From the NCBI RefSeq assembly GCF_015712165.1, contig NZ_JADPZX010000001.1:2666001-2730000 (forward strand): 64,000 nucleotides of DNA, in the 5' to 3' direction. This stretch comes from Streptomyces spinoverrucosus (GTDB lineage: Bacteria > Actinomycetota > Actinomycetes > Streptomycetales > Streptomycetaceae). How positions within the stretch are numbered: position 1 is the first letter of the stretch; every line of letters starts with the position of its first letter. The position numbers were made by a program, and so were the translations under genes. Below, piece after piece: positions 1-64,000 of the stretch. The notes below the pieces were generated by a model. That model was not told the origin of the DNA and made no database searches. It saw nothing but the letters and a program-made list of their open reading frames with translations.

Positions 1-285
1 ATGAGCCTATAGGCGCCCTCAGCCGTCAGATGAGGTGAGCGGCTTCCGGTCTTGTTCGGGTCCCACTCGAATTCGTGGCCGCGTAGAACCAACCCTTCCC
101 CGCGCTCGTCAAACGCTTGCACCAGGCTGGCCTGGATCGTGGCATGCGCGGTACAGAGCGGACGGTAGAAGCCGATTCCTACATAACACGTGCCAGAGGC
201 AAGGCCGTGCGGACTCCAGGGATAGCCACCTGCTTTGCAGTACATCGCGGTGAAGAAGTTCCACGCAATGCGGGAAGGCGGTGTC
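1..285 (-). pseudogene. Prokaryotic Argonaute (PIWI domain) fragment, cut by left edge
   Basis: Read on the minus strand from about 285 down to 1, one frame has no stop and gives a PIWI-like segment. Recognisable pieces, in order, are SRIAWNFFTAM, YCKAGGYPW, GTCYVGIGFYR, ASLVQAFDERGEGLVLRG and SPHLTAEGAYRL. These fit the pattern of bacterial Argonaute/PIWI proteins (WN...A.Y.KAGG.PW, CYVGI.FYR, G.G.VLRG, PHL...AY.L). Similarity fades above about 285, exactly where a glycosyltransferase remnant begins on the other strand, so the upstream part of the gene appears to be missing. The C-terminal part would lie left of the window. The usual first catalytic Asp of the VGID-type strand appears to be Gly here (VGIG), which would suggest an inactive nuclease. 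The family call is from motif memory, not a search. Confidence 0.6.
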
Positions 286-568
286 CTGTCCCGGCCGTGT
301 GGTCGTCGGGGACTCCGGAGGTGCTCCGGACACAGTCCGGGACGGTGAGACGGGGCATGTGGTCGACGGCACCAGCGCCAAGGACGTGGCCGATCGCCTG
401 ACCGAACTGCTCCTTGACGCCGAAGCGGCCCGCACGCTGGGCGAGAAGGGGCGTGCCTGGGTGTGCCGGGAATGGGGCTGGGACCGTTCCTACAAAGCCC
501 TGGCGGGCTTGCTGTCGCAGGACAGGGAACGGCATCTGTCGCGCCCCGAGAGTCCTTCGGCGATCTGA
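281..568 (+). pseudogene. GT4 glycosyltransferase C-terminal remnant
   Basis: This reading frame opens at a GTG and gives about 95 residues resembling the C-terminal Rossmann half of GT4 glycosyltransferases of the PimB-like mannosyltransferase type. It contains VVVGDSGGAPDTV, the nucleotide-sugar binding GDSGG/E region, then GETGHVVDG and a helical tail (LGEKGRAWV, WGWDRSYKAL). A complete enzyme has about 370-400 residues, so roughly three quarters is missing. The same frame has a stop at 251-253, and the DNA immediately to the left belongs to an Argonaute fragment on the other strand. It is therefore a truncated relic, not a functional gene. No ribosome binding site is evident. Confidence 0.65.
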
Positions 569-735
569 GAACGCCAGTGCGTCCGGTCCTCGCCGACCGG
601 GCCTACACGGGAGTCGGCTCGTGGGTGGCGAGGCCCCTCAGACGCCCGCCGGGCCGTGAGCTCACACCGACCCGGCAAACCGTCAACCGCCCGCCGTCCG
701 CCGCCCGGGTCCTCGCAGAGCACCCAGCGAGAAGT

Positions 736-778
736 AACCCTTATGGAGAGACACCTTGCTAGCATCAACGGTTATGGA
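736..778. promoter_or_regulatory. Direct repeat AACCCTTATGGA / AACGGTTATGGA at the lysR start
   Basis: Two near-identical 12-mers, AACCCTTATGGA (736-747) and AACGGTTATGGA (767-778), lie 31 bp apart, close to three helical turns on the same face. The second overlaps the ATG of the LysR gene. LysR proteins usually bind upstream of a divergent target, but here no divergent gene survives, so autoregulation is the simplest reading. This is inference from spacing and identity only. Confidence 0.4.
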
Positions 779-1691
779 ATTACGCCAACTTGAATACTTC
801 GTCGCCGTGGCCGAAGAGGCGAGTTTCACCAAGGCCGCCGCGCGGTTGTATGTGGCCCAGCCCGGGGTGAGCGCGCAGGTCCGGCGCCTGGAACAGGAGC
901 TGGGGCAGCAGTTGCTCGACCGTTCGGGACGAACCGTGCGACTCACCGAGGTGGGCGCCGCCGTCCTGTCCTATGCTCGCCGGGCACTCGACGGTGTCGC
1001 CGGAATGCGGCTGGCGGTTGACGACTTCACTGGGCTGATGCGGGGCCGTGTCTCCGTGGGGATGGTGCGCTCCTGCTCGTCGCTCGACCTGCCCGAGTTA
1101 CTCGCGGACTTCCACCAGGACCATCCAGCCGTGGAGATCACCCTGGCCGAAGAGAACACCGACCGGCTGCTGGACGCCCTCCGCAACGGCGCACTCGACG
1201 CGGCGGTCGTCGCCTTGACGACCACCACCCCTCCAGGGGTCGATCTCCACGTGATCGCCGACGAATCACTCGTGGTCGCCGTGAACGCCAGCAACCCGCT
1301 GGCCGACCACGCCGCCATCGCCGTCGACAAGTTGCGGGACCAGTCGCTGATCAGCCTTCCCAGAGGCACCGGTATGCGCGCGTGCCTCGATCAGGCCTGC
1401 GCCGACGCCGGCTTCGAGCCACGCGTCGCCTTCGAGGCCAGCGACCCCAACGTGCTCGCGGAACTCGCGGTCCGCGGACTCGGCCCGGCCATCATCCCCG
1501 AATCGCTCGCCGCCCTTCGCTCCGAAGAACTCCATGCCATCACCGTCACGTCTCCTTGGTTCCGCGGTCGCATGGCGCTCGCGTGGCGGGCGGACGGCCC
1601 GGTCAGTCCTGCGGCTCGTGCGTTCGTCGAACACGCCAGGGCCGTCCTGCCCACGCCCAACGCCTCGAGCCCGACCGAGCAACCGGCATAG
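774..1691 (+). CDS. LysR-family transcriptional regulator
   Basis: Typical LysR regulator of 305 residues. The N-terminal winged HTH covers residues 1-60 (MELRQLEYFVAVAEEASF start, then TKAAARLYVAQPGVSAQVRRLE). A periplasmic-binding-like effector domain covers about 88-295. I prefer the ATG at 774 because LysR proteins nearly always begin M.LRQL.YF. An in-frame TTG at 756 is preceded by a better-spaced GGAGAG (745-750) and would add six residues (MLASTV). The gene stands alone between a gene-remnant region and a flavoprotein gene on the same strand, 219 bp downstream. That flavoprotein is its most likely target, but nothing in the sequence proves it. The effector is unknown. Confidence 0.9.
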   Translation: MELRQLEYFVAVAEEASFTKAAARLYVAQPGVSAQVRRLEQELGQQLLDRSGRTVRLTEVGAAVLSYARRALDGVAGMRLAVDDFTGLMRGRVSVGMVRSCSSLDLPELLADFHQDHPAVEITLAEENTDRLLDALRNGALDAAVVALTTTTPPGVDLHVIADESLVVAVNASNPLADHAAIAVDKLRDQSLISLPRGTGMRACLDQACADAGFEPRVAFEASDPNVLAELAVRGLGPAIIPESLAALRSEELHAITVTSPWFRGRMALAWRADGPVSPAARAFVEHARAVLPTPNASSPTEQPA

Positions 1692-1910
1692 GCAGCGCTT
1701 CCGGAGCCAAGAACCCCCTGCTCTTGGACCGGGGTCGGCCGCGCATTACCCGCTGGCCGGCCGCGACCGGCCCATAACTGCCGCTTCTGCCGGCGATAAG
1801 GACCAGATCTTGGACCTCTGACCCTGTGGTACCGAGGATGAAGTACGTAGGGGAAGGCCAGTTGTGCGTGTTGGTGGACTGGCTTGGCAACAGCCGTGAG
1901 GACTCTGCTG

Positions 1911-3290
1911 ATGGCGACTGACGACATGCGGGACCAGATCTTCGAGCTGGCGGAACGGGTGAGGGGCCCCGTCCTTCTCCCGGACCAGGAAGGCTTTGAG
2001 GCAGAGCTCAGCGGCTTCCAGGCCGGATATCGTCATCAGCCCGCGTTGATTGTTGGTGCGGAAACAGCCGAGGACGTGCAGGCGGCCGTCCGCTTCGCCG
2101 TGGCCCGCGGCATGGCGGTCGCCGTCCAGTCCACCGGCCACGGAGTCACGGTGGTGGACGAGGGCGGCGTACTGATCTCCACCAAGCGGATGCACGACGT
2201 GACGGTGGACCCCGAGAGCCGGTCAGCGAGGATCCAGGCCGGAGCCCGCTGGGAGCAGGTGGTCGCGGCGGCCGAGCCGCACGGGCTGGTCCCGCCCAGT
2301 GGTTCCGCGGGGCATGTGGGCGTGGCCGGCTACACGTTGGCCGGCGGTCTCGGGCTGCTGGCGCGTGAGATCGGGTACGCCGCCGACCATGTGCGGGCCA
2401 TCGACGTGGTGACCGCCGACGGTGAACTGCGCCATGTGACGAATGACAGTGACTCCGACCTGTTCTGGGCTCTGCGTGGTGGCCGGGACAATTTCGGCGT
2501 GGTGACCAGCCTGGAGATCGCCCTCCATCCCGTCGAGCGCATCTACGGCGGAGGCATCTTCTTCGGCTCCGAACACGCCGAAAAAGTCTTCGACTTCTTC
2601 CAGGAGTGGACGTCACAGGTACCCGAGGCGATGACCTCCTCCGTGGGCATGATCGGCTACCCGCCGATCCCGGTGTTCCCGGAGCCGCTCCGTGGCAGGC
2701 ACGTGGTGCACGTCCGCTTCGCCACCACCGACCTGAAGCGGGGCCCGGAGCTCGTACGACCGTGGCTGGATGTCGCCCCGACCCTCCTGGAGCACCTCGG
2801 CGAGCTGCCCTACAGCGAAGCGGGCTCGATCTACCGTGAGCCGAACTTCGCCCACTACTACGACGGCAACAGCGTGCTGCTGAGCGAGCTCAACGCGCAG
2901 ATTCTGGAAGCGGTCCGGGAACTGGCCGGAGCTGAGGCGCAGGTACCGTGCGTCGTCGACCTGCGCCATCTCGGCGGTGCACTGTCGCGTCCGCCCGCGG
3001 TGGCGAACGCTGTCTCCTTCCGCGACGCGCAGTACATCTTGCGGGTGTTGTCCGCGCCCGACAGTGTGGGGCTGTCAGAGGTGCGGGCCGCGCACGACCG
3101 GATCGACAAGGCTGTCGCGCCGTGGACGATCGGCCGGGCACTGAACTTCGTGTACGGCATGCGGGCCGCCGACGACTTCCGGTCCGAGCTGTACGAGGAC
3201 GCCGTTCTGGCCAGGCAGTCCGCTCTGAAGGCGCACTACGACCCGAACAACGTCTTCCGCTGCAACCAGAACATCGAACCGGCGGTCTGA
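1911..3290 (+). CDS. FAD-dependent oxidoreductase, berberine-bridge-enzyme-like
   Basis: A 459-residue flavoprotein of the VAO/BBE superfamily. The PP-loop STGHG (His about residue 77) would carry the 8-alpha-histidyl FAD bond. The second, cysteinyl, attachment position of bicovalent members is a His here (SAGHVGVAGY, about 132-141), so FAD is probably held by one bond only. ALRGGRDNFGVVT near residue 195 and the C-terminal BBE motif YDPNNVFRCNQNI complete the family pattern. There is no signal peptide, so it is probably cytoplasmic. The ATG at 1911 has GAGGAC seven bases upstream; an upstream TTG at 1884 lacks one. The substrate is unknown; relatives oxidise sugars or secondary-metabolite alcohols. 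Confidence 0.85.
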   Translation: MATDDMRDQIFELAERVRGPVLLPDQEGFEAELSGFQAGYRHQPALIVGAETAEDVQAAVRFAVARGMAVAVQSTGHGVTVVDEGGVLISTKRMHDVTVDPESRSARIQAGARWEQVVAAAEPHGLVPPSGSAGHVGVAGYTLAGGLGLLAREIGYAADHVRAIDVVTADGELRHVTNDSDSDLFWALRGGRDNFGVVTSLEIALHPVERIYGGGIFFGSEHAEKVFDFFQEWTSQVPEAMTSSVGMIGYPPIPVFPEPLRGRHVVHVRFATTDLKRGPELVRPWLDVAPTLLEHLGELPYSEAGSIYREPNFAHYYDGNSVLLSELNAQILEAVRELAGAEAQVPCVVDLRHLGGALSRPPAVANAVSFRDAQYILRVLSAPDSVGLSEVRAAHDRIDKAVAPWTIGRALNFVYGMRAADDFRSELYEDAVLARQSALKAHYDPNNVFRCNQNIEPAV

Positions 3291-3314
3291 ACAGCCCCGC
3301 AGCCCCCGGCCGTA

Positions 3315-3337
3315 GCGCGGGCGGCGACCGCCCGTGC
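3315..3337. terminator. Bidirectional terminator hairpin
   Basis: A 10-bp stem with one G-T pair (3315-3324 with 3328-3337) closes a three-base CGA loop. It lies between the convergent flavoprotein (ends 3290) and alginate lyase (ends 3377) genes and could serve both. There is no clear U-tract, as is common in Streptomyces. Confidence 0.6.
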
Positions 3338-3376
3338 GGCAGGCGTAACGGCCGTCTGCCCGAGCCGCGCTCGTCC

Positions 3377-4159
3377 TCAGGAGTGGGTGGCCTTGATCGA
3401 TGAGATGCGGACCTCGCCGTAGTTGTTGGCGGCGCAGGGGGCGGAGTTGTCGCAGTTGGCCTGGGTGTAGGCGCCTGCCTTGAAGTAGTTGGTGTCGCCT
3501 TCGTGGGCGATCGTGGTCTGCAGCCGCCCGTTGTAGTAGACGTCGATCTCCCCGTCCTCCGCCACGAACCTGGCCTCGAACTCGGTGCCGAGTTCGTAGT
3601 CGTCGGTGACGAGGTGGTGGTGGCGGTCGTCGCCCTCGGTGATGTAGAGGCTGCTGCCTTCGAGGCGGAAGACCGTGACGTCGTCGTCCCCGCCGTGCAC
3701 CTGCGCGCCGACCAGGTGCGGCTTGTCCTTGGGCAGGGCCGTGAACGCCTCGGTGACCACGAGCGTGTGGGTGCCGTCGGTGGTGGACCAGGCGGCCTCG
3801 TCCTCGCCGTCGTCGGTCATCTCCCGCAGCTCGGCGCGCGGGTAGCTCGAACCTCCCGTCGTCACGCCGTTGACGGCGGCCCGGAACCGGACGGCGTCGC
3901 AGTCGGCGGCGGCCCGGAACCAGGGCTTGGCGGAGAAGGTCGCCAGCTCGGGCTGGGTGATCTCGGTGGGGTCCTCGTCCTCGCCGGTGGGCAGCGTCAG
4001 CTTCCAGCCGGTCAGGTCGAGGATTTTGGCCGGGTAGGCGCACCGGGCGGTCGACCGGTCGGGCGGGGCCGGAGTGCCGGCCTGGGCGGGCAGCGTGAGC
4101 GTGGCGGTCGCGGCAGCCGCGACGATGCCCGCCAGCACACAGGTCCGAGTGCTGGGCAT
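3377..4159 (-). CDS. Secreted polysaccharide lyase family 7 (alginate lyase)
   Basis: A 260-residue exported protein with a Sec signal peptide (residues 1-27, ending PAQA). All three PL7 motifs are present in the mature part: RAELRE at 108-113, QVH at 153-155 and YFKAGAY at 225-231. Gln/His of QVH and Tyr of YFKAG are the catalytic residues in studied family members, which cleave alginate by beta-elimination. In this family QVH, as opposed to QIH, is usually associated with preference for polymannuronate. The length fits a bare catalytic domain with no carbohydrate-binding module. The ATG at 4159 follows GGGAGGAA. The gene is monocistronic, convergent with the flavoprotein gene and upstream of nothing obviously related. 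Confidence 0.9.
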   Translation of the reverse strand: MPSTRTCVLAGIVAAAATATLTLPAQAGTPAPPDRSTARCAYPAKILDLTGWKLTLPTGEDEDPTEITQPELATFSAKPWFRAAADCDAVRFRAAVNGVTTGGSSYPRAELREMTDDGEDEAAWSTTDGTHTLVVTEAFTALPKDKPHLVGAQVHGGDDDVTVFRLEGSSLYITEGDDRHHHLVTDDYELGTEFEARFVAEDGEIDVYYNGRLQTTIAHEGDTNYFKAGAYTQANCDNSAPCAANNYGEVRISSIKATHS

Positions 4160-4259
4160 GGAGGGGTTCCTCCCTGTGGGTCGGGGGTTGGGACCGGGCC
4201 GACGCGAACCGTAGTGGCCGTTGACGGGACCCGTCCCGCAACACCTGCCGCAAGCCCGT

Positions 4260-5051
4260 TCAGTGGGCTTCCAGCCCGGCGGAGGCGACGGTGCCCAGCA
4301 CCCGGATGTACGGGCGCCCCTCGTCCCCCGGGGCCGTGATCGTGACGCGGACGCCGTAGACCTCGGCGATCAGGTCCGCGGTGAGCACCTCGGCCGGTGT
4401 GCCCGCGGCCACCACCCGGCCCCGGGTCAGGACGACCAGGCGGTCGCAGTACATCGCGGCGAGGTTCAGGTCGTGCAGCGCCACGACGGAGGTGACGGGG
4501 AGGGCGGCGAGCAGGTCGAGGACGTCGAGTTGGTGCTGGAGGTCGAGGTGGTTGGTGGGTTCGTCGAGGAGGAGTTCGCGGGGTTCCTGGGCCAGCGCGC
4601 GGGCGATCTGGACGCGTTGGCGCTCGCCGCCGGAGAGCGTGTGCCAGGGCTGGTCGGCGCGGTCGGTCAGGCCGGTGCGGGCCAGGGCGCCGCGTACGGC
4701 GTCCTCGTCCGCCGGCGTCGGCGGGGTCCAGGCACGCCGGTGCGGGACGCGGCCGAGTCGTACGACGTCCGCGACCGTCAACTCCACCTGGGTGTCCGCC
4801 TGTTGCTCGACCACGGCGACACGGCGGGCGATGTCCCGGCGGCGCAGGTCGGACAGCGGCCGGCCGTCGAGGGTGACCACGCCGGAGGCGGGGGCGAGGA
4901 CGCCGGACAGCAGGCGCAGCAGGGTGGACTTGCCGGAGCCGTTGGGACCCAGCAGGCCGGTCATGGCGCCGGGCGCCGGTGTGATGCTGACGCCGTCCAG
5001 GATGAGCCGCCCGTCGGCGGTACGGCAGACGCGGTCGGCGGCGAGGGTCAT
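4260..5051 (-). CDS. btuD: ABC transporter ATPase, corrinoid/iron-siderophore type
   Basis: A 263-residue ATPase of the FecE/BtuD type. It has Walker A GPNGSGKS (35-42), Q-loop EQQ, signature LSGGE (139-143), Walker B LLLDEP (160-165) and the switch His in ALHD. It powers the permease encoded just upstream (5186-6208) with the lipoprotein at 6205-7239. A cobalamin riboswitch upstream of that operon makes cobalamin or a corrinoid precursor the likely substrate; the symbol is given on that basis. Its ATG at 5051 is the last of a series of repeated GGGAGGAG...ATGA modules, so its start is coupled to a mini-ORF rather than directly to the permease stop. Confidence 0.85.
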   Translation of the reverse strand: MTLAADRVCRTADGRLILDGVSITPAPGAMTGLLGPNGSGKSTLLRLLSGVLAPASGVVTLDGRPLSDLRRRDIARRVAVVEQQADTQVELTVADVVRLGRVPHRRAWTPPTPADEDAVRGALARTGLTDRADQPWHTLSGGERQRVQIARALAQEPRELLLDEPTNHLDLQHQLDVLDLLAALPVTSVVALHDLNLAAMYCDRLVVLTRGRVVAAGTPAEVLTADLIAEVYGVRVTITAPGDEGRPYIRVLGTVASAGLEAH

Positions 5052-5189
5052 CGAACGCTCCTCCCGGCCGCCCGTACGTAAGTCATCGAACGCTCCTCCC
5101 GGCCGCCCGTACGTAAGTCATCGAACGCTCCTCCCGGCTGCCCGTACGTAAGTCATCGAACGCTCCTCCCGGCTCCGTACGCGAATCAT
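5048..5189 (-). repeat. Array of 35-bp repeats, each an RBS plus ATGA-overlapping 12-codon mini-ORF
   Basis: Between the permease and ATPase genes the ATGA junction has been multiplied. ATGs lie at 5189, 5156, 5121, 5086 and 5051, spaced 33, 35, 35 and 35 bp, each preceded by GGGAGGAG. The ATGs at 5156, 5121 and 5086 each open a 39-nt ORF for MTYVRAAGRSVR. Each of these ends in a TGA (5118-5120, 5083-5085, 5048-5050) that overlaps the next ATG by the ATGA arrangement; the last overlaps the ATPase start. The permease TGA (5186-5188) overlaps the first ATG, whose reading passes in frame through the ATG at 5156. The permease C-terminus (AGRSVR) is itself encoded by this module, suggesting serial duplication of the original coupling junction. 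Confidence 0.9.
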
Positions 5190-6208
5190 CGGACGCTCCT
5201 CCCGGCCCGGTGGGTGCGGTACAGGACCGCGACGAAGGCGGGGACGCCGATCAGGGAGGTCATCACGCCCACCGGGATCTCCAGTGGTTCGAGCAGGGTG
5301 CGGGCGAGGGTGTCGATCCAGACGAGGAAGACCGCGCCGCCCAGTGCGGTGGCCGGCAGCAGGCGGCCGTGGCCGGGGCCGACCAGGGCGCGGGCCGCGT
5401 GCGGCAGCACCAGGCCCACGAAACCGATCGCGCCCGCGCTGCTGACCAGGGCAGCGGTGAGCAGCGCGGTGGCGCTGAGCAGCACCAGGCGGGTACGGGC
5501 GACATGGACGCCGAGCGTGGCCGCCGCGTCCTGCCCGAAGGCGAAGGCGTCCAGCGTCCTGCCGTGGCCGAGGCAGACGGCGAGGACCAGCAGCAGGACG
5601 GCCAGACACAGCCATACGTCCGTCCAGCCCGCGCCGCTGAGCGAGCCGAGCAGCCAGAACAGCACGGCGCGGGTGGTGTCGGCGTCCGCCGAGGTGACCA
5701 CGACGAAGGAGGTGAGCGCCGAGAAGAGCTGCATCGCGGCGACGCCGGACAGCACGACCCGGTCGGTGGTGCCGCCGAGGGTGTGGGCGAGCAGCAGCAT
5801 CAGCGCGAAGGAGCACAGGGCCCCCACGAAGGCGCCGCCGGACAGCGACAGCGCCCCGCCACCCGCGCCGAGCACGACCACGAGGACGGCGCCGGTCGAC
5901 GCGCCGGAGGAGACGCCGAGGACGAAGGGGTCGGCGAGCGGGTTGCGCAGCAGGGACTGCATCACCGCGCCGCACAGGGCCAGTCCGGCGCCGCACACGG
6001 CGGCGAGCAGGGTGCGGGGCAGGCGGAGGTTCCAGACGATGCCGTCGCGGATCGGGGTGAGGCCGGAGGGGTCGCCGCCGAGGTGGGAGGCGACGACCGA
6101 CCACACGTCGGCGACGCCGATGTCGGCCGGGCCGATGGTGAGGGCAACGGCGACGGAGGCCACCAGCACCACCAGGCCTGCCGCGTAGCGCAGCAGAGCC
6201 CCGGTCAC
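5186..6208 (-). CDS. btuC: FecCD/BtuC-family ABC permease
   Basis: A 340-residue polytopic membrane protein with about ten transmembrane helices and the FecCD signature stretches: LRLPRTLLAAVCGAGLALCG, NPLADPFVLGVSSGA and IGFVGLVLPHAAR. It forms the channel of the importer. It starts at GTG 6208, overlapping the substrate-binding-protein stop by GTGA, so the first two genes are translationally coupled. Its own C-terminus YRTHRAGRSVR encodes the GGGAGGAG ribosome binding site that begins the repeat array toward the ATPase gene. The family also moves siderophores and haem; the upstream cobalamin riboswitch decides the substrate assignment. Confidence 0.87.
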   Translation of the reverse strand: MTGALLRYAAGLVVLVASVAVALTIGPADIGVADVWSVVASHLGGDPSGLTPIRDGIVWNLRLPRTLLAAVCGAGLALCGAVMQSLLRNPLADPFVLGVSSGASTGAVLVVVLGAGGGALSLSGGAFVGALCSFALMLLLAHTLGGTTDRVVLSGVAAMQLFSALTSFVVVTSADADTTRAVLFWLLGSLSGAGWTDVWLCLAVLLLVLAVCLGHGRTLDAFAFGQDAAATLGVHVARTRLVLLSATALLTAALVSSAGAIGFVGLVLPHAARALVGPGHGRLLPATALGGAVFLVWIDTLARTLLEPLEIPVGVMTSLIGVPAFVAVLYRTHRAGRSVR

Positions 6209-7239
6209 TTCGCGAGGCCGAAGTCGCGCAGGCCGCGCGCGACCGCCTCGATGCCCTCGACCGTGCGGATGGTCGGGTTCATCGCCTGCCCGCTGAGCAG
6301 GACGTACCGCTTGTGCCGGACGGCGTCCATGTTCCGGGTGACCGGGTTGGTCTCCAGGAACTCGATCTTCTTCGCGGCGCTCTCCGCGGTCTGCGACTTG
6401 CGGGTGAGGTCGCCGATGACGAGCACGTCAGGGTCGCGGTCGGCGACGGTCTCCCAGTTGATCTGGGGCCATTCGTCCGTCGTGTCGTCGAAGACGTTCT
6501 TCGCGCCGACGGCGTTCGTGATGACGCCGGGAGCTCCGCAACAGCCCGCCATGTAGGGGGACTCGGAGTTGGCGAACCAGTACAGGAGGGTGACGTTCGA
6601 GGCGTGGAGGTCCTTCGTGGCGGTGGCAACCCGCGCCTTGAGGTCGGCGACCAGCCTGTCGCCGCGGTCGGCCACCCCGAAGAGGCCGGCCAGATCGCGG
6701 ACCTCGCCGTAGACGGTGTCCATGGTCAGCGGCTCGGTCCGGACGCCGTCGCCGTCGCCGCTGTTGTCCTTGCCCTCGCAGTCCGCCGGGGAGAGGTACG
6801 TGGGCACGCCCAGCTTCTCGAACTGATCGCGTGTGGCCACACCGCCCGTGCCGAGCGTGGAGGCGAACGAGGCGGCCACGAAGTCGGGCTCCCGGTCCAG
6901 GACCGCCTCGAAGGACGGGGCGTTGTCCGCCAGCCGGTCCACCTCGGCGTTCGCCTTCTCCAGGCCCTTCATCACGGGGTCGGTCCAGGTCGCGGTGCCG
7001 ACCATGCGGTCGGCGAGGCCGAGGGAGAGCATGATCTCCGTGGTGCCCTGGTTGAGGGAGACGGCCCGTCGCGGTCCGGCGCCGGTGACCTGCACGGTCC
7101 GCCCGCAGTTCTCGATCGACCGCCCGGTGGCCGACGCCTTGTCGTCAGCCCCGCCGGAGGTTCCGCTTCCGCAGGCGGTGAGCAGGAGCGCTCCGCACAG
7201 CAGCGCGGCGGACAGGGACGTGGTGCGCGTGACGGGCAC
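6205..7239 (-). CDS. btuF: Lipoprotein substrate-binding protein of corrinoid-type ABC importer
   Basis: A 344-residue exported lipoprotein with a lipobox ending LLTAC (Cys 23) and two FepB/BtuF-like lobes joined by a long helix. It binds substrate outside the membrane and passes it to the FecCD permease. It is first in the operon, with a cobalamin riboswitch in its leader (7283-7460). Members of this subfamily have sometimes been labelled a putative F420-0 transporter; the riboswitch argues instead for cobalamin, cobinamide or a related corrinoid. The middle contains a Cys-rich YMAGCCGAPG stretch near the predicted binding cleft, which I cannot interpret. The start at 7239 is the only one that keeps the signal peptide. 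Confidence 0.83.
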   Translation of the reverse strand: MPVTRTTSLSAALLCGALLLTACGSGTSGGADDKASATGRSIENCGRTVQVTGAGPRRAVSLNQGTTEIMLSLGLADRMVGTATWTDPVMKGLEKANAEVDRLADNAPSFEAVLDREPDFVAASFASTLGTGGVATRDQFEKLGVPTYLSPADCEGKDNSGDGDGVRTEPLTMDTVYGEVRDLAGLFGVADRGDRLVADLKARVATATKDLHASNVTLLYWFANSESPYMAGCCGAPGVITNAVGAKNVFDDTTDEWPQINWETVADRDPDVLVIGDLTRKSQTAESAAKKIEFLETNPVTRNMDAVRHKRYVLLSGQAMNPTIRTVEGIEAVARGLRDFGLAK

Positions 7240-7282
7240 AGCTGTTCCTCTACGTCGAGGGCCCGTACGCGGGGCCCGACCG

Positions 7283-7460
7283 TACCGTGTGCCAGCAGGT
7301 CTTCGGACTCGGGGTCACCCGGACACGACGCCTTCCCGGACCTCGCCGGTCCAGTGGCCGATTGCCGTGCCCGTCGCCCTCACCGCTGCGCGTCAGCTCC
7401 GGATTCGCACCGGATTCCCTGATCCCCGTACGCCCTCGTACTGGGATGCGACTGGCTGGC
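7283..7460 (-). promoter_or_regulatory. Cobalamin riboswitch
   Basis: On the minus strand the leader shows the hallmark segments of the class in order: GGGAATCCGGTGCGAATCCGG, GCTGACGCGCAGCGGT, then GGGAAGGCG, and at the 3' end CCGAGTCCGAAGACCTGC, the B12-box region. It ends about 45 bases before the lipoprotein gene start and would lower expression when cobalamin is plentiful. Boundaries are approximate. Confidence 0.92.
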
Positions 7461-7667
7461 GCAAGCTATCACGGGGCTCGGGCGGGGGCGGCGCGGCCGG
7501 TCAAGCGTCGCCTCCAAGTGCCCTTGGCCGCCCGCCAATTGGAGTTACGGGGAGGTAATCCGCGTGCCCTGGGGCGATCCTGTGCCAGTCCGCCCGAAGT
7601 CACGTGCGTGACAAGGCGGCTGAGTACACTCCGTCACCATTGCTGGACGTGGGGTGAGGAGCGGGGC

Positions 7668-8195
7668 GTGCGTGTGACGCCTGAGGCCGGGGACCGGGTC
7701 GCCGGCCGGTATCTCTTGCGGGAACCCATCGGCAAGGGCGGCATGGGCGTCGTCTGGCTGGCCTGGGACGAGTTGCTGCACCGGCGGGTCGCGGTCAAGT
7801 GCGCCCGCCCTGATGACGACCGGGCCACCGAGCGGCTGACCCGGGAGGCGCGCAACGCGGGGCGGGTGCACCATCCCGGCATCGTGCCCGTCTTCGACAT
7901 CGCCGTCGAAGAGGAGACCTGCTGGATCGTCATGGAGTACGTCCCCTCCCGCAGCCTCGCCCAGGTCCTCGCCGAGCGTGGTCGCCGCACCCCCGAGGAG
8001 GCCGGCTCGATCGGCGGCCAGATCGCCGACGCGCCGGCGAAGTCGCACCGCGAGGGCGTGGTGCACGGCGATGTGACGCCGGAGAACATCCTGGTCACCG
8101 AGGACGGCGTGGCCCGGCTGACCGACTTCGGGATTTCCGCCACGTCGCTGTCGGCCACGGCGGTACGGAATATCGCGCAGGCCTTGCCGAGCTGA
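7668..8195 (+). pseudogene. Truncated Ser/Thr protein kinase (N-lobe to DFG only)
   Basis: A PknB-like kinase start of 175 residues. It has the glycine loop GKGGMG (22-27), ATP-anchoring Lys 44 (VAVK), catalytic loop HGDVTPEN (133-140; the usual HRDLKPEN replaced, Asp 135 kept) and DFG (153-155). The coding frame stops about 20 residues after DFG, removing the activation segment, APE motif and the rest of the C-lobe, as well as any transmembrane or sensor domain. A normal kinase domain needs about 260 residues. GTG 7668 is chosen for its GAGGAG ribosome binding site. Its end lies four bases from the end of a convergent gene, so a deletion at this junction is the simplest explanation. It could still make an ATP-binding pseudokinase fragment. 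Confidence 0.75.
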
Positions 8196-8199
8196 CCGG

Positions 8200-9630
8200 T
8201 CACCTGTTGGTCAGCGGCCTGAACGCGCCCCGCACATCGGACTTGGACTCGGTGACGTACCGGTTCGTCGGCGGGGTGTCGTCGGTGCCGTACGTGTAGT
8301 ACGTGATGATCGCGGGGCAGCTCGATCCGCCGATCTGGATCGTGCGCTTGCTGACCAGCTTGCCGGTGCGCAGTTCGTAGACCCGCACCGGGATCGCGAT
8401 CTTGTGGAAGGTCACATAGCTGACGGCACCCGAGTCCCGGCTCTGGTACGGACACGTCTCGACGGAGGTCCCGAAGTCCGCCTCGCCCACGCAGACGATC
8501 GCCACCGCGTCGGCGGCGTCACCGGCCTTCCAGTTGCCGGGGAGCTGGTTGGTGTACTCGGTGTTGCCGTAGAACAGCGCGCGGTTGGTGCCCTTGCCCA
8601 TCGGCTTGGCGGCGCTGTACTTGGCCGGCTGGGAGCAGTACTCGGGCTGTTCGTCCTGCGTTCCCTGCAGCAGGGTGCGGACGTTGTCCAGCTCGATGGC
8701 GTGCGTGGCCTTGGTGATGCCCGCGCGGGCCCGGTTCCCGAGGTTGTCCTCGGGATACTCGTCGAGCAGCTGCCGGTAGCGCGCCTTGGCCGTCTCCCAG
8801 TCGCTGCCCTTCATGAGGTTGTCGCCGCAAGCGACGAGCGCGCCGGGCGCGACCCGGTTCGCGGTGTCGGCGGACCGGTCGAGCTGGTCGCGGGTCGGCT
8901 CACGGTCGCGGAGCCAGTCGGTGATCTTGACGGTGCCGCAGGGGCTGTTCGTGGGCAGGCCGTCGAGGAATCCGTCCAGGACCGTGCGGACGGTCTGCTC
9001 GTGGCCGGGCTCGCGGAGCACGGAGGAGAGGATGCCGAAGCCCTGCTCCAGAGCCTCGGTGTTGCTGCGCAGACCGCTGTCCAGCAGGACCTCCGCCGTC
9101 CCCAGTCGGCGGCATTCCTCGACCACCTCGTCGCCCCGGGCACTGAGCGGGGCGTCGGCCATGCGATGCCCGGCCCACACCTTCTCCTGCGCGGCGAACA
9201 CCCCGGCGCAGTCGCCCTTGTCGCGGGCCTCGGTGACGCTCCGCCCGATGCGGGTGGCGTCGTACCGCAGCAGTCCCACCGCCAGCAGCACCGGCAGCGT
9301 GACGCAGACCGCGACCAGGCGCTGTCCGCGCGCGGCGACCCGGGGCGTGCCACGGCTCGCCAGGAACCACCCGTGGGCGATGACCGCCACCCACCACACC
9401 AGCGCGGCGATCTCGTACCCCCAGGAGGCGGTGGAGACGAGCGCGGAGACGAGGACGACCGTGCCCAGCACCGCCGTGACGGCGAGCTTGCGCCGCCCGA
9501 TCAGCAGGTAGCCGACGCCGAGCAGGGAGGCGTTGCCGAGGGCCACCGCCAGTGGGTCGTACCGCCGGGGCCGGGGTGGCGGTCCGGGTGGTTCCGGTGG
9601 GACGGGCATGGTGTACGTCGGCTGGTCCAT
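8200..9630 (-). CDS. Membrane protein with C-terminal soluble domain, unknown function
   Basis: A 476-residue protein I cannot assign. A Pro-rich N-terminus (residues 1-25) is followed by four likely transmembrane helices (about 26-45, 49-66, 70-92 and 105-121). A roughly 350-residue soluble part contains helical, TPR-like stretches (for example a YRQLLDEYPEDNLGNRARAGI region near 280) and several Cys residues that could form disulphides if it is outside the membrane. It lies among Ser/Thr kinase and FHA genes, convergent with the truncated kinase and divergent from the first FHA gene. That context suggests a role in the same signalling or envelope process, but no motif shows it. Confidence 0.75.
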   Translation of the reverse strand: MDQPTYTMPVPPEPPGPPPRPRRYDPLAVALGNASLLGVGYLLIGRRKLAVTAVLGTVVLVSALVSTASWGYEIAALVWWVAVIAHGWFLASRGTPRVAARGQRLVAVCVTLPVLLAVGLLRYDATRIGRSVTEARDKGDCAGVFAAQEKVWAGHRMADAPLSARGDEVVEECRRLGTAEVLLDSGLRSNTEALEQGFGILSSVLREPGHEQTVRTVLDGFLDGLPTNSPCGTVKITDWLRDREPTRDQLDRSADTANRVAPGALVACGDNLMKGSDWETAKARYRQLLDEYPEDNLGNRARAGITKATHAIELDNVRTLLQGTQDEQPEYCSQPAKYSAAKPMGKGTNRALFYGNTEYTNQLPGNWKAGDAADAVAIVCVGEADFGTSVETCPYQSRDSGAVSYVTFHKIAIPVRVYELRTGKLVSKRTIQIGGSSCPAIITYYTYGTDDTPPTNRYVTESKSDVRGAFRPLTNR

Positions 9631-9814
9631 CCTGCTGCTCCCCCTGGCGTGAACGTCAATTTCCGTGCGTGCCGGTGCCGTTGACGTCCGGCAGTTCGGG
9701 CACGGCCTTTATACGGGGCAGACTTGGGGAGGGGTCCCGAAGCGTCAAGCCCACCCTGGAGAGCAGCACCCGCGACGAACACCGGAACACCACCAGAACA
9801 CCAGGAGATCCGCG

Positions 9815-10600
9815 ATGTCCCGCTCCGCCAGCCTCGCGCGCGGTGTCGCGCCCGCCCAGCCCGGCACCCTGCACGCCCGCACGGTCACCGGCGATCTCAG
9901 CGCCCCGCCCCGGCCGGGTCTGACGGTGTGCTTCGGGCGTGGGGAGAAGCCCGACGTGGATCTGGGCGTCGGCGTGGACGACCTGAGGGTGAGCCGCCGG
10001 CACGGGGAGCTGACGTTCCGGCAGGGACAGTGGTGGCTGCGCAACACGGGACAGCAACTCGTACGACTCCCCCGGGGCCGGATGATGCACACCAGCACCG
10101 AGCCGATCCCGCTCGCCACCGGCTACACCCCGCTGTTCGTGAAGGGCTCGGGCCACCGGGAACACCTGGTCGAGCTGTATGTGGCGGGCCACGACGACCG
10201 GGGCCCGGTCTCCCGCCGCCGCGCCGAGACCCTGCGCCCGGAGACCTGGGCCCTGGACGACGACGAGCGGCTGCTGCTGGTCGTGCTCGGCCAGCGGTAT
10301 CTGCTGTACGAGCAGGACCCGCGCCCCTTGAGCTACGGCCGGGCCGCCGAGCAACTCGCCTATCTGCACCCGGACGGCAGGTGGACCGAGCGCCGGATCG
10401 AGTACCGGGTCGAGGCGGTTCGCCGCCGGCTGGACGGCACCGGCTTCAAGTACCCGCTGATGCACGACCGTTCGGAGGGCCGCCCCTCCGACAACAGCCT
10501 GCTGCACAACCTCCTGAAGGGCCTGGTGGAGTCGACCACGCTCGTGCCGCCGGACCTGGACCTGCTGGAGGACGACGACGACACCAACTCTCCATCATGA
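9815..10600 (+). CDS. FHA-like domain protein, paralog 1
   Basis: A 261-residue cytoplasmic protein with an FHA-like fold around residues 38-95: FGRG, then DDLRVSRRHGELTF and WWLRNTG. These correspond to the phosphothreonine-binding GR..., SR.H and N positions. The C-terminal half is helical and contains ALDDDERLLLVVLGQRYL, shared with the paralog at 12684-13391. FHA domains read phosphothreonine marks, and the Ser/Thr kinase 116 bases downstream is the obvious partner. ATG 9815 has AGGAG at 9803-9807. The product ends in an acidic tail (LLEDDDDT). The specific target is unknown. Confidence 0.8.
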   Translation: MSRSASLARGVAPAQPGTLHARTVTGDLSAPPRPGLTVCFGRGEKPDVDLGVGVDDLRVSRRHGELTFRQGQWWLRNTGQQLVRLPRGRMMHTSTEPIPLATGYTPLFVKGSGHREHLVELYVAGHDDRGPVSRRRAETLRPETWALDDDERLLLVVLGQRYLLYEQDPRPLSYGRAAEQLAYLHPDGRWTERRIEYRVEAVRRRLDGTGFKYPLMHDRSEGRPSDNSLLHNLLKGLVESTTLVPPDLDLLEDDDDTNSPS

Positions 10601-10715
10601 GTGCGCCTCATGGAACCTCTGGGTAGAGACTGCGGAGCGTCCCTCACTCCCAGTAGGTTCGAGGCACGCGCGCGTGACCGGGTGCGCGTCCTGGGCACAG
10701 GCGAGGGGGAGAACC

Positions 10716-12614
10716 GTGCGTCCCGGAGACGAGTTCGCCGGCCGCTATGTCCTCAGAGAGGTCATCGGCGCCGGGCGGAGCGGCGAGGTGTGGCTGGCCC
10801 ACGACACGGTGGTGGGGCAGGACGTCGCGTTGAAGCCGGAGTTGATCGAGGGCGACCGCGAGACGGCGGTGCGACGGCTGCTGGCCGAGCCCCGCGCGCT
10901 GGCCAAGTTCCGCGACCATCCGCACGTCGTGACACTGTTCGACGTCGTGACCGTGGAGAAGGACGGCGAGGAGACGTACTGGTTCGTCATGGAGTACGTC
11001 CCCGGCGGCGGCCTGGACCGGCAGCCGCCGTTGTCCTGGCAGCGGGCGGCCCGGATCGGTGCCGAGCTCGCCGACGCGCTCGCGGCGCTGCACGAGGCGG
11101 GGATCGTGCACTGTGACGTCAAACCCGCCAACGTGGGCCTCACCCGGCGCGGTACGGCGAAGCTGCTGGACTTCGGTGCCGCGCACCGGACGGGCGGCGC
11201 CGAGACGATCACCAGCAACGGCCCGCTCAGCTTCACCCCGGACTACGCCGCCCCCGAACTGGCCCGGGGCCACCTCCCCCGTCCCGCCTCGGACGTGTTC
11301 TGCCTGGCCGCCACCCTGTACGCGCTGGTCACCGGGGCGCCGCCGCGCGGCGGGGAGTCCGGGGACGGCGGGGACGGCGGGACGGACACCGAGCGCCTGA
11401 CGTACTGGAAGGCCGAGCAGGGCGTCGTGGAGATGGACGCCGAGGCCGTGGGCCCGCTGTATCCGGTACTCACCGCCATGCTCCGGCGCGACCCACGGCA
11501 ACGCCCCGACGCCGCCGAGGCCGGACGGCTGCTGGCCGCCGTCGCCACCTCCGGGTCCCAGGCCACGACCGCCCAGCCCGGCCGGCGGGCGCGATGGAGT
11601 TGGCCGGCACGCCGGCCCCTGCTGGCCACGGCCGTCGGGATCGGCGCCGCGCTGGTCCTGGGCGGTCTGATCCTCGCGCCCGACGGCGGCGACGGCGATT
11701 CGGGTCAGGGCACGGACGAGGCGGGCCGGAGCCGGACCACGGAAGGGTCCCTGATCGGCGATCCGCGCACCGCCGATGTGTGCGCCCTGACCGACCCGGC
11801 CGCCCTCGGCCGGTTCGGCGAGGTCCATGTCGACGTGGACTACGGCAACTTCGACCGCTGTGACGTGCTCGTCAGCCCCGACGACAAGACCCGCATCGAC
11901 GTCTCGGTCCAGTTACGCCCAGGCTCCCGGCCCGAGAGCTCCCGCCCGGCCACGCGCATCGGGACGATCGGCGTCCTTGAGGAGCCGCCGGAGACCGACG
12001 AGTGCGGGCTGCTGCTGTACGACAGCGCCGCCGGGGATGCCGACGGCACCCTCGTCGGGATCCGCGTCGACGTCGGGGACGGCTCGGTGACCGGCGGCAG
12101 CGCGACGCTGTGCACAGTCGCCGACACGGCCGCCCGCAGCGCCGCCGAGGTGCTGAACGACGGTCCGCTGCCCCGCCGTTCCCCGGCCTACCCGGACAAC
12201 TCGCTGGCCTGGTCGGACGCCTGCGCGCTGCTCGACGCGAAGGCGCTGACGGGCGCCGTGCCCGGTATCAAGCCGGACACGCCGGAGGTCGGTGTCGCGA
12301 ACTGGAACTGCGAGTGGTTCAGCGAGGTGGACGACCTGGAGGCGGAGGTGAGCTTCTTCCGCGACCAGCCCAAGTCCGCGACGGACGGCGAAGCCGTGCG
12401 GCTCAGCGGCCACCGGGCCCTCGTCAAGCCGGAGGGCGACGGCGACGAGACCTGCACGGTCTTCCTCGAATACCGCCGGTACAGCGGCGAGGGCGCCGTA
12501 CCGGCCGCCGAGATGGTGCGCCTGCGCGTCGGCGGCGAACGCCCCATGGACGAGCTCTGCGAGATGGTCACCGGCCTCGCCACCTCCGCCGCCGCCAAGC
12601 TGCCCGAACGCTGA
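10716..12614 (+). CDS. Transmembrane Ser/Thr protein kinase
   Basis: A 632-residue receptor-like kinase. The cytoplasmic PknB-type domain has the glycine loop GAGRSG (18-23), Lys 40 (VALK), catalytic loop HCDVKPAN (132-139, Asp 134), DFG (152-154) and the APE-equivalent APE in YAAPELARG near 178-185. A single transmembrane helix (301-320) leads to an extracytoplasmic region of about 300 residues. That region has two similar halves, each with Cys residues (VCALTDPAALGRFG and ACALLDAKALTG), suggesting a duplicated sensor fold. GTG 10716 follows a GAGGGGGAG ribosome binding site. The kinase is sandwiched between two paralogous FHA-like genes, which probably recognise its phosphorylated targets or the kinase itself. 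Confidence 0.88.
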   Translation: MRPGDEFAGRYVLREVIGAGRSGEVWLAHDTVVGQDVALKPELIEGDRETAVRRLLAEPRALAKFRDHPHVVTLFDVVTVEKDGEETYWFVMEYVPGGGLDRQPPLSWQRAARIGAELADALAALHEAGIVHCDVKPANVGLTRRGTAKLLDFGAAHRTGGAETITSNGPLSFTPDYAAPELARGHLPRPASDVFCLAATLYALVTGAPPRGGESGDGGDGGTDTERLTYWKAEQGVVEMDAEAVGPLYPVLTAMLRRDPRQRPDAAEAGRLLAAVATSGSQATTAQPGRRARWSWPARRPLLATAVGIGAALVLGGLILAPDGGDGDSGQGTDEAGRSRTTEGSLIGDPRTADVCALTDPAALGRFGEVHVDVDYGNFDRCDVLVSPDDKTRIDVSVQLRPGSRPESSRPATRIGTIGVLEEPPETDECGLLLYDSAAGDADGTLVGIRVDVGDGSVTGGSATLCTVADTAARSAAEVLNDGPLPRRSPAYPDNSLAWSDACALLDAKALTGAVPGIKPDTPEVGVANWNCEWFSEVDDLEAEVSFFRDQPKSATDGEAVRLSGHRALVKPEGDGDETCTVFLEYRRYSGEGAVPAAEMVRLRVGGERPMDELCEMVTGLATSAAAKLPER

Positions 12615-12683
12615 CGGGCGGGAAGGGTCCCGCAGCCGACCCGGACAGTGTGGGCAACGAGCCACCACGCCGAGGAGCCGGGG

Positions 12684-13391
12684 ATGAACCGTCGTGAGAG
12701 TCTCGCGCGCGGTGCCCCACCGGCCGCCCCGGACACCCTGCACGCGAGATCGGCGGCGGGCGGGATCACGGCCGCTCCGGAGCCCGGCCGCCTGGTGTGC
12801 TTCGGCCGCGCCCCGGGCTGCCCCGCCACGGAGCTGTACGTCGGCGGTGACGACCTGCGGGTGAGCCGCCGGCAGGGAGAGCTGACGTACCACCACGGCC
12901 ACTGGTGGCTGCACAACACCGGCCGCCGGCCCCTGCGTCTCCCCCACGACGAACTCCTCACCCCCCGCACCGCGCCGCTCCCCGTCCCCTCCGGCTACAC
13001 CCCGCTCTTCGTGCAGGGCCTCGGCCACCGCGAGTACCTGATCGAGCTGTATGTCACGGACCCCGCCCGCCACTCCCGAGACTTCCCGCAGGACCGCCCG
13101 CCCCTCGACGACGACGAACGGCTGCTCCTGGTCGTCCTGGGCCAGCGCTACCTGCGCCACGAGTCCGACCCGCGCCCCTTCCCCTCCCGCAAGGCCCTGC
13201 AGCAACTGCGCTTCCTGCGCCCGGAGACCGACTGGGAGGCGCCCGGGATCGAGCACCGGGTCGCGGAGATCGGCGCCCGTCTGAGCGCCGACGAGGCCGT
13301 ACCGCTGCACAGCCTGCTCCGGGATCTGGTGGACGCCACCCACCTCGTACCGCCGGACCTGGCGCTGCTGGACCGGGAGCTCGACGGGTGA
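12684..13391 (+). CDS. FHA-like domain protein, paralog 2
   Basis: A 235-residue paralog of the protein at 9815-10600. The shared order is SLARG..., CFGR, DDLRVSRRQGELTY, WWLHNTG, SGYTPLFVQG and LDDDERLLLVVLGQRYLRHE. One FHA position differs: the SRRH histidine of paralog 1 is Gln here (SRRQ), which may alter phosphopeptide binding. ATG 12684 follows GAGGAGCCGGGG. It lies 69 bases after the transmembrane kinase gene on the same strand and is probably co-transcribed with it. The arrangement FHA - kinase - FHA suggests one arose by duplication around the kinase gene. Confidence 0.8.
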   Translation: MNRRESLARGAPPAAPDTLHARSAAGGITAAPEPGRLVCFGRAPGCPATELYVGGDDLRVSRRQGELTYHHGHWWLHNTGRRPLRLPHDELLTPRTAPLPVPSGYTPLFVQGLGHREYLIELYVTDPARHSRDFPQDRPPLDDDERLLLVVLGQRYLRHESDPRPFPSRKALQQLRFLRPETDWEAPGIEHRVAEIGARLSADEAVPLHSLLRDLVDATHLVPPDLALLDRELDG

Positions 13392-13464
13392 CGTCCGGCG
13401 TGTGCGCCGCGTGACCAGCGCCTTCGCGCCCCCGATGCACCGCTTGTCACCACCCCCGCGGGCG

Positions 13465-13640
13465 CACTACTGTCACCACGCCTTGGTGAACGGGAAACCG
13501 GTGTGATGCCGGTGCGGCCCTCGCCACTGTGATCGGGAAGTCCGGCTCCGGCCCCTCGCGGGCAGCCACTGGGTCCTTGTGACCCGGGAAGGCGGAGCAC
13601 GGGCGGTGTCACCCGTCAGCCAGGAGACCGGCCGAGGCGC
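13465..13640 (+). promoter_or_regulatory. Cobalamin riboswitch
   Basis: The leader of the cobalt transporter operon carries the class hallmarks in order: GGGAAACCGGTGTGATGCCGG, then GCCACTGTGATCGGGAAG, CCGGGAAGGCGG and the 3' B12-box segment GTCAGCCAGGAGACCGGCC. It ends about 45 bases before the cbiM ATG. It should repress cobalt uptake when cobalamin is sufficient. Confidence 0.95.
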
Positions 13641-13684
13641 GTTGTACACCATCCACGAGGTGCTGGAGAGGGTCTGCTGAAGCC

Positions 13685-14389
13685 ATGCACATAGCCGAGG
13701 GTTTTCTGCCTCCGGCGCACGCGATCGCCTGGGGTGCCGCGTCCGCGCCATTCGTCGTCCACGGAGTCCGCTCCCTCACCCGTGAGGTCAGGGAACACCC
13801 CGAGAGCACCCTGCTCCTCGGCGCCTCGGGCGCCTTCACCTTCGTCCTGTCGGCGCTGAAGCTGCCGTCCGTGACCGGGAGCTGCTCGCATCCCACCGGC
13901 ACGGGACTGGGCGCCATCCTGTTCCGGCCGCCGGTGATGGCGGTGCTGGGCACCATCACCCTGCTGTTCCAGGCGCTGTTGCTCGCCCACGGCGGGCTGA
14001 CCACGCTCGGCGCCAACGTCTTCTCGATGGCGATCGTCGGCCCCTGGGCCGGATACGGCATCTACCGGCTGCTGCGCCGGTACGACGTGCCGCTGATGGT
14101 CGCCGTGTTCTTCGGCGCGTTCGTCGCCGACCTGTCCACCTACTGCGTCACCAGCGTCCAGCTGGCGCTCGCCTTCCCCGACCCGAGCAGCGGTTTCCTG
14201 GGCGCGCTCGGCAAGTTCGGCGCCATCTTCGCGGTCACGCAGATCCCGCTCGCGGTGAGCGAGGGGCTGCTCACGGTGCTGGTGATGCGGCTGCTCGTGC
14301 AGTCCAGCAAGGGTGAACTGACCCGGCTGGGCGTGCTGCTCACCAAGACCGGCACCAAGACGGCCGGTACCGAGGCGGTGGCCCGATGA
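13685..14389 (+). CDS. cbiM: Cobalt ECF transporter S component CbiM
   Basis: A 234-residue membrane protein starting MHIAEGFLP. The N-terminal Met-His is the metal-coordinating end in CbiM/NikM proteins, and this confirms the start at 13685. Several transmembrane helices follow, with the conserved [12 protein letters not shown] stretch and its second His. It is the substrate-capturing subunit of the cobalt energy-coupling-factor transporter that feeds cobalamin synthesis. It is first in the cbiMNQO operon, controlled by the upstream cobalamin riboswitch, and its stop overlaps the cbiN start by ATGA. Confidence 0.96.
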
Positions 14390-14745
14390 AGCGCAACGCG
14401 AAGATCAACCTCCTGCTGCTGCTCGCCGTCGCCGCCCTCGCGGTGCTGCCGCTGGTGTTCGGGCTCGGCGACCACAAGGAGGAGCCATTCACCGGCGCCG
14501 ACGCCGAGGCGGAGACGGCGATCACCGAGCTGGACCCGGACTACGAGCCATGGTTCTCGCCCCTGTACGAGCCGCCGTCCGGCGAGATCGAGTCCGGCCT
14601 GTTCGCCCTCCAGGCGGCGGTCGGCGCGGGCGCGCTCGCGTACTACTTCGGGGTGCGGCGCGGACGCCGCCAGGGTGAGGCCCGGGCCCGGGAGGAGCAG
14701 GACCCTGTGCGGGTGCCCGGGCACGACGGAGCCGAAGGGGCCTGA
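14386..14745 (+). CDS. cbiN: Cobalt transporter accessory subunit CbiN
   Basis: A 119-residue protein with two transmembrane helices (about 6-24 and 66-84) flanking an extracytoplasmic loop that includes [12 protein letters not shown] and [15 protein letters not shown], the pattern of CbiN. CbiN works with CbiM to load cobalt. The ATG overlaps the cbiM stop (ATGA at 14386-14389), showing translational coupling. The C-terminus is longer and more charged than in many CbiN proteins. Confidence 0.92.
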
Positions 14746-14750
14746 GGCCC

Positions 14751-15500
14751 GTGCTGCCGATCGACGCGGCGGCGCACAGCAGTCGCTGGCGCCGCCGCCA
14801 TCCCGTGGACAAGGCCGTGCTCGGGCTGGGGCTCACGGTACTTGCGATCTCGCTGCCGCCCTGGCCGGGGGCCGCGCTGGTGCTGGTCACGGCACTGGCC
14901 GTGCTGCTCGGCCCGGCGGGCGTGCCCGGGCGGCGGCTGTGGCGGGCCTACCGCGTCCCGCTGGGCTTCTGCGTGACCGGCGCGCTGCCGCTGCTGGTGC
15001 GGGTCGGCGGCCCCGACGGGTTCGTGGGCCTCGCCGACGGCGGCCCGGTGCGTGCCGGGGAGTTGCTGCTGCGCACCTCGGCCGCATCCCTCGGCGTGCT
15101 GCTGTTCGCGTTCACCACCCCGATGTCCGACCTGCTGCCCCGGCTGGTCCGCGCCGGGGTGCCCGCGCCCGTCGTCGATGTGGCTCTGGTGACGTACCGC
15201 ATGAGCTTTCTGCTCCTCGACTCCGTGCGCCGGATCCGCGACGCCCAGGCCGCGCGCCTCGGGCACACCACGCGGGCCGCCCAGTGGCGGTCCCTGGCCG
15301 GGCTCGGCGCCACCGCCTTCGTGCGGGCCTTCGACCGGGCGGCGCGCCTGCAAGCGGGGCTCGCCGGACGCGGTTACGACGGCACCCTGCGCGTGCTGGT
15401 GCCCGAGGCCCGCGTCTCCGTCCCGTTCACGGCTCTGAGCGTCGCGCTGCTCGCGACGCTGGCCGCCCTCACCTTCGTACTCGAAAGGCCACTGTCATGA
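14751..15500 (+). CDS. cbiQ: Cobalt ECF transporter transmembrane component CbiQ
   Basis: A 249-residue polytopic protein of the EcfT/CbiQ family. Helices are followed by the cytoplasmic coupling segment with Ala-Arg motifs contacting the ATPase (QAARLGHTTR and LQAGLAGRGYDG, matching ..QA...RG...). It links CbiM to the ATPase CbiO. GTG 14751 is five bases after the cbiN stop, and the 3' end overlaps cbiO by ATGA, so the four genes form a tight operon. Confidence 0.93.
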   Translation: MLPIDAAAHSSRWRRRHPVDKAVLGLGLTVLAISLPPWPGAALVLVTALAVLLGPAGVPGRRLWRAYRVPLGFCVTGALPLLVRVGGPDGFVGLADGGPVRAGELLLRTSAASLGVLLFAFTTPMSDLLPRLVRAGVPAPVVDVALVTYRMSFLLLDSVRRIRDAQAARLGHTTRAAQWRSLAGLGATAFVRAFDRAARLQAGLAGRGYDGTLRVLVPEARVSVPFTALSVALLATLAALTFVLERPLS

Positions 15501-16351
15501 GCGAGGCCGCCGCCCTGGTCGCCCTGCGGGGCGTGTCCTTCTCCTACGAGGAGGGCCCGGCCGTGCTCACCGGCCTCGACTTCGAGGTGCGCGAGGGGCG
15601 CGCGCTGGCGCTGCTCGGCCGCAACGGCAGCGGCAAGACCACGCTGATGCGGCTGCTCAGCGGCGGACTTCGGCCGCACGCCGGGGAGTTGACGGTGGAC
15701 GGCACGCCGGTGTCGTACGACCGGAAGGGGCTGACCCGGTTGCGGACCACCGTTCAGCTGGTGGTGCAGGATCCGGACGACCAGCTGTTCGCCGCCTCGG
15801 TGGCGCAGGACGTGTCCTTCGGGCCGCTGAACCTCGGGCTGCCGGACGCCGAGGTGCGGGCGCGGGTCGATCAGGCGCTGGCCGCGCTGGACATCGCCCG
15901 GCTGGCCGACCGGCCCACGCATCTGCTGTCGTACGGGCAGCGCAAGCGGACCGCGATCGCCGGTGCCGTCGCGATGCGGCCGCGTGTGCTGATCCTCGAC
16001 GAGCCGACGGCCGGGCTCGATCCCGACGGCCAGGAACGGCTGCTCGCCACCCTCGACGGGCTGCGCGCGTCCGGCACGACCGTCGTGATGGCCACTCACG
16101 ACGTCGACCTGGCCCTGCGCTGGGCCGACGACGCGGCCCTGCTCACCCCGTCCGGCGTGCGCACCGGCCCGGCGCCCGAGAACCTGGCCCGCACGGAGCT
16201 GCTGCGCCAGGCGGGCCTGCGCCTGCCCTGGGGCGTCGCGGCGGCGGAACTGCTGCGCGGCCAGGGCCTGTTGGACGACACGGCCACCGGGCCGCGTACG
16301 GCGGAGGAGCTGGCGGCACTGGCGGCGGCGCAGGCGGGGCCGCGCGGCTGA
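15497..16351 (+). CDS. cbiO: Cobalt ECF transporter ATPase CbiO
   Basis: A 284-residue ABC ATPase with Walker A GRNGSGKT (about 39-46), Q-loop VVQDPDDQ typical of ECF ATPases, Walker B LILDEPT and H-loop ATHD. The signature is degenerate, LLSYGQRKR in place of LSGGQ..R, which is usual for CbiO. It hydrolyses ATP to drive cobalt uptake with CbiMNQ. The start at 15497 overlaps the cbiQ stop (ATGA). The C-terminal 50 residues are Ala-rich and variable. Confidence 0.94.
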   Translation: MSEAAALVALRGVSFSYEEGPAVLTGLDFEVREGRALALLGRNGSGKTTLMRLLSGGLRPHAGELTVDGTPVSYDRKGLTRLRTTVQLVVQDPDDQLFAASVAQDVSFGPLNLGLPDAEVRARVDQALAALDIARLADRPTHLLSYGQRKRTAIAGAVAMRPRVLILDEPTAGLDPDGQERLLATLDGLRASGTTVVMATHDVDLALRWADDAALLTPSGVRTGPAPENLARTELLRQAGLRLPWGVAAAELLRGQGLLDDTATGPRTAEELAALAAAQAGPRG

Positions 16352-16357
16352 GGGCCC

Positions 16358-16627
16358 TCAGTCGTCCTGGACGTCCCCGCGCTTGCTGCGCCGCGCCAGC
16401 AGTGTGGTCCCCGCGACCACGGCGCCGATCGCCAGGACCTTGGCCCCCTCGTAGGGCAGGTGCGGGCCGCGGGAACCGGGCAGGTCCAGGAAGGCCCAGG
16501 CCAGCAGGCCGAGCCCGATCAGCAGCAGGACCACACCGCCGACCGGGCCGAGGCCCGCCCACCAGGCGTCTCCGGGCACGTCCTTGGCCCGCGTCTCGTT
16601 CTTCTGGTCCTGATGCTCGGATCGCAT
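16358..16627 (-). CDS. Small membrane protein, unknown function
   Basis: An 89-residue protein with a charged N-terminus (MRSEHQDQKNETRAK), two likely transmembrane helices (about 28-47 and 62-78), and a basic then acidic tail. Its end is seven bases from the end of cbiO (convergent), and its start is about 110 bases from the end of the Ku gene on the same strand. No motif identifies a role. Coding is supported by strong third-position G/C and hydrophobic patterning. Confidence 0.7.
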   Translation of the reverse strand: MRSEHQDQKNETRAKDVPGDAWWAGLGPVGGVVLLLIGLGLLAWAFLDLPGSRGPHLPYEGAKVLAIGAVVAGTTLLARRSKRGDVQDD

Positions 16628-16736
16628 CGCGTCCCCCGTTTGGTCGGCTGTGTACGACCAGGGCTACCTCAGCGACGGGATGTGATCGATCGATGCGTGA
16701 ACTCTGTGACAGAAGCGTCGACTTCAGCCGCCGCGG

Positions 16737-17729
16737 TCAAGCCGAACGCTTGCGTGACGCCGTCGTCTTCTTCGCCGTCGTCTTCTTCGCCGTCGTCTTC
16801 TTCGCCGTGCTCTTCGAAGCCGCCTTCTTCGTCCCCTGCGCCGACTTGGCCGCCGTCTTCTTCGCGGACGCGGCGGTCTTCTTCGCGCCCGTCTTCTTCG
16901 CCGGGGCCTTCCTGCCGAGCGAGCGGACCTCTGCCTCCTCGGCCGGGGCCTCGCCTCGGGACTCCCGGGCCGCGCGGACGCTGCTCTCCAGGGCCGCCAT
17001 CAGGTCGAGCACCTTGCCGCCCGCCGCGGGTTCGGGAGCCTCGGGAGGCGCCTCGCCGGCCGCCTTCGCGGCGATGACCTCCTCGACGGCCTCGCGGTAC
17101 TCGTCGTGCAGGTCTTCGAGCTCGACCTCGCCGAGGGTGTCCATCAGGGCGTCCGCGAGGTCGAGTTCCTTGTCGCGGACGGTGACGTTGGTGTCGGGGG
17201 CGACGCCCTCGGGCGCGCGGACCTCGTCCGGCCACAGCAGCCCGTGCATGGCGATGGCGTCGCCGACCACCCGCAGCATGCCCAGCCGCTCCCGGCCACG
17301 CAGCGCGAACTTGGCGATGGCGACCTTGTTGCTCCGCTTGAGCGCCTCGCGCAGCAGCGTGTACGGCTTGGCGGCGGGGGCGCCGCTGGCCGCGAGGTAG
17401 TACGCCGCGTCCATCTGGAGCGGGTCGATCCGCTCGCCCGGCACGAAGGCCACGATCTCGATCGTCTTGGCCGTCGGGATGGGCAGATGGGCCAGATCCT
17501 CGTCGCTGATCGGGATGATCGTGCCGTCCGCGTCCTCGTACCCCTTGCCGATCTCCGCCCCACTGACCTCGCGGTCCTCCAGCTCGCAGAACTTGCGGTA
17601 GCGGATCCTGCCGCCGTCCTCGCTGTGGATCTGGCGGAACGAGATCGAGTGGCTCTCGGTGGCGTTCACCAGCTTGATCGGGATGCTGACCAGGCCGAAC
17701 GAGATGGCGCCGTTCCATATGGATCGCAC
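16737..17729 (-). CDS. ku: Bacterial Ku, NHEJ DNA-end-binding protein
   Basis: A 330-residue Ku protein. The bacterial Ku core begins VRSIWNGAISFGLVSIPIKL and runs to about residue 255. A Lys/Ala/Thr-rich tail carries three 15-bp repeats (AAKKTTAKKTT pattern), as in Streptomyces and mycobacterial Ku proteins, where the basic tail aids DNA binding and threading. It binds double-strand ends and recruits LigD-type enzymes. I choose GTG 17729, which begins at the conserved VRSIWNG and has AAAGG upstream, over the longer ATG at 17777. The divergent gene at 17801 encodes a LigD polymerase domain, so the pair forms an NHEJ module. Confidence 0.94.
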   Translation of the reverse strand: MRSIWNGAISFGLVSIPIKLVNATESHSISFRQIHSEDGGRIRYRKFCELEDREVSGAEIGKGYEDADGTIIPISDEDLAHLPIPTAKTIEIVAFVPGERIDPLQMDAAYYLAASGAPAAKPYTLLREALKRSNKVAIAKFALRGRERLGMLRVVGDAIAMHGLLWPDEVRAPEGVAPDTNVTVRDKELDLADALMDTLGEVELEDLHDEYREAVEEVIAAKAAGEAPPEAPEPAAGGKVLDLMAALESSVRAARESRGEAPAEEAEVRSLGRKAPAKKTGAKKTAASAKKTAAKSAQGTKKAASKSTAKKTTAKKTTAKKTTASRKRSA

Positions 17730-17768
17730 ATCCAGCACCTTTCGCAGCGGTATCAGCAGGGTTCGTAC

Positions 17769-17799
17769 GATTCTCATCGATTTCGTGTGATTCTCATCG
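17769..17799. promoter_or_regulatory. Direct repeat GATTCTCATCG x2 in the Ku / ligD-pol divergent promoter
   Basis: The 11-mer GATTCTCATCG occurs at 17769-17779 and 17789-17799, exactly 20 bp apart (two helical turns), in the 71-bp space between divergent Ku and LigD-polymerase starts; the second copy abuts the LigD-polymerase ATG. A shared operator that co-regulates both NHEJ genes is plausible, but the binding protein is unknown. Confidence 0.45.
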
Positions 17800-17800
17800 T

Positions 17801-18682
17801 ATGACGCCGATCACAGAGGTGGAGGGGCGACGGGTCGCGCTCAGCAATCTGGAGAAGGTGCTGCATCCGGCGACCGGCTTCACCAAGGGCGAGTTGCTCC
17901 ACTACTACGCGACGACCGCCGACGTACTCCTGCCCCATCTGCGGGATCGGCCGGTGTCCTTCCTGCGCTACCCGGACGGCCCGGACGGGCAGGTGTTCTT
18001 CACCAAGAACGTGCCGCCGGGTACCCCCGAGTGGGTCACCACCGCCGAGGTGCCGCGATCGGAGGGTCCGGCCCGGATGGTGCTGGTGCAGGACCTGGCG
18101 AGTCTGATGTGGGCGGCGAACCTGGTGACCGAGTTCCACACCCACCAATGGGTGATCTCGGCGCCGGCGGTCGCGGACCGGCTGGTCTTCGACCTCGACC
18201 CGGGCTCGCCCGCGACCGTCGTGCACTGCTGCGAGGTCGCGCTGTGGCTGCGGGAGCGGCTGGCCGCGGACGGGATCGAGGCGTACCCGAAGACGTCCGG
18301 TTCGAAGGGGCTGCATCTGCTGGCTGCGGTCCGGCCCACCCCCTCCGATCAGGTGACGGAGTACGCCAAGGGGCTCGCGGTGGAGGCGGAACGGGCAATG
18401 CCCCGACTGGTCGTACACCGCATGACGCGCAGTCTGCGGCCCGGCAAGGTGTTCGTCGACTGGAGTCAGAACGCCGCGCGCAAGACGACGGCGACTCCAT
18501 ACACCCTGCGGGCGCGGGCGACGCCGACCGTTTCGGCGCCGGTGACCTGGGAGGAAGTCGAGCAGTGCCGAGACGTCGGCCAACTCACCTTCCAGGCGGC
18601 GGACATCGCCCCGCGCGTGCAGGACTACGGCGATGTGCTGGCCCCGCTGCTCGACGAGGGGCGGGCCGGCGCACTGCCGTGA
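17801..18682 (+). CDS. ligD: LigD-type polymerase/primase domain protein (NHEJ)
   Basis: A 293-residue stand-alone LigD polymerase domain of the archaeo-eukaryotic primase superfamily. The catalytic Asp pair is FDLDPG (131 and 133), followed by TSGSKGLHLL (165-174) and a third acidic site in VFVDWSQN. It adds nucleotides at broken ends held by Ku. It has no ligase or phosphoesterase domain, so a separate ATP-dependent ligase must exist elsewhere; the symbol refers to the polymerase part only. It is divergent from Ku with 71 bases between the starts. No convincing ribosome binding site precedes ATG 17801, so a leaderless transcript is possible. Confidence 0.93.
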   Translation: MTPITEVEGRRVALSNLEKVLHPATGFTKGELLHYYATTADVLLPHLRDRPVSFLRYPDGPDGQVFFTKNVPPGTPEWVTTAEVPRSEGPARMVLVQDLASLMWAANLVTEFHTHQWVISAPAVADRLVFDLDPGSPATVVHCCEVALWLRERLAADGIEAYPKTSGSKGLHLLAAVRPTPSDQVTEYAKGLAVEAERAMPRLVVHRMTRSLRPGKVFVDWSQNAARKTTATPYTLRARATPTVSAPVTWEEVEQCRDVGQLTFQAADIAPRVQDYGDVLAPLLDEGRAGALP

Positions 18683-18724
18683 GCCAACGCCCCTGAAGCG
18701 GGCATCTCACAGCAAGGGATCAGC

Positions 18725-20020
18725 ATGGAAACAACCCGTCCCAGTACCCTCCGCCGCCGCACGCTCGTCGTCGGCCTGACCGCACTCACCCTCGGCGCCA
18801 CGACGGCCGCCACCGTCGCCGCCCCGGACCGGGCCCCGACCGCCCCCGCCCCCAAGGCCCAGGTGCTCCTCGACTGGAACGAGATCGCCGTCGCCACGAT
18901 CAACGGCGACGCCAAGCGCCACGCGGCCGAGCAGAACGTGTGGCACGGCTTCGTCTCGGCCGCCGTGTACAACGCGGTGGTGGGCATCGAGGGCCGGTAC
19001 GCGCCGTACAAGTGGGACGTACGAGGGCCCCGCGAGGCCTCGGCGGAGGCGGCCGCCGCTGCCGCCGCGCACCGGGTGCTGCTGACGTACTTCCCGAAGT
19101 CGAAGGCCCGGCTGGACGCCGCCTACACCGAGTCGCTGAAGAAGATCCCCGACGGGCAGGCCGAGAAGCTGGGCGTCGACTACGGCAGACGGGCCGCCGA
19201 CCGCGTCGTCCAGCTGCGCGTGAAGGACGGACGCGGGGAATCGGTGGCGTTCACCAAGACGCCCGAACCCGGCGTGTGGCGGCCCACCCCGCCGGACAAC
19301 TCGCCCTTCCAGCTGCCGTGGCTGGCGAAGACGAAGCCGCTGGCGCTCACCTCCGCCGAGCAGTTCCGGCCGGGCGCGCCGCCCGCGACGAACACCCGGC
19401 GGTACGCCCGTGACCTGGCCGAGGTGCGGGCACTCGGGGCGAAGAACAGCAAGGTGCGCACGCCGCAGCAGACGGAGACCGCGAAGTTCTTCGCGGATGT
19501 GCAGCCGGTGCAGTTCCAGGCCGCCTACCGCGACCACGTCAAGCGGCACGGGCTGGACCTGGTGGACGCGGCCCGGCTGTTCGCGGCGGCCAACACGGCG
19601 ACCGCCGACGCGACGATCACCGCCTGGAACGCCAAGTACACGCACGCCCAGTGGCGGCCGATCACGGCGATCCGGCTGGCCGGGACGGACGACAACGCGG
19701 CCACCACGGCCGACCCGGCCTGGGAGCCGCTGCTGCGCACGCCCGCGTCCCCGGACTACGTCAGCGGTCACAACGCGGCCGACGGCGCCGCGATGGCCGT
19801 CCTGCACCGGCTGACCGGCCCGAACGTCGACTTCCGCATCTCCTCCGCGGTGACCGGCACGACCCGCACCTACACGAGGGCGGCCGACTTCACCCGTGAC
19901 GTGATCAACGCCCGCATGTGGGGCGGCGTCGAGCACCGGACCAGCGGCGAGGTGGGCAACCGGATGGGCCAGCAGATCGGGAGGTACACGCTGGACCACT
20001 ACTTCCGGCCCGTGAGCTAG
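18725..20020 (+). CDS. Secreted vanadium-dependent haloperoxidase / PAP2-type enzyme
   Basis: A 431-residue exported protein (signal peptide about 1-33) with all vanadate/phosphate-site residues of the PAP2 superfamily: Lys 304 with Arg 311 (K...WRP), SGH at 347-349 and Arg 397...His 404 (ARMWGGVEH). In haloperoxidases His of SGH is the acid-base residue and the last His anchors vanadate. The length and all-alpha layout favour the haloperoxidase-like branch over the short lipid phosphatases, but the sequence alone does not separate halide oxidation from phosphatase activity. An RBS (AGCAAGGGATCAGC) precedes ATG 18725. It ends six bases from the convergent gene at 20027. Confidence 0.88.
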   Translation: METTRPSTLRRRTLVVGLTALTLGATTAATVAAPDRAPTAPAPKAQVLLDWNEIAVATINGDAKRHAAEQNVWHGFVSAAVYNAVVGIEGRYAPYKWDVRGPREASAEAAAAAAAHRVLLTYFPKSKARLDAAYTESLKKIPDGQAEKLGVDYGRRAADRVVQLRVKDGRGESVAFTKTPEPGVWRPTPPDNSPFQLPWLAKTKPLALTSAEQFRPGAPPATNTRRYARDLAEVRALGAKNSKVRTPQQTETAKFFADVQPVQFQAAYRDHVKRHGLDLVDAARLFAAANTATADATITAWNAKYTHAQWRPITAIRLAGTDDNAATTADPAWEPLLRTPASPDYVSGHNAADGAAMAVLHRLTGPNVDFRISSAVTGTTRTYTRAADFTRDVINARMWGGVEHRTSGEVGNRMGQQIGRYTLDHYFRPVS

Positions 20021-20026
20021 CCGGGG

Positions 20027-20833
20027 TCACACCCTCGCCCACGTGTTCCGGTCCCGCGCCATCGCGTGCAGGGCCTCCACGTCCGCCGGTTTGAGTACGC
20101 CGCCCAGGCGGGCGAGGTCGTCGAGGTCCGTGTCCCGCAGGACGCGGACCTCGCGGACCGGGCCCGGGACCGAGACGCGGGACGGGCCGACCAGGACGAG
20201 GACGGGGTGGACCTCGGCGGTCAGGGCGTAACTGGCGCGGTCGGCGTCCGCGCGGACCCGGCGCAGCAGCGGGCGCCCCTCCCGCCGCCCCACCGTGACC
20301 ATGGGGTCGGCGATCACGACCCGCTGCTTACGGGCGTACAGGGCGTGCACGGCGAACAGACCACCGGGGCCGATCACCAGGTGGTGGACGCGGTCGCCGC
20401 CGGGCAGCGGGACGGAGTGCAGGGCGTGCCAGCCCGCGCCGTCCATCCGGTCCAGCGCCTCCCCCACCGTCTGCTCGGCCTCCAGCGCCCGGCGCCGGGG
20501 ATCGGCGCGGAGCCGGGGCACGGGCCCGCCCGGGTCCCGGTCCAGGGCGACCAGGAGGGCCTCGCCGGGCCGGTTGGGGGCCAGGTCGTCGTCGGGGTGC
20601 AGGCTCAGCCGGGCGAGCTCCGCGGGGGTCGGGACCGGGGGCGGGCCGACCGTGACGGGGCCGGTGAGGAAGGGGCGCAGGGCGTCCAGGACGTCGTCTC
20701 TGCGGTCCTCGATCAGCAGGTTGACGCGGGCCGCCTCACGGTCGTACCAGGCGATGTTCCTGCCGTCCGTGAGGCAGACGTACAGCCGCTCCCGACCGTG
20801 TTGCCAGGTCGGCACGACGCGCAGTCCGCTCAT
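20027..20833 (-). CDS. NERD-like nuclease-related domain protein
   Basis: A 268-residue cytoplasmic protein. The C-terminal half resembles NERD domains: ALEAEQTVGEALDRM, WHALHSVPLPGGDRVHHLVIGPGGLFAVHAL (the D...L.I...G.F.V pattern), then RKQRVV. NERD is distantly related to DNA nuclease folds and is often found next to DNA-processing genes; here it sits near the NHEJ module. The N-terminal half includes WQHGRERLYVCLTDGRNIAWYDRE, probably a small beta domain. ATG 20833 is preceded by GAGGTGATG; an ATG six bases upstream is too close to that RBS. The catalytic function is unproven. Confidence 0.75.
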   Translation of the reverse strand: MSGLRVVPTWQHGRERLYVCLTDGRNIAWYDREAARVNLLIEDRRDDVLDALRPFLTGPVTVGPPPVPTPAELARLSLHPDDDLAPNRPGEALLVALDRDPGGPVPRLRADPRRRALEAEQTVGEALDRMDGAGWHALHSVPLPGGDRVHHLVIGPGGLFAVHALYARKQRVVIADPMVTVGRREGRPLLRRVRADADRASYALTAEVHPVLVLVGPSRVSVPGPVREVRVLRDTDLDDLARLGGVLKPADVEALHAMARDRNTWARV

Positions 20834-20945
20834 GCACATCACCTCATGACCATGGGAACAGGCGGGGTGCTCCAGGGGCAAGAACCCGGCTACCTTTGAG
20901 AGGAGTTGGGACCGGCCCGCCCGCGTGGCGGTTGGGGAGGCGTCG

Positions 20946-21452
20946 TTGCGTACCCGCAGGAAGCAACCCGACGTACCGGCCCCGGACATGCCGTGGAACG
21001 AGATCGTGCCTGGTCTGTGGATGGGCGGGCACGAGTTCAAGGGCCATTCGGGGCAGCTGGAGTTCGCCGTCGTCCGGGACGAGTTCGATCTCGTCCAGAC
21101 GCTCCTGCGGCTGCCCGGCCACGGCCCCGACCCGGGCGTCGACCACCAGGTCTGGCCGATCCCGGACGGCCCGCTCGACGGGACCCAGCTGGCCGGGGTG
21201 ATCCGGCTGGCCGAGGCCGCCGGTGACGCGCTGGACCGGGGCCGCCGGGTGCTGGTGCGCTGCTACCACGGCTACAACCGCTCCGGCCTGGTCATCGCGC
21301 ACGCCCTGGTCCGCCGGGGCCGCTCCGTCGAGTCGGCGATCCGGCTGATCCGCGCCCGCCGCTCACCGTGGGCGCTGCACAACGAGCTGTTCGTGGAGTA
21401 TCTGCGGACGGGGCTGCAGACGGTGCGGTTCCTGGAGGAGCTCGCGGAGTAG
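20946..21452 (+). CDS. Dual-specificity/tyrosine phosphatase-like protein
   Basis: A 168-residue protein with the cysteine-phosphatase P-loop CYHGYNRSG (Cys 106, Arg 112: C-x5-R-S/T), an upstream acidic segment VWPIPDG that may hold the general acid, and helices typical of small dual-specificity phosphatases. It probably removes phosphate from proteins, RNA or lipids. I choose TTG 20946, which follows GGGGAGG with good spacing; a GTG at 20925 in the same frame would add seven residues without a close RBS. The last codons form the first half of a 50-bp tandem duplication. Confidence 0.75.
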   Translation: MRTRRKQPDVPAPDMPWNEIVPGLWMGGHEFKGHSGQLEFAVVRDEFDLVQTLLRLPGHGPDPGVDHQVWPIPDGPLDGTQLAGVIRLAEAAGDALDRGRRVLVRCYHGYNRSGLVIAHALVRRGRSVESAIRLIRARRSPWALHNELFVEYLRTGLQTVRFLEELAE

Positions 21453-21537
21453 GCCACCCCTGACCAGGACGCTTACGTACGCAAGGTGAGCTCGCGGAGT
21501 AGGCCGCCCCGGCCAGGACACTTACGTACACAAGGTG
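21438..21537. repeat. 50-bp tandem duplication over the phosphatase stop
   Basis: Two 50-bp copies (21438-21487 and 21488-21537) begin GAGCTCGCGGAGTAGGCC and end CAAGGT, with a few substitutions. The first contains the final codons (ELAE and stop) of the phosphatase gene; the second repeats them without a reading frame and lies just upstream of the lipoprotein gene. Each contains CTTACGTAC, also present in the 35-bp array at 5048-5189. Confidence 0.85.
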
Positions 21538-21584
21538 CGCGCACGCATAAGGTGTACGCGACCGTCCCGAGCCACAGGAGCCCC

Positions 21585-22322
21585 GTGCCCCGCCGCTTTC
21601 CCCCGCTCATCACCCACGCCCGCGTCCGCGCCGCCACCGTCCTCGCGCTGCTCTCGCTGACCGCGACGGCCTGCGGTGACGCGGGCGAGCTGCGCGGCGC
21701 GGGGCCGACGCCGACCGCCGCCGGCCCGGCCCGGCTGTGGCCGGAGCTGCCGCCGGCGTCGAGCCCGGCCTTCGAGATCGGCGAGGTGGACATCCAGGTC
21801 GTGAAGGGTGTCGAGGTGCCCGGCGACGACATCCGCAGGGTGGACCCGGTGGCGGTGGTACGGGCGGAGATCGCCCGCAGCCCGGGCGATTACGAGGGGT
21901 CCAAGGCGCGGTACCGCGAGACGAACAGCCGGATGGCGGAGTGCGGGCGGGCCGGGGGCCGGACCGGGTGCCCCGTCCTGGAGCCGTACCACCGGGATCT
22001 GACCGGCGACGGGCGGCCCGAGATGACGCTGGGCTTCCGGCTGCTGCCCGGCGAGATGACCGCCGTGCGCGTCTACACGGTGGAGAAGCACCGGCTGGTG
22101 CAGGTCATGGCCTACGACGACGCCCTGGCCGGGATCGAGATCGCCGGGCAGTCGGTGATCCTGCGGGCGCCGTCCGAGGTCCAGGGGTACGAGTACCGGC
22201 TGCAGTGGAGCTGGGACACCGACCAGCGGGCGATGCTGCTCACCCGCGACGAGATGCTGCGCACCGGCAAGCGGCCGGACACCCACCGCCCGTCCCGCAC
22301 GCCCTCCGCGAGCCCCCGATGA
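21585..22322 (+). CDS. Lipoprotein paired with a sensor kinase, unknown function
   Basis: A 245-residue lipoprotein. The N-terminal Arg-rich segment and hydrophobic helix end at LSLTATAC (Cys 30). The mature part is a soluble domain with two Cys (CGRAGGRTGC) and a conserved-looking YHRDLTGDGRPEMTLGFRLLPGEMTAVRVYTV stretch that resembles FG-GAP/EF-like calcium-loop segments (DLTGDGRPE). GTG 21585 has AGGAG upstream. The stop overlaps the start of the histidine kinase gene by ATGA. The layout recalls CseA-CseC of the sigma-E cell-envelope stress system, where the lipoprotein tunes the sensor, but no response regulator is present and I do not see sequence proof of that relation. Confidence 0.75.
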   Translation: MPRRFPPLITHARVRAATVLALLSLTATACGDAGELRGAGPTPTAAGPARLWPELPPASSPAFEIGEVDIQVVKGVEVPGDDIRRVDPVAVVRAEIARSPGDYEGSKARYRETNSRMAECGRAGGRTGCPVLEPYHRDLTGDGRPEMTLGFRLLPGEMTAVRVYTVEKHRLVQVMAYDDALAGIEIAGQSVILRAPSEVQGYEYRLQWSWDTDQRAMLLTRDEMLRTGKRPDTHRPSRTPSASPR

Positions 22323-23590
22323 GGCTCACGCTGCCGCGCTGGACCGGCACCCTCGCGGTGAAGGCCGCCGTCTTCATCACGGTGATGTGCTGTGCCCTGG
22401 CCGCGCTGCTCGGCGTCCTGGTCCATGTCTCGGTGACGAACCAGACCGTCGGACAGGCCCGCGAGCTGGCGCTGGCCCGGCTGGCGGACGCGACGACGGC
22501 GTACGAGGCCGGGGATCCGCTGATGCCGGGCGCGGGCGTGGATCCCGCGGGGCTGCCCGCGCCGCTGCGCTCGCTCGCGGCGGCCGGGGAGCGCGGCACC
22601 ATGGTCGCCGAGCACCAGGGCCGGCCCACGATGTGGGCGGCGGGCCCCGCCGACGGCGGCCGGGCCCTCGCGGTGGCCGTCGACTACTCCCAGCAGGCCC
22701 GCACCATCGACGGCCTGGACCGGGCGATCGGCTGGTCGTCGGCGCTGGCCATCGGGGCGACGGTGCTGGTGGGGGCGTTCGCGGTGACCCGGGTGACGCG
22801 CCGGTTGCACACCACGGCGCGGGTCGCCCGGCGGATCAGCGCCGGTGATCTGGACGCGCGCGTGCACGATCCGCGCACCCGGGACCGGACGCGGCCGCAG
22901 GACGAGGTGGCCGCGGTCGCCGCCGCGCTGGACTCCATGGCCGCCTCGCTGCAGGGCAAACTGCTCGCCGAGCAGCGGTTCACCGCGGACGTGGCGCACG
23001 AGCTGCGCACCCCGCTGACCGGCCTGCACGCGGCGGCGGAGCTGCTGCCGCCGGGGCGCCCGACGGAGCTGGTCCGGGACCGGGTGGCCGCGCTGCGCAC
23101 GCTCACCGAGGACCTGCTGGAGATCTCCCGGCTGGACACCGGGCGCGAGCGGCTTGACCTGGACACCGAGGAGCTGGGCGCGCTGGCCGGGCGGGTCGTC
23201 CGGGCGTCCCATACGGACACGGCGGTGCGGGTCGTGCGGGACGCGCGCGTGGTGACCGACCGGCGGCGGCTGGAGCGGGTGCTCGGCAACCTCGTCGCCA
23301 ACGCGCACAAGCACGGGCGGCCCCCCGTCGTCGTGACGGTGGACGGGCCCGTGGTGACCGTGCGGGATCACGGGCTGGGCTATCCGGAGTATCTGGTGGA
23401 GCACGGCCCGCAGCGGTTCCGCACCGAGGGCGGGGCGAAGGGGCACGGCCTGGGCCTGACCATCGCGCTGGGCCAGGCGGAGGTCCTGGGCGCCCACCTG
23501 GAGTTCCGCAACGCGCCGGGCGGCGGGGCCCTGGCGAGGCTGACGCTGGCTCAGGCTCCACCGGACGAGCGGACGACGGACAGGGAGTGA
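22319..23590 (+). CDS. Sensor histidine kinase without adjacent response regulator
   Basis: A 423-residue membrane kinase. It has TM1 (about 14-37), an extracytoplasmic loop of about 100 residues, TM2 (138-158), HAMP (159-215), phosphoacceptor His 227 in FTADVAHELRTPL, an N-box NLVANAHKHG, a short G1-type segment VRDHGLGYP and G2 GHGLGL. The ATP-binding domain is somewhat short. It is translationally coupled to the lipoprotein gene and followed by an unrelated secreted-protein gene, so its response regulator must be encoded elsewhere. It probably senses an envelope signal together with the lipoprotein. Confidence 0.88.
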   Translation: MRLTLPRWTGTLAVKAAVFITVMCCALAALLGVLVHVSVTNQTVGQARELALARLADATTAYEAGDPLMPGAGVDPAGLPAPLRSLAAAGERGTMVAEHQGRPTMWAAGPADGGRALAVAVDYSQQARTIDGLDRAIGWSSALAIGATVLVGAFAVTRVTRRLHTTARVARRISAGDLDARVHDPRTRDRTRPQDEVAAVAAALDSMAASLQGKLLAEQRFTADVAHELRTPLTGLHAAAELLPPGRPTELVRDRVAALRTLTEDLLEISRLDTGRERLDLDTEELGALAGRVVRASHTDTAVRVVRDARVVTDRRRLERVLGNLVANAHKHGRPPVVVTVDGPVVTVRDHGLGYPEYLVEHGPQRFRTEGGAKGHGLGLTIALGQAEVLGAHLEFRNAPGGGALARLTLAQAPPDERTTDRE

Positions 23591-23688
23591 CCATCCCCGA
23601 TGGCGCACTGTGACGGGCGCCCCGGGTAGCGCGCTCCTAATGTGGCGATTAGTCAGCTTCGCCCCGCCCCTCACGGGAGGTTCTCCCC

Positions 23689-24810
23689 ATGTCCCTGCGC
23701 TCTCCCCGCACCCGTCTCGCCATGACGGCAGCCGCAGGTGCCTTGGCCACCGCGGTGGCGATCTCCCCATCCTTCGCCAGTGCCGTCCTGGGCAACGAAT
23801 CCGGCTCCGGCTCCGGCTCCGGATCCGGCGCCGTTCCCGCCCCCGGCGGCGAAGCCGGCACCGGCACCGTTCCCGCCCCTGTTCCCGGCACCGGCGTCCT
23901 CCCCGTTCCCGGCCTCGGCGTCGGCGGCATCGGCGGCATCGGCGGCTTCGGCGGCTTCGGCGGCTTCGGTCCCGGCTTCGGCGGCTTCGGCCCCGGCTTC
24001 GGCGGCTTCGGCCCCGGCTTCGGCGGCTTCGGCCCCGGCTTTCGTGACCACTTCGGCGGCAACGGTGGCGTCAACGTCTTCGCCGGGAACGGCGGCGTCG
24101 ACGTCTTCGCCGGCAACGGGGTCGACGTCTTCGCCGGGCACGGCGGCCGGGACAACTTCGGCGGCAACGGCAACGGGGGCAACTTCGGCGGAAACGGGAA
24201 CCGGGGCAACTTCAACGGCAACGGCAACTGGGGGGACTTCGGCGGCAACGGCAGCGTCGACGTCTTCGCCGGAAACGGCGGCCGGGACAACTTCGGCGGC
24301 AACGGGAACCGGGGCGACTTCGGCGGCAACGGCGGCGTCGACGTCTTCGCCGGAAACGGCGGCAAGGGCGACTTCGGCGGCAACGGCAACTTCGGCGGAA
24401 ACGGCGGAAACGGCGGCAAGGGCGACTTCGACGGAAACGGCGACTTCGGCGGCGACGGCGGCAACGGCGACTTCGGCGGCATCGGGGACTGGGACGACTT
24501 CGGCGACGGCGGCAGCGCCGACGACGACTTAGGCGGCGACGACAACGGCAACGGCGACAACATTGGCGGCAGCGCCGACTACAGGGGCGTCGTCACCGCC
24601 GGCTCCCTGCTGCTGCGCACGTCACCCACCCAGCGCAGCCGGGCCATCGGCATCGTCGAGCGGGGCGACGAAGTGCGGATCTACTGCAAGGCACCGGGCC
24701 AGCGAGTGCGGGGCAACCCCCTCTGGTACCTCCTCCAGGGCAACCGCACCTGGGCCTGGGGACCCGCCCGCTACATCAACAACATCGGGCCCGCGCCACG
24801 CTGGTGCTGA
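23689..24810 (+). CDS. Secreted Gly/Asn/Phe-repeat protein with C-terminal SH3-like domain
   Basis: A 373-residue exported protein (signal peptide about 1-31, ending SFASA). After SG and PAPV linkers come GGFGGFGPGF repeats (about 80-118), then about 170 residues of FGGNG/NFGGNGN/VDVFAGNGG repeats rich in Gly, Asn, Asp and Phe. A bacterial SH3-like domain (about 295-373) follows, containing GSLLLRTSPTQRSRAIG, WYLLQGNRTWAWGPARY and two Cys. SH3 domains of this kind usually bind cell-wall peptide. The repeat tract is low-complexity and should be disordered and sticky. ATG 23689 has GGGAGG upstream. I know no function for this architecture; a wall-anchored adhesive or surface matrix protein is a guess. 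Confidence 0.8.
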   Translation: MSLRSPRTRLAMTAAAGALATAVAISPSFASAVLGNESGSGSGSGSGAVPAPGGEAGTGTVPAPVPGTGVLPVPGLGVGGIGGIGGFGGFGGFGPGFGGFGPGFGGFGPGFGGFGPGFRDHFGGNGGVNVFAGNGGVDVFAGNGVDVFAGHGGRDNFGGNGNGGNFGGNGNRGNFNGNGNWGDFGGNGSVDVFAGNGGRDNFGGNGNRGDFGGNGGVDVFAGNGGKGDFGGNGNFGGNGGNGGKGDFDGNGDFGGDGGNGDFGGIGDWDDFGDGGSADDDLGGDDNGNGDNIGGSADYRGVVTAGSLLLRTSPTQRSRAIGIVERGDEVRIYCKAPGQRVRGNPLWYLLQGNRTWAWGPARYINNIGPAPRWC

Positions 24811-24853
24811 CCCGCACGACACACAAGCCGCCCCATTTGGGTAAGTTCCGGAC

Positions 24854-26218
24854 ATGACGAAGGCCGGAACCGGAACCACCGTGGCAGCGGACACGCCCGC
24901 TCCCGCGGTCCGTCTCCCCCGGCGCAGCGGCATCGAACTCGCTCTCATCGTCGTAGCCGTACTGCTGTCGGTGTACGGCTACTGCGCGGTCGGCCTCGCC
25001 AGGACCGGTGCCGTCCCGCCCGGTGCGGTGGGCTACGGCGCGGGACTCGGCGTCCTCGCGCTGCTCGCGCACCTCGCGGTCCGCCTGCGCGCCCCCTACG
25101 CCGACCCGCTGCTGCTGCCCATCGGTGTGCTGCTCAACGGCCTGGGCCTGGTGCTGATCTACCGGCTGGACCTGGAGACACCGGGCGACCGGGCGGCCCC
25201 CGCCCAACTGGTCTGGTCGGCGCTGGGCATCACACTGTTCGCCTATGTCGTCGCCGCCCTGCGCGACCACCGCGTGCTCCAGCGGTACGCGTACGTGTGC
25301 GTCGCCGCCGCGCTGGCCCTGCTCACCCTGCCGATCCTCTTCCCGGCCGTGAACGGCGCGCGCATCTGGATCCGGTTCGCCGGATTCTCCATCCAGCCCG
25401 GCGAGTTCGCGAAGGTGCTGCTGGCGGTGTTCTTCGCCGCGTACCTGGCCGCGAACCGCAACGCCCTCGCCTACGCCGGCCGCCGCATCTGGAAGCTCCA
25501 GCTCCCCACCGGCCGCGTCCTCGGCCCCGTCGTCGCCATCTGGCTGGTCAGCGTCGGCGTACTGATCCTGGAACGCGACCTCGGCACCTCGCTGCTGTTC
25601 TTCGGCCTGTTCGTCGTCATGCTGTACGTCGCCACCGGCCGCACCGGCTGGATCGCCGTCGGCCTGCTGCTGGCGACGCTCGGCGCGGTCGCCGTCGGCC
25701 GGACGGAGCCGCACGTGGCCGCCCGGATCCAGGACTGGCTGCACCCGTTCGCGTCCATCGAGGCCGGTCAGGGCCCCAACCAGCTCGCCCAGTCGCTGTT
25801 CGCGTTCGCGGCGGGCGGCGTCCTCGGCACCGGCCTGGGCCTCGGCCACTCCACCCTCATCGGCTTCGCCACCAAGTCGGACTTCATCCTGGCGACCGCG
25901 GGCGAGGAGCTGGGCCTGGCCGGCCTCTCCGCGATCTTCCTGCTGTACGGCCTGCTGGTGGAGCGCGGCTACCGGGCGGGCCTCGCCCTGCGCGAACCCT
26001 TCGGCCGGCTGCTCGCGGTGGGCCTCGCCTCGATCGTGGCGCTGCAGGTGTTCGTCATCGCGGGCGGGGTGACCGGCCTGATCCCGCTGACCGGCATGGC
26101 GATGCCGTTCCTGGCGCAGGGCGGCTCCTCGGTGGTCACCAACTGGGCGATCGTGGCCCTGCTGATCCGGGTGAGCCACTCGGCCCGCGAGCAGTACGAC
26201 GGGCGGGTCGCCCCATGA
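24854..26218 (+). CDS. SEDS-family peptidoglycan polymerase (FtsW/RodA/SpoVE-like)
   Basis: A 454-residue protein with about ten transmembrane helices and SEDS signatures: NGARIWIRFAGFSIQPGEFAKV, ILERDLGTSLLFFG and GLIPLTGMAMPFLAQGGSS, including the conserved Asp in ERDLGTS. It polymerises lipid II glycan strands with a partner PBP2-type transpeptidase. That partner is encoded next, overlapping by ATGA at 26215-26218. Streptomyces carries several SEDS proteins for division, growth and sporulation; this one lies outside the dcw cluster. It is probably specialised, but its precise role is not deducible here. Confidence 0.93.
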   Translation: MTKAGTGTTVAADTPAPAVRLPRRSGIELALIVVAVLLSVYGYCAVGLARTGAVPPGAVGYGAGLGVLALLAHLAVRLRAPYADPLLLPIGVLLNGLGLVLIYRLDLETPGDRAAPAQLVWSALGITLFAYVVAALRDHRVLQRYAYVCVAAALALLTLPILFPAVNGARIWIRFAGFSIQPGEFAKVLLAVFFAAYLAANRNALAYAGRRIWKLQLPTGRVLGPVVAIWLVSVGVLILERDLGTSLLFFGLFVVMLYVATGRTGWIAVGLLLATLGAVAVGRTEPHVAARIQDWLHPFASIEAGQGPNQLAQSLFAFAAGGVLGTGLGLGHSTLIGFATKSDFILATAGEELGLAGLSAIFLLYGLLVERGYRAGLALREPFGRLLAVGLASIVALQVFVIAGGVTGLIPLTGMAMPFLAQGGSSVVTNWAIVALLIRVSHSAREQYDGRVAP

Positions 26219-27672
26219 CCCGTCACATCCGCTACGCCGCCGCGTTCTGCGTCCTGCTGCTGGCCGCCCTCCTCGTCAACGCGGCCCGCATCCAGCTCTT
26301 CCAGGCCGGCGCGTTGGACGACAGTCCGGCCAACCGCCGCCAGGACATCGCCCGTTACGGCCAGCCGCGCGGCGACATCCTGGTCGGCGGCCGCCCGGTC
26401 ACCGGCTCCAAGGACACCGGCGAGTACCTCCGCTACGAACGCGTCTACAAGCAGGGCCCGTTGTACGCCCCCGTCACCGGCTTCTCCTCGCAGAGGTACG
26501 GCACCACGTTCCTGGAGCACGCCGAGGACGGCACTCTCTCCGGCACCGACCCCGTACTCTCGCCGTTCTCCCTGTGGAACGACTTCACCCGCGCCCGCAA
26601 CCCCGGCGGTGACGTCGTCACCACCCTCAACCCGGCCGCGCAGCAGGCGGCGTTCCGGGGACTGGGCAACCGCAAGGGCGCGGTCGCGGCGATCGAACCG
26701 GCGACGGGACGGATCCTGGCGCTGGTCTCCACCCCGTCGTACGACCCGGGGATGCTGTCGGGGAACGGGCCGGCGGTGGCCCGGTCCTGGCTGGGGCTGA
26801 ACGAGGACCCGAACAAGCCGATGCTGAACCGGGCGGTACGGCAGACGTATCCGCCGGGTTCGACGTTCAAGGTGGTCACCGCGGCGGCCGCGCTGGACGC
26901 CGGGGTGATCACCAGCCTCGACAAGCGCACCCGCTCGCCCGACCGGTACACCCTGCCCGGCACCACGACGACCCTGCACAACGCGACCAAGGGCTGTGCG
27001 GACGCCTCACTGCGCCTGGCCTTCGTGAAGTCCTGCAACACGGTCTTCGCCAAGCTGGGCGTGGACGTGGGTGTGACGGACATGACCGCCACCGCCCAGG
27101 CGTTCGGCTTCAACGACACCGAGTTGCGCATCCCTTACTCGGTGGCGCCGAGCACCTTCGACACCTCGGTCGACAGGGCGCAGCTGGCCCTGTCCTCGAT
27201 CGGGCAGTACAACACCCGTGCCACGCCGTTGCAGATGGCGATGGTGTCGGCGGCGGTCGCCAACGGCGGCCAGGTGCGCGAGCCGTACCTGGTGGAACGG
27301 ACCACCACCGACCGCGGCGCCACGATCTCCACGACCGGCGCCCGCCCGCTGCGCCGGGCCATGCATCCCTCGACCGCGATGCGGCTGCGTGAGCTGATGC
27401 GGAACGTGGTGGAGGGCGGCACCGGCACCCACGCCATGATCCCCGGCGCGACCATCGGCGGGAAGACCGGTACCGCCCAGCACGGCGTCGACAACTCCGG
27501 TACGCCGTACGCCTGGTTCGTCTCCTGGGCACAGGGCGACCGCGATCTGGAGCCGAAGGTCGCGGTCGCGGTGGTGGTGGAGGACGCCTCGGCGCACCGC
27601 CGCGACATCTCCGGGGGCAGTGTGGCGGCACCGATCGCGCGGGCGGTGATGCAGGCCGTGCTCAGGTCGTGA
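26215..27672 (+). CDS. Class B penicillin-binding protein (PBP2-like transpeptidase)
   Basis: A 485-residue single-pass transpeptidase. It has a membrane anchor (residues 5-24), a short pedestal domain, and a catalytic domain with SxxK STFK (216-219), SxN SCN (273-275) and KTG (417-419). It cross-links the glycan made by the SEDS polymerase encoded immediately upstream, with which it is translationally coupled. It resembles the PbpA-type proteins of actinobacteria, which lack PASTA domains, as this one does. It would be a beta-lactam target. Confidence 0.93.
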   Translation: MTRHIRYAAAFCVLLLAALLVNAARIQLFQAGALDDSPANRRQDIARYGQPRGDILVGGRPVTGSKDTGEYLRYERVYKQGPLYAPVTGFSSQRYGTTFLEHAEDGTLSGTDPVLSPFSLWNDFTRARNPGGDVVTTLNPAAQQAAFRGLGNRKGAVAAIEPATGRILALVSTPSYDPGMLSGNGPAVARSWLGLNEDPNKPMLNRAVRQTYPPGSTFKVVTAAAALDAGVITSLDKRTRSPDRYTLPGTTTTLHNATKGCADASLRLAFVKSCNTVFAKLGVDVGVTDMTATAQAFGFNDTELRIPYSVAPSTFDTSVDRAQLALSSIGQYNTRATPLQMAMVSAAVANGGQVREPYLVERTTTDRGATISTTGARPLRRAMHPSTAMRLRELMRNVVEGGTGTHAMIPGATIGGKTGTAQHGVDNSGTPYAWFVSWAQGDRDLEPKVAVAVVVEDASAHRRDISGGSVAAPIARAVMQAVLRS

Positions 27673-27716
27673 GACGGGGGTACCGCCGCGCGCGGGCCCC
27701 GACCTACCGTTCGGTC

Positions 27717-28226
27717 ATGACGGATTCCGCGCCCGCGTACGAACTCGCCCAGGTCAACATCGGCCGTCTCAAGGCCCCGCTGGACTCCCCGCAGCTGAAG
27801 GACTTCGTCGACAGTCTCGACCCCGTGAACGCCGACGCCGACGCGGCCGAGGGTTTCGTCTGGCGACTGCAGAGCGACTCCGGCAACGCGACCGACGTGC
27901 CCGTCTTCGGGGACGACTGGCTGATCGTCAACATGTCGGTGTGGCGGGACACCGACTCCCTGACCGCGTACATGTACCAGGGACGGCACCGCGAGATGCT
28001 GGCCCGCCGCCGGGAGTGGTTCGAGCGCCTGCAGGAGGCGGTCACGGCCCTGTGGTGGGTCCCGGCCGGACACCGCCCGACGGTCGCCGAGGCGGAGACC
28101 CGCCTGCTCCACCTCCGAACCAACGGCCCGACACCGTACGCGTTCACGCTCCGAACGTCATTCCCGCCGGGAGCCGCGGTACCAGTGCCGGTCGAGGTCC
28201 CGGAAGGGTTGGGCTGCTCGGTCTGA
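27717..28226 (+). CDS. DUF3291-type protein
   Basis: A 169-residue cytoplasmic protein. Recognisable family stretches are YELAQVNIGRLKAPLDSPQ, VWRLQSDSGNATDV, DDWLIVNMSVWRD and REWFERLQEAVTALWWVPAGHRPTVAEAETRL. These resemble the DUF3291 family, a ferredoxin-like (dimeric alpha-beta barrel) fold without an established activity. ATG 27717 has no ribosome binding site, but TACCGT at 27706-27711 could be a -10 placing transcription at the start codon, so the mRNA may be leaderless. It stands between the PBP gene and a dispersed repeat. Confidence 0.8.
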   Translation: MTDSAPAYELAQVNIGRLKAPLDSPQLKDFVDSLDPVNADADAAEGFVWRLQSDSGNATDVPVFGDDWLIVNMSVWRDTDSLTAYMYQGRHREMLARRREWFERLQEAVTALWWVPAGHRPTVAEAETRLLHLRTNGPTPYAFTLRTSFPPGAAVPVPVEVPEGLGCSV

Positions 28227-28234
28227 CGCCGGGA

Positions 28235-28318
28235 GGGCAACGCCCTTGGGAGCGCGGGGCTGTATCGATGTGCGGCTCCGCCGCGTGGGCGCGACCAGCC
28301 AAAAACAACCCGCAGCCG
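28235..28318. repeat. Dispersed Streptomyces-type palindromic repeat, long variant
   Basis: An intergenic element with GAGCGCGGGGCTG, TGCGGCTCCGCCGCGTGGGCGC and GACCAGCC ending near CCCGCAGCCG. Parts are self-complementary. Related copies occur at 30501-30555, 32672-32745 and 58161-58215, all near gene ends. I recall such elements as common between genes in Streptomyces chromosomes. Confidence 0.7.
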
Positions 28319-28340
28319 CCAAACAAACCTCCGCACCCCC

Positions 28341-29447
28341 TCAGTCGGCGCCCCCCGCCTCAATCACGTCCGTCACCTCTGCCACCCGCTCCCGCTCCTC
28401 CACCGCGAACCGCTCCGCGTCGAGCTTCTCGGCGACCTCCTCGTCCTGAGCCATCAGCAGATCCAGATTGGAGTCACCCATCTCGAACACCCCCATATCG
28501 ACATAGGCCTCCTGAAGCCGCTTGCCCCACAGCCCGATGTCCTTCACACACGGCACGATCCGGCTGAACAGCAGCTTGCGGAACAGCGCGAGGAACTCGG
28601 ACCGTTCGCTGTACTCCTCCGCCTCGGCGCGCGGGACACCGAAGTTCTCCAGCACCTCCACGCCGCGCAGCCGGTCCCGCATCAGATAGCAGCCCTCGAT
28701 CACGAACTCCTCGCGCTCACGCAGTTCGGCGTCCGTGAGCTGCTGGTAGTAGTCCCGCAGCGCCATCCGCCCGAAGGCCACGTGCCGGGCCTCGTCCTGC
28801 ATGACGTACGCCAGGATCTGCTTGGGCAGCGGCTTGTCGGTGGTGTCCCGGATCATGCCGAAGGCGGCCAGCGCGAGGCCCTCGATGAGCACCTGCATCC
28901 CGAGGTACGGCATGTCCCAGCGGCTGTCGCGGAGGGTGTCGCCGAGCAGGGACTGGAGGTTGTCGTTGATCGGGTAGAGCATCCCGATCTTCTCCTGCAG
29001 GAAGCGGGCGTAGATCTCCGCGTGCCGGGCCTCGTCCATGGTCTGCGTCGCCGAGTAGAACTTGGCGTCCAGGTCGGGCACGGACTCCACGATCCGGGCC
29101 GCGCAGATCATCGCGCCCTGCTCGCCGTGCAGGAACTGGCTGAACTGCCAGGAGGCGTAGTGCCTGCGCAGTTCGCCCTTGTCCCGCTCGGAGAGCTTCG
29201 CCCAGTGCCGGGTGCCGTACAGGGAGAGCGCCTCGTCGGGGGTGCCGAGGGGGTCGTACGGGTCGACCTCCAGGTCCCAGTCGATCCGCTTCTGGCCGTC
29301 CCACTGCTTGTCCTTGCCCTTCTGGTAGAGGGCCAGCAGGCGGTCGCGTCCGTCGTCGTACTCCCAGTTGAAGCGGGCCGCACCGGTCGCGGGCACCGGC
29401 CAGAGGGGCTCCCCCGGGTCCATGGCGTACAGGTCGAAGGTCGACAT
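28341..29447 (-). CDS. Ferritin-like diiron protein of the R2/oxidase type
   Basis: A 368-residue helical protein with a complete E...ExxH...E...ExxH diiron set: Glu 109 (HGEQ), Glu 139-x-x-His 142 (DEARH), Glu 190 (LIEG) and Glu 219-x-x-His 222 (DEARH). The spacing matches ribonucleotide-reductase R2-like and related oxygenase folds, but I see no R1-interaction tail and no R1 gene nearby, so an oxygenase or oxidase role is more likely. It is divergent from an AurF-like diiron gene with 88 bases between, and a TetR regulator follows that gene. The pair may act in one pathway. ATG 29447 is preceded by a weak GCGGA. Confidence 0.82.
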   Translation of the reverse strand: MSTFDLYAMDPGEPLWPVPATGAARFNWEYDDGRDRLLALYQKGKDKQWDGQKRIDWDLEVDPYDPLGTPDEALSLYGTRHWAKLSERDKGELRRHYASWQFSQFLHGEQGAMICAARIVESVPDLDAKFYSATQTMDEARHAEIYARFLQEKIGMLYPINDNLQSLLGDTLRDSRWDMPYLGMQVLIEGLALAAFGMIRDTTDKPLPKQILAYVMQDEARHVAFGRMALRDYYQQLTDAELREREEFVIEGCYLMRDRLRGVEVLENFGVPRAEAEEYSERSEFLALFRKLLFSRIVPCVKDIGLWGKRLQEAYVDMGVFEMGDSNLDLLMAQDEEVAEKLDAERFAVEERERVAEVTDVIEAGGAD

Positions 29448-29535
29448 GTCCGCAGGCTCACACGTAGTAGACGCGGGGTCAACAAGTAGCGCGCAAGGGA
29501 TTGACGGGCTTGCTGACACGCAGTCTCATAAGGGC
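29448..29535. promoter_or_regulatory. Divergent promoter region of two diiron genes
   Basis: The 88-bp gap contains TTGACG at 29501-29506 followed, after 17 bases, by TCTCAT (29524-29529), a plausible promoter reading rightward. It would start transcription at or next to ATG 29536, making that mRNA leaderless. The nearby TetR gene product is the most likely regulator, but I see no convincing palindrome. Confidence 0.4.
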
Positions 29536-30474
29536 ATGACGACCCTCACCGAAGCCGAAGCCCTGGAAGGGCTGCGCGACGCGCTCGGCCTGCTCAAGGA
29601 CCGCGAGCAGGTGGCCGAGCGGCTGCTCGACTCTTCCGCCAAGCACTCCTTCGACCCGGACAAGGAACTGGACTGGGACGCACCCTTCGAGGAGGGCAAG
29701 TGGTTCTGGCCGCCGGAGCTGGTGTCGCTGTACGGCACACCGATGTGGCAACGGATGAGCGAGGAACAGCGGATCCTGCTCTCCCAGCACGAGGCGGCGG
29801 CGCTGGCGTCACTGGGCATCTGGTTCGAGATCATCCTGATGCAGTTGCTGGTCCGGCACATCTACGACAAGGCGGCGACGAGCGCGCACGTGCGTTACGC
29901 GCTGACCGAGATCGAGGACGAGTGCCGGCACTCGAAGATGTTCGCCCGGCTGATCGAGCGCGGCGACACACCCTGGTACCCCGTCAGCCGCACCCACCAG
30001 CACCTCGGGCGCCTGTTCAAGACCATCTCGACCACACCCGGCTCCTTCACCGCGACCCTGCTCGGCGAGGAGGTCCTCGACTGGATGCAGCGGCTGACCT
30101 TCCCCGACGAGCGGGTGCAGCCGCTGATACGCGGGGTCACGCGCATCCACGTCGTGGAGGAGGCCCGCCACGTCCGGTACGCCCGCGAGGAGCTGCGGCG
30201 CCAGATGGTCACCGCGCCGAAGTGGTCCCAGGAGTTCACGCGGATCACCTCCGGCGAGTTCGCCCGCGTCTTCTCGGTCGCCTTCGTCAACCCCGAGGTG
30301 TACTCCAACGTGGGTCTGGACAAGCGGGAGGCTTTGGCGCAGGTGAAGGCGAGTGGGCATCGGCGGGAGGTCATGCAGACCGGCGCGAAGCGCTTGACGG
30401 ACTTCCTGGACGACATCGGGGTGCTGCGGGGAGTGGGGCGACGGCTGTGGAGGTCTTCGGGACTGCTGGCCTAG
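29536..30474 (+). CDS. AurF-like diiron oxygenase
   Basis: A 312-residue protein resembling the AurF (p-aminobenzoate N-oxygenase) family. Metal ligands are seen as EIEDECRHSKMF (Glu 129-x-x-His 132), LLGEEV (Glu 178/179), and HVVEEARHVRYAREEL (His 205, Glu 209-x-x-His 212); the second cluster with its extra His is characteristic of AurF-type sites. Such enzymes oxidise arylamines to nitro compounds or hydroxylate carrier-bound substrates. It is divergent from another diiron gene and followed by a TetR regulator. The substrate is unknown, and no biosynthetic cluster genes are adjacent. Confidence 0.83.
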   Translation: MTTLTEAEALEGLRDALGLLKDREQVAERLLDSSAKHSFDPDKELDWDAPFEEGKWFWPPELVSLYGTPMWQRMSEEQRILLSQHEAAALASLGIWFEIILMQLLVRHIYDKAATSAHVRYALTEIEDECRHSKMFARLIERGDTPWYPVSRTHQHLGRLFKTISTTPGSFTATLLGEEVLDWMQRLTFPDERVQPLIRGVTRIHVVEEARHVRYAREELRRQMVTAPKWSQEFTRITSGEFARVFSVAFVNPEVYSNVGLDKREALAQVKASGHRREVMQTGAKRLTDFLDDIGVLRGVGRRLWRSSGLLA

Positions 30475-30500
30475 GTGGCGTCTTCGTTCGGGGTGCGGGA

Positions 30501-30555
30501 AACGCCCAGGGGCGCGGAGAACTGCGCGACCAGCCCCAACGAAACCCGCACCCGG
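30501..30555. repeat. Dispersed palindromic repeat, short variant
   Basis: Carries AGGGGCGCGGAGAACTGCGCGACCAGCCCC between the AurF-like and TetR genes; the core is given here only in parts: GGGGC pairs with GCCCC and GCGC with GCGC to form a nested hairpin. Same family as 32672-32745 and 58161-58215. Confidence 0.75.
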
Positions 30556-30573
30556 CCGACTACGCTGCCCCAT

Positions 30574-31224
30574 ATGACCCCCGCCGCCCCCGCATACCGC
30601 CGCCTCAGCGTCGAGGAACGCCGCAGCCAACTGCTGGACGCCGCGCTCACCCTCTTCGCCCACCGCGCCCCCGAGGACGTCTCCCTCGACGACGTGGCGG
30701 AGGCGGCCGGGGTCTCCCGCCCCCTGGTGTACCGCTACTTCCCGGGCGGCAAGCAGCAGCTGTACGAGGCCGCCCTCCGCTCCGCCGCCGAGGAACTCCA
30801 GCTCTGCTTCGACGAGCCGCGCGAGGGCCCCCTCCTCCCCCGGCTGTCCCGCGCCCTGGACCGCTACCTCGCCTTCGTCGACCAGCACGACGCCGGCTTC
30901 AGCGCCCTGCTCCAGGGCGGCAGCGTGGTCGAGACCTCCCGTACGACCGCCATAGTGGACGGCGTACGCCGGGCCGCGGCCGTGCACATCATGCGCCACC
31001 TCGGCATCACCGACCCGGGCTCCCGGCTGCGCATGACCGTCCGGATGTGGATCACCGCGGTCGAGGCGGCCTCCCTTATCTGGCTCGACGAGGACAAGCA
31101 GCCACCCCTGGACGAGCTGCGGGACTGGCTGGTGGAGCAGTTCGTCGCCGTGCTGTCCGTCACCGCCGCCCGCGACCCGCAGACCGCGTCGGTCGTGGCG
31201 ACCCTCGCCTCGGCGGATGGCTGA
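30574..31224 (+). CDS. TetR-family transcriptional regulator
   Basis: A 216-residue regulator. The N-terminal HTH covers about 15-60 (RRSQLLDAALTLFAH, SLDDVAEAAGVSRPLVYRYFPGGKQQLYEAAL), followed by an all-helical ligand/dimer domain. Its location just after the AurF-like gene and near the divergent diiron gene suggests it represses that pair. TACGCT at 30561-30566 lies seven bases before ATG 30574 with no ribosome binding site, so the transcript may be leaderless. The inducer is unknown. Confidence 0.9.
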   Translation: MTPAAPAYRRLSVEERRSQLLDAALTLFAHRAPEDVSLDDVAEAAGVSRPLVYRYFPGGKQQLYEAALRSAAEELQLCFDEPREGPLLPRLSRALDRYLAFVDQHDAGFSALLQGGSVVETSRTTAIVDGVRRAAAVHIMRHLGITDPGSRLRMTVRMWITAVEAASLIWLDEDKQPPLDELRDWLVEQFVAVLSVTAARDPQTASVVATLASADG

Positions 31225-31531
31225 GACTGGTGGCGTGAAGAGCGAAGACACCCCCTTCGAGGGCGGGCCCATGGACGGTCGCGTCCTGCCCGTGCTCCTC
31301 GGACTCACCGGCCACCCGCCGAAGACGTACCGCATCCCGGTCCCGGACCCGCACGGCGGTCCGCCCACGGTCCTCGTCTACCGCCGGGAGTCCCGCGGCA
31401 AGGGCAGGCTCACCCAGCGCTGGAAGTACGTCCACGATCCCGCGGGTGACCGGGGTGGCGGCCGGCTCGGGCGGCCGTGGCGCAAGCCAGACGCCACGCC
31501 GGGAGGCAAGCCGGACGACGCCGACGGGTGA
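31217..31531 (+). CDS. Small basic protein, unknown function
   Basis: A protein of 104 residues (98 if GTG 31235 is the start) with a conserved-looking core VLPVLLGLTGHPPKTYRIPVPDPHGGPPTV and LVYRRE...RWKYVHDPAG, ending in a charged disordered tail. Its start overlaps the TetR gene end. I do not recognise a family with a known role. Coding is supported by codon bias. It may be co-transcribed with the TetR gene. Confidence 0.6.
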   Translation: MAETGGVKSEDTPFEGGPMDGRVLPVLLGLTGHPPKTYRIPVPDPHGGPPTVLVYRRESRGKGRLTQRWKYVHDPAGDRGGGRLGRPWRKPDATPGGKPDDADG

Positions 31532-31634
31532 CGCCGTTACGCCATCCCGCCGACGGTCGGCGCGCGGGCCGCGCGGACGCGTCCCATGCTCGCGGTGCGG
31601 AGCGGACCCGCTGCCCCGCACCGGAGGTGATGAC

Positions 31635-32777
31635 GTGTCAGGAAGGCTACTGCGCCTGGTGTGTACGGCGACCGTGGCGGCCCACGCCGTTCTCGCAGCC
31701 GTGCCCGCGGCGGCCGTACCGGAGCCCGGGGGGAACCGAGGACGGTCGATCGCCGCGTTGCTGACGGACCTTCAGCGGCTGTACCGGGAGGCCGAGAAGG
31801 CCACCGAGACCTACAACGCCACCGAGGAGCAGCTGAAGAAGCAGCGCGCCGTGGCCGGGCGGCTGGACACGGAGCTGTCCCGGGCCCGGCTCGCCCTGCA
31901 CGACAGCCGGGGCGCGGCCGGCCGGCTGGCCCGGCAGCAGTACCAGGGCCGCAGCGACATCTCGCCGTACGTCCGCCTGCTCCTCGCCCGCGATCCGCAG
32001 CACGCTCTCGAACAGGGCCATGTGATCGGGCAGCTGGCGCGGGAGCGGGCCAGGACGGTGGAGGAGCTGGCCGGCGACGAGAAGAAGGCCGACGAGCTGG
32101 CGCACCGGGCGCGGGCCGCGCTGGACCGGCAACTCGCCCTCGCCGAGCGGCGCAAGAAGGAGCGCGACAAGGTGCGCGAGCGGCTGCACCAGGTGGAGAA
32201 GTTGCTCGCCTCGCTCACCGCCGCGCAGCTGGCCGCGGTCGCCGACGTGGAGAACAAGGGGGTCGCCGAGGCGCAGCGGAAGCTGGAGGCCTCCGGCGCG
32301 CTCGGCGCCGAGGCCAAGCCGTCCCCGCGGGGCAACCGGGCCGTGCGCTACGCCATGCGGCAGCTGGGGAAGCCGTACGAGTGGGGCGCGGAGGGCCCGA
32401 AGCGGTACGACTGCTCCGGGCTGACCTCCAAGGCCTGGGCCCACGCCGGGACCCGCATCCCCCGCACCAGCCAGGAGCAGTGGGCCAAGCTCCCCCGCAT
32501 CCCGCTGAAGGAACTGCGCCCCGGCGACCTGGTGATCTACTTCCGCGACGCCACGCACGTGGCGATGTACCTGGGCAAGGGCAAGGTCGTCCACGCCCCC
32601 CGCACCGGCGAGAAGATCAAGGTCGCCCCGCTGGCGAATCACCCGATCCTGGGCGCGGTAAGACCGGATGAGAGGCGCCCCAAAGGGGCGCGGGGAACTG
32701 CGCGAGCAACCACGGACAGCACGCAGCGACCAAAGACCCCGCACCCCAACGGCGACCAGGCCGGCGATGTGAGATAA
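31635..32777 (+). CDS. Secreted NlpC/P60 peptidoglycan hydrolase
   Basis: A 380-residue exported protein with a signal peptide (1-27), a long helical coiled-coil region (about 36-215) and a C-terminal NlpC/P60 domain (about 228-345). The catalytic Cys is 260 in RYDCSGL, the His is 308 in DATHVAMY, and the third polar residue is probably His 320. It cleaves D-Glu-to-mDAP type bonds in the wall, and the coiled coil is typical of RipA-like or FtsX-controlled hydrolases. GTG 31635 follows GGAGG. The domain normally ends near residue 343 (ILGAVRP). The last 37 residues are Arg/Lys/Thr-rich and are mostly encoded by a dispersed repeat (32672-32745). Confidence 0.9.
   Translation: MSGRLLRLVCTATVAAHAVLAAVPAAAVPEPGGNRGRSIAALLTDLQRLYREAEKATETYNATEEQLKKQRAVAGRLDTELSRARLALHDSRGAAGRLARQQYQGRSDISPYVRLLLARDPQHALEQGHVIGQLARERARTVEELAGDEKKADELAHRARAALDRQLALAERRKKERDKVRERLHQVEKLLASLTAAQLAAVADVENKGVAEAQRKLEASGALGAEAKPSPRGNRAVRYAMRQLGKPYEWGAEGPKRYDCSGLTSKAWAHAGTRIPRTSQEQWAKLPRIPLKELRPGDLVIYFRDATHVAMYLGKGKVVHAPRTGEKIKVAPLANHPILGAVRPDERRPKGARGTARATTDSTQRPKTPHPNGDQAGDVR
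32672..32745. repeat. Dispersed palindromic repeat inside the NlpC/P60 gene tail
   Basis: Contains AGGCGCCCC then GGGGCGCGGGGAACTGCGCG and AGCAACCACGG, ending near CCCGCACCCC. The hairpin core matches copies at 30501-30555 and 58161-58215. Here it is read through, supplying about residues 346-371 of the hydrolase. Confidence 0.75.
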
Positions 32778-32983
32778 TCCGCGGCCTCCTCCGGAACAAC
32801 GAAGAAACCACCCATCAGGCCGGGGTGTTCTCTTCGTTCCAGGGCCTGTCCGACGGGTCGCGCCACCGACCCCGCACCCGACAGCACTGTCACCCGAATG
32901 GCCCAACATAACGCGCCACCCACATGGGTGAACATCAAGCTGATTAGTGCCCCAACCGAGGCAATCCGTGAAAGGCGAACCAA

Positions 32984-33193
32984 ATGCGTATTCGACGAAT
33001 TCTCGCCGCCGTCATCGCCACGGCAGCCTTCGCCGGGCTCGGCCTCACAGGCGCCGCCACCGCCACCGCCACCGCCGAACAGGGTGCCCCATCGGTCGTC
33101 ACCCCGTCTGAGTGCAGGCAGGGCGGCGGAACGCCCGATCTGACGGAAAACCGCTGCAAGGGCGGTACGTACGACGGGGAGCAGATCGACTGA
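32984..33193 (+). CDS. Small secreted protein with two cysteines
   Basis: A 69-residue protein with a signal peptide (about 1-31, MRIRRILAAVIATAAFAGLG then ATA repeats). It leaves a mature peptide of about 38 residues with two Cys (SECRQGGG and NRCKGGTYDG), which probably form a disulphide. AAAGG lies eight bases before ATG 32984. Stand-alone gene followed by hairpins. I do not know its function; short Cys-pair secreted peptides of this kind are frequent in Streptomyces. Confidence 0.75.
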   Translation: MRIRRILAAVIATAAFAGLGLTGAATATATAEQGAPSVVTPSECRQGGGTPDLTENRCKGGTYDGEQID

Positions 33194-33203
33194 ACCCCAC
33201 AAG

Positions 33204-33272
33204 GCGCCCCGCAGCAACCCGCCGCGGGGCGCTCCCGCGCGAGCGTAGTCGGCCCCGGTGCGGCCGGGGCCG
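33204..33272. terminator. Two consecutive hairpins between convergent genes
   Basis: Stem 1 GCGCCCCGC (33204-33212) pairs with GCGGGGCGC (33224-33232). Stem 2 CGGCCCCGG (33250-33258) pairs with CCGGGGCCG (33264-33272). They lie between the small secreted protein gene and the convergent StyA-type gene and probably end transcription from both sides. Confidence 0.6.
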
Positions 33273-33350
33273 TCTGTGGGCCGTGCGAGGGCGGCCGACG
33301 TCGACCGACAACGACCGAGGACGACGGCCGCAGCCCAGGTCAGAGGGCCG

Positions 33351-34604
33351 TCAGGCGCCAGCGACCGAGGCCAGGTAGGCGGCGGTCTTCTCCGGCTCGT
33401 AGAAGAAGTTCTCGAAGTCCGCCGGATCGTTGAACCCATTGGCGAAACGATCAGCCGCCGGCTGAAGCTGACCGGCCGCGCCGATCAGGTTGAGGATGTG
33501 CTCCGGCGGCGGAGCCAGCATGGCGTTCGTCCACTTGGTGACGTGCTGGGCGGTGGCCCAGTAGCGGTCGAACGTCTGCTGCATCCAGGCCTCGTCGAAC
33601 GGCTTGTCGCCGTGTTCCACGATCGAGGCGAGGTACGAAGCGGCGCACTTGGACGCCGAGTTGGAGCCCTGGCCGGTGATCGGGTCGTTGGCGACCACCA
33701 CGTCGGCGACCCCGAGCACCAGGCCGCCGCCGGGCAGTCGGCCGATGGGGTTGCGGACGGTCGGGGCGTAGCGGCCGGAGAGGGTGCCGTTCGCGTCGGT
33801 CAGTTCGACCTTGGTGGCCCGCGCGTACTCCCACGGCAGGAACTTCTCCATGAGTTCCAGGGTCAGGGAGAGGTGCTCCGCGGGGTCCTTGACGCCGTTG
33901 AAGACGTCCAGCGGGCCGCCGGGTATGCCCTCCCAGAACAGGATGTCGGCGCGGCCGGAGGTGGTGTACGTCGGCATCACGAACAGCTCGCCGACGCCGG
34001 GCACCAGGTTGCAGCGCACCGCCTCGAACTCCGGGTGCTCCGGGCGCGGGCCGAGGCCGTGCACGTAGGCCACGGCGAGGGCGCGCTGCGGTTCGCTGTA
34101 CGGGGAGCGCTCGGGGTCGCGGGCGAACATCTGCACGAGCTCGCCCTTGCCCGCCGAGACCAGCACCAGGTCGTACGTACGGGAGAAGTAGTCGAGGTCG
34201 CCGACCGCCGCGCCGTGGATGACCAGCTGGCCGCCGCGCTGCGCGAACGTCTCCATCCAGCCGGCCATCTTCACCCGCTGGTCCACCGACTGGGCGTACC
34301 CGTCCAGCTTGCCCACCCAGTCGATCGCCCGCTGCGAGGGGCCGGGGTCGAAGGATCCGGGGGCCGCGACCGAGACGCCGAGTCCCTCGATCTTCGGGGC
34401 CTGGGACTCCCAGAAGTTCAGCTTCAGATCGCGCTCGTGCTCCAGGGCCGTGTGGAACATGCACTGCGTCGACATGACCCGGCCGGAGCGGATCTCGTCC
34501 GCCGTCCGGTTCGACATCAGGGTGACCTCGTACCCCTGCGACTGGAGTCCGAGGGCGAGCTGGAGTCCGGACTGACCGGCTCCGACGACGAGTATCTTCC
34601 GCAT
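33351..34604 (-). CDS. StyA-type styrene/indole FAD monooxygenase
   Basis: A 417-residue flavoprotein. The N-terminal Rossmann FAD site is VVGAGQSGLQLALGLQSQGYEV (GxGxxG at residues 7-13). Other stretches fit the two-component styrene monooxygenase oxygenase subunit (StyA) family: STQCMFHTALEHERDLKLNFWE, FFARDPERSPY-like segments and DPITGQGSNSASK. These enzymes epoxidise styrene or indole using FADH2 from a separate reductase. No StyB-type reductase gene is adjacent. It follows cvnD by 24 bases on the same strand and is probably the last gene of the conservon operon, as oxygenases sometimes are. ATG 34604 follows AGGAGT. Confidence 0.88.
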   Translation of the reverse strand: MRKILVVGAGQSGLQLALGLQSQGYEVTLMSNRTADEIRSGRVMSTQCMFHTALEHERDLKLNFWESQAPKIEGLGVSVAAPGSFDPGPSQRAIDWVGKLDGYAQSVDQRVKMAGWMETFAQRGGQLVIHGAAVGDLDYFSRTYDLVLVSAGKGELVQMFARDPERSPYSEPQRALAVAYVHGLGPRPEHPEFEAVRCNLVPGVGELFVMPTYTTSGRADILFWEGIPGGPLDVFNGVKDPAEHLSLTLELMEKFLPWEYARATKVELTDANGTLSGRYAPTVRNPIGRLPGGGLVLGVADVVVANDPITGQGSNSASKCAASYLASIVEHGDKPFDEAWMQQTFDRYWATAQHVTKWTNAMLAPPPEHILNLIGAAGQLQPAADRFANGFNDPADFENFFYEPEKTAAYLASVAGA

Positions 34605-34628
34605 GCGGGTGGTGACTCCTAGGTCGGT

Positions 34629-35267
34629 CTACTCGGGTGTTTCGTCGAGCGCGTGGCCGACGAGAGCCAGCAGGGTCTCGATCACGGAGATCCGGCGGCG
34701 CGCGTCCATGATCATTACAGGTATGTGCCGGGGGATGGTCAACGCCTCCCGCACGTCCTCGGGCTCGAACAGCTCGCTGCCGTCGAAGTGGTTGACCGCC
34801 ACGACGTACGGCAGGCCGCAGCTCTCGAAGTAGTCGAGGGCGGGGAAGCAGTCCTTCAGGCGACGGGTGTCGGCCAGCACGACCGCGCCGATCGCGCCGC
34901 GCACCAGGTCGTCCCACATGAACCAGAACCGCTGCTGGCCCGGCGTGCCGAACAGGTAGAGCACCAGGTCGTCGTCGAGCGTGATACGGCCGAAGTCCAT
35001 GGCCACCGTGGTGGTCAGCTTGCCCGGCGTGGCGGTGAGGTCGTCGGTCTCCTCGCTCGCCTCGGTCATCAGCGCCTCGGTCTGCAGCGGCGTGATCTCC
35101 GAGACGGAGGTGACCAGCGTGGTCTTGCCGACGCCGAAGCCGCCCGCCACCACGATCTTGGTGGCTATGGGGGCCCGGGTGCGGTCCGTCTGCCAGGACT
35201 TCAGGTTCTCGTCGCCTTCGACGAGCGGGTTGACGCCGGGAGCGGCGTCAGAGACGACGGAGTCCAC
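34629..35267 (-). CDS. cvnD: Conservon GTPase CvnD
   Basis: A 212-residue Ras-like GTPase of the conservon D type. G1 is GGFGVGKTT (42-50), the switch/G3 region is YLFGTPGQQRFWFMWDDL (GTPGQ in place of DxxGQ), and G4 is VNHFD. In conservons CvnD acts downstream of the CvnA kinase-like sensor, with CvnB (roadblock) and CvnC as partners at the membrane. GTG 35267 overlaps the cvnC end by 20 bases. The next gene on the same strand encodes the StyA-type monooxygenase, a plausible output of this signalling unit. Confidence 0.93.
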   Translation of the reverse strand: MDSVVSDAAPGVNPLVEGDENLKSWQTDRTRAPIATKIVVAGGFGVGKTTLVTSVSEITPLQTEALMTEASEETDDLTATPGKLTTTVAMDFGRITLDDDLVLYLFGTPGQQRFWFMWDDLVRGAIGAVVLADTRRLKDCFPALDYFESCGLPYVVAVNHFDGSELFEPEDVREALTIPRHIPVMIMDARRRISVIETLLALVGHALDETPE

Positions 35268-35706
35268 TCAGCACCCTTTCGAGCAGCGCCCGGTTCGGCC
35301 GGCCCGTGCCGTGGCCGGTCCCGGTTCCGTACACACGGATCTTTCCCTGGTCCGCGAGATCGCTGAGCAGCACGCGGACCACGCCGAGCGGCATCTGCAG
35401 CAGCGCGGCGATCTCGGCCACCGTGCGCATCCGGCGGCACAGTTCGACGATGGCCCGCATCTCCGGCATGACCGTGGACCTGAGGGAACCTCCCCCGCTG
35501 CCAATAGCGCGGGCGGTGCCCCCAGTCAGTTCCTTGCGCTCCTCGGGCGCGTCCAGCGCGGCTGTGCTCGCCACGAAGGTCTCCACCAGCAGCACGTGCC
35601 CGAAGCGGGTACGGCCACCGGTGAGCGAGTAGGGGCGGACGCGGGCGGGCTTGCGGTCGCCGCCGCGCACCGGGAGCTTCTTCGGCATACCGGGTTTACT
35701 GCTCAT
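35248..35706 (-). CDS. cvnC: Conservon protein CvnC (DUF742)
   Basis: A 152-residue DUF742 protein. A basic N-terminus leads to RVRPYSLTGGRTR, the family hallmark, and a C-terminal winged-helix-like part (PEMRAIVELCRRMRTVAEIAALLQMPLGVVRVLLSDLADQG). Between them lies a variable insert (SGGGSLRS). It is the third conservon component and is thought to link the CvnB/CvnD pair. ATG 35706 overlaps the cvnB stop by ATGA, and the 3' end overlaps cvnD, so all four genes are translationally linked. Confidence 0.93.
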   Translation of the reverse strand: MSSKPGMPKKLPVRGGDRKPARVRPYSLTGGRTRFGHVLLVETFVASTAALDAPEERKELTGGTARAIGSGGGSLRSTVMPEMRAIVELCRRMRTVAEIAALLQMPLGVVRVLLSDLADQGKIRVYGTGTGHGTGRPNRALLERVLSGLRRL

Positions 35707-36206
35707 CGGGCACTCCCCGTCGGTTCGGACTCCAGGGATTTTCGGAGCTCGCTGCGGAGCTCGGGCGTCAGGACGTGGCCGGCGCGGCCGACGAAGAGGG
35801 CCATGTGGTAGGCCACCACACTCATGTCGCAGTCCGCGGAGCCGTGCACGCCGAGCAGCGAACCGTCGCTGATCGACATCACGAACAGGCTGCCCTCGTC
35901 CATCGCGACCATGGTGTGCTTCACCGGGCCGAACTCCAGCAGCTTGGCGGCGCCGATGGTGAGGCTGCCGATGCCGGAGACGATGGTGGCGAGGTCGGCG
36001 GAGGAGCCGCGCGGGCCGGTGGGCCTGCCCTCGCGGGCTTCGCGCGCGGCGGCGTTCCTGCCGGGGTCGGAGGAGAGCAGCAGCAGTCCGTCGGAGGAGA
36101 CCACCGCGACGGAGAGGATGCCGGGCACCTCCTCGACGAGGTTCGTCAGCAGCCAGTGCAGGTTGCGGGCCTCACTGCTCAGTCCGAAGGTACTGGGCGC
36201 GGTCAA
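35703..36206 (-). CDS. cvnB: Conservon roadblock/LC7 protein CvnB
   Basis: A 167-residue roadblock/LC7 protein: LHWLLTNLVEEVPGILSVAVVSSDGLLLLSS is the family start, followed by VSGIGSLTIGAAKLLEFGPVKHTMVAMDEGSLFVMSISDGSLLGV. Roadblock proteins bind small GTPases, here CvnD. The start is TTG 36206, which overlaps the cvnA stop (TTGA) and has GAGGAGG seven bases upstream; no alternative start keeps the conserved N-terminus. A longer charged loop (GRNAAAREAREGRPTGPRG) separates the two halves. Confidence 0.93.
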   Translation of the reverse strand: MTAPSTFGLSSEARNLHWLLTNLVEEVPGILSVAVVSSDGLLLLSSDPGRNAAAREAREGRPTGPRGSSADLATIVSGIGSLTIGAAKLLEFGPVKHTMVAMDEGSLFVMSISDGSLLGVHGSADCDMSVVAYHMALFVGRAGHVLTPELRSELRKSLESEPTGSAR

Positions 36207-39200
36207 CTGCTTGCCTCCTCGACGGTGCCCCCCGTGGATTCTTCGGCATGTGCGTGTGCGCGGTCGGTCTCCGCGGCGGCGGCGCGGGTCGTCGCGTCCG
36301 GTGCCGGGGTGGACGGTGTCGCGGTCTGGCCGGTGTGCTCGGCGATCTCCGCCTCGACGTCCCGCCGGCCGGCCTCGGCGCCCCGGCGGAAGCCGCCCAG
36401 GCGGCGGCGCAGGGCATCGGCGTCAACGGATCCGGTGCGCGGCCGGGGCGCCGACGCGGGCGCGTTGATCTTCGGCGTGCGCTTGGGCAGCCCCTTGTCG
36501 GTGACGATCTCGGGCTCGTCCCCCTCGTCGGGGGTGCGCTCGTGGGTGTCGGGGCCGATGGCGTAGGGGTCGGCGGGAGCGGAGGACACCACCGGCTCCG
36601 GGGCCGGGGTCGACACGGAGGCCGGGACCGGGGCCTGGTCGGCCGCCCTGTCCCGGGCCTGCTCATCGCCCGGGGCACGCCCGGCGTCCGGACCCTGCTC
36701 GGCCGTCCACTCCGACGCACGCCCGGCGTCCGCGGCTTGCGCGGCTATCGGCTCCGGGGCACGCCCGGCGCCCGCACCCTGCTCAGCCGACGATTCCCGG
36801 TCCTGGTCGGCATCCGATCCCTGGACCGCCGTCCGCTCCGACGCATGCCCAGCGCCCGGACCCTGCTCGGCCGTCCACTCCGACGCACGCCCGACGCCCG
36901 AACCCTGCTCAGCCGTCCACTCGGCCGCACGCCCGGCGTTCGGATCCTGCTCGGCTGACTCCGACGCACGCCCGGCGACCGCACTCGACCCGGCCGACGC
37001 GTCCCGGCCCTTCACGGCCGACCTCTCCCGGACCTGCGCGGCCGAGGCCGCCCCGCCCTGGTCAGGCGAAGCCGCCCCGCCCTGTTCGGCAGGTCGCTGC
37101 TCGGGTCGCTCGGTGGTCTGGGGAGTGGTGGGCTCGCTCGGCTGTTCCGGGACCAGGAGCTCCATCGTGGTCTCGGCCGGAGACTCCGGGGCGCCCTGCG
37201 CGCGGACGGCGCGCTCCGCCAGCGCCACCAGCGGGTCGCCGTTCTCCGAGCGGCCGTGCAGGACGTTGGAGTTGGCCTCCGCGTCCGCGCCGGGCAGCGA
37301 GAAGCTGTGCGGGCCCTCGGAGAGGGACGCGGGCGTGGGCGACGGGACGGCGGCCGACGGGGCCTCGGCGAGCAGCGACTCGGGCAGGACCACGACCGCC
37401 GCGATGCCGCCCTGCTTCTGCTCACGCAGCTGCACACGCACACCGTGCCGGTGGGCGAGCCGGGCCACGACGTAGAGGCCGAGCCCGAGACCGTCCTCGC
37501 CCTCCTGGTCGTACGGCGACTCGGGGTCGAAGTCGGCGAGCCGGGCGTTGAGCCGGGTCATCCGCTCCTCGGTCATGCCGATGCCCTCGTCATGGACGGA
37601 GAGCATCACCTCGCCGTTCTCCAGCAGCCAGCCGGAGACCTCGACGGGCACGTCGGGCGGCGAGAACGAGGTGGCGTTCTCCATGAGTTCGGCCAGCAGG
37701 TGGGACAGGTCGTCCGCGGCGAACCCGGCGATGTGCGCGTGCGGCGGCAACGCGGTGATCCGGACCCGCTCGTACCGCTCGATCTCGCTGACCGCGGCCC
37801 GTACGACGTCGACCATCGGGACCGGGCTCGCGTGCTGCTGGACGTGCTCGGTACCGGCCAGCACCAGGAGGTTCTCGCTGTGCCGGCGCATCACGGTGGC
37901 GAAGTGGTCGAGCTTGAAGAGCGTGGCGAGCCGTTCGGGGTCCTGCTCGCGCTCCTCCAGCCCCTCGATGACGCCGAGCTGACGCTCGACCAGGCCGAGG
38001 GTGCGCAGCGCGAGGTTGACGAAGGTGCCGCCGATGCTGTCGCGCAGCCGCTCCAGCTGGGCGGCGGAGTCGGCGAGTTCGGCGCGCAGCTCCTCGCGGG
38101 CGTCGGCCATCTTCTGCCGCTGGCCGACCAGGTGTTTGCGGTCGCCCTCCAGGGTGGCGATCCGCTCGTGCAGGGCGACGGCGTGCGCGTGCAGGGCATT
38201 GACGGAGCGGACGACCTGGGCGAACTCGTCGTTGCGGCCGGTGAACTTGACCGGTTCCTCGGCGGCCGGGTCCTCGGCGGCGGCCAGCCGGGCGGAGCCG
38301 AGGCGCAGCACGGCGAGCGGGCGGGTGAGGCCGCGGGCCATGCCGGTGGCGACGCCGACGGCGAGCAGCATCAGGGCGCCGAGGATCGCGATGCGGATCT
38401 CCAGCGCGGTGACGTCGTCGTCGCGCAGCTGCTCCAGGGCGGTGGTGCGGCGCTCGTAGAGGGAGGACTCGACGCCGCGCATCAGGTCGATACGGGCGGT
38501 CAGGGCGGCGTTCAGCTTGTCGGCGCTGGTGCCGAGGTCCTCGTCGGAGAGGGTGGGCTCGTCGGTGAGGCCGGCGAGGTACTTGTCGGCGGAGTTGACC
38601 TCGGGTCCGGTGACCGTGGAGTCGTAGGTGCCGCGGGCGGCCTTGGTGGCCGTGTCGTGGAAGTCGGCGAGCGCGGAGTCGGAGCGCAGCCGGGCCTGCT
38701 GGGCGGCGGCGGTGAGGGCGGCACGCTGCTTGCTGTCGGCCTCGGAGGAGACGCTGGTCTCGGTGGGCAGACCGGTGATGGGGTCGTAGACCGTCTGGGT
38801 GCTGCTGGGCACGCTGAGGGCGGCCAGGAGCAGGCCCCGGGTGGCGGCGGCCTGCTGGACGGCGGTGTCGAGCTCGGCGAGGGCGTAGGCGCCGGAGCCC
38901 GCGCGGGGCGGGAGCTGTTCGGCGAGGTCCTCCGCGAGCCGGTGGAGTTCGGCGATGGCGTCGGAGTAGGCCTCGTGCGCTTCGAGAGCGGTGCTCTGCC
39001 CGGTGAGCGCCGCTCTGCGCACGGTCGCGATGCCGTCCAGGTCCGAGCGCAGCCCGGCCGGGGTGTCGGTGTTGGCGCGCAACTCCTCGACCTGCCGGTC
39101 GACACGTGCGCTGCGCTGCTCGGAGGGCGCCTTGGACTTGGGCCGGCCGGCCGCGATGTAGGAGGTGACCTCGTCCCGCTCGTCCGCGAGGGAGTGGGCG

Positions 39201-39454
39201 AGCGTGAGCGCGTCCTGCGTCCGCCCGCTCAGCGTCACCAGTTCCTGGCTGTCACTGAGCTGCCCGGAGGCGTCGATCACGGAGGGGGTGCCCGCACCGG
39301 CGATTGCGGCGGCCACGACGGCCACGGCCACGATGAGCCGGTTCCGTACGTGGGTCGGGCGGCCCTTGCCGACAGGGGTGCGCTCCGCGCCCCCCTCGGA
39401 GGCCGTCTGCTTGCCTGTGCGCCGAGGCCGCGTCTTCTGCACCGGTGCTCGCAT
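36203..39454 (-). CDS. cvnA: Conservon sensor kinase-like protein CvnA
   Basis: A large membrane protein of 1083 residues. It has TM1 (about 38-57), a long extracytoplasmic helical sensor of the nitrate/sulfonate-sensing type (about 60-345), TM2 (about 352-375) and HAMP. A helical region and a HATPase domain follow with N-box ENATSFSPPDV, G1 DEGIGMT and G2 GLGLGLYVV. No classical phosphoacceptor His box is visible, which is usual for CvnA. The last 400 residues are Ala/Glu/Pro-rich and disordered, containing seven 14-residue repeats (36659-36952). It heads cvnABCD and is thought to control the CvnD GTPase. ATG 39454 is preferred; a TTG at 39496 would add 14 residues. Confidence 0.92.
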   Translation of the reverse strand: MRAPVQKTRPRRTGKQTASEGGAERTPVGKGRPTHVRNRLIVAVAVVAAAIAGAGTPSVIDASGQLSDSQELVTLSGRTQDALTLAHSLADERDEVTSYIAAGRPKSKAPSEQRSARVDRQVEELRANTDTPAGLRSDLDGIATVRRAALTGQSTALEAHEAYSDAIAELHRLAEDLAEQLPPRAGSGAYALAELDTAVQQAAATRGLLLAALSVPSSTQTVYDPITGLPTETSVSSEADSKQRAALTAAAQQARLRSDSALADFHDTATKAARGTYDSTVTGPEVNSADKYLAGLTDEPTLSDEDLGTSADKLNAALTARIDLMRGVESSLYERRTTALEQLRDDDVTALEIRIAILGALMLLAVGVATGMARGLTRPLAVLRLGSARLAAAEDPAAEEPVKFTGRNDEFAQVVRSVNALHAHAVALHERIATLEGDRKHLVGQRQKMADAREELRAELADSAAQLERLRDSIGGTFVNLALRTLGLVERQLGVIEGLEEREQDPERLATLFKLDHFATVMRRHSENLLVLAGTEHVQQHASPVPMVDVVRAAVSEIERYERVRITALPPHAHIAGFAADDLSHLLAELMENATSFSPPDVPVEVSGWLLENGEVMLSVHDEGIGMTEERMTRLNARLADFDPESPYDQEGEDGLGLGLYVVARLAHRHGVRVQLREQKQGGIAAVVVLPESLLAEAPSAAVPSPTPASLSEGPHSFSLPGADAEANSNVLHGRSENGDPLVALAERAVRAQGAPESPAETTMELLVPEQPSEPTTPQTTERPEQRPAEQGGAASPDQGGAASAAQVRERSAVKGRDASAGSSAVAGRASESAEQDPNAGRAAEWTAEQGSGVGRASEWTAEQGPGAGHASERTAVQGSDADQDRESSAEQGAGAGRAPEPIAAQAADAGRASEWTAEQGPDAGRAPGDEQARDRAADQAPVPASVSTPAPEPVVSSAPADPYAIGPDTHERTPDEGDEPEIVTDKGLPKRTPKINAPASAPRPRTGSVDADALRRRLGGFRRGAEAGRRDVEAEIAEHTGQTATPSTPAPDATTRAAAAETDRAHAHAEESTGGTVEEASS
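36659..36952 (-). repeat. Seven 42-bp (14-residue) tandem repeats in cvnA
   Basis: The encoded units follow the pattern EQGPxAGRASEWTA: in order EQDPNAGRAAEWTA, EQGSGVGRASEWTA, EQGPGAGHASERTA, VQGSDADQDRESSA, EQGAGAGRAPEPIA, AQAADAGRASEWTA and EQGPDAGRAPGDEQ. Exact phase is kept over 294 bp. The middle unit has diverged most. Such in-frame repeats can change number by slippage without breaking the gene. Confidence 0.85.
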
Positions 39455-39817
39455 TCCTGACTCGTCTACCCATGGGCCCGGGTGACGCCCCGTCAACTGG
39501 TGTGCACACCACCCGGTACGTACGGTCCCCGACCCTCCCAGTGCCGGTGGTCAGTCTTCGCACATCACCCGACCGGCCACCCGAAGGAGTGAACATCGGA
39601 GGGGAGTTGGCGGGCAAGTTCCTGCGTCGGTTGTGGCGGCCTGAGGCGGCGGGCCGGTTGGACGTCGGCGGCGGGCTTTGGCAGTATTCGCCGCCACGCC
39701 TTCCCGGAGTCTTCCATTCCGACCCAAATCCGGCGGCTGACCTGCGGCGGTACGGCGATTCGGCGACCGTTGCCACCCTTTCGCGGACGCTGTGAAGGGC
39801 TCGTGCAGACTGGCCCG
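39455..39817. other. Intergenic region between divergent cvnA and PP2C-like gene
   Basis: About 360 bases without a supported gene. It contains the palindrome GTGTGCACAC near 39499-39508, which could bind a regulator of cvnA. A possible -10-like CAGACT (39805-39810) lies seven bases before the PP2C-like ATG, which lacks a ribosome binding site. An open frame at 39445-39795 on the plus strand has no convincing start site and overlaps the cvnA 5' end; I do not call it. Confidence 0.5.
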
Positions 39818-40606
39818 ATGCGCACGGAACTTGTTTCCCGGCCGGGTGACCCGGCCCGCCCCAACGAGGACTTCGCCAGTGTCGGACTACCCGCCTGCGG
39901 ACAGGGCGGTTCCCTCGTGGTGCTGGACGGAGTGACCCCGCCGAGGGGCGGCACCGGCTGTCTGCATTCCGTTCACTGGTACACCGCCCGCCTGGGCGGG
40001 GCCCTGACCGAACTGACCGTTTCGCTCCCGGATGTTCCTCTGTCCGACGCCCTGGCCCGCGCCATCGCGCGTACTGCTGAGGCACACCGGGAAACCTGTG
40101 ACCTTTCTCACCCACGAACCCCACAGGCAACCGTGGTCCTCGCCCGCTGGTCGCGGGAGACCGTCGAGCACCTGATCCTCTCCGACTCGGCCCTCCTGGT
40201 GGAGTCCCCCGACGGCCTGGTCACGCCCTACCTGGACGACCGCCTGGCCCGGCTCCCCCGGGCGACCCTGGCCACCGACGCCCTGATCGACGCCACGGTC
40301 CGCAACAAGGAGGGCGGCTTCTTCACGGCGGCCGCGGATCCCTCGGTGGCCGAGCGGGCGGTCACCGGGGTGCTGCCGCGCGACCAGGTGCGTGCCCTGG
40401 CCGCGCTCACGGACGGCGCGACCCGGTGGACGGAGAAGTTCCGGGAGGGCGACTGGGCGGACCTGTTCACCATCGTGCGCAAAAAGGGCGTGGAGGCGCT
40501 GGTCGACCGGATACGGGCACTGGAGGCCGCCGACCGCGAGGAGCGGACGTATCTGGGCCGCAGCAAGACCCACGACGACGCGACGGCCGTGTACGTGGAA
40601 CTCTGA
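39818..40606 (+). CDS. PP2C-like protein phosphatase domain protein
   Basis: A 262-residue protein with a PPM/PP2C-like layout. RPNEDF near the start, VVLDGVTPP (D-G metal site), HLILSDSALLV, ALTDGATRW and the late KTHDDATAVYVEL (D-D-A-T) together match the metal-binding Asp pattern of PP2C phosphatases, though the family motifs are diverged (for example DGVTPPRGG for DGMGG). It would dephosphorylate Ser/Thr proteins with Mn or Mg. It is divergent from the conservon. There is no RBS at ATG 39818, so it may be leaderless. It ends 11 bases from the convergent MarR gene. Confidence 0.78.
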   Translation: MRTELVSRPGDPARPNEDFASVGLPACGQGGSLVVLDGVTPPRGGTGCLHSVHWYTARLGGALTELTVSLPDVPLSDALARAIARTAEAHRETCDLSHPRTPQATVVLARWSRETVEHLILSDSALLVESPDGLVTPYLDDRLARLPRATLATDALIDATVRNKEGGFFTAAADPSVAERAVTGVLPRDQVRALAALTDGATRWTEKFREGDWADLFTIVRKKGVEALVDRIRALEAADREERTYLGRSKTHDDATAVYVEL

Positions 40607-40617
40607 GCCGGCGTGCG

Positions 40618-41127
40618 CTACTTCTCCATCCCGGAGTTCAGCTGGTGCAGCAGCCGGGCGAGTTCGGCCACCTCGCGGCGGTCCCAGTGGGCGAGCTTGC
40701 TGACGTAACGGGCGCGGCGGGCCTCCCGGACCCGCTGCACCCGGGTCCGTCCCTCCTCGGTCAGGTGCACCAGCCAGGCGCGGCCGTCCGCCGGATCGGG
40801 TTCCCGGGCCACCAGGCCCAGCTCCTCCAGGGCACGCAGCTGACGGGACATGGTGGCCTTGCCGACGCCGATGTAGGCGGCGAGTTCGGTGGCCCGCTGT
40901 CGGCCGCACTCGTCCAGGCGTACGAGCAGTCCGTACGCCGCCGACTCCAGGTCGGGGTGGACCGCGCGGGCCATCTCGCCCTGGTTCGCGCGGGCCCGCC
41001 GCAGGAACACCGTCAGCTCGCGCTCCAGCGCCAGGAACTCCTGGTCCACACCACTTCGAGACAGGTCCGCTTCGTCTCGATGTCTGTCGCCGTTTCCGCC
41101 CTCGTGCACGTCAGCACCCTGATCCAT
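40618..41127 (-). CDS. MarR-family transcriptional regulator
   Basis: A 169-residue MarR regulator with a winged-HTH core: ATELAAYIGVGKATMSRQLRALEELGLVAREPDPADGRAWLVHLTEEG, containing the DPADGRA wing typical of MarR. A charged N-terminal tail of about 25 residues precedes the dimer helices. I choose ATG 41127 (GGGAA just upstream); a TTG at 41154 would extend it. Its targets are unknown. The neighbours (PP2C-like, His-rich peptide) suggest none clearly. Confidence 0.9.
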   Translation of the reverse strand: MDQGADVHEGGNGDRHRDEADLSRSGVDQEFLALERELTVFLRRARANQGEMARAVHPDLESAAYGLLVRLDECGRQRATELAAYIGVGKATMSRQLRALEELGLVAREPDPADGRAWLVHLTEEGRTRVQRVREARRARYVSKLAHWDRREVAELARLLHQLNSGMEK

Positions 41128-41321
41128 TTTCCCGGTGGTGAAAGTTGTCGCCAACGGCGGTCATCACCGCAGCTCCGCCAGTATTTCGCAGGCGTAGACC
41201 AACGGCAGCCTCCGGACCCCCTTCCCACGGGCACCAACCGGCATGCCCACGCCAGCCGGTCCGGACGGACACAGCGCTGCCCCGCCGGTCCAGGGACGGC
41301 GGGGCAGCGAGTCGGCGCGGC

Positions 41322-41645
41322 TCAGTGGTGCTTGTCCTTCCAGTCGCGGTCGTGCTTGTCCTTCCAGTGGTCGTGGTGGTCGTGGACCTTGACCCACTTG
41401 CAGTGCTTGTGCCAGTGCCCGTGCTTGTGGTGCTTGTGATACCAGCAGTGCTTTTCCCAGTGCCCATGGCCACTGTGCTGGGCGGCCGTGCTCACGGTCG
41501 GCGCTTCGGGCATCGGGGACGCCGAGGCCGCGCCCGCCGAGAAGAACATCCCTCCGGCGGCCACCGCACCCGAGGCCACGATCGTCGCGACCCGGATTCC
41601 GCGCCTCTGACGGGATTCCTGCTTGGTTACCTTGGTGCCGATCAC
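41322..41645 (-). CDS. Secreted His-rich peptide, probable metal binder
   Basis: A 107-residue precursor. A Sec signal (to about residue 43, ...AGAASASP) releases about 64 residues containing 18 His, two Cys, six Trp and many Lys/Asp (HGHWEKHCWYHKHHKHGHW and then WKDKHD repeats). The HxH and HH clusters with CxnC suggest binding of Zn, Cu or Ni outside the cell. GTG 41645 follows GGAGAAACCC. It is a single gene, not in an operon with a transporter. The function is inferred from composition only; it could also bind haem or act as an antimicrobial peptide. Confidence 0.72.
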   Translation of the reverse strand: MIGTKVTKQESRQRRGIRVATIVASGAVAAGGMFFSAGAASASPMPEAPTVSTAAQHSGHGHWEKHCWYHKHHKHGHWHKHCKWVKVHDHHDHWKDKHDRDWKDKHH

Positions 41646-41800
41646 GGGTTTCTCCTATCTCCGAGGGCTTTCGCGTGGTCCGGTGTTTCCGGTGAGGCCC
41701 GCACTTCAAGTAGGCCGAAACACGACAGAAGAGTCATGTTCCGAAGATTCGTGACTTGACACCGCACGGAGTAGGGGCTATGGGCTACGCACTCATGGAG

Positions 41801-41834
41801 AAGGCCCGGGCCTCCCTCACGGGACCCGGGCTTT
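41801..41834. terminator. Terminator hairpin downstream of lon
   Basis: A stem of AAGGCCCGGG (41801-41810) with CCCGGGCTTT (41825-41834) has an inner stem TCCC/GGGA (41813-41816 with 41821-41824). It lies 22 bases after the lon stop and probably ends lon transcription, reading leftward into CTTCT. Confidence 0.8.
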
Positions 41835-41855
41835 CCCTTCTTCCGGACGCGTCCG

Positions 41856-44270
41856 TCACGCCGCGACCGGAACCTCCGGCGCCACGCCGTTGGTGGCCGG
41901 CGACAGCGCCAGCTGCAGGACCTGGCGGACGTCGGTGACGGCGTGGACGTCGAGCTTGTCCAGCACCTCCGCCGGGACGTCGTCCAGGTCGGGCTCGTTG
42001 CGCTTGGGGATGATCACGGTGGTGACGCCCGCCCGGTGCGCGGCGAGCAGCTTCTGCTTCACCCCGCCGATGGGCAGCACCCGGCCGGTCAGCGAGACCT
42101 CACCGGTCATCGCCACGTCCGTGCGGACCAGGCGACCGGAGAGCAGCGAGGCCAGCGCGGTCGTCATGGTGATGCCCGCGCTCGGCCCGTCCTTCGGCAC
42201 CGCGCCCGCCGGGAAGTGGATGTGCACACCCCGGTCCTTCAGGTCGGCGACCGGCAGCTCCAGCTCGGCGCCGTGGCTGCGCAGGAAGGACAGGGCGATC
42301 TGCGCGCTCTCCTTCATCACGTCGCCCAGCTGACCCGTCAGCGTCAGACCCGCCGCGCCCGTCTCCGGGTCGGCCAGCGACGCCTCGACGTACAGCACGT
42401 CACCGCCGGCGCCGGTGACCGCGAGGCCGGTCGCCACGCCCGGCACGGACGTGCGCCGCTCCGCCGGGTCCTGGGCGGACTCGGGCACATGGTGCGGCCT
42501 GCCGATGAGACCGCGCAGGTCGGCGTCCGTGACGGTGAACGGCAGCTTCCGCTCGCCCAGTTCGTGCTGGGCGGCCACCTTGCGCAGCAGCCGGGCGACG
42601 GACCGCTCCAGGTTGCGCACGCCCGCCTCGCGCGTGTACTCGCCGGCCAGCTTGCGCAGCGCGCTCTCGTCGAGGGTCACCTCGTCCTTCTCCAGCCCGG
42701 CGCGCTCCAGCTGACGCGGCAGCAGGTGGTCGCGGGCGATGACGACCTTCTCGTCCTCGGTGTAGCCGTCGAGGCGGACCAGCTCCATACGGTCGAGCAG
42801 GGCCTCCGGGATGGCCTCCAGCACGTTGGCGGTGGCGAGGAAGACGACGTCGGACAGGTCGAGTTCGACTTCGAGGTAGTGGTCACGGAAGGTGTGGTTC
42901 TGCGCGGGGTCCAGGACCTCCAGCAGGGCCGCGGCCGGGTCGCCCCGGAAGTCCGACCCCACCTTGTCGATCTCGTCGAGCAGCACGACCGGGTTCATCG
43001 ACCCGGCCTCCTTGATGGCGCGGACGACACGACCGGGCAGCGCGCCGACGTACGTACGCCGGTGGCCACGGATCTCGGCCTCGTCGCGCACGCCCCCCAG
43101 GGCGACGCGTACGAACTTCCGCCCCATGGCGTGCGCCACGGACTCGCCGAGCGACGTCTTGCCGACACCGGGCGGCCCGACCAGGGCGAGTACGGCACCT
43201 CCGCGCCGCCCGCCGACGACCCCGAGCCCCCGCTCGGCACGCCGCTTGCGCACCGCCAGGTACTCGGTGATCCGCTCCTTCACGTCCTCCAGCCCGGCGT
43301 GCTCGGCGTCCAGCACGGCCTTCGCGCCCTGGATGTCGTACGCGTCCTCGGTCCGCTCGTTCCACGGCAGTTCGAGCACGGTGTCGAGCCAGGTGCGGAT
43401 CCACGACCCCTCGGGCGACTGGTCGGAGGACCGCTCCAGCTTGTCGACCTCCTTGAGCGCGGCCTCGCGCACCTTCTCGGGCAGATCGGCGGCCTCGACC
43501 CGGGCGCGGTAGTCGTCCGACTCCTCGCCGTCCTGCTCGCCGTTCAGCTCGCGCAGTTCCTTGCGTACGGCCTCCAGTTGCCGCCGCAGCAGGAACTCCC
43601 GCTGCTGCTTGTCGACGCCCTCCTGGACGTCCTTGGCGATGGTCTCGGCGACGTCCTGCTCGGCGAGGTGGTCGCGCAGTTGCTGCGTGGCGAGCTTGAG
43701 GCGGGCGACCGGGTCATCCGTCTCCAGCAGCTCGATCTTCTGGTCGAGGGTCAGGAAGGGCGAGTAGCCCGAGTTGTCGGCGAGGGCGGAGACGTCGTCG
43801 ATGGCCTGCACCCGGTCGACGACCTGCCAGGCGCCGCGCTTCTTCAGCCAGGCGGTGGCGAGCGCCTTGTACTCCTTGACCAACTCGGCGACATGCCCGG
43901 GCAACGGCTCCGGCACGCTCTCGTCGACGCGGGTCCCCTCGACCCACAGCGCCGCACCCGGCCCGGTCGTCCCGGCGCCGATCCGCACCCGGCCCCGGCC
44001 CCGGATCAGCGCGCCCGGGTCACCGTCGGCGAGCCGCCCGACCTGCTCGACCGTACCGAGCACACCCGTGCTCGCGTAGGTACCGTCAATACGCGGCACC
44101 AGCAGCACCTTGGGCTTTCCCGGCGCGGATCGGGCGGCGGCCTGGGCGGCCTCCACCGCGGCCCGGACATCTGCGTCGCTCAGATCGAGCGGAACCACCA
44201 TCCCGGGCAGGACGACCTCGCCGTCGAGCGGCAGCACGGGCAGGGTGAGCGGAGTGGACGTCGAAGCCAT
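41856..44270 (-). CDS. lon: ATP-dependent Lon protease
   Basis: An 804-residue Lon protease with an N-terminal substrate domain (about 8-200), coiled-coil, AAA+ domain with Walker A GPPGVGKTS and Walker B VVLLDEIDK, sensor region FLATANVLEAIPEALLDRM, and a C-terminal Ser-Lys protease domain (Ser 697 in PKDGPSAGITM, Lys about 740 in GGVKQKLLAAHRAG). It degrades misfolded and regulatory proteins. ATG 44270 follows GAAGGGGAG. A HAIR-like operator lies 22 bases upstream, consistent with HspR control as known for Streptomyces lon and dnaK. A strong hairpin follows the gene. Confidence 0.97.
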   Translation of the reverse strand: MASTSTPLTLPVLPLDGEVVLPGMVVPLDLSDADVRAAVEAAQAAARSAPGKPKVLLVPRIDGTYASTGVLGTVEQVGRLADGDPGALIRGRGRVRIGAGTTGPGAALWVEGTRVDESVPEPLPGHVAELVKEYKALATAWLKKRGAWQVVDRVQAIDDVSALADNSGYSPFLTLDQKIELLETDDPVARLKLATQQLRDHLAEQDVAETIAKDVQEGVDKQQREFLLRRQLEAVRKELRELNGEQDGEESDDYRARVEAADLPEKVREAALKEVDKLERSSDQSPEGSWIRTWLDTVLELPWNERTEDAYDIQGAKAVLDAEHAGLEDVKERITEYLAVRKRRAERGLGVVGGRRGGAVLALVGPPGVGKTSLGESVAHAMGRKFVRVALGGVRDEAEIRGHRRTYVGALPGRVVRAIKEAGSMNPVVLLDEIDKVGSDFRGDPAAALLEVLDPAQNHTFRDHYLEVELDLSDVVFLATANVLEAIPEALLDRMELVRLDGYTEDEKVVIARDHLLPRQLERAGLEKDEVTLDESALRKLAGEYTREAGVRNLERSVARLLRKVAAQHELGERKLPFTVTDADLRGLIGRPHHVPESAQDPAERRTSVPGVATGLAVTGAGGDVLYVEASLADPETGAAGLTLTGQLGDVMKESAQIALSFLRSHGAELELPVADLKDRGVHIHFPAGAVPKDGPSAGITMTTALASLLSGRLVRTDVAMTGEVSLTGRVLPIGGVKQKLLAAHRAGVTTVIIPKRNEPDLDDVPAEVLDKLDVHAVTDVRQVLQLALSPATNGVAPEVPVAA

Positions 44271-44291
44271 GATCTCCCCTTCGGCAGTCAA

Positions 44292-44312
44292 GTTGAGCTA
44301 TGCCGACTCAAT
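44292..44312. promoter_or_regulatory. HAIR-like operator (HspR site) upstream of lon
   Basis: Read toward lon, ATTGAGT-CGGCATA-GCTCAAC matches the HAIR consensus CTTGAGT-N7-ACTCAAG at 11 of 14 fixed positions with the exact 7-base spacer. HspR represses heat-shock genes at this element, and control of lon by HspR has been described in Streptomyces, which supports the reading. Confidence 0.75.
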
Positions 44313-44359
44313 GCTTGGGCGTGGCGCATTGTTCCCCGGGGTGTGTTCGCTGGGAGCGA

Positions 44360-45376
44360 TCAGGGGGAGGGAGAGGTGCCCGGCCGGTGCTCGGGGTCCG
44401 AGTAGTCGGGGCTGCTGAAGCGTGGCTCGGAGTAGCCGAGGTGGGGGATACGGCTGGTCGGTGCCGGATCCTCCACAGCCGCCCGCAGGAAGGGCAGGAT
44501 GCCGCGTTCCAGCAGGGCGTGACGCCAGGCTTCCCTGGCCCTGGCCACCTCGCCGCCGAGTTCGTCGGGTTCGGAGGACGAGGACTGGTTGCGCAGTGCG
44601 GAGCCCACCAGCCCGACGACGGCGGCCAGGATCGAGGCGGCGGTCACGGCGCCGAACACCCACCCCGTGACGATCAGGTGCTCGGCGATGCCGGGGTCGG
44701 GGTCGAACAGCTTCAGCAGGTACCCGCCGAGCAGGAAGATCGCCGCGGCCGCTCCGGCCAGTACCGGTCCCAGCACCGCGACGACGGCCATCACACCCAC
44801 GCCGGCGCTGTCTGAGACGGACGCCTGGCCGACCGGGGCGCCGACTGGCGCCGGACGGCGCAGTTCCTCCCGGACGCCCACGTAGTGCTGGTACTCGGTC
44901 GCCGCAGCAGCCGTGATCAGTGCGGTGGCGTTGAGCGCCATGGTGCGCAGCTGTTCGGGGTTGAGCCGCTGCCCCACGGCGGCCAGTTCCGGGCGATGAT
45001 GCGCGGAGCTCAGCGCCTCGTCGAGGAGCCGCTCGTACTCCGCGCGGTCTTCGGTGAGCAGATGCTGGGGAACTGTTCTCGTCCCCGCCGGGGCGAGGCC
45101 AACCGCCTTGTACGGCGCGGGCGTCGGCCTCGGAGCTGCGTCCGGCTCGGGTGCGGGCGCCGGAACGGACGCGGCCGACTCGGTCGCGCTCACCGCCGAA
45201 ACGGGGGCGTCCCGCCGGGCGCCCGACCCCACCCGCACCCCCAGTACTGCGGCCAACACCCGCCGCCCGAAGGGCAGACGACGCCGCGCCGCGATCTCCG
45301 CGGGTGCGCGCCCCGCACGCTCGACGCCGAGCAGCGACGCGGAGACCCGGCGGCCGAAGGAGGACCGGTCGGTCAT
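44360..45376 (-). CDS. Membrane protein, unknown function (pair member 1)
   Basis: A 338-residue protein I cannot assign. The basic N-terminus has two similar FGRRV(S/L)A segments (SSFGRRVSASLLGVE and LPFGRRVLAAVLGVR). A Pro/Ala linker follows, then a helical part (RAEYERLLDEALSS...LNPEQLRTMALNATALITAAAATEYQHYV). Two transmembrane helices come near 205-230 and 245-270, followed by a charged C-terminus. ATG 45376 overlaps the stop of the upstream gene by ATGA, so the two are co-translated. It lies just upstream of lon on the same strand but is separated from it by the HAIR element. Confidence 0.72.
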   Translation of the reverse strand: MTDRSSFGRRVSASLLGVERAGRAPAEIAARRRLPFGRRVLAAVLGVRVGSGARRDAPVSAVSATESAASVPAPAPEPDAAPRPTPAPYKAVGLAPAGTRTVPQHLLTEDRAEYERLLDEALSSAHHRPELAAVGQRLNPEQLRTMALNATALITAAAATEYQHYVGVREELRRPAPVGAPVGQASVSDSAGVGVMAVVAVLGPVLAGAAAAIFLLGGYLLKLFDPDPGIAEHLIVTGWVFGAVTAASILAAVVGLVGSALRNQSSSSEPDELGGEVARAREAWRHALLERGILPFLRAAVEDPAPTSRIPHLGYSEPRFSSPDYSDPEHRPGTSPSP

Positions 45377-46200
45377 GGCGCCCCCTCCTCACCCGCGGCC
45401 TGCCCGTGCGGCAGCGACGACGTACCCCGACCGCCCCGGATCGACCCGCGGCCCGTTCCGCCCGCCGAATCGACGGGCCGACCGTTCGGCTGCGGCTCAG
45501 CGGCCTCGGGCTCCGCCCGCACAGCGGCAGGACGCACGCACGGCAGCGACTCAGCAGCCTCGCCATCCGCCCGCACAGCGGCAGGACGCACGCACGGCAG
45601 CGACTCAGCGGCCTCGCCGTCCGCCCGCACGGCGGCAGGACGGACGTACGGCGAGGTCGGGGAAGGCTGGGCGGGCAGGGACACTCCGCCGCCCGTGACG
45701 TCGGGCGCGGCCGGGGCGCCGTAATCACCGCCTTCCAGCGGCGACACCGCTGGGACCGCTGGGACCGGCGACACCGGTGGCACCGGCTGCGTGGCGGACT
45801 CGGCGGCACCCGCCCCCTGCCCCACCGCCTCACTCACCGACTGGATCCGCGCGAGCTGCGTCAGGATCACGGGCGCCGAGATACCCACCACGATGGCCGC
45901 GTACGGCCCACTGATCTGCCCGGTCACACCGAACAGCACCGCCACGGCGGCCCCCATCGCGCTGTGCACCACGGCGGCGGTCAGATCGACGGCCGGATCG
46001 AAGTAGTCCAGAAACCGAGGAGCCACCGGCGGCTCCTGCCCCACCGCCTGCGGCTCCCCCCGCTCCAGAGACTGGCCCTGCCCCGGCTGCCGATGCCGAC
46101 TACGCGCCGAACGCCAGTTCAGGAACTGGATATAGAGGTCGAGGGCCCCACGCGTCGCACCCCCCACCGCTCCCAGCAGGATCAGCATCGGCACGTCCAC
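45373..46200 (-). CDS. Membrane protein with 18-residue repeats, unknown function (pair member 2)
   Basis: A 275-residue protein. The N-terminal half has hydrophobic segments (VPMLILLGAVGGATRGALDLYI, and AAVVHSAMGAAVAVLFGVTGQISGPYAAIVVGISAPVILTQLARI) suggesting two or three membrane helices. The C-terminal half is Pro/Ala-rich with three 18-residue repeats (VRPAAVRADGEAAESLPC). It starts at GTG 46200, or possibly ATG 46188. It is the first gene of the pair that overlaps 44360-45376. A 9-bp hairpin (46222-46247) lies just upstream. No known family is recognised. Confidence 0.7.
   Translation of the reverse strand: MDVPMLILLGAVGGATRGALDLYIQFLNWRSARSRHRQPGQGQSLERGEPQAVGQEPPVAPRFLDYFDPAVDLTAAVVHSAMGAAVAVLFGVTGQISGPYAAIVVGISAPVILTQLARIQSVSEAVGQGAGAAESATQPVPPVSPVPAVPAVSPLEGGDYGAPAAPDVTGGGVSLPAQPSPTSPYVRPAAVRADGEAAESLPCVRPAAVRADGEAAESLPCVRPAAVRAEPEAAEPQPNGRPVDSAGGTGRGSIRGGRGTSSLPHGQAAGEEGAP
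45498..45659 (-). repeat. Three 54-bp in-frame tandem repeats
   Basis: CCGCCCGCAC(A/G)GCGGCAGGAC recurs at 45513, 45567 and 45621, exactly 54 bp apart, within the gene 45373-46200. The encoded 18-residue units read VRPAAVRADGEAAESLPC with one end copy altered (AEPEAAE). The tract is Pro/Ala/Glu-rich and likely disordered. Confidence 0.85.
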
Positions 46201-46221
46201 AGGGCCCCCGGATCACGGACG

Positions 46222-46247
46222 GTGGGTTCCCTTCCCCTGGAACCCAC
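46222..46247. promoter_or_regulatory. Hairpin upstream of the unknown membrane-protein operon
   Basis: GTGGGTTCC (46222-46230) pairs with GGAACCCAC (46239-46247) around an eight-base loop, 22 bases before the start of 45373-46200. It may be a leader hairpin or an operator; orientation and role are open. Confidence 0.4.
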
Positions 46248-46475
46248 GGCACACATCACGAGCGTAGGGCGGCCGGGCAGTGCGAGGAAGGCACTTCGGA
46301 ATCACCGGAGCCGGCCCGCGCCCGACATCGGATCACCGGCGGCCGCAGCAGTCCGTTCCACGTCGAGGCGCCCCCTCCGTCACCCCGCCCTTCGCCCACT
46401 CCGCCATTAACCCCTCGTCAACGAAGTCTCCTCAATTCCGTCAATATTCCGTCAGAGAAGTGCCAGGATGGGCTG

Positions 46476-47153
46476 ATGCCCACCACCTACGACACCCCCG
46501 AAGTCCTGGACCGTCGTGAGGGCCCGCACGGCGAGGTCGTGCTGCGGCGGCACGGGGCGTTGCTGCAGATCATCGCCAACGGCTGCTTCCTGATGGACAC
46601 CTCCGACGGACGCTCGGAACGGCTCCTGGTCGACGCGGCGCTCGCCGCCCTCGACGACCGCCCCGACCCGCACGTACTCATCGGCGGACTCGGCGTCGGA
46701 TTCTCGCTCGCACATGCCTGCGGCAACCCTCGCTGGGGCCGGATCACGGTGGTCGAGCGGGAGCGCGCGGTCATTGACTGGCACCGCGCCGGACCCCTTT
46801 CCGCGGTGTCCGGCAATGCGCTCACCGACCCTCGTACGCGGATCGTCGAAGCGGATCTGATCGATTACGTCAATGAGACTTCCGCCACGTTCGACGCGCT
46901 GTGCCTGGACATCGACAACGGGCCCGACTGGACCGTCACGGAAGCCAACGCGGGGCTGTACTCGAAGGCCGGACTCGCAGGCTGCGCACGGGTGTTGAGG
47001 CCCGGCGGGGTACTCGCCGTATGGTCGGCGAAACCCTCCCCGGAATTTGAAGGAACCTTGTGGAATGCCGGTTTCCGGCATGTGCGTACCGAAGAGATCC
47101 CGGTTGCCCGGGGCGTTCCCGACGTCGTGCACCTCGGCGTACGACCTGAATAG
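46476..47153 (+). CDS. Methyltransferase/spermidine-synthase-like protein
   Basis: A 225-residue protein with a Rossmann-type nucleotide/SAM fold. HVLIGGLGVGFSLAHAC (motif I-like GGLGVGF), ITVVERERAVIDWHR (acidic strand end), RTRIVEADLIDYV (motif II-like) and FDALCLDIDNGPDW (D-D pair) resemble spermidine synthases and class I methyltransferases. Spermidine-synthase-type active-site features are partial, so a small-molecule methyl- or aminopropyl-transferase is possible. AGGATGGG lies upstream of ATG 46476. It stands alone, 113 bases before the two-component genes. Confidence 0.75.
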   Translation: MPTTYDTPEVLDRREGPHGEVVLRRHGALLQIIANGCFLMDTSDGRSERLLVDAALAALDDRPDPHVLIGGLGVGFSLAHACGNPRWGRITVVERERAVIDWHRAGPLSAVSGNALTDPRTRIVEADLIDYVNETSATFDALCLDIDNGPDWTVTEANAGLYSKAGLAGCARVLRPGGVLAVWSAKPSPEFEGTLWNAGFRHVRTEEIPVARGVPDVVHLGVRPE

Positions 47154-47266
47154 CCGAGCTGCGGTGACTCCCCGTACTCTGCTGCCCTGACGCCGATCAT
47201 TCAAGCGTCAAGCGCAGTCATGGGATCACCCCACGGATTCCGGAAAGCACACTTCAGGGGCGGGCG

Positions 47267-48007
47267 ATGGAGCAAACACACACCTCCCACAACGGCACGG
47301 CGGCTGCCACCCCGGGCGCACAGCGCCGGGTTCTGGTGGTGGAGGACGACCCGACGATCGTCGACGCCATCGCGGCCCGCCTGCGCGCCGAGGGATTTCT
47401 CGTGCAGACGGCCACCGACGGCCCGGCCGCCGTCGACACCGCCGAGGCCTGGCAGCCCGATCTGCTGATCCTCGACATCATGCTGCCGGGCTTCGACGGC
47501 CTGGAGGTCTGCCGGCGCGTGCAGGCCGCGCGGCCGGTGCCGGTGCTGATGCTCACCGCGCGCGACGACGAGACCGACATGCTGGTGGGACTCGGCGTCG
47601 GCGCCGACGACTACATGACGAAGCCTTTCTCCATGCGTGAGCTGGCCGCACGCGTGCACGTGCTGCTGCGCCGGGTGGAGCGGGCCGCGCTGGCCGCCGC
47701 GACGCCGCGCAGCGGCATCATGCGACTCGGCGAACTGGAGATCGACCACGCGCAGCGCCGGGTGCGGGTGCGCAGCGAGGACGTCCACCTCACCCCCACC
47801 GAGTTCGACCTCCTCGTGTGCCTGGCGAACACCCCGCGCGCGGTGCTCTCGCGCGAGCAGCTGCTGGCGGAGGTGTGGGACTGGGCGGACGCCTCCGGCA
47901 CCCGGACCGTCGACAGCCACATCAAGGCGCTGCGCCGGAAGATCGGCGCCGAGCGGATCCGCACGGTGCACGGCGTGGGCTACGCGCTGGAGACGCCGAC
48001 GCCATGA
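47267..48007 (+). CDS. OmpR-family response regulator
   Basis: A 246-residue response regulator. The receiver has acidic pair Asp 27/28 (VVEDDP), phosphoacceptor Asp 70 (LILDIMLPG), Thr in MLTARDD and Lys 118 (MTKPF). The C-terminal OmpR winged helix carries LTPTEFDLLVCLANTPRAVLSREQLL and a recognition helix TVDSHIKALRRKI. A 20-residue unstructured N-terminus precedes the receiver. Its stop overlaps the sensor kinase start by ATGA. The pair lies directly upstream of kgd, so control of 2-oxoglutarate metabolism is possible but unproven. Confidence 0.95.
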   Translation: MEQTHTSHNGTAAATPGAQRRVLVVEDDPTIVDAIAARLRAEGFLVQTATDGPAAVDTAEAWQPDLLILDIMLPGFDGLEVCRRVQAARPVPVLMLTARDDETDMLVGLGVGADDYMTKPFSMRELAARVHVLLRRVERAALAAATPRSGIMRLGELEIDHAQRRVRVRSEDVHLTPTEFDLLVCLANTPRAVLSREQLLAEVWDWADASGTRTVDSHIKALRRKIGAERIRTVHGVGYALETPTP

Positions 48008-49113
48008 GCGAAGGGCGGTCGGCCGCACGGAGGAGCCCCGGGGAGCCCTGGGGCGGCGTACGCCCGTTCTCGATCAAGACCAAGCTGGGCGCGCTGGTCG
48101 TGATCTCGGTGCTGATCACCACCGGTCTGATGATGATCGCCATGCGCACCGAGACCGAGCTGCGCTTCATCACGGTCTTCTCGATGATCGCCACACTGCT
48201 GATAACGCAGTTCGTGGCGCATTCGCTCACCGCGCCGCTGGACGAGATGAACGCGGTGGCCCGCTCGATCTCGCACGGCGACTACACGCGCCGGGTGCGG
48301 GAGAACCGCTGGGACGAGTTGGGCGACCTGGCCGTCACCATCAACCGCATGGCCGACGACCTGGAGGCCCAGGACCGCCAGCGCAAGGAGCTGGTCGCCA
48401 ACGTCTCGCACGAGCTGCGCACCCCGATCGCGGGCCTGCGCGCCGTGCTGGAGAACATCGTGGACGGCGTCACGGAGGCCGACCCCGAGACCATGCGCAC
48501 GGCCCTGCAGCAGACCGAGCGGCTGGGGCGGCTGGTGGAGACACTGCTCGACCTGTCCCGCCTGGACAACGGCGTCGTACCGCTGAAGCAGCGGCGGTTC
48601 GAGGTGTGGCCGTATCTGTCCGGGGTGCTCAAGGAGGCCAACATGGTCACCTCCGCGCGCGCGGGCATCGCCTCCGGCTCCGGCAGCCACACCCGCACGG
48701 ACGTCCATCTGCACCTCGACGTCTCCCCGCCGGAGCTGACCGCGCACGCCGACCCGGAGCGGATCCACCAGGTCGTCGCCAACCTGATCGACAACGCGGT
48801 CAAGCACAGCCCGCCGCACGGCCGCGTGACGGTCAAGGCGCGGCGCGGGACGCTGCCGGAGTCGCTGGAGCTGGAGGTCCTGGACGAGGGCCCGGGCATT
48901 CCGCGCTCGGAGTGGCACCGGGTCTTCGAGCGCTTCAACCGGGGTGCGGTCAGCCGGCCGCACGGCCCCGGCAGCGACGGCGGCACCGGCCTCGGTCTGG
49001 CGATCGCCCGCTGGGCGGTGGATCTGCACGGCGGCAGGATCGGGGTGGCCGAATCCGAGCGGGGTTGCCGGATTCTCATCACCCTTCCGGGCCTGCCTTC
49101 TGTGCCAAGTTGA
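48004..49113 (+). CDS. Sensor histidine kinase
   Basis: A 369-residue kinase with two closely spaced membrane helices (about 26-47 and 54-72) and almost no extracytoplasmic loop (RTETELR). HAMP follows (73-125), then phosphoacceptor His 136 in VANVSHELRTPI, N-box NLIDNAVKHS, G1 LDEGPGIP, F-box FERFNRG and G2 GGTGLGLAIARW. The lack of a sensor loop suggests sensing within the membrane or cytoplasm. ATG 48004 overlaps the response regulator stop. The cognate regulator is encoded just upstream. Confidence 0.95.
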   Translation: MSEGRSAARRSPGEPWGGVRPFSIKTKLGALVVISVLITTGLMMIAMRTETELRFITVFSMIATLLITQFVAHSLTAPLDEMNAVARSISHGDYTRRVRENRWDELGDLAVTINRMADDLEAQDRQRKELVANVSHELRTPIAGLRAVLENIVDGVTEADPETMRTALQQTERLGRLVETLLDLSRLDNGVVPLKQRRFEVWPYLSGVLKEANMVTSARAGIASGSGSHTRTDVHLHLDVSPPELTAHADPERIHQVVANLIDNAVKHSPPHGRVTVKARRGTLPESLELEVLDEGPGIPRSEWHRVFERFNRGAVSRPHGPGSDGGTGLGLAIARWAVDLHGGRIGVAESERGCRILITLPGLPSVPS

Positions 49114-49394
49114 CGTAAAGTTCGAAGCGGAGCCACAAGATCCACGGGCGTCCGCACAGACGGACACGTGTGATCAGGCAGAGGCCTGCGCCTCCTGCGC
49201 GCCGGGCCGAGTTCGCCGCACCCCTTCTGCAACGGAACCACGCTTGTTTCCCGCCATTTCAAGCCCCGAAACACACGTTCCGATGTGACTTACGCGACGA
49301 TGAACGGGCCCGGTCTCACCTTCTTGGTCATGGAGGCGTAGCCTTAATTCCCGCTGTCCATCACCTTGTGAAGCGGAAGAGGGCGGTTGCCGCC

Positions 49395-52300
49395 GTGTCG
49401 CCACAGTCCCCCAGTAACGCATCGAGTGTCTCGACCGACGCAGACCAAGCGGGCAAGAATCCCGCAGCCGCGTTCGGTCCGAACGAGTGGCTCGTCGACG
49501 AGATCTATCAGCAGTACCTCCAGGACCCGAATTCGGTAGACCGCGCCTGGTGGGACTTCTTCGCCGACTACAAGCCCGGCGCGGCTGCCACCCCGGCGCC
49601 GGCGGGTACCGCGGCCGCGGGGGCCGCGGAGACCACCAGCACGGCTCAGGCGCCCGCCCAGGCCGCTCCGGCGGCCCCGGCCGCACCCGCGGCCCCGAAG
49701 CCCGTCGCGGCCGCTCCTGCCCCGGCTCAGGCCCCTGCGCAGCCCAAGGCCCCGGCCCCGGCCGCCGCCAAGCCGCAGCCGAAGCCCAAGGCCGCCGCCG
49801 AGCCGGCCGCCGCGGCCCCGGACGGCCCCGAGCTGGTCACGCTGCGCGGCCCCGCCGCCGCGGTCGCGAAGAACATGAACGCCTCGCTGGAGCTGCCGAC
49901 CGCCACGTCGGTCCGCGCGGTCCCGGTGAAGCTGCTCTTCGACAACCGCATCGTCATCAACAACCACCTCAAGCGGGCCCGGGGCGGGAAGATCTCCTTC
50001 ACGCACCTGATCGGCTACGCGATGGTGCAGGCCATCAAGGCCATGCCGTCGATGAACTGGTCGTTCGGCCAGCAGGACGGCAAGCCGACCCTGGTCAAGC
50101 CGCCGCACGTCAACCTCGGCCTCGCCATCGACCTGGTCAAGCCGAACGGCGACCGCCAGCTGGTCGTCGCGGCGATCAAGAAGGCCGAGACGCTGAACTT
50201 CTTCGAGTTCTGGCAGGCCTACGAGGACATCGTCCGCCGCGCCCGCGACGGCAAGCTGACGATGGACGACTTCTCCGGGGTCACGGTCTCCCTGACCAAC
50301 CCGGGCGGCCTCGGCACGGTCCACTCGGTCCCGCGCCTGATGCCCGGCCAGTCCGTGATCATGGGCGTCGGTTCCATGGACTACCCGGCGGAGTTCCAGG
50401 GCACCTCCCAGGACACCCTGAACAAGCTCGGCATCTCGAAGGTCATGACGCTCACCTCGACGTATGACCACCGGGTGATCCAGGGCGCCGCGTCCGGCGA
50501 GTTCCTCCGCCAGGTCGCCAACCTGCTCCTCGGCGAGAACGGCTTCTACGACGACATCTTCGAGGCGCTGCGCATCCCCTACGAGCCGGTCCGCTGGCTC
50601 AAGGACATCGACGCCAGCCACGACGACGACGTCACCAAGGCCGCCCGCGTCTTCGAGCTGATCCACTCCTACCGGGTCCGCGGCCACGTCATGGCCGACA
50701 CCGACCCGCTGGAGTACCAGCAGCGCAAGCACCCCGACCTGGACATCACCGAGCACGGGCTCACCCTGTGGGACCTGGAGCGCGAGTTCGCCGTCGGCGG
50801 CTTCGCCGGCAAGTCGATGATGAAGCTGCGCGACATCCTCGGCGTGCTGCGTGACTCGTACTGCCGCACCACCGGCATCGAGTTCATGCACATCCAGGAC
50901 CCGAAGCAGCGCAAGTGGATCCAGGACCGCGTGGAGCGCCCGCACGCCAAGCCGGAGCGCGAGGAGCAGCTGCGCGTCCTGCGCCGCCTGAACGCGGCGG
51001 AGGCCTTCGAGACGTTCCTGCAGACGAAGTACGTCGGCCAGAAGCGCTTCTCGCTGGAGGGCGGCGAGTCCGTCATCCCGCTGCTGGACGCGGTCCTCGA
51101 CTCCGCTGCCGAGTCCCGCCTGGACGAGGTCGTCATCGGCATGGCCCACCGCGGCCGCCTCAACGTCCTGGCCAACATCGTCGGCAAGTCGTACGCGCAG
51201 ATCTTCCGCGAGTTCGAGGGCAACCTCGACCCGAAGTCGATGCACGGCTCGGGCGACGTGAAGTACCACCTGGGCGCCGAGGGCACCTTCACCGGCCTGG
51301 ACGGCGAGCAGATCAAGGTCAGCCTGGTCGCGAACCCCTCGCACCTGGAGGCCGTCGACCCGGTCCTGGAGGGCGTCGCGCGCGCCAAGCAGGACATCAT
51401 CAACAAGGGCGGTACGGACTTCACGGTCCTGCCGGTGGCGATCCACGGCGACGCGGCCTTCGCGGGCCAGGGCGTGGTGGCCGAGACCCTGAACATGTCG
51501 CAGCTGCGCGGCTACCGCACCGGCGGCACGGTCCACATCGTCATCAACAACCAGGTCGGCTTCACCGCGGCCCCCGAGTCCTCGCGTTCGTCGATGTACG
51601 CGACGGACGTGGCCCGCATGATCGAGGCCCCGATCTTCCACGTGAACGGCGACGACCCCGAGGCCGTCGTCCGCGTCGCACGCCTGGCCTTCGAGTTCCG
51701 CCAGGCGTTCAACAAGGACGTGGTGATCGACCTCATCTGCTACCGCCGCCGCGGTCACAACGAGTCGGACAACCCGGCCTTCACCCAGCCGCTGATGTAC
51801 GACCTGATCGACAAGAAGCGCTCGGTGCGCAAGCTGTACACCGAGTCCCTGATCGGTCGCGGCGACATCACCCTGGAAGAGGCCGAGCAGGCTCTGCAGG
51901 ACTACCAGGGCCAGCTGGAGAAGGTCTTCACCGAGGTCCGCGAGGCCACCTCGCAGCCGGCGGCGGTCGAGACGCCGGACGCGCAGGCCGAGTTCCCGGT
52001 CGCCGTGAGCACCGCGGTCTCCACGGAGATCGTCAAGCGGATCGCCGAGTCCCAGGTCAACATCCCCGACCACATCACCGTCCACCCGCGTCTGCTGCCG
52101 CAGCTGCAGCGCCGGGCGTCGATGGTCGAGGACGGCACGATCGACTGGGGCATGGGCGAGACCCTCGCCTTCGGCTCGCTGCTCCTGGAGGGCGTCCCGG
52201 TCCGGCTCGCGGGCCAGGACTCCCAGCGCGGCACCTTCGGCCAGCGGCACGCGGTCATCATCGACCGCAGCACCGGCGAGGAGTACACGCCGCTGCAGTA

Positions 52301-53189
52301 CCTGTCGGAGGACCAGGCGCGCCTGAACGTCTACAACTCCCTGCTGTCCGAGTACGCGGCGATGGGCTTCGAGTACGGCTACTCGCTGGCCCGGCCGGAC
52401 GCGCTCGTGCTGTGGGAGGCGCAGTTCGGCGACTTCGTCAACGGCGCGCAGACGGTCGTGGACGAGTTCATCTCGTCGGCCGAGCAGAAGTGGGGCCAGA
52501 CGTCCGGCGTCACCCTGCTCCTGCCGCACGGCTACGAGGGCCAGGGGCCGGACCACTCCTCCGCCCGCCCGGAGCGCTTCCTGCAGCTCTGCGCCCAGAA
52601 CAACATGACGGTCGCGATGCCCACGTCGCCGTCGAACTACTTCCACCTCCTGCGGTGGCAGGTGCACAACCCGCACCACAAGCCGCTGGTCGTCTTCACC
52701 CCGAAGTCGATGCTGCGCCTGAAGGCGGCGGCCTCGAAGGCGGACGAGTTCACCACGGGCGGCTTCCGTCCCGTCATCGGCGACGCGTCGGTGGACCCGG
52801 CGGCGGTGAAGAAGGTCGTCTTCTGCGCGGGCAAGGTCTACTACGACCTGGAGGCCGAGCGTCAGAAGCGCGGCGTGACGGACACGGCGATCATCCGCAT
52901 CGAGCGCCTGTACCCGCTGCCGGGTACCGAGCTCCAGGCGGAGATCAAGAAGTACCCGAACGCCGAGAAGTACCTGTGGGCCCAGGAGGAGCCGGCGAAC
53001 CAGGGTGCCTGGCCGTTCATCGCGCTCAACCTGATCGACCACCTGGACCTGGCGGTCGGCGCGGACGTCCCGCACGGCGAGCGCCTGCGCCGCATCTCGC
53101 GTCCGCACGGCTCGTCCCCCGCCGTGGGCTCCGCGAAGCGGCACCAGGCGGAGCAGGAGCAGCTGGTGCGAGAGGTGTTCGAGGCGTGA
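49395..53189 (+). CDS. kgd: Multifunctional 2-oxoglutarate decarboxylase / dehydrogenase E1-E2 (Kgd)
   Basis: A 1264-residue fused enzyme of the actinobacterial type. The N-terminal E1 segment [19 protein letters not shown] (about 25-45) is followed by an Ala/Pro-rich linker where a lipoyl domain might be expected. An E2 acyltransferase core carries the catalytic His in TYDHRVIQG (about 359). The E1o thiamine-diphosphate decarboxylase then has [22 protein letters not shown] (about 684) and NNQVGFT. It converts 2-oxoglutarate to succinyl-CoA or succinate semialdehyde in the TCA cycle. GTG 49395 gives the family N-terminus; GTG 49368 is an in-frame alternative. A perfect 21-bp hairpin follows the stop. 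Confidence 0.96.
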
Positions 53190-53205
53190 GCCGCTGAGCA
53201 TCGGC

Positions 53206-53264
53206 TCGCCCCATGGGTCGGCCCCATCGCCTCGGTGAGGTGGTGGGGCCGACCCATGGGGCGA
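53206..53264. terminator. Perfect 21-bp inverted repeat after kgd
   Basis: The arm 53206-53226 (starts TCGCCCCATGGG, ends GGCCCCA) is the exact reverse complement of 53244-53264. The 17-base loop can itself pair CCTC/GAGG. Located 16 bases after the kgd stop, it is the likely kgd terminator. Each arm also contains the palindrome CCCATGGG. Confidence 0.85.
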
Positions 53265-53383
53265 CCACGGCGAGCACCTCGCCGCCTGCCGTCCCGAGCC
53301 ATCCCGTGCGGGCCACGCTCCGGCCACGCATAACCTGGAGAGGTACGACCAGAGGCCCCAGGCCCAGCCCCAGGAGAGCATCC

Positions 53384-53563
53384 GTGTACTTCACCGACCG
53401 AGGCATCGAAGAGCTGGAGAAGCGGCGCGGCGAGGAGGAGGTCACCTTCGAGTGGCTCGCCGAGCAACTGCGCACATTCGTCGATCTGAATCCGGACTTC
53501 GAGGTGCCGGTGGAGCGGTTGGCGACGTGGCTGGCGCGGCTGGACGACGAGGACGAGGAGTAA
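53384..53563 (+). CDS. DUF6104-type small protein
   Basis: A 59-residue acidic protein, VYFTDRGIEELEKRRGEEEV followed by a helical part FEWLAEQLRTFVDLNPDFEVPVERLATWLARL and an acidic tail DDEDEE. I recall this as a highly conserved small Streptomyces protein (DUF6104) with no known function. GTG 53384 is preceded by AGGAG. A UUCG-loop terminator follows at 53614-53636, so it is a single-gene unit between kgd and the DUF4097 operon. Confidence 0.85.
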   Translation: MYFTDRGIEELEKRRGEEEVTFEWLAEQLRTFVDLNPDFEVPVERLATWLARLDDEDEE

Positions 53564-53613
53564 AACGCGGAGCAGGGTGACGGGATACCTTTGGGTGCCC
53601 CGGTGCGGGTTGT

Positions 53614-53636
53614 GGGCGCCTTCGGGCGCCCTTTGT
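53614..53636 (+). terminator. Terminator with UUCG tetraloop
   Basis: GGGCGCC (53614-53620), TTCG loop, GGCGCCC (53625-53631), then TTTGT. A classic stable hairpin with a short U-rich tail, 50 bases after the small DUF6104-type gene. Confidence 0.85.
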
Positions 53637-53755
53637 GCGTCGTCGTCCTGTGATCCAGCCGGGGCTGCGGCGGTGCCACCGGGTGGTGAGCGGGAGGCCC
53701 ATCGCCACCTGAGCGGGGACGGCGGTGCCGGGGCTCGGTCACCGAAATGAGTGTC

Positions 53756-53809
53756 TTGACTTTCGACGGTCACGATATATCGTGAATCACGTAAGACGCG
53801 ATATGGCGT
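53756..53809 (+). promoter_or_regulatory. Promoter and palindromic operators of the DUF4097-PadR operon
   Basis: TTGACT (53756-53761) and TATCGT (53778-53783) form a promoter with a 16-base spacer. The perfect palindrome CACGATATATCGTG (53771-53784) covers the -10, and a second, imperfect site ACGCGATATGGCGT (53796-53809) follows 25 bp downstream. The AT-rich ATAT core flanked by GC is typical of PadR operators, so autoregulation by the PadR protein encoded as the second gene is likely. The ribosome binding site GAGGAGG precedes the ATG at 53828. Confidence 0.8.
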
Positions 53810-53827
53810 GTCGAGGAGGTCCCCACC

Positions 53828-54772
53828 ATGTCGGAATGGTCCGTCGCCGAGCCGAGCAAGTTCACGTTCGAGGAGCCCGTGAGCGAGCTCCACGTACGCA
53901 TCGTCAATGGAACGGTGAACGTGGTGGGCACCGATGAGGGTTCCGCCCGCCTGGAGGTCGGCGAGATCGAGGGACCACCCCTGATCGTCACCCAGCAGGG
54001 CGGCACGCTCACGGTGGCCTACGAGGACCTGCCCTGGAAGGGCTTCCTGAAGTGGCTCGACCGCAAGGGCTGGCGCCGCAGCGCAGTGGTGTCGCTGGCG
54101 GTCCCGGTGCATACGAGGGTGGAGGTCGGCGTCGTCAGCGCCGCCGCCGTGGTCTCCGGGATCGAGGGGCGCGCGGAGGTCAAGGGCGTCTCCGGTGACA
54201 CCACGCTCGTCGGACTCGCGGGCCCGGTCCGCGCGGACACCGTCTCCGGGAGCGTGGAGGCCCAGGCCCTGAGCGGCGACCTGCGCTTCAACTCCGTCTC
54301 CGGTGACCTGACCGTCGTCGAGGGCGCGGGCTCCTCGGTCAAGGCCGACTCGGTCAGCGGCTCCATGATCGTCGACCTGGACCCGACGGGCAGCCCCACC
54401 GACGTCAGTCTGACCAGCGTCTCGGGTGAGATCGCCATCCGGCTGCCGCATCCGGCGGACGCGGAGGTGGAGGCCAACACCGCGAGCGGGGCCGTCTCCA
54501 ACGCCTTCGAAGACCTCCGCGTTACCGGCCAGTGGGGCGCCAAGCGCATCACCGGCCGCCTCGGCGCGGGCAACGGCCGGCTGAAGGCCACGACCGTCTC
54601 CGGCTCGATCGCCCTGCTGCGCCGCCCGCCCGTGGAGGACGACGGCCCGTGGGCCGACCCGGCGGACGAACCGCGCGATGCCTCGGGGGACAATTCGGAT
54701 TCCGGTCCGGGCGAGGGTGCGACGCCGACCAGCGCCCCGGCCGATGGCACGACCGACAAGAAGGTGCTCTGA
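53828..54772 (+). CDS. DUF4097-type beta-helix protein
   Basis: A 314-residue protein of the DUF4097 (putative adhesin-like) family. A repeating (V/L)SG(D/S) motif at about 18-residue intervals (GVSGDTTL, TVSGSVEA, ALSGDLRF, SVSGDLTV, SVSGSMIV, SVSGEIAI, TASGAV, TVSGSIAL) predicts a right-handed beta-helix. There is no signal peptide, so it is cytoplasmic despite the adhesin label. The C-terminus is disordered and acidic. It is first in an operon with a PadR regulator one base downstream. The function is unknown; the operon layout suggests a stress-responsive unit. Confidence 0.85.
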   Translation: MSEWSVAEPSKFTFEEPVSELHVRIVNGTVNVVGTDEGSARLEVGEIEGPPLIVTQQGGTLTVAYEDLPWKGFLKWLDRKGWRRSAVVSLAVPVHTRVEVGVVSAAAVVSGIEGRAEVKGVSGDTTLVGLAGPVRADTVSGSVEAQALSGDLRFNSVSGDLTVVEGAGSSVKADSVSGSMIVDLDPTGSPTDVSLTSVSGEIAIRLPHPADAEVEANTASGAVSNAFEDLRVTGQWGAKRITGRLGAGNGRLKATTVSGSIALLRRPPVEDDGPWADPADEPRDASGDNSDSGPGEGATPTSAPADGTTDKKVL

Positions 54773-54773
54773 C

Positions 54774-55817
54774 ATGCCCCCCGTCTTCGCTCACGGCCGC
54801 CTCCGTCTCTACCTGCTGAAACTGCTCGACGAGGCCCCGCGACACGGCTACGAGGTGATCCGCCTCCTTGAGGAACGCTTCCAGGGGCTGTACGCGCCGT
54901 CGGCCGGTACCGTCTACCCGCGCCTGGCCAAGCTGGAGGCCGAGGGCCTGGTCACCCACACCACCGAGGGCGGCCGCAAGGTGTACGCCATCACGGACGC
55001 CGGACGCGCCGAGCTGGCCGACCGCAGCGGTGAACTGGCCGACCTGGAAATGGAGATCCGCGAGTCGGTGGCGGAGCTGGCCGCCGAGATCCGCGCCGAT
55101 GTGCGGGGCGCCGCCGGCGATCTGCGGCGCGAGATGCGGGCGGCGATGAGTGAGGCCCGCAAGGGCGGCGCGGTGAACGGTGACGCCGGGGACTTCTCCG
55201 AGTACACCGACAAGGAGGCCTGGCGCGCCGCGAAGGAGGAGATGCGGCGGGCCAAACAGGAGTGGAAGGAGCAGGCGCGGCGCGCCAAGGACGAGAGCCG
55301 TCGGGCCCGCGACGAGGCCCAGCGGGCGCGGCGCCAGGCCAAGGAGGCGCAGGAGCGGGCCCGGGCGCAGGCGCAGGAGGAGATGCAGCGCATCGCCCAG
55401 CGGGTTCAGGAGCAGGTGCAGGACCACTTCGCGCGGGGCGACTGGCCGACGGGGGTGCGCGAGGGTCTGACTGAACTCGCCAAGGAGTTCGGCGAGTTCG
55501 GGAAGGACTTCGGCAAGGAGTTCGGCAAGGACTTCGGTTTCGGGCGCGGCGGGGCGGCAAAGCCGACGTCGGCACCGGAGTACACGACAACCCCGGAGGA
55601 CTTCCCGGCCGACTACGAGCCGGCCTGGTCCCACGACGACTCCTCCACCGGCGACCCGGCCCGCGACCTGGACCGCCTCCTCGACCGCTTCCGCGACGAC
55701 ATCCGCGACGCGGCCCGCGACCACGGGGTGACGTCAGATCAACTCCGCGACGCCCGACGCCATTTGTCATCAGCGGCTGCACACATCGGGGCGCTGCTGC
55801 GGACACCGAAGGGGTAG
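54774..55817 (+). CDS. PadR-family regulator with long coiled-coil tail
   Basis: A 347-residue PadR protein. The N-terminal winged helix covers about 1-85 (FAHGRLRLYLLKLLDEAPRHGYEVIRLLEERF, YPRLAKLEAEGLVTHTTEGGRKVY). A very long charged coiled coil (about 85-235, with KEEMRRAKQEWKEQARRAKDE and ARAQAQEEMQRIAQ) follows. Next is a KEFGEFGKDFGKEFGKDFGFGRGG repeat, and a C-terminal helical segment (RDLDRLLDRFRDDIRDAARDHG) comes last. Ordinary PadR proteins have about 180 residues, so this is nearly double. It probably represses its own operon at the palindromes 53771-53809. The coiled coil could mediate assembly or interaction with the DUF4097 partner. Confidence 0.87.
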   Translation: MPPVFAHGRLRLYLLKLLDEAPRHGYEVIRLLEERFQGLYAPSAGTVYPRLAKLEAEGLVTHTTEGGRKVYAITDAGRAELADRSGELADLEMEIRESVAELAAEIRADVRGAAGDLRREMRAAMSEARKGGAVNGDAGDFSEYTDKEAWRAAKEEMRRAKQEWKEQARRAKDESRRARDEAQRARRQAKEAQERARAQAQEEMQRIAQRVQEQVQDHFARGDWPTGVREGLTELAKEFGEFGKDFGKEFGKDFGFGRGGAAKPTSAPEYTTTPEDFPADYEPAWSHDDSSTGDPARDLDRLLDRFRDDIRDAARDHGVTSDQLRDARRHLSSAAAHIGALLRTPKG

Positions 55818-56216
55818 GCGCCGGGGGCCGGGGCCTCGCCAGACGGCACCCTCATCCGCGGGCCCGGCCTGGCGGGGCCGACCACGGGCAGACCCTGCCT
55901 GCGGGGCCGGACCTGGCCGAGGGACGGCGCCCCTCCTCCGCAAGGCCCAGCCTGGCGGGGCTGGCCGGGGACAACCTTGCCCGCGGGGCCGGGCCTGGCG
56001 GGGCAAGCCGGGAGCAAACCCTGCCCGTGAGGCCGGGCCGGGCCTGGCCGCCAGACGGCACCCTCATCCGCGGGCCCGGCCTGGCGGGGCCGACCGGGTG
56101 CAAACCTTGCCTGCGAGGCCCCGCCTGGCGGGCGAGGGTGCCTTTGCCCGTGGCCCGCGTAGGCCCGGCGGGGCCGACCGCCGGTCATGGTGGGGCGAGC
56201 CTCAACCCGCCCCCGC
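55818..56216. repeat. GC-rich repeat block between convergent genes
   Basis: About 400 bases of diverged copies of a GGCCCGGCCTGGCGGGGCCGACC unit; the core is given here only as GGCCTGGCGGGGC. A 46-bp segment beginning GCCAGACGGCACC and ending GGGGCCGACC is repeated exactly at 55838-55883 and 56050-56095. The open frame on the minus strand (55739-56188) encodes only Gly/Pro/Arg repeats without a ribosome binding site and is not called. The block separates the PadR gene and the Clp-N gene, both ending at its edges. Confidence 0.8.
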
Positions 56217-56783
56217 TCAGCCCGCCTTGGCCTCTCCCCCGCCGCTCAGTACGCGCGTGACCGACTCGTAAGTGACGCCGTGGTCGGCGAGTACCTCTGC
56301 GGGGACGCCCGGGCGGGCGGTCAGGGCGAGGAGGAGGTGTTCGTCGCCGATGGACCGTTCGCGGCGGGCGACGGCGATACGCAGCGACTTCTCCAGCACA
56401 TCCTTGGCACCCCGGCTGAAAGAACGGTGCCCGCCCCACCACCCCCGGTCCTTGCGGTCACCGGACATCGCACCCACACCGTGCGCCTCCTCCACCCGGG
56501 AGACGATCTCCGCGACGTCGATCCCCAGCCCGGCCAGCGCCTCCGCCTCGGCCTGAGAAAGCCCCGCCCGCCGCCGGGCCGCCTCCAGCGCCCGCGCCAC
56601 CGACTCCCGTCGCTCGGCTGCCAGCCCGAGCGCGGCCAGCGCGAACGCACCGCGACCGGCCCCACGGTCGAGCAGGGCGAGCAGCAGATGCTCCGCGTCT
56701 ACGGTCTGCGCCCCCGCCCCCTCGCACTGCTCGACGGCACCCTTCACCACGGCCCGGGCGTCCTTCGTGAACCGTTCGAACAT
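56217..56783 (-). CDS. Clp N-terminal domain protein
   Basis: A 188-residue protein with two Clp-N type repeats: MFERFTKDARAVVKGAVEQCE, DAEHLLLALLDRGAGRGAFALAALGL, then FSRGAKDVLEKSLRIAVARRERSIGDEHLLLALTARPGVPAEVLADHGV. It has no AAA+ module, so it is a stand-alone adaptor-like protein that might bind substrates or ClpC. GGGAGG precedes two adjacent ATGs (56786 and 56783); MFERF at 56783 is the family start. The upstream HTH gene stop lies inside the ATGATG, coupling the two genes. Confidence 0.9.
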   Translation of the reverse strand: MFERFTKDARAVVKGAVEQCEGAGAQTVDAEHLLLALLDRGAGRGAFALAALGLAAERRESVARALEAARRRAGLSQAEAEALAGLGIDVAEIVSRVEEAHGVGAMSGDRKDRGWWGGHRSFSRGAKDVLEKSLRIAVARRERSIGDEHLLLALTARPGVPAEVLADHGVTYESVTRVLSGGGEAKAG

Positions 56784-56992
56784 CATCGCCTCCCGTACTT
56801 CTTGTGCACGGCCTGCCTGCTCACACCGAGTTCCGCGGCGATCTCCTGCCACGACCAGCCCTGATTGCGCGCACTGCGCACCTGCACGGCCTCCAACTGC
56901 TCCAGCAGCCGCCGCAAGGCGGCGACGGCCCGCAGCCCGATCCGTGGATCGCGGTCACCGGCGCGCTCGGCGAGTTCGGTAGCTTCGGTCAT
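56783..56992 (-). CDS. Small helix-turn-helix protein
   Basis: A 69-residue DNA-binding protein: an N-terminal helical part (ELAERAGDRDPRIGLRAVAALRRLLEQLEAVQV) and a C-terminal HTH RSARNQGWSWQEIAAELGVSRQAVHKKYG resembling sigma-70 region 4 or homeodomain-like HTHs. It heads the two-gene operon with the Clp-N gene, overlapping by ATGA/TGATG. Two GTCAAC-N4-GTTGAC palindromes (56996-57039) lie at its start, suggesting autorepression. Confidence 0.85.
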   Translation of the reverse strand: MTEATELAERAGDRDPRIGLRAVAALRRLLEQLEAVQVRSARNQGWSWQEIAAELGVSRQAVHKKYGRR

Positions 56993-56995
56993 GAC

Positions 56996-57039
56996 GTCAA
57001 CCTACGTTGACACACCCCCATCCGTCAATCCTGGTTGAC
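56996..57039. promoter_or_regulatory. Twin palindromes GTCAA(C/T)-N4-GTTGAC
   Basis: Site 1 GTCAAC-CTAC-GTTGAC (56996-57011) is a perfect inverted repeat. Site 2 GTCAAT-CCTG-GTTGAC (57024-57039) has one mismatch. Their centres are 28 bp apart. They lie immediately upstream of the HTH gene ATG (56992), so site 1 probably overlaps the transcription start. The HTH protein is the natural candidate to bind them. Confidence 0.7.
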
Positions 57040-57047
57040 AATACGAA

Positions 57048-57078
57048 GGCGGCCGGTCCGAATCCCGGACCGGCCGCC
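57048..57078. terminator. 13-bp stem terminator
   Basis: GGCGGCCGGTCCG (57048-57060) pairs perfectly with CGGACCGGCCGCC (57066-57078) around a five-base loop. Located 27 bases after the end of the oxidoreductase gene (57105), it probably ends that transcript reading leftward, and perhaps insulates the HTH promoter. Confidence 0.85.
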
Positions 57079-57104
57079 GCTGCCCTGCAGACCGACGGAA
57101 CCCG

Positions 57105-58070
57105 TCAGCCGTTGGCGAGCACGATCTTCCCGAACTGCTCGCCCGACTCCAGCCGTTCGAAGCCCTCCCGGGCCCGGTCCATCGGCAGCACCTCGTCGAT
57201 GACGGGACGTACGCCGGTGGCGGCGCAGAAGGACAGCAGGTCCTCCAGTTCCTCCTTGGTGCCCATCGTGGAACCGACGACCTTCAGCTCCAGGAAGAAG
57301 ATCCGGGTCAGTTCGGCGTGGGACGGCCGATCACCGCTCGTGGCACCGGAGATGACGAGCGTTCCGCCGGGACGCAGCGACTTCACCGAGTGCGACCAGG
57401 TGGCGGCACCGACGGTCTCGATGACGGCGTCGACGCGCTGCGGCAGCCGCGCCCCCGACTCCAGCGCCTCCACGGCCCCCAGCTCCAGGGCACGCTTGCG
57501 CTTGGCCTCGTCCCGGCTGGTGGCGAAGACGCGCAGCCCGGCGGCCTTGCCGAGCACGATCGCGGCCGTGGCGACACCGCCACCGGCGCCCTGCACCAGC
57601 ACCGAGTCGCCGGGGCGGACACCGGCGTTGGTGAAGAGCATGCGGTACGCCGTCAGCCAGGCGGTCGGCAGGCAGGCGGCCTCCGCGAAGGAGAGCTCCT
57701 TCGGCTTGGGAAGGATGTTCCAGGTCGGTACGGCGACCTGGTCGGCGAACGTGCCCTGGTAGTGCTCGGTGAGGATGGAACGGGGTTCCTTGGGGCCGAC
57801 CCCGTGGCCCGTCTGGCCGATGACGGAGTGCAGGACGACCTCGTTGCCGTCCTCGTCGACGCCGGCGGCGTCACAGCCGAGGATCATCGGCAGCTTGTCC
57901 TCTGCGAGGCCCACGCCGCGCAGGGACCAGAGGTCGTGGTGGTTGAGGGAGGCGGCTTTGACGTCGACGACACTCCAGCCGGGCTTGACCTCGGGGGCTG
58001 GGCGCTCCCCCAACTCAAGGCCGTTCAGCGGCTGGTCGCGGTCGATTCGGGCGGCGTAGACAGCGAACAT
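57105..58070 (-). CDS. Zinc-type alcohol dehydrogenase/quinone-oxidoreductase-like (MDR) protein
   Basis: A 321-residue medium-chain dehydrogenase/reductase. The N-terminal GroES-like part has VKAASLNHHDLWSLRGVG and ILGCDAAGVDEDGNEV. The Rossmann part has VLVQGAGGGVATAAIVLGKAAGLRVFATSRDEAKR (GAGGGV NADP motif), ending FGKIVLANG. The structural-zinc cysteine cluster is absent, so it resembles quinone-oxidoreductase-like members. The substrate is unknown. ATG 58070 lacks a ribosome binding site, while TATCGT seven bases upstream could give a leaderless transcript. Confidence 0.87.
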   Translation of the reverse strand: MFAVYAARIDRDQPLNGLELGERPAPEVKPGWSVVDVKAASLNHHDLWSLRGVGLAEDKLPMILGCDAAGVDEDGNEVVLHSVIGQTGHGVGPKEPRSILTEHYQGTFADQVAVPTWNILPKPKELSFAEAACLPTAWLTAYRMLFTNAGVRPGDSVLVQGAGGGVATAAIVLGKAAGLRVFATSRDEAKRKRALELGAVEALESGARLPQRVDAVIETVGAATWSHSVKSLRPGGTLVISGATSGDRPSHAELTRIFFLELKVVGSTMGTKEELEDLLSFCAATGVRPVIDEVLPMDRAREGFERLESGEQFGKIVLANG

Positions 58071-58160
58071 GCAGCCGACGATAGATTCCAGGAGGGACCA
58101 ACGGAACGCCGGATCCCTGTGAGACACACCCTCTTGCCACAGGAACACCGCCCACTGCAC

Positions 58161-58215
58161 GCCCTCAGGGGCGCGGGGAACTGCGCGCCCAGCCCACAAC
58201 GACGGGCACCGCACC
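58161..58215. repeat. Dispersed palindromic repeat
   Basis: CAGGGGCGCGGGGAACTGCGCG followed by CCCAGCCC (described here in parts) and GGGCACCGCACC: the same element as 30501-30555 and 32672-32745, located in the gap between the malic enzyme gene and the MDR gene. Confidence 0.75.
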
Positions 58216-58339
58216 ACAGCCGTCTCCACCTCCAAACCCCACGCACACCCCCCAACCCGCACCCGCCAACGACGCCCAGCCCCCACAAGCGACGTTCACC
58301 CGCAAACTCACCCGAACAGGTGCGCGGGTGGGCAAAGAA

Positions 58340-58368
58340 ATGGCCCCGCCCAAAACGGACGGGGCCAT
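58340..58368 (-). terminator. Rho-independent terminator of the malic enzyme gene
   Basis: On the minus strand ATGGCCCCG (58368-58360) pairs with CGGGGCCAT (58348-58340), followed by TTTCTTT. A nine-base-pair stem and U-rich tail 12 bases after the gene end make this the clearest intrinsic terminator in the window. Confidence 0.9.
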
Positions 58369-58379
58369 AACAAACAGGC

Positions 58380-59603
58380 TCAGCGCCGAGCAACGCCCTC
58401 CGCCCGCGCCGCCGCCGCGACAGCGGCAGTCACCGCTGGCGCCACCCGCTCATCGAACGGCGACGGAATGACATAGTCCGCGGCGAGGTCGTCACCCACG
58501 ACACCCGCCAGCGCCTCGGCCGCCGCGATCTTCATGCCCTCGGTGATCCGGGACGCCCGCACCTGGAGCGCGCCCGCGAAGATCCCCGGAAACGCCAGCA
58601 CATTGTTGATCTGGTTCGGGAAGTCCGACCGGCCCGTGGCGACGACCGCCGCGTACTTGTGCGCCACATCGGGGTGCACCTCGGGATTCGGGTTGGCCAT
58701 CGCGAACACGAACGCGCCCTCGGCCATGGAGGCGACGGCCTCCTCCGGCACCGTACCGCCGGAGACGCCGATGAAGACGTCCGCGCCGTCCAGAGCCGCC
58801 TCCAGCGACCCGGTGAGCCCGGCCTTGTTGGTGAACCCGGCGAGCTCCCGCTTGACCGGCGTCAGGTCCTCCCGGTCGGCGGAGACGACGCCCTTGCGGT
58901 CGGCGACCGCGACGTCCCCGATCCCGGCCTCGACCAGCATCTTCGCGATCGCGACCCCGGCCGCGCCCGCGCCCGAGATGACGGCCCGCAGGTCGGCGAG
59001 CGTCTTCCCGGTCAGCCGCGCGGCGTTCCGCAGGGCCGCCAGCGTCACGACCGCCGTGCCGTGCTGGTCGTCGTGGAAGACCGGGATGTCCAGCCGCTCC
59101 TGGAGCTTGCGCTCGATCTCGAAGCACCGCGGCGCCGAGATGTCCTCCAGGTTCACCCCGCCGAAGGAGGGGGCGAGGCGGACCACCGTCTCGACGATCT
59201 CGTCCACGTCCGTGCAGGCGAGGGCGATCGGAACCGCCTCCACGCCGCCGAACTGCTTGAACAGGATCGCCTTGCCCTCCATCACTGGGAGGGAGGCCTC
59301 GGGGCCGATGTCCCCGAGTCCGAGCACCGCCGTACCGTCGGTCACGACGGCGACGACGGACGATTTCCACGTGTAGTCGTGGACCAGTTCCGGCTTCTCG
59401 GCGATCGCGGTGCACACCTTCGCGACGCCGGGCGTATACGCCAGGGACAGGTCGTCCTTGTCTCGGACCGGCACGGTGGCCTGCACGGCCATCTTGCCGC
59501 CGCGGTGCAGCGCGAACGCCGGATCGAAGGAATCGAGGGGCTCGACCCCTCCCTCCTGCTCCGTACCGCTGTCGCTGCGAGGATTGACGATCTCCGCTGC
59601 CAC
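58380..59603 (-). CDS. NAD-dependent malic enzyme
   Basis: A 407-residue malic enzyme of the short bacterial type: LAYTPGVAKVCTAI (catalytic Tyr region), KSSVVAVVTDGTAVLGLGDIGPEASLPVMEGK (malate and metal site), ISAPRCFEIERKL, PVFHDDQHGTAVV (metal-binding Asp pair), and ISGAGAAGVAIAKML (NAD(P) motif). It decarboxylates malate to pyruvate. The short form without a phosphotransacetylase extension suggests the NAD-linked enzyme, but cofactor choice is not certain. GTG 59603 is preceded by AAGGGG at long spacing. Its leader holds three hairpins (59644-59735), and an intrinsic terminator follows. Confidence 0.93.
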   Translation of the reverse strand: MAAEIVNPRSDSGTEQEGGVEPLDSFDPAFALHRGGKMAVQATVPVRDKDDLSLAYTPGVAKVCTAIAEKPELVHDYTWKSSVVAVVTDGTAVLGLGDIGPEASLPVMEGKAILFKQFGGVEAVPIALACTDVDEIVETVVRLAPSFGGVNLEDISAPRCFEIERKLQERLDIPVFHDDQHGTAVVTLAALRNAARLTGKTLADLRAVISGAGAAGVAIAKMLVEAGIGDVAVADRKGVVSADREDLTPVKRELAGFTNKAGLTGSLEAALDGADVFIGVSGGTVPEEAVASMAEGAFVFAMANPNPEVHPDVAHKYAAVVATGRSDFPNQINNVLAFPGIFAGALQVRASRITEGMKIAAAEALAGVVGDDLAADYVIPSPFDERVAPAVTAAVAAAARAEGVARR

Positions 59604-60171
59604 TTTGTCTGACCCCTTAAGTGTTCATGGTTTGAGGGTGGGTCCACTCCTGGTGAGGAGTGGGCGGGCACCGCGTACCGCCCAGTGAGTGATGCGTACG
59701 GGCACATACGCGACGGGCGCGCCGCACACGCGCCCTGAGCCCCGGATGAGGGGTGTAAAGAACCTTCTTACCGGACGGAGGGCATCGCCGACGAGTCCAT
59801 AACGGGAAGATCACATGCCGGTGACATGACTCATGCCTGAATATGGGGACAAGAGGCCGTCAAACTCTTGACAAAGCCGCAATAGCCGCCAAACACCGAC
59901 TTCCGTGCATCCACATCCTGAGACACACCGAAGATCTTGCGGCCGGAACCATACATTCCCGTAGAAGGTCCGGTCGTGATGTACCGGAGTGGTCTGGTTC
60001 GGGGGTCACCCGTTATCCGATTTTGACATGACGGCTCACCTGAATGGACCCGTCCGAATGGCAAGATGCCCTAATCACACGAGGTCGCGACACCCGAAGC
60101 TGTGTGCTCTCGTCGACCCATCGGCAACTGCCGCCCATCGGCACTTCACCCATCCGCCGGAGGAACCCACA
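59604..60171. other. 568-bp divergent intergenic region
   Basis: No gene is supported here; two short open frames lack ribosome binding sites. The left third is the structured malic enzyme leader. AAGAA-CC-TTCTT (59758-59769) is an operator-like inverted repeat. TTGACA occurs at two places on the plus strand (about 59871 and 60023) but without a good -10, and CTAATC near 60071-60076 is a possible -10 for the amino-acid transporter operon. Confidence 0.55.
59644..59735 (-). promoter_or_regulatory. Three-hairpin leader of the malic enzyme gene
   Basis: Stems are CCACTCC/GGAGTGG (59644-59650 with 59657-59663), GGGCGG/CCGCCC (59662-59667 with 59678-59683) and GGGCGCG/CGCGCCC (59715-59721 with 59729-59735). 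The first two share bases 59662-59663, so they compete, as in switching leaders. They lie 41-132 bases before the GTG of malic enzyme. No known riboswitch class is recognised. Confidence 0.45.
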
Positions 60172-61134
60172 ATGACCGCAAGCTCCACCCGTCGTACGAC
60201 CGCCGCGCGTTCCCGGCTAGCCGCGGTCGGTGCGATCGCGGTCGCAGGCGCCCTGCTTCTCACCGGCTGCGGTGACCAGACGGAGAACAGCGGCTCGGAC
60301 AGCACGGACACCGCGACGAAGACCGCGGCCCCGCTGGCCGACAAGCTGCCCCAGGTGATCCGCGACAAGGGCGTCATCAAGGTCGGTTCGGACATCGCGT
60401 ACGCGCCGGTCGAGTTCAAGGACAGCTCCGGCAACACGGTCGGCATCGACCCGGACCTCGCCGCCGCCATGGGCAAGCAGCTCGGCGTGACGTTCGAGTT
60501 CGAGAACGGCACCTTCGACACCCTCATCACCGGTCTGCGCTCCAAGCGCTACGACATCGCCATGTCCGCGATGACCGACACCAAGGACCGCCAGGAGGGC
60601 ATCGACTCCGACACCGGCAAAAAGGTCGGTGAGGGCGTCGACTTCGTGGACTACTTCTCGGCCGGTGTCTCGATCTACACCAAGAAGGGCGACGACCAGG
60701 GCATCAAGACCTGGTCCGACCTGTGCGGCAAGAAGATCGTGCTCCAGCGCGGCACGGTCTCCGAGGACCTCGCCAAGGCCGAGGCCAAGAAGTGCCCGAA
60801 GAACAAGAAGCTCACCATCGAGGCCTTCGACAACGACCAGCAGGCCCAGACCCGCCTGCGCGCGGGCGGCGCCGACGCCGGCTCCTCCGACTTCCCCGTC
60901 GCCGCGTACGCCGTGAAGACCTCCGGCGGCGGCAACGACTTCCAGCTGGTCGGCGAGCAGGTCGAGGCCGCTCCGTACGGCATCGCGGTGGCCAAGAACA
61001 ACACCCAGCTGCGCGACGCCCTGCAGGCCGCCCTGGATGCGATCATCGCCAACGGCGAGTACGACAAGATCATAAAGAAGTGGGGCGTCGAGGACGGCGC
61101 CGTCGACAAGGCCACCATCAACGGCGGCAAGTGA
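60172..61134 (+). CDS. Amino-acid ABC transporter substrate-binding lipoprotein (glutamate-type)
   Basis: A 320-residue lipoprotein: signal and lipobox LLTGC (Cys 33), a Ser/Thr-rich linker, then a type II periplasmic-binding fold: VIKVGSDIAYAPVEFKDSSGNTVGIDPDLAAAMGKQLG, GLRSKRYDIAMSAMTDTKDRQEGI (here with an extra insertion), and YGIAVAKNN. It captures a polar amino acid, probably glutamate/aspartate or a related one, for the permease and ATPase encoded next. ATG 60172 follows GGAGGAA. It is first in a three-gene operon. Confidence 0.9.
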   Translation: MTASSTRRTTAARSRLAAVGAIAVAGALLLTGCGDQTENSGSDSTDTATKTAAPLADKLPQVIRDKGVIKVGSDIAYAPVEFKDSSGNTVGIDPDLAAAMGKQLGVTFEFENGTFDTLITGLRSKRYDIAMSAMTDTKDRQEGIDSDTGKKVGEGVDFVDYFSAGVSIYTKKGDDQGIKTWSDLCGKKIVLQRGTVSEDLAKAEAKKCPKNKKLTIEAFDNDQQAQTRLRAGGADAGSSDFPVAAYAVKTSGGGNDFQLVGEQVEAAPYGIAVAKNNTQLRDALQAALDAIIANGEYDKIIKKWGVEDGAVDKATINGGK

Positions 61135-61174
61135 CCGCTCGGTCATCGACCAGCGGCACTGAAAGGCACAACCC

Positions 61175-62113
61175 GTGACTGCTGACATCGACAAGACGAC
61201 GGGTCCGGCCGACACGCCCCCGGCCGGACCGGAAGCCATCAAGGCCATCCCGGTCCGGCACTACGGGCGGTACGTCTCCGCCGTCGTCGCGCTCGCCCTG
61301 CTGGGCGGCGTCATCTACGCGTTCTCCCAGGGCAGGATCAACTGGGGGGCGATCCCGGACTACTTCTTCAACGACCGCATCCTCGGCGGCGTGGGCAACA
61401 CGCTCCTGCTGACCGTGCTGTGCATGCTGATCGGCATCGTCGGCGGCATCGTGCTGGCGGTGATGCGCCTGTCGCGGAACCCGGTGACCTCGACGATCGC
61501 CTGGTTCTACATCTGGTTCTTCCGCGGCACCCCGGTCCTGGTCCAGCTCATCGTCTGGTTCAACCTGGGCCTGGTCTTCGAGTACATCAACCTCGGGCCG
61601 ATCTACCGGGACGAGTGGTCGGACTTCATGACCCCGTTCCTGACCGCGCTGCTCGGCCTCGGTCTGAACGAGGCCGCGTACATGGCGGAGATCTGCCGCG
61701 CCGGTCTGCTCGCGGTCGACGAGGGCCAGACCGAGGCGTCGCACGCGCTGGGCATGAGCCACGCCAAGACGCTGCGCCGGATCGTCATCCCGCAGGCGAT
61801 GCGCGTGATCGTGCCGCCGACGGGCAACGAGGTCATCAACATGCTGAAGACGACCTCGCTGGTGTCGGTCGTCCAGTACTCCGACCTGCTCCGCAACGCC
61901 CAGGACATCGGCCAGACCTCCGGCGCCCCGGCCGAGATGCTGTTCCTCGCCGCCGCCTGGTACCTGCTGCTGACCTCGATCTTCAGCGTCGGCCAGTACT
62001 ACCTTGAGAGGTACTACGCCCGCGGTTCGAGCCGCTCGCTGCCGCCGACGCCGCTCCAGAAGATCAAGGCCAACATGTTGTCCCTCGGCCGCCCGAAGGG
62101 AGGCATGGCATGA
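61175..62113 (+). CDS. Amino-acid ABC transporter permease
   Basis: A 312-residue His/Glu/Gln-type permease. A 30-residue cytoplasmic N-terminus is followed by about five or six transmembrane helices and the coupling EAA loop [42 protein letters not shown] and [19 protein letters not shown] are typical of polar amino-acid permeases. A single permease probably homodimerises. GTG 61175 follows GAAAGG. It overlaps the ATPase start by ATGA at 62110-62113. Confidence 0.92.
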
Positions 62114-62964
62114 CCGACAAGACCGAGAACACCGAGAAGACAGAGAAGACAGAGAAGACCGAGAAGACCGACAAGGTGGACAAGGCAGCCGTCGAGGCCA
62201 CCACGATCCCCATGGTCAAGGCGGAGGGCGTCCACAAGTCCTTCGGTCACGTCGAGGTCCTCAAGGGCATCGACCTGGAGGTGAAGACCGGCGAGGTCTT
62301 CTGCCTGATCGGCCCCTCCGGCTCCGGCAAGTCGACCTTCCTGCGGTGCATCAACCACCTGGAGAAGATCAACGCCGGGCGGCTGTACGTCGACGGCGAG
62401 CTCGTCGGCTACCGCCAGAAGGGCGACAAGCTGTACGAGCTGAAGGACAGCGAGGTCGCGCTGAAGCGGCGGGACATCGGGATGGTCTTCCAGCGCTTCA
62501 ACCTGTTCCCGCACATGACGGCCCTGGAGAACGTCATGGAGGCGCCCATCCAGGTCAAGGGCACCAGCCGGGCCCAGGCCAAGGAGCGGGCGATGCAGCT
62601 CCTGGACCGCGTCGGCCTGGCCGACAAGGCCGGGAACTACCCCTCGCAGCTCTCCGGCGGCCAGCAGCAGCGCGTCGCCATCGCCCGGGCCCTCGCCATG
62701 GACCCGAAGCTGATGCTCTTCGACGAGCCGACCTCGGCCCTCGACCCGGAGCTGGTCGGTGACGTTCTCGACGTCATGCGCGACCTCGCCGAGTCCGGGA
62801 TGACCATGATCGTCGTCACCCATGAGATGGGCTTCGCCCGCGAGGTCGGCGACAGCCTGGTCTTCATGGACGGCGGCGTGGTGGTCGAGTCCGGCAACCC
62901 GAGGGACGTCCTGACCGACCCGCAGCACGAGCGGACGCAGGCGTTCCTGTCGAAGGTGCTGTGA
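62110..62964 (+). CDS. Amino-acid ABC transporter ATPase with KTE-repeat N-terminus
   Basis: A 284-residue ATPase with Walker A GPSGSGKS (68-75), signature LSGGQQQR (about 181-188), Walker B LMLFDEPT and H-loop VTHE. It powers uptake by the permease. Compared with GlnQ-type relatives of about 245-255 residues it carries an extra 33-residue N-terminus, [20 protein letters not shown], encoded by 9-bp GAGAAGAC(A/C) repeats. It is coupled to the permease gene by ATGA and followed by a 36-bp repeat tract. Confidence 0.93.
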
Positions 62965-62969
62965 CGCTT

Positions 62970-63335
62970 CGCTGAGAAGGGGGCGGTGGGGACTTTCCGG
63001 ACCGCCGCCGAGAAGGGGACGGTGGGAACTTCCCGGACCGCCGCCGAGAAGGGGACGGTGGGAACTTCCCGGACCGCCGCCGAGAAGGGGGCGGAGGGAA
63101 CTTCCCGGACCGCCGCTGAGAAGGGGGCGGTGGGGACTTTCCGGACCGCCGCCGAGAAGGGGACGGTGGGAACTTCCCGGACCGCCGCTGAGAAGGGGGC
63201 GGAGGGAACTTCCCGGACCGCCGCTGAGAAGGGGACGGTGGGGATTTTCCGGACCGCCGCTGAAAAAGGGGCGGTCCGGATCTCTCCCTACCGCCGCTGA
63301 AAATGGGGCGATACGGGCTTTCCGGACCCCCGCTG
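62970..63335. repeat. 36-bp tandem repeat tract
   Basis: About eight well-preserved 36-bp units from 62970 (starts at 62970, 63006, 63042, 63078, 63114, 63150, 63186 and 63222), then two or three degenerate ones. The unit runs CGC(C/T)GAGAAGGGG..GG, then GGGAACTTCCCGGACCGC; GGGAACTTCCC is a palindrome, so each unit can fold. An open frame with a 12-residue unit (GTSRTAAEKGTV) follows from the length but has no RBS and is not called. It begins six bases after the ATPase stop. Confidence 0.9.
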
Positions 63336-63369
63336 AAAATGGGCGGTACGGAGAGATCCGTGCCGCCCC
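63268..63369. terminator. Long inverted repeat between convergent genes
   Basis: The segment 63268-63287 (GGGGCGGTCCGGATCTCTCC) pairs with 63350-63369 at 18 of 20 positions. It encloses the degenerate end of the 36-bp tract and lies just before the convergent methyltransferase gene end, a probable bidirectional stop. Confidence 0.6.
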
Positions 63370-63383
63370 TTCTCCATGCCCCG

Positions 63384-64000
63384 TTACTTGAGCGCCAGCA
63401 GCAGCGTGTCCGACGGCGAGCACCACACCGGCCGTGCCTCCGCGAACCCCGTCTCGCGCAGCACGCGCGCGTGCCACGCCGCCGACGGCATGTCGCCTTC
63501 CGCGTGGTCGCCGTAGATCTCGAAGCGGCGGGCGGTGGGCTCGGCGAGGACGGGGTCGTTGGCGGCGAGCTGCCACCAGTCGACCCAGTCGAGGGCGCCG
63601 TCCTTCTGCGTCCGGTCCATGCGCGCGTGGCGCAGGGTGCGCTCGGCGACGTTGATGCGGGGCGTGGTGTCGTCGATCATGTGGTCGGCGTTCATGAAGA
63701 CGCCACCGTGCCGGACGAGCCCGGCGAGCCGGCCGTACAGCGCCTGGAGGGGTTCGGCGTGGAACCAGTGCAGGGCGGTGGCGGTCAGGACGGCGTCGTA
63801 CGTCTCGTGGGGCAGCCGCGTGGGCCAGTCGGGGTCCTTCAGGTCGGCCTCGACGAGGGTGACGCGGTCGTCGCCGTCGAAGGTGCCGCGGGCGATGGTG
63901 AGCAGGGCGGGGTCGAGGTCGATGCCGGTGCTGGTGGCGTCGGGGAAGCGGGCGAGCAGACGGGCGGTGATGGTGCCGGTGCCGCAGGCGAGGTCCAGCA
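63384..64000 (-). CDS. Class I SAM-dependent methyltransferase, cut by right edge
   Basis: About 205 C-terminal residues are visible. The frame entering from the right edge begins with motif I LDLACGTGTIT, then GIDLDPALLTIARG (acidic loop), VEADLKD (motif II-like), YDAVLTATALHWFHAEPLQALYGRLAGLVRHGGVFMNADHM (motifs III-IV), and ends CSPSDTLLLALK. This is a typical small-molecule or ubiquinone-type methyltransferase fold. The N-terminus lies beyond the window. It is convergent with the amino-acid transporter operon across the repeat tract. The substrate is unknown. Confidence 0.88.
   Translation of the reverse strand, partial: LDLACGTGTITARLLARFPDATSTGIDLDPALLTIARGTFDGDDRVTLVEADLKDPDWPTRLPHETYDAVLTATALHWFHAEPLQALYGRLAGLVRHGGVFMNADHMIDDTTPRINVAERTLRHARMDRTQKDGALDWVDWWQLAANDPVLAEPTARRFEIYGDHAEGDMPSAAWHARVLRETGFAEARPVWCSPSDTLLLALK

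Follow-up and report, generated by a model that had tools for sequence, protein, structure and literature searches.

The junction between a permease gene and an ATPase gene of Streptomyces spinoverrucosus contains five tandem start-stop sites. This array probably arose when an ordinary ATGA stop-start junction was amplified in tandem at this locus, and it probably acts as a termination-reinitiation relay; the duplicated stretch would consist of the permease end, the Shine-Dalgarno (SD) sequence, and the ATGA. Arrays of the same architecture recur in the genus, and their periods are biased toward 3n-1 bp, a bias absent from a control in which ATGC takes the place of ATGA.

Organization of the permease-ATPase junction

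The window, i.e., the whole stretch of 64,000 nucleotides that was analysed, carries on its minus strand an operon with the order binding protein, FecCD permease, and ABC ATPase, which is that of an FecCD-type ABC importer. The features referred to below are as follows.

6205-7239, minus strand: substrate-binding protein gene (Peripla_BP_2, from profile matches), upstream neighbour of the permease gene
5186-6208, minus strand: FecCD-family permease gene, 340 codons, C-terminus ...RAGRSVR, TGA within the first ATGA
5157-5189, minus strand: repeat unit 1, 33 bp, diverged, without its own stop (read from the sequence)
5122-5156, minus strand: repeat unit 2, 35 bp, with one base difference from units 3 and 4 that is silent in the mini-ORF
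5087-5121, minus strand: repeat unit 3, 35 bp
5052-5086, minus strand: repeat unit 4, 35 bp
5118-5189, minus strand: putatively translated mini-ORF 1, MIRVRSREERSMTYVRAAGRSVR, 23 codons, with ATG2 (5156) inside in frame
5083-5121, minus strand: mini-ORF 2, MTYVRAAGRSVR, 12 codons
5048-5086, minus strand: mini-ORF 3, MTYVRAAGRSVR, 12 codons, TGA overlapping the ATPase ATG
4260-5051, minus strand: ABC transporter ATPase gene (ABC_tran), starting at the last ATG of the array

The top NCBIfam models for the ATPase were those of F420-0 and EitC-type ATPases, both under their cut-offs. At the junction between the binding protein and the permease (6205-7239 / 6208), an ordinary single GTGA overlap is found. 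The permease-ATPase junction, read on the minus strand, contains five GGGAGGAG-N6-ATGA sites, with ATGs at 5189, 5156, 5121, 5086, and 5051 and GGGAGGAG starting at 5203, 5170, 5135, 5100, and 5065; the gap between SD and ATG is 6 nt at all five, and the ATG-to-ATG spacings are 33, 35, 35, and 35 bp. Tandem Repeats Finder reported the array at 5047-5207 with a period of 35, 4.7 copies, and a score of 266. Specifically, units 2 to 4 encode MTYVRAAGRSVR, and the TGA of each overlaps the following ATG, while mini-ORF 1 reads through ATG2 in frame and stops at the TGA overlapping ATG3. The four repeat units thus comprise three successive mini-ORFs (23, 12, and 12 codons), with ATG2 as an optional internal start. 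The ends encoded by the units match the last permease residues, AGRSVR. An earlier note on this DNA had described a chain of 35-bp units, each with 12 codons and a TGA overlapping the next ATG; this description holds for units 2 to 4, but unit 1 is 33 bp long, diverged, and lacks a stop. Its further claim that the unit length preserves the relay is borne out for the array as a whole, since units 1 and 2 together measure 68 bp, which is 3n-1: because 33 + 35 = 68 = 3 x 23 - 1, the relay leads without a break from the permease to the ATPase (5189, 5121, 5086, 5051), and all four of these hand-overs are ATGA with GGGAGGAG.

In the mechanism that we propose, a ribosome would end the permease at the TGA in ATGA number 1, restart at the overlapping ATG, and make a 23-residue peptide; it would then restart at 5121, at 5086, and finally at the ATPase ATG at 5051. 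It would be the reading frame that counts, and the peptides themselves probably serve no end as products. Duplications of 3n-1 bp, or several that sum to 3n-1, would be tolerated, with the ribosome being passed on; those of 3n would lengthen the downstream protein, and those of 3n+1 would send the ribosome out of frame, so that duplications of this length would mostly be lost. We infer that at this locus the mini-ORFs are translated and the same ribosome is handed on, and that the effect on the ATPase level is near-neutral. The strong SD before 5051 would also allow independent initiation of the ATPase.

The same junction in relatives

The junction was compared in 29 relatives (from a search of 295 genomes), which were read base by base, and in 80 named relatives, nearly all of them Streptomyces; some species were common to both sets. 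The usual state in the relatives read was a single ATGA or GTGA. In 79 of the 80 named relatives the gap length is divisible by 3, which puts the ATPase in the frame of the first coupling site: translation beginning at the upstream stop would lead into the conserved ATPase part, whether or not an N-terminal extension is present. Tandem copies of the start site, defined by a 12-base criterion, occurred in four of the 80 (L062, L064, L095, and L096), none of them with a 3n+1 period. The copies in L062, L064, and L095 are in frame with the ATPase; in Streptomyces justiciae (L096) they lie 44 bp apart, in relay phase, and form a second, independent relay. Aligning the junction across relatives and counting units had been proposed in the earlier note, and this comparison found the chain absent from the 29 and the 80 relatives except for the single unit of L096. 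The array of the window appears to be derived, and its junction seems prone to duplication.

No closer relative with the same array was found among the matches listed in a search of 61 genomes or among the 29 relatives read base by base. The only listed match of the 61-genome search that spans the array region came from G032, at 74%, and its junction (L003) has no relay; the remaining listed matches covered only the flanks. An exact tandem pair of units was absent from the GTDB contigs, a collection from which the own genome was possibly left out. A plasmid origin was considered and dropped, as the best plasmid match, at about 72%, covered 80% of the combined permease and ATPase and was of no use for the array. 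In the orthologues L003, L004, L125, L130, and L137, the ATPase has a long N-terminal extension that is repeat-like by eye, an in-frame outcome at the same junction.

Recurrence and period phase in the genus

To describe the class, 392 genomes of the genus were surveyed for two SD-ATGA sites 26 to 56 bp apart, with an SD spacer of 6 or 5 nt, and the period was assigned phase 2 (3n-1), phase 1 (3n+1), or phase 0 (3n). A pair was called a duplication if 5 of 6 or 4 of 5 spacer bases were identical, and because of this spacer-identity criterion the duplicate set mixes old and new duplications. The spacer-6 pattern matched in 118 of the 392 genomes versus 10 for the reversed pattern, and the spacer-5 pattern in 70 versus 5. 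The own genome gave four spacer-6 matches, the number expected from the four neighbouring pairs of the array, and no spacer-5 matches.

Of the 49 duplicated spacer-5 loci, 37 were in phase 2, five in phase 0, and five in phase 1, with two mixed. The phase counts for spacer 6 come from 150 matches listed out of a larger number; among them, 41 duplicated loci comprised 16 in phase 2, 16 in phase 0, five in phase 1, and four mixed. Pooled over both spacers, phase 2 accounted for 53 of 84 unmixed loci among the matches listed (binomial test against 1/3, p=2e-8), and the ratio of phase 2 to phase 1 was 53:10. For spacer 6 alone, phase 2 (16/37 among the matches listed) did not differ significantly from one third (p=0.14). 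Some loci were classed by the script against our own reading, such as G122, which has relay steps of 17 bp and was entered as phase 1; this makes the count conservative.

If the relay is the reason for this bias, it should vanish with C as the fourth base, where no stop overlaps the start, and it does vanish. In the ATGC control, phase 2 was found in 4 of 23 unmixed loci among the matches listed, phase 1 in 4, and phase 0 in 15; this control is small, several of the 15 phase-0 loci belong to one repeat family in G218, and for G218 (24 matches) only the first places, among the matches listed, were used. Phase 2 differed between ATGA and ATGC with p=1e-4 (Fisher's exact test), and a comparison confined to phases 2 and 1 gave a modest difference (53:10 versus 4:4 among the matches listed, p=0.04). 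Note that in the ATGC control the reversed pattern occurred in more genomes than the pattern itself (36/392); the reversed pattern is an imperfect null, and the phase comparison is the better test. The ATGC matches also include a 33- to 34-bp repeat, GGAGRCCCCATGCCTCGG..., which stands in tandem at several places in G218 and G290 and looks dispersed rather than like a relay.

Since 3n-1 and 3n+1 duplications differ only for a ribosome that restarts at the upstream ATG, the ratio of 53:10 argues that restarts happen and matter; the argument comes from the class rather than from this locus and does not imply passage of the same ribosome. It also suggests selection, which would remove duplications that break the hand-over, as the cause of the bias. 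The repeated ribosome restarts postulated in the earlier note thereby gain indirect support, from the 3n-1 bias, its absence in the ATGC control, and mini-ORF lengths that step by three.

Pairs not called duplications had phases 0/1/2 of 77/9/16 for spacer 6 (n=102, among the matches listed), much of which looks coding, and of 8/8/21 for spacer 5 (n=37). A replicate with GTGA matched in 76 of 199 genomes versus 20 of 199 for the reversed pattern; of its 129 matches, 119 were entered, the other ten being second rows of entered arrays or non-duplicates by eye. The resulting 54 loci (22 in phase 2, 19 in phase 0, seven in phase 1, and six mixed) point in the same direction more weakly, with phase 2 in 22 of 48 unmixed loci, a borderline result (p=0.048). 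A class-wide search matched in 22 of 256 genomes; the 21 matches outside the genus contained six duplications, of which four were in phase 2, one in phase 0, and one in phase 1. The own genome has a second 35-bp tandem start-stop unit, of GTGA type (L283, C1:7548295-7548343, plus strand), with the mini-peptide VTRAVVQDGRSP; a 374-codon ORF starts at its last GTG, but the ORF that ends at the first GTGA has only 44 codons.

Gene context of the arrays

For rows with flanking DNA, upstream ORFs of 60 codons or more that end at RTGA were sought, and the chain of stop and overlapping start was followed to see whether it reached a downstream ORF, again of 60 codons or more. All 48 duplicated spacer-6 rows were included, many non-duplicated spacer-6 rows were left out, and one non-duplicated row (G040) was read from the identical stretch of G212. 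The 77 anchored duplicated rows (76 arrays, with G112 giving two) comprised 63 relays, 11 extensions of the downstream protein, and three broken cases; 17 further duplicated rows had no upstream ORF of this kind. Anchored pairs not called duplications were likewise mostly relays (22, with eight extensions and four broken), and part of the class may therefore be unrelated mini-ORFs or old duplications. When the flanking proteins were grouped by homology, the anchored duplicated loci fell into 57 clusters, of which 36 contained strict relays only, seven relays via another start only, seven extensions only, and three broken cases only, with four being mixed.

Chains of four to eight steps are present elsewhere, and many loci have a single extra unit only. 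Among the longer ones, G070 has five units of 41 bp leading from an FtsX-type permease to an ABC ATPase, G104 has four of 14 bp from an ABC ATPase to an ABC-2 permease, G122 has four of 17 bp, and G314 has four of 17 bp between a sensor kinase and a response regulator (Pfam), the latter in one homology cluster with the regulators of eleven other array loci. Units of 35 bp, as in the window, were found in G280 and G112, and G284 has one 35-bp unit between an FecCD permease and an ATPase, a gene pair of the window's kind.

Origin and conservation of the units

In many arrays the beginning of the mini-peptide resembles that of the downstream protein and its end that of the upstream one, as in G268 (...DEERT / MTVRTGGERT / MTVRVL) and G228 (...LFQEPV / MNQEPA / MNQSDP). 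Units were scored as a prefix from the downstream start plus a suffix from the upstream end, with the flanks of other loci as the control; relay loci with a step above 60 bp, or in which no step matched the array period, 14 or 17, were left out. For 95 units the median identity was 0.78 versus 0.53 for swapped flanks, and 38% versus 1% reached at least 0.85. A junction that was itself duplicated in tandem would leave such a prefix-plus-suffix pattern. The window units are explained to only 69-79% by their own two flanks; the right half is the permease end, and the left half has no clear source in either flank.

Five orthologous kinase-regulator junctions, whose regulators are 89-98% identical, have units of 29, 29, 29, 32, and 35 bp; one of them, G375, was aligned over two thirds only and comes from a 55% complete genome. 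At three orthologous FtsX-ABC junctions with flanking proteins 94-99% identical, five mini-ORFs are present in G070, one in G313, and one in G179, as had been anticipated in the earlier note, according to which the copy number could vary. With unit lengths changing by threes, as a translated frame would, and copy numbers of 5, 1, and 1, the frame is held while the copy number moves. A counter-example is G144, which is broken by the script's rule and is orthologous to G234, G286, and G169; in-frame extensions also occur inside orthologous sets (G117, G102, G016, and G375 L156). A hypervariable orthologous junction between genes of about 323 and about 640 codons (L171, L172, L177, L161, and L170) has periods of 14, 26, 27, 29, or 35 bp depending on the species, mostly relays and one in frame.

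Alternative explanations

FecCD transporters are expected to need permease and ATPase at 1:1, and for this reason no obvious gain is seen for the idea that the array serves as a dosage dial, to which the subunit ratio suggested in the earlier note belongs and in which each unit changes the fraction of ribosomes reaching the ATPase and slippage makes the copy number tunable. Copy numbers that differ between near-identical orthologous junctions, and the chains of many steps, speak for such a dial; the many loci with a single extra unit, and the relatives that, save for the one unit of L096, manage without a chain at the window junction, speak against it. We regard such a dial, acting by loss at each restart or by gain via extra SD sites, as possible but rather unlikely. 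The duplication could also be inert, with the mini-ORFs untranslated and the ATPase initiated on its own at 5051 by the SD in front of it. A full SD (GGGAGGAG, 6-nt spacing) does lie right before 5051, but phase should then be irrelevant, in conflict with the ratios in ATGA and ATGC among the matches listed, which renders an inert array distinctly unlikely.

A DNA or RNA control element, i.e., an iterated operator, a hairpin, or an internal promoter, appears very improbable. Units 2 to 4 contain a TACGTA palindrome; however, a DNA element has no need of the 3n-1 phase, and neither a sigma-70-like site nor a terminator was found in a search that covers Streptomyces promoters poorly. The array RNA was less folded than 198 of 200 shuffles (z=+2.2), leaving an RNA hairpin or attenuator unsupported; the predicted weak folding fits an open translated stretch and not hairpin control. 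A further candidate is an element, dispersed or mobile, whose target would be start codons, in the manner of the mycobacterial interspersed repetitive units (MIRUs) discussed below. The array shares with MIRUs the -4 coupling at both ends and the 3n-1 length, yet the unit occurs at one place in its genome (a 201-bp array query hit a single place), the exact tandem pair is missing from the GTDB contigs mentioned above, and units of other arrays look like the flanks beside which they lie; we consider such an element highly improbable. An assembly artefact is scarcely credible: the array is known from assembled sequence alone, but its units differ among themselves, the genome is in five contigs with a completeness of 100, and the same architecture is found in other assemblies. 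Local amplification of the junction, acting as a relay, is the reading that we prefer.

Relation to known systems

Translational coupling at ATGA is textbook knowledge. A single ATGA or GTGA is also what the relatives read usually have at this locus; the known case is one hand-over between two genes, whereas the array forms a chain. The closest repeats described are MIRUs, one repeat family spread over many loci. A review presents them as gene-junction repeats whose unit ORF is coupled at -4 nt, and its authors take them for insertions that affect expression little and appear to be mobile (PMC12548453); for the senX3-regX3 MIRU, another paper gives units of 77 and 53 bp (PMC4213456), both of which are 3n-1 by our reading. 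The statement in the earlier note that no such case had been described was accordingly too strong. Compared by description with these accounts, the window units resemble MIRUs in lying in a gene junction, in having ORF ends that overlap their neighbours by 4 nt, and in their 3n-1 lengths (35, 35, 35, and 33 + 35 = 68), and the G314 array, like that of senX3-regX3, lies between a sensor kinase and a response regulator. They differ in that no dispersed copies of the window unit were found in its genome, and in that the arrays described here differ between loci, have steps of mostly 14 to 56 bp, and are in many cases like copies of their own junction.

For leader peptides and upstream ORFs, reinitiation by which a short ORF brings ribosomes to the next gene has been proposed; the survey concerned allows a single leader for each gene and does not deal with structural genes that overlap (Korolev 2016, PMC4833913). 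Here, several mini-ORFs are chained between two structural genes. A word search of the main texts of two genome-wide coupling papers (PMC6728339 and PMC10666635) found none of the words tandem, repeat, and short ORF. Titles and the starts of abstracts gave nothing on short, locally made SD-ATGA arrays or on a period bias, most subscription journals being outside the scope of this search. Because no such description was obtained, we take the recurrence and the frame bias to be new; coupling and MIRU-type junction repeats had already been described.

Implications

How a terminating ribosome reaches the next start, i.e., whether the same ribosome continues or the start is unfolded, is still debated according to the abstract of the above review (PMC12548453). 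Natural chains of two to eight hand-overs, orthologues that vary in copy number, and the frame bias provide direct test material for coupling. The findings point to reading frame as a filter on the tandem duplications that arise at gene junctions, and they speak for annotating very short ORFs of the relay kind. It is conceivable, if rather unlikely, that the actinomycete relay arrays constitute a recurrent, slippage-driven setting of ribosome passage from gene to gene within an operon, with copy number as the dial and 3n-1 as the rule; if true, they would be a translational counterpart of phase-variable promoter repeats.

Other repeats in the window

The window contains further tandem repeats. 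A 36-bp array with 10.5 copies and 85% matches lies at 62970-63347, and arrays with periods of 42/84 bp and 43/44/82 bp lie at 36675-36984 and 55842-56132, respectively. A 49-bp tandem duplication at 21438-21537 contains CTTACGTAC, nine bases common to the relay units, probably by coincidence. A long repeat stretch with periods of 9 to 81 bp extends over 23807-24589 and perhaps encodes, in frame, a putative glycine-rich protein.
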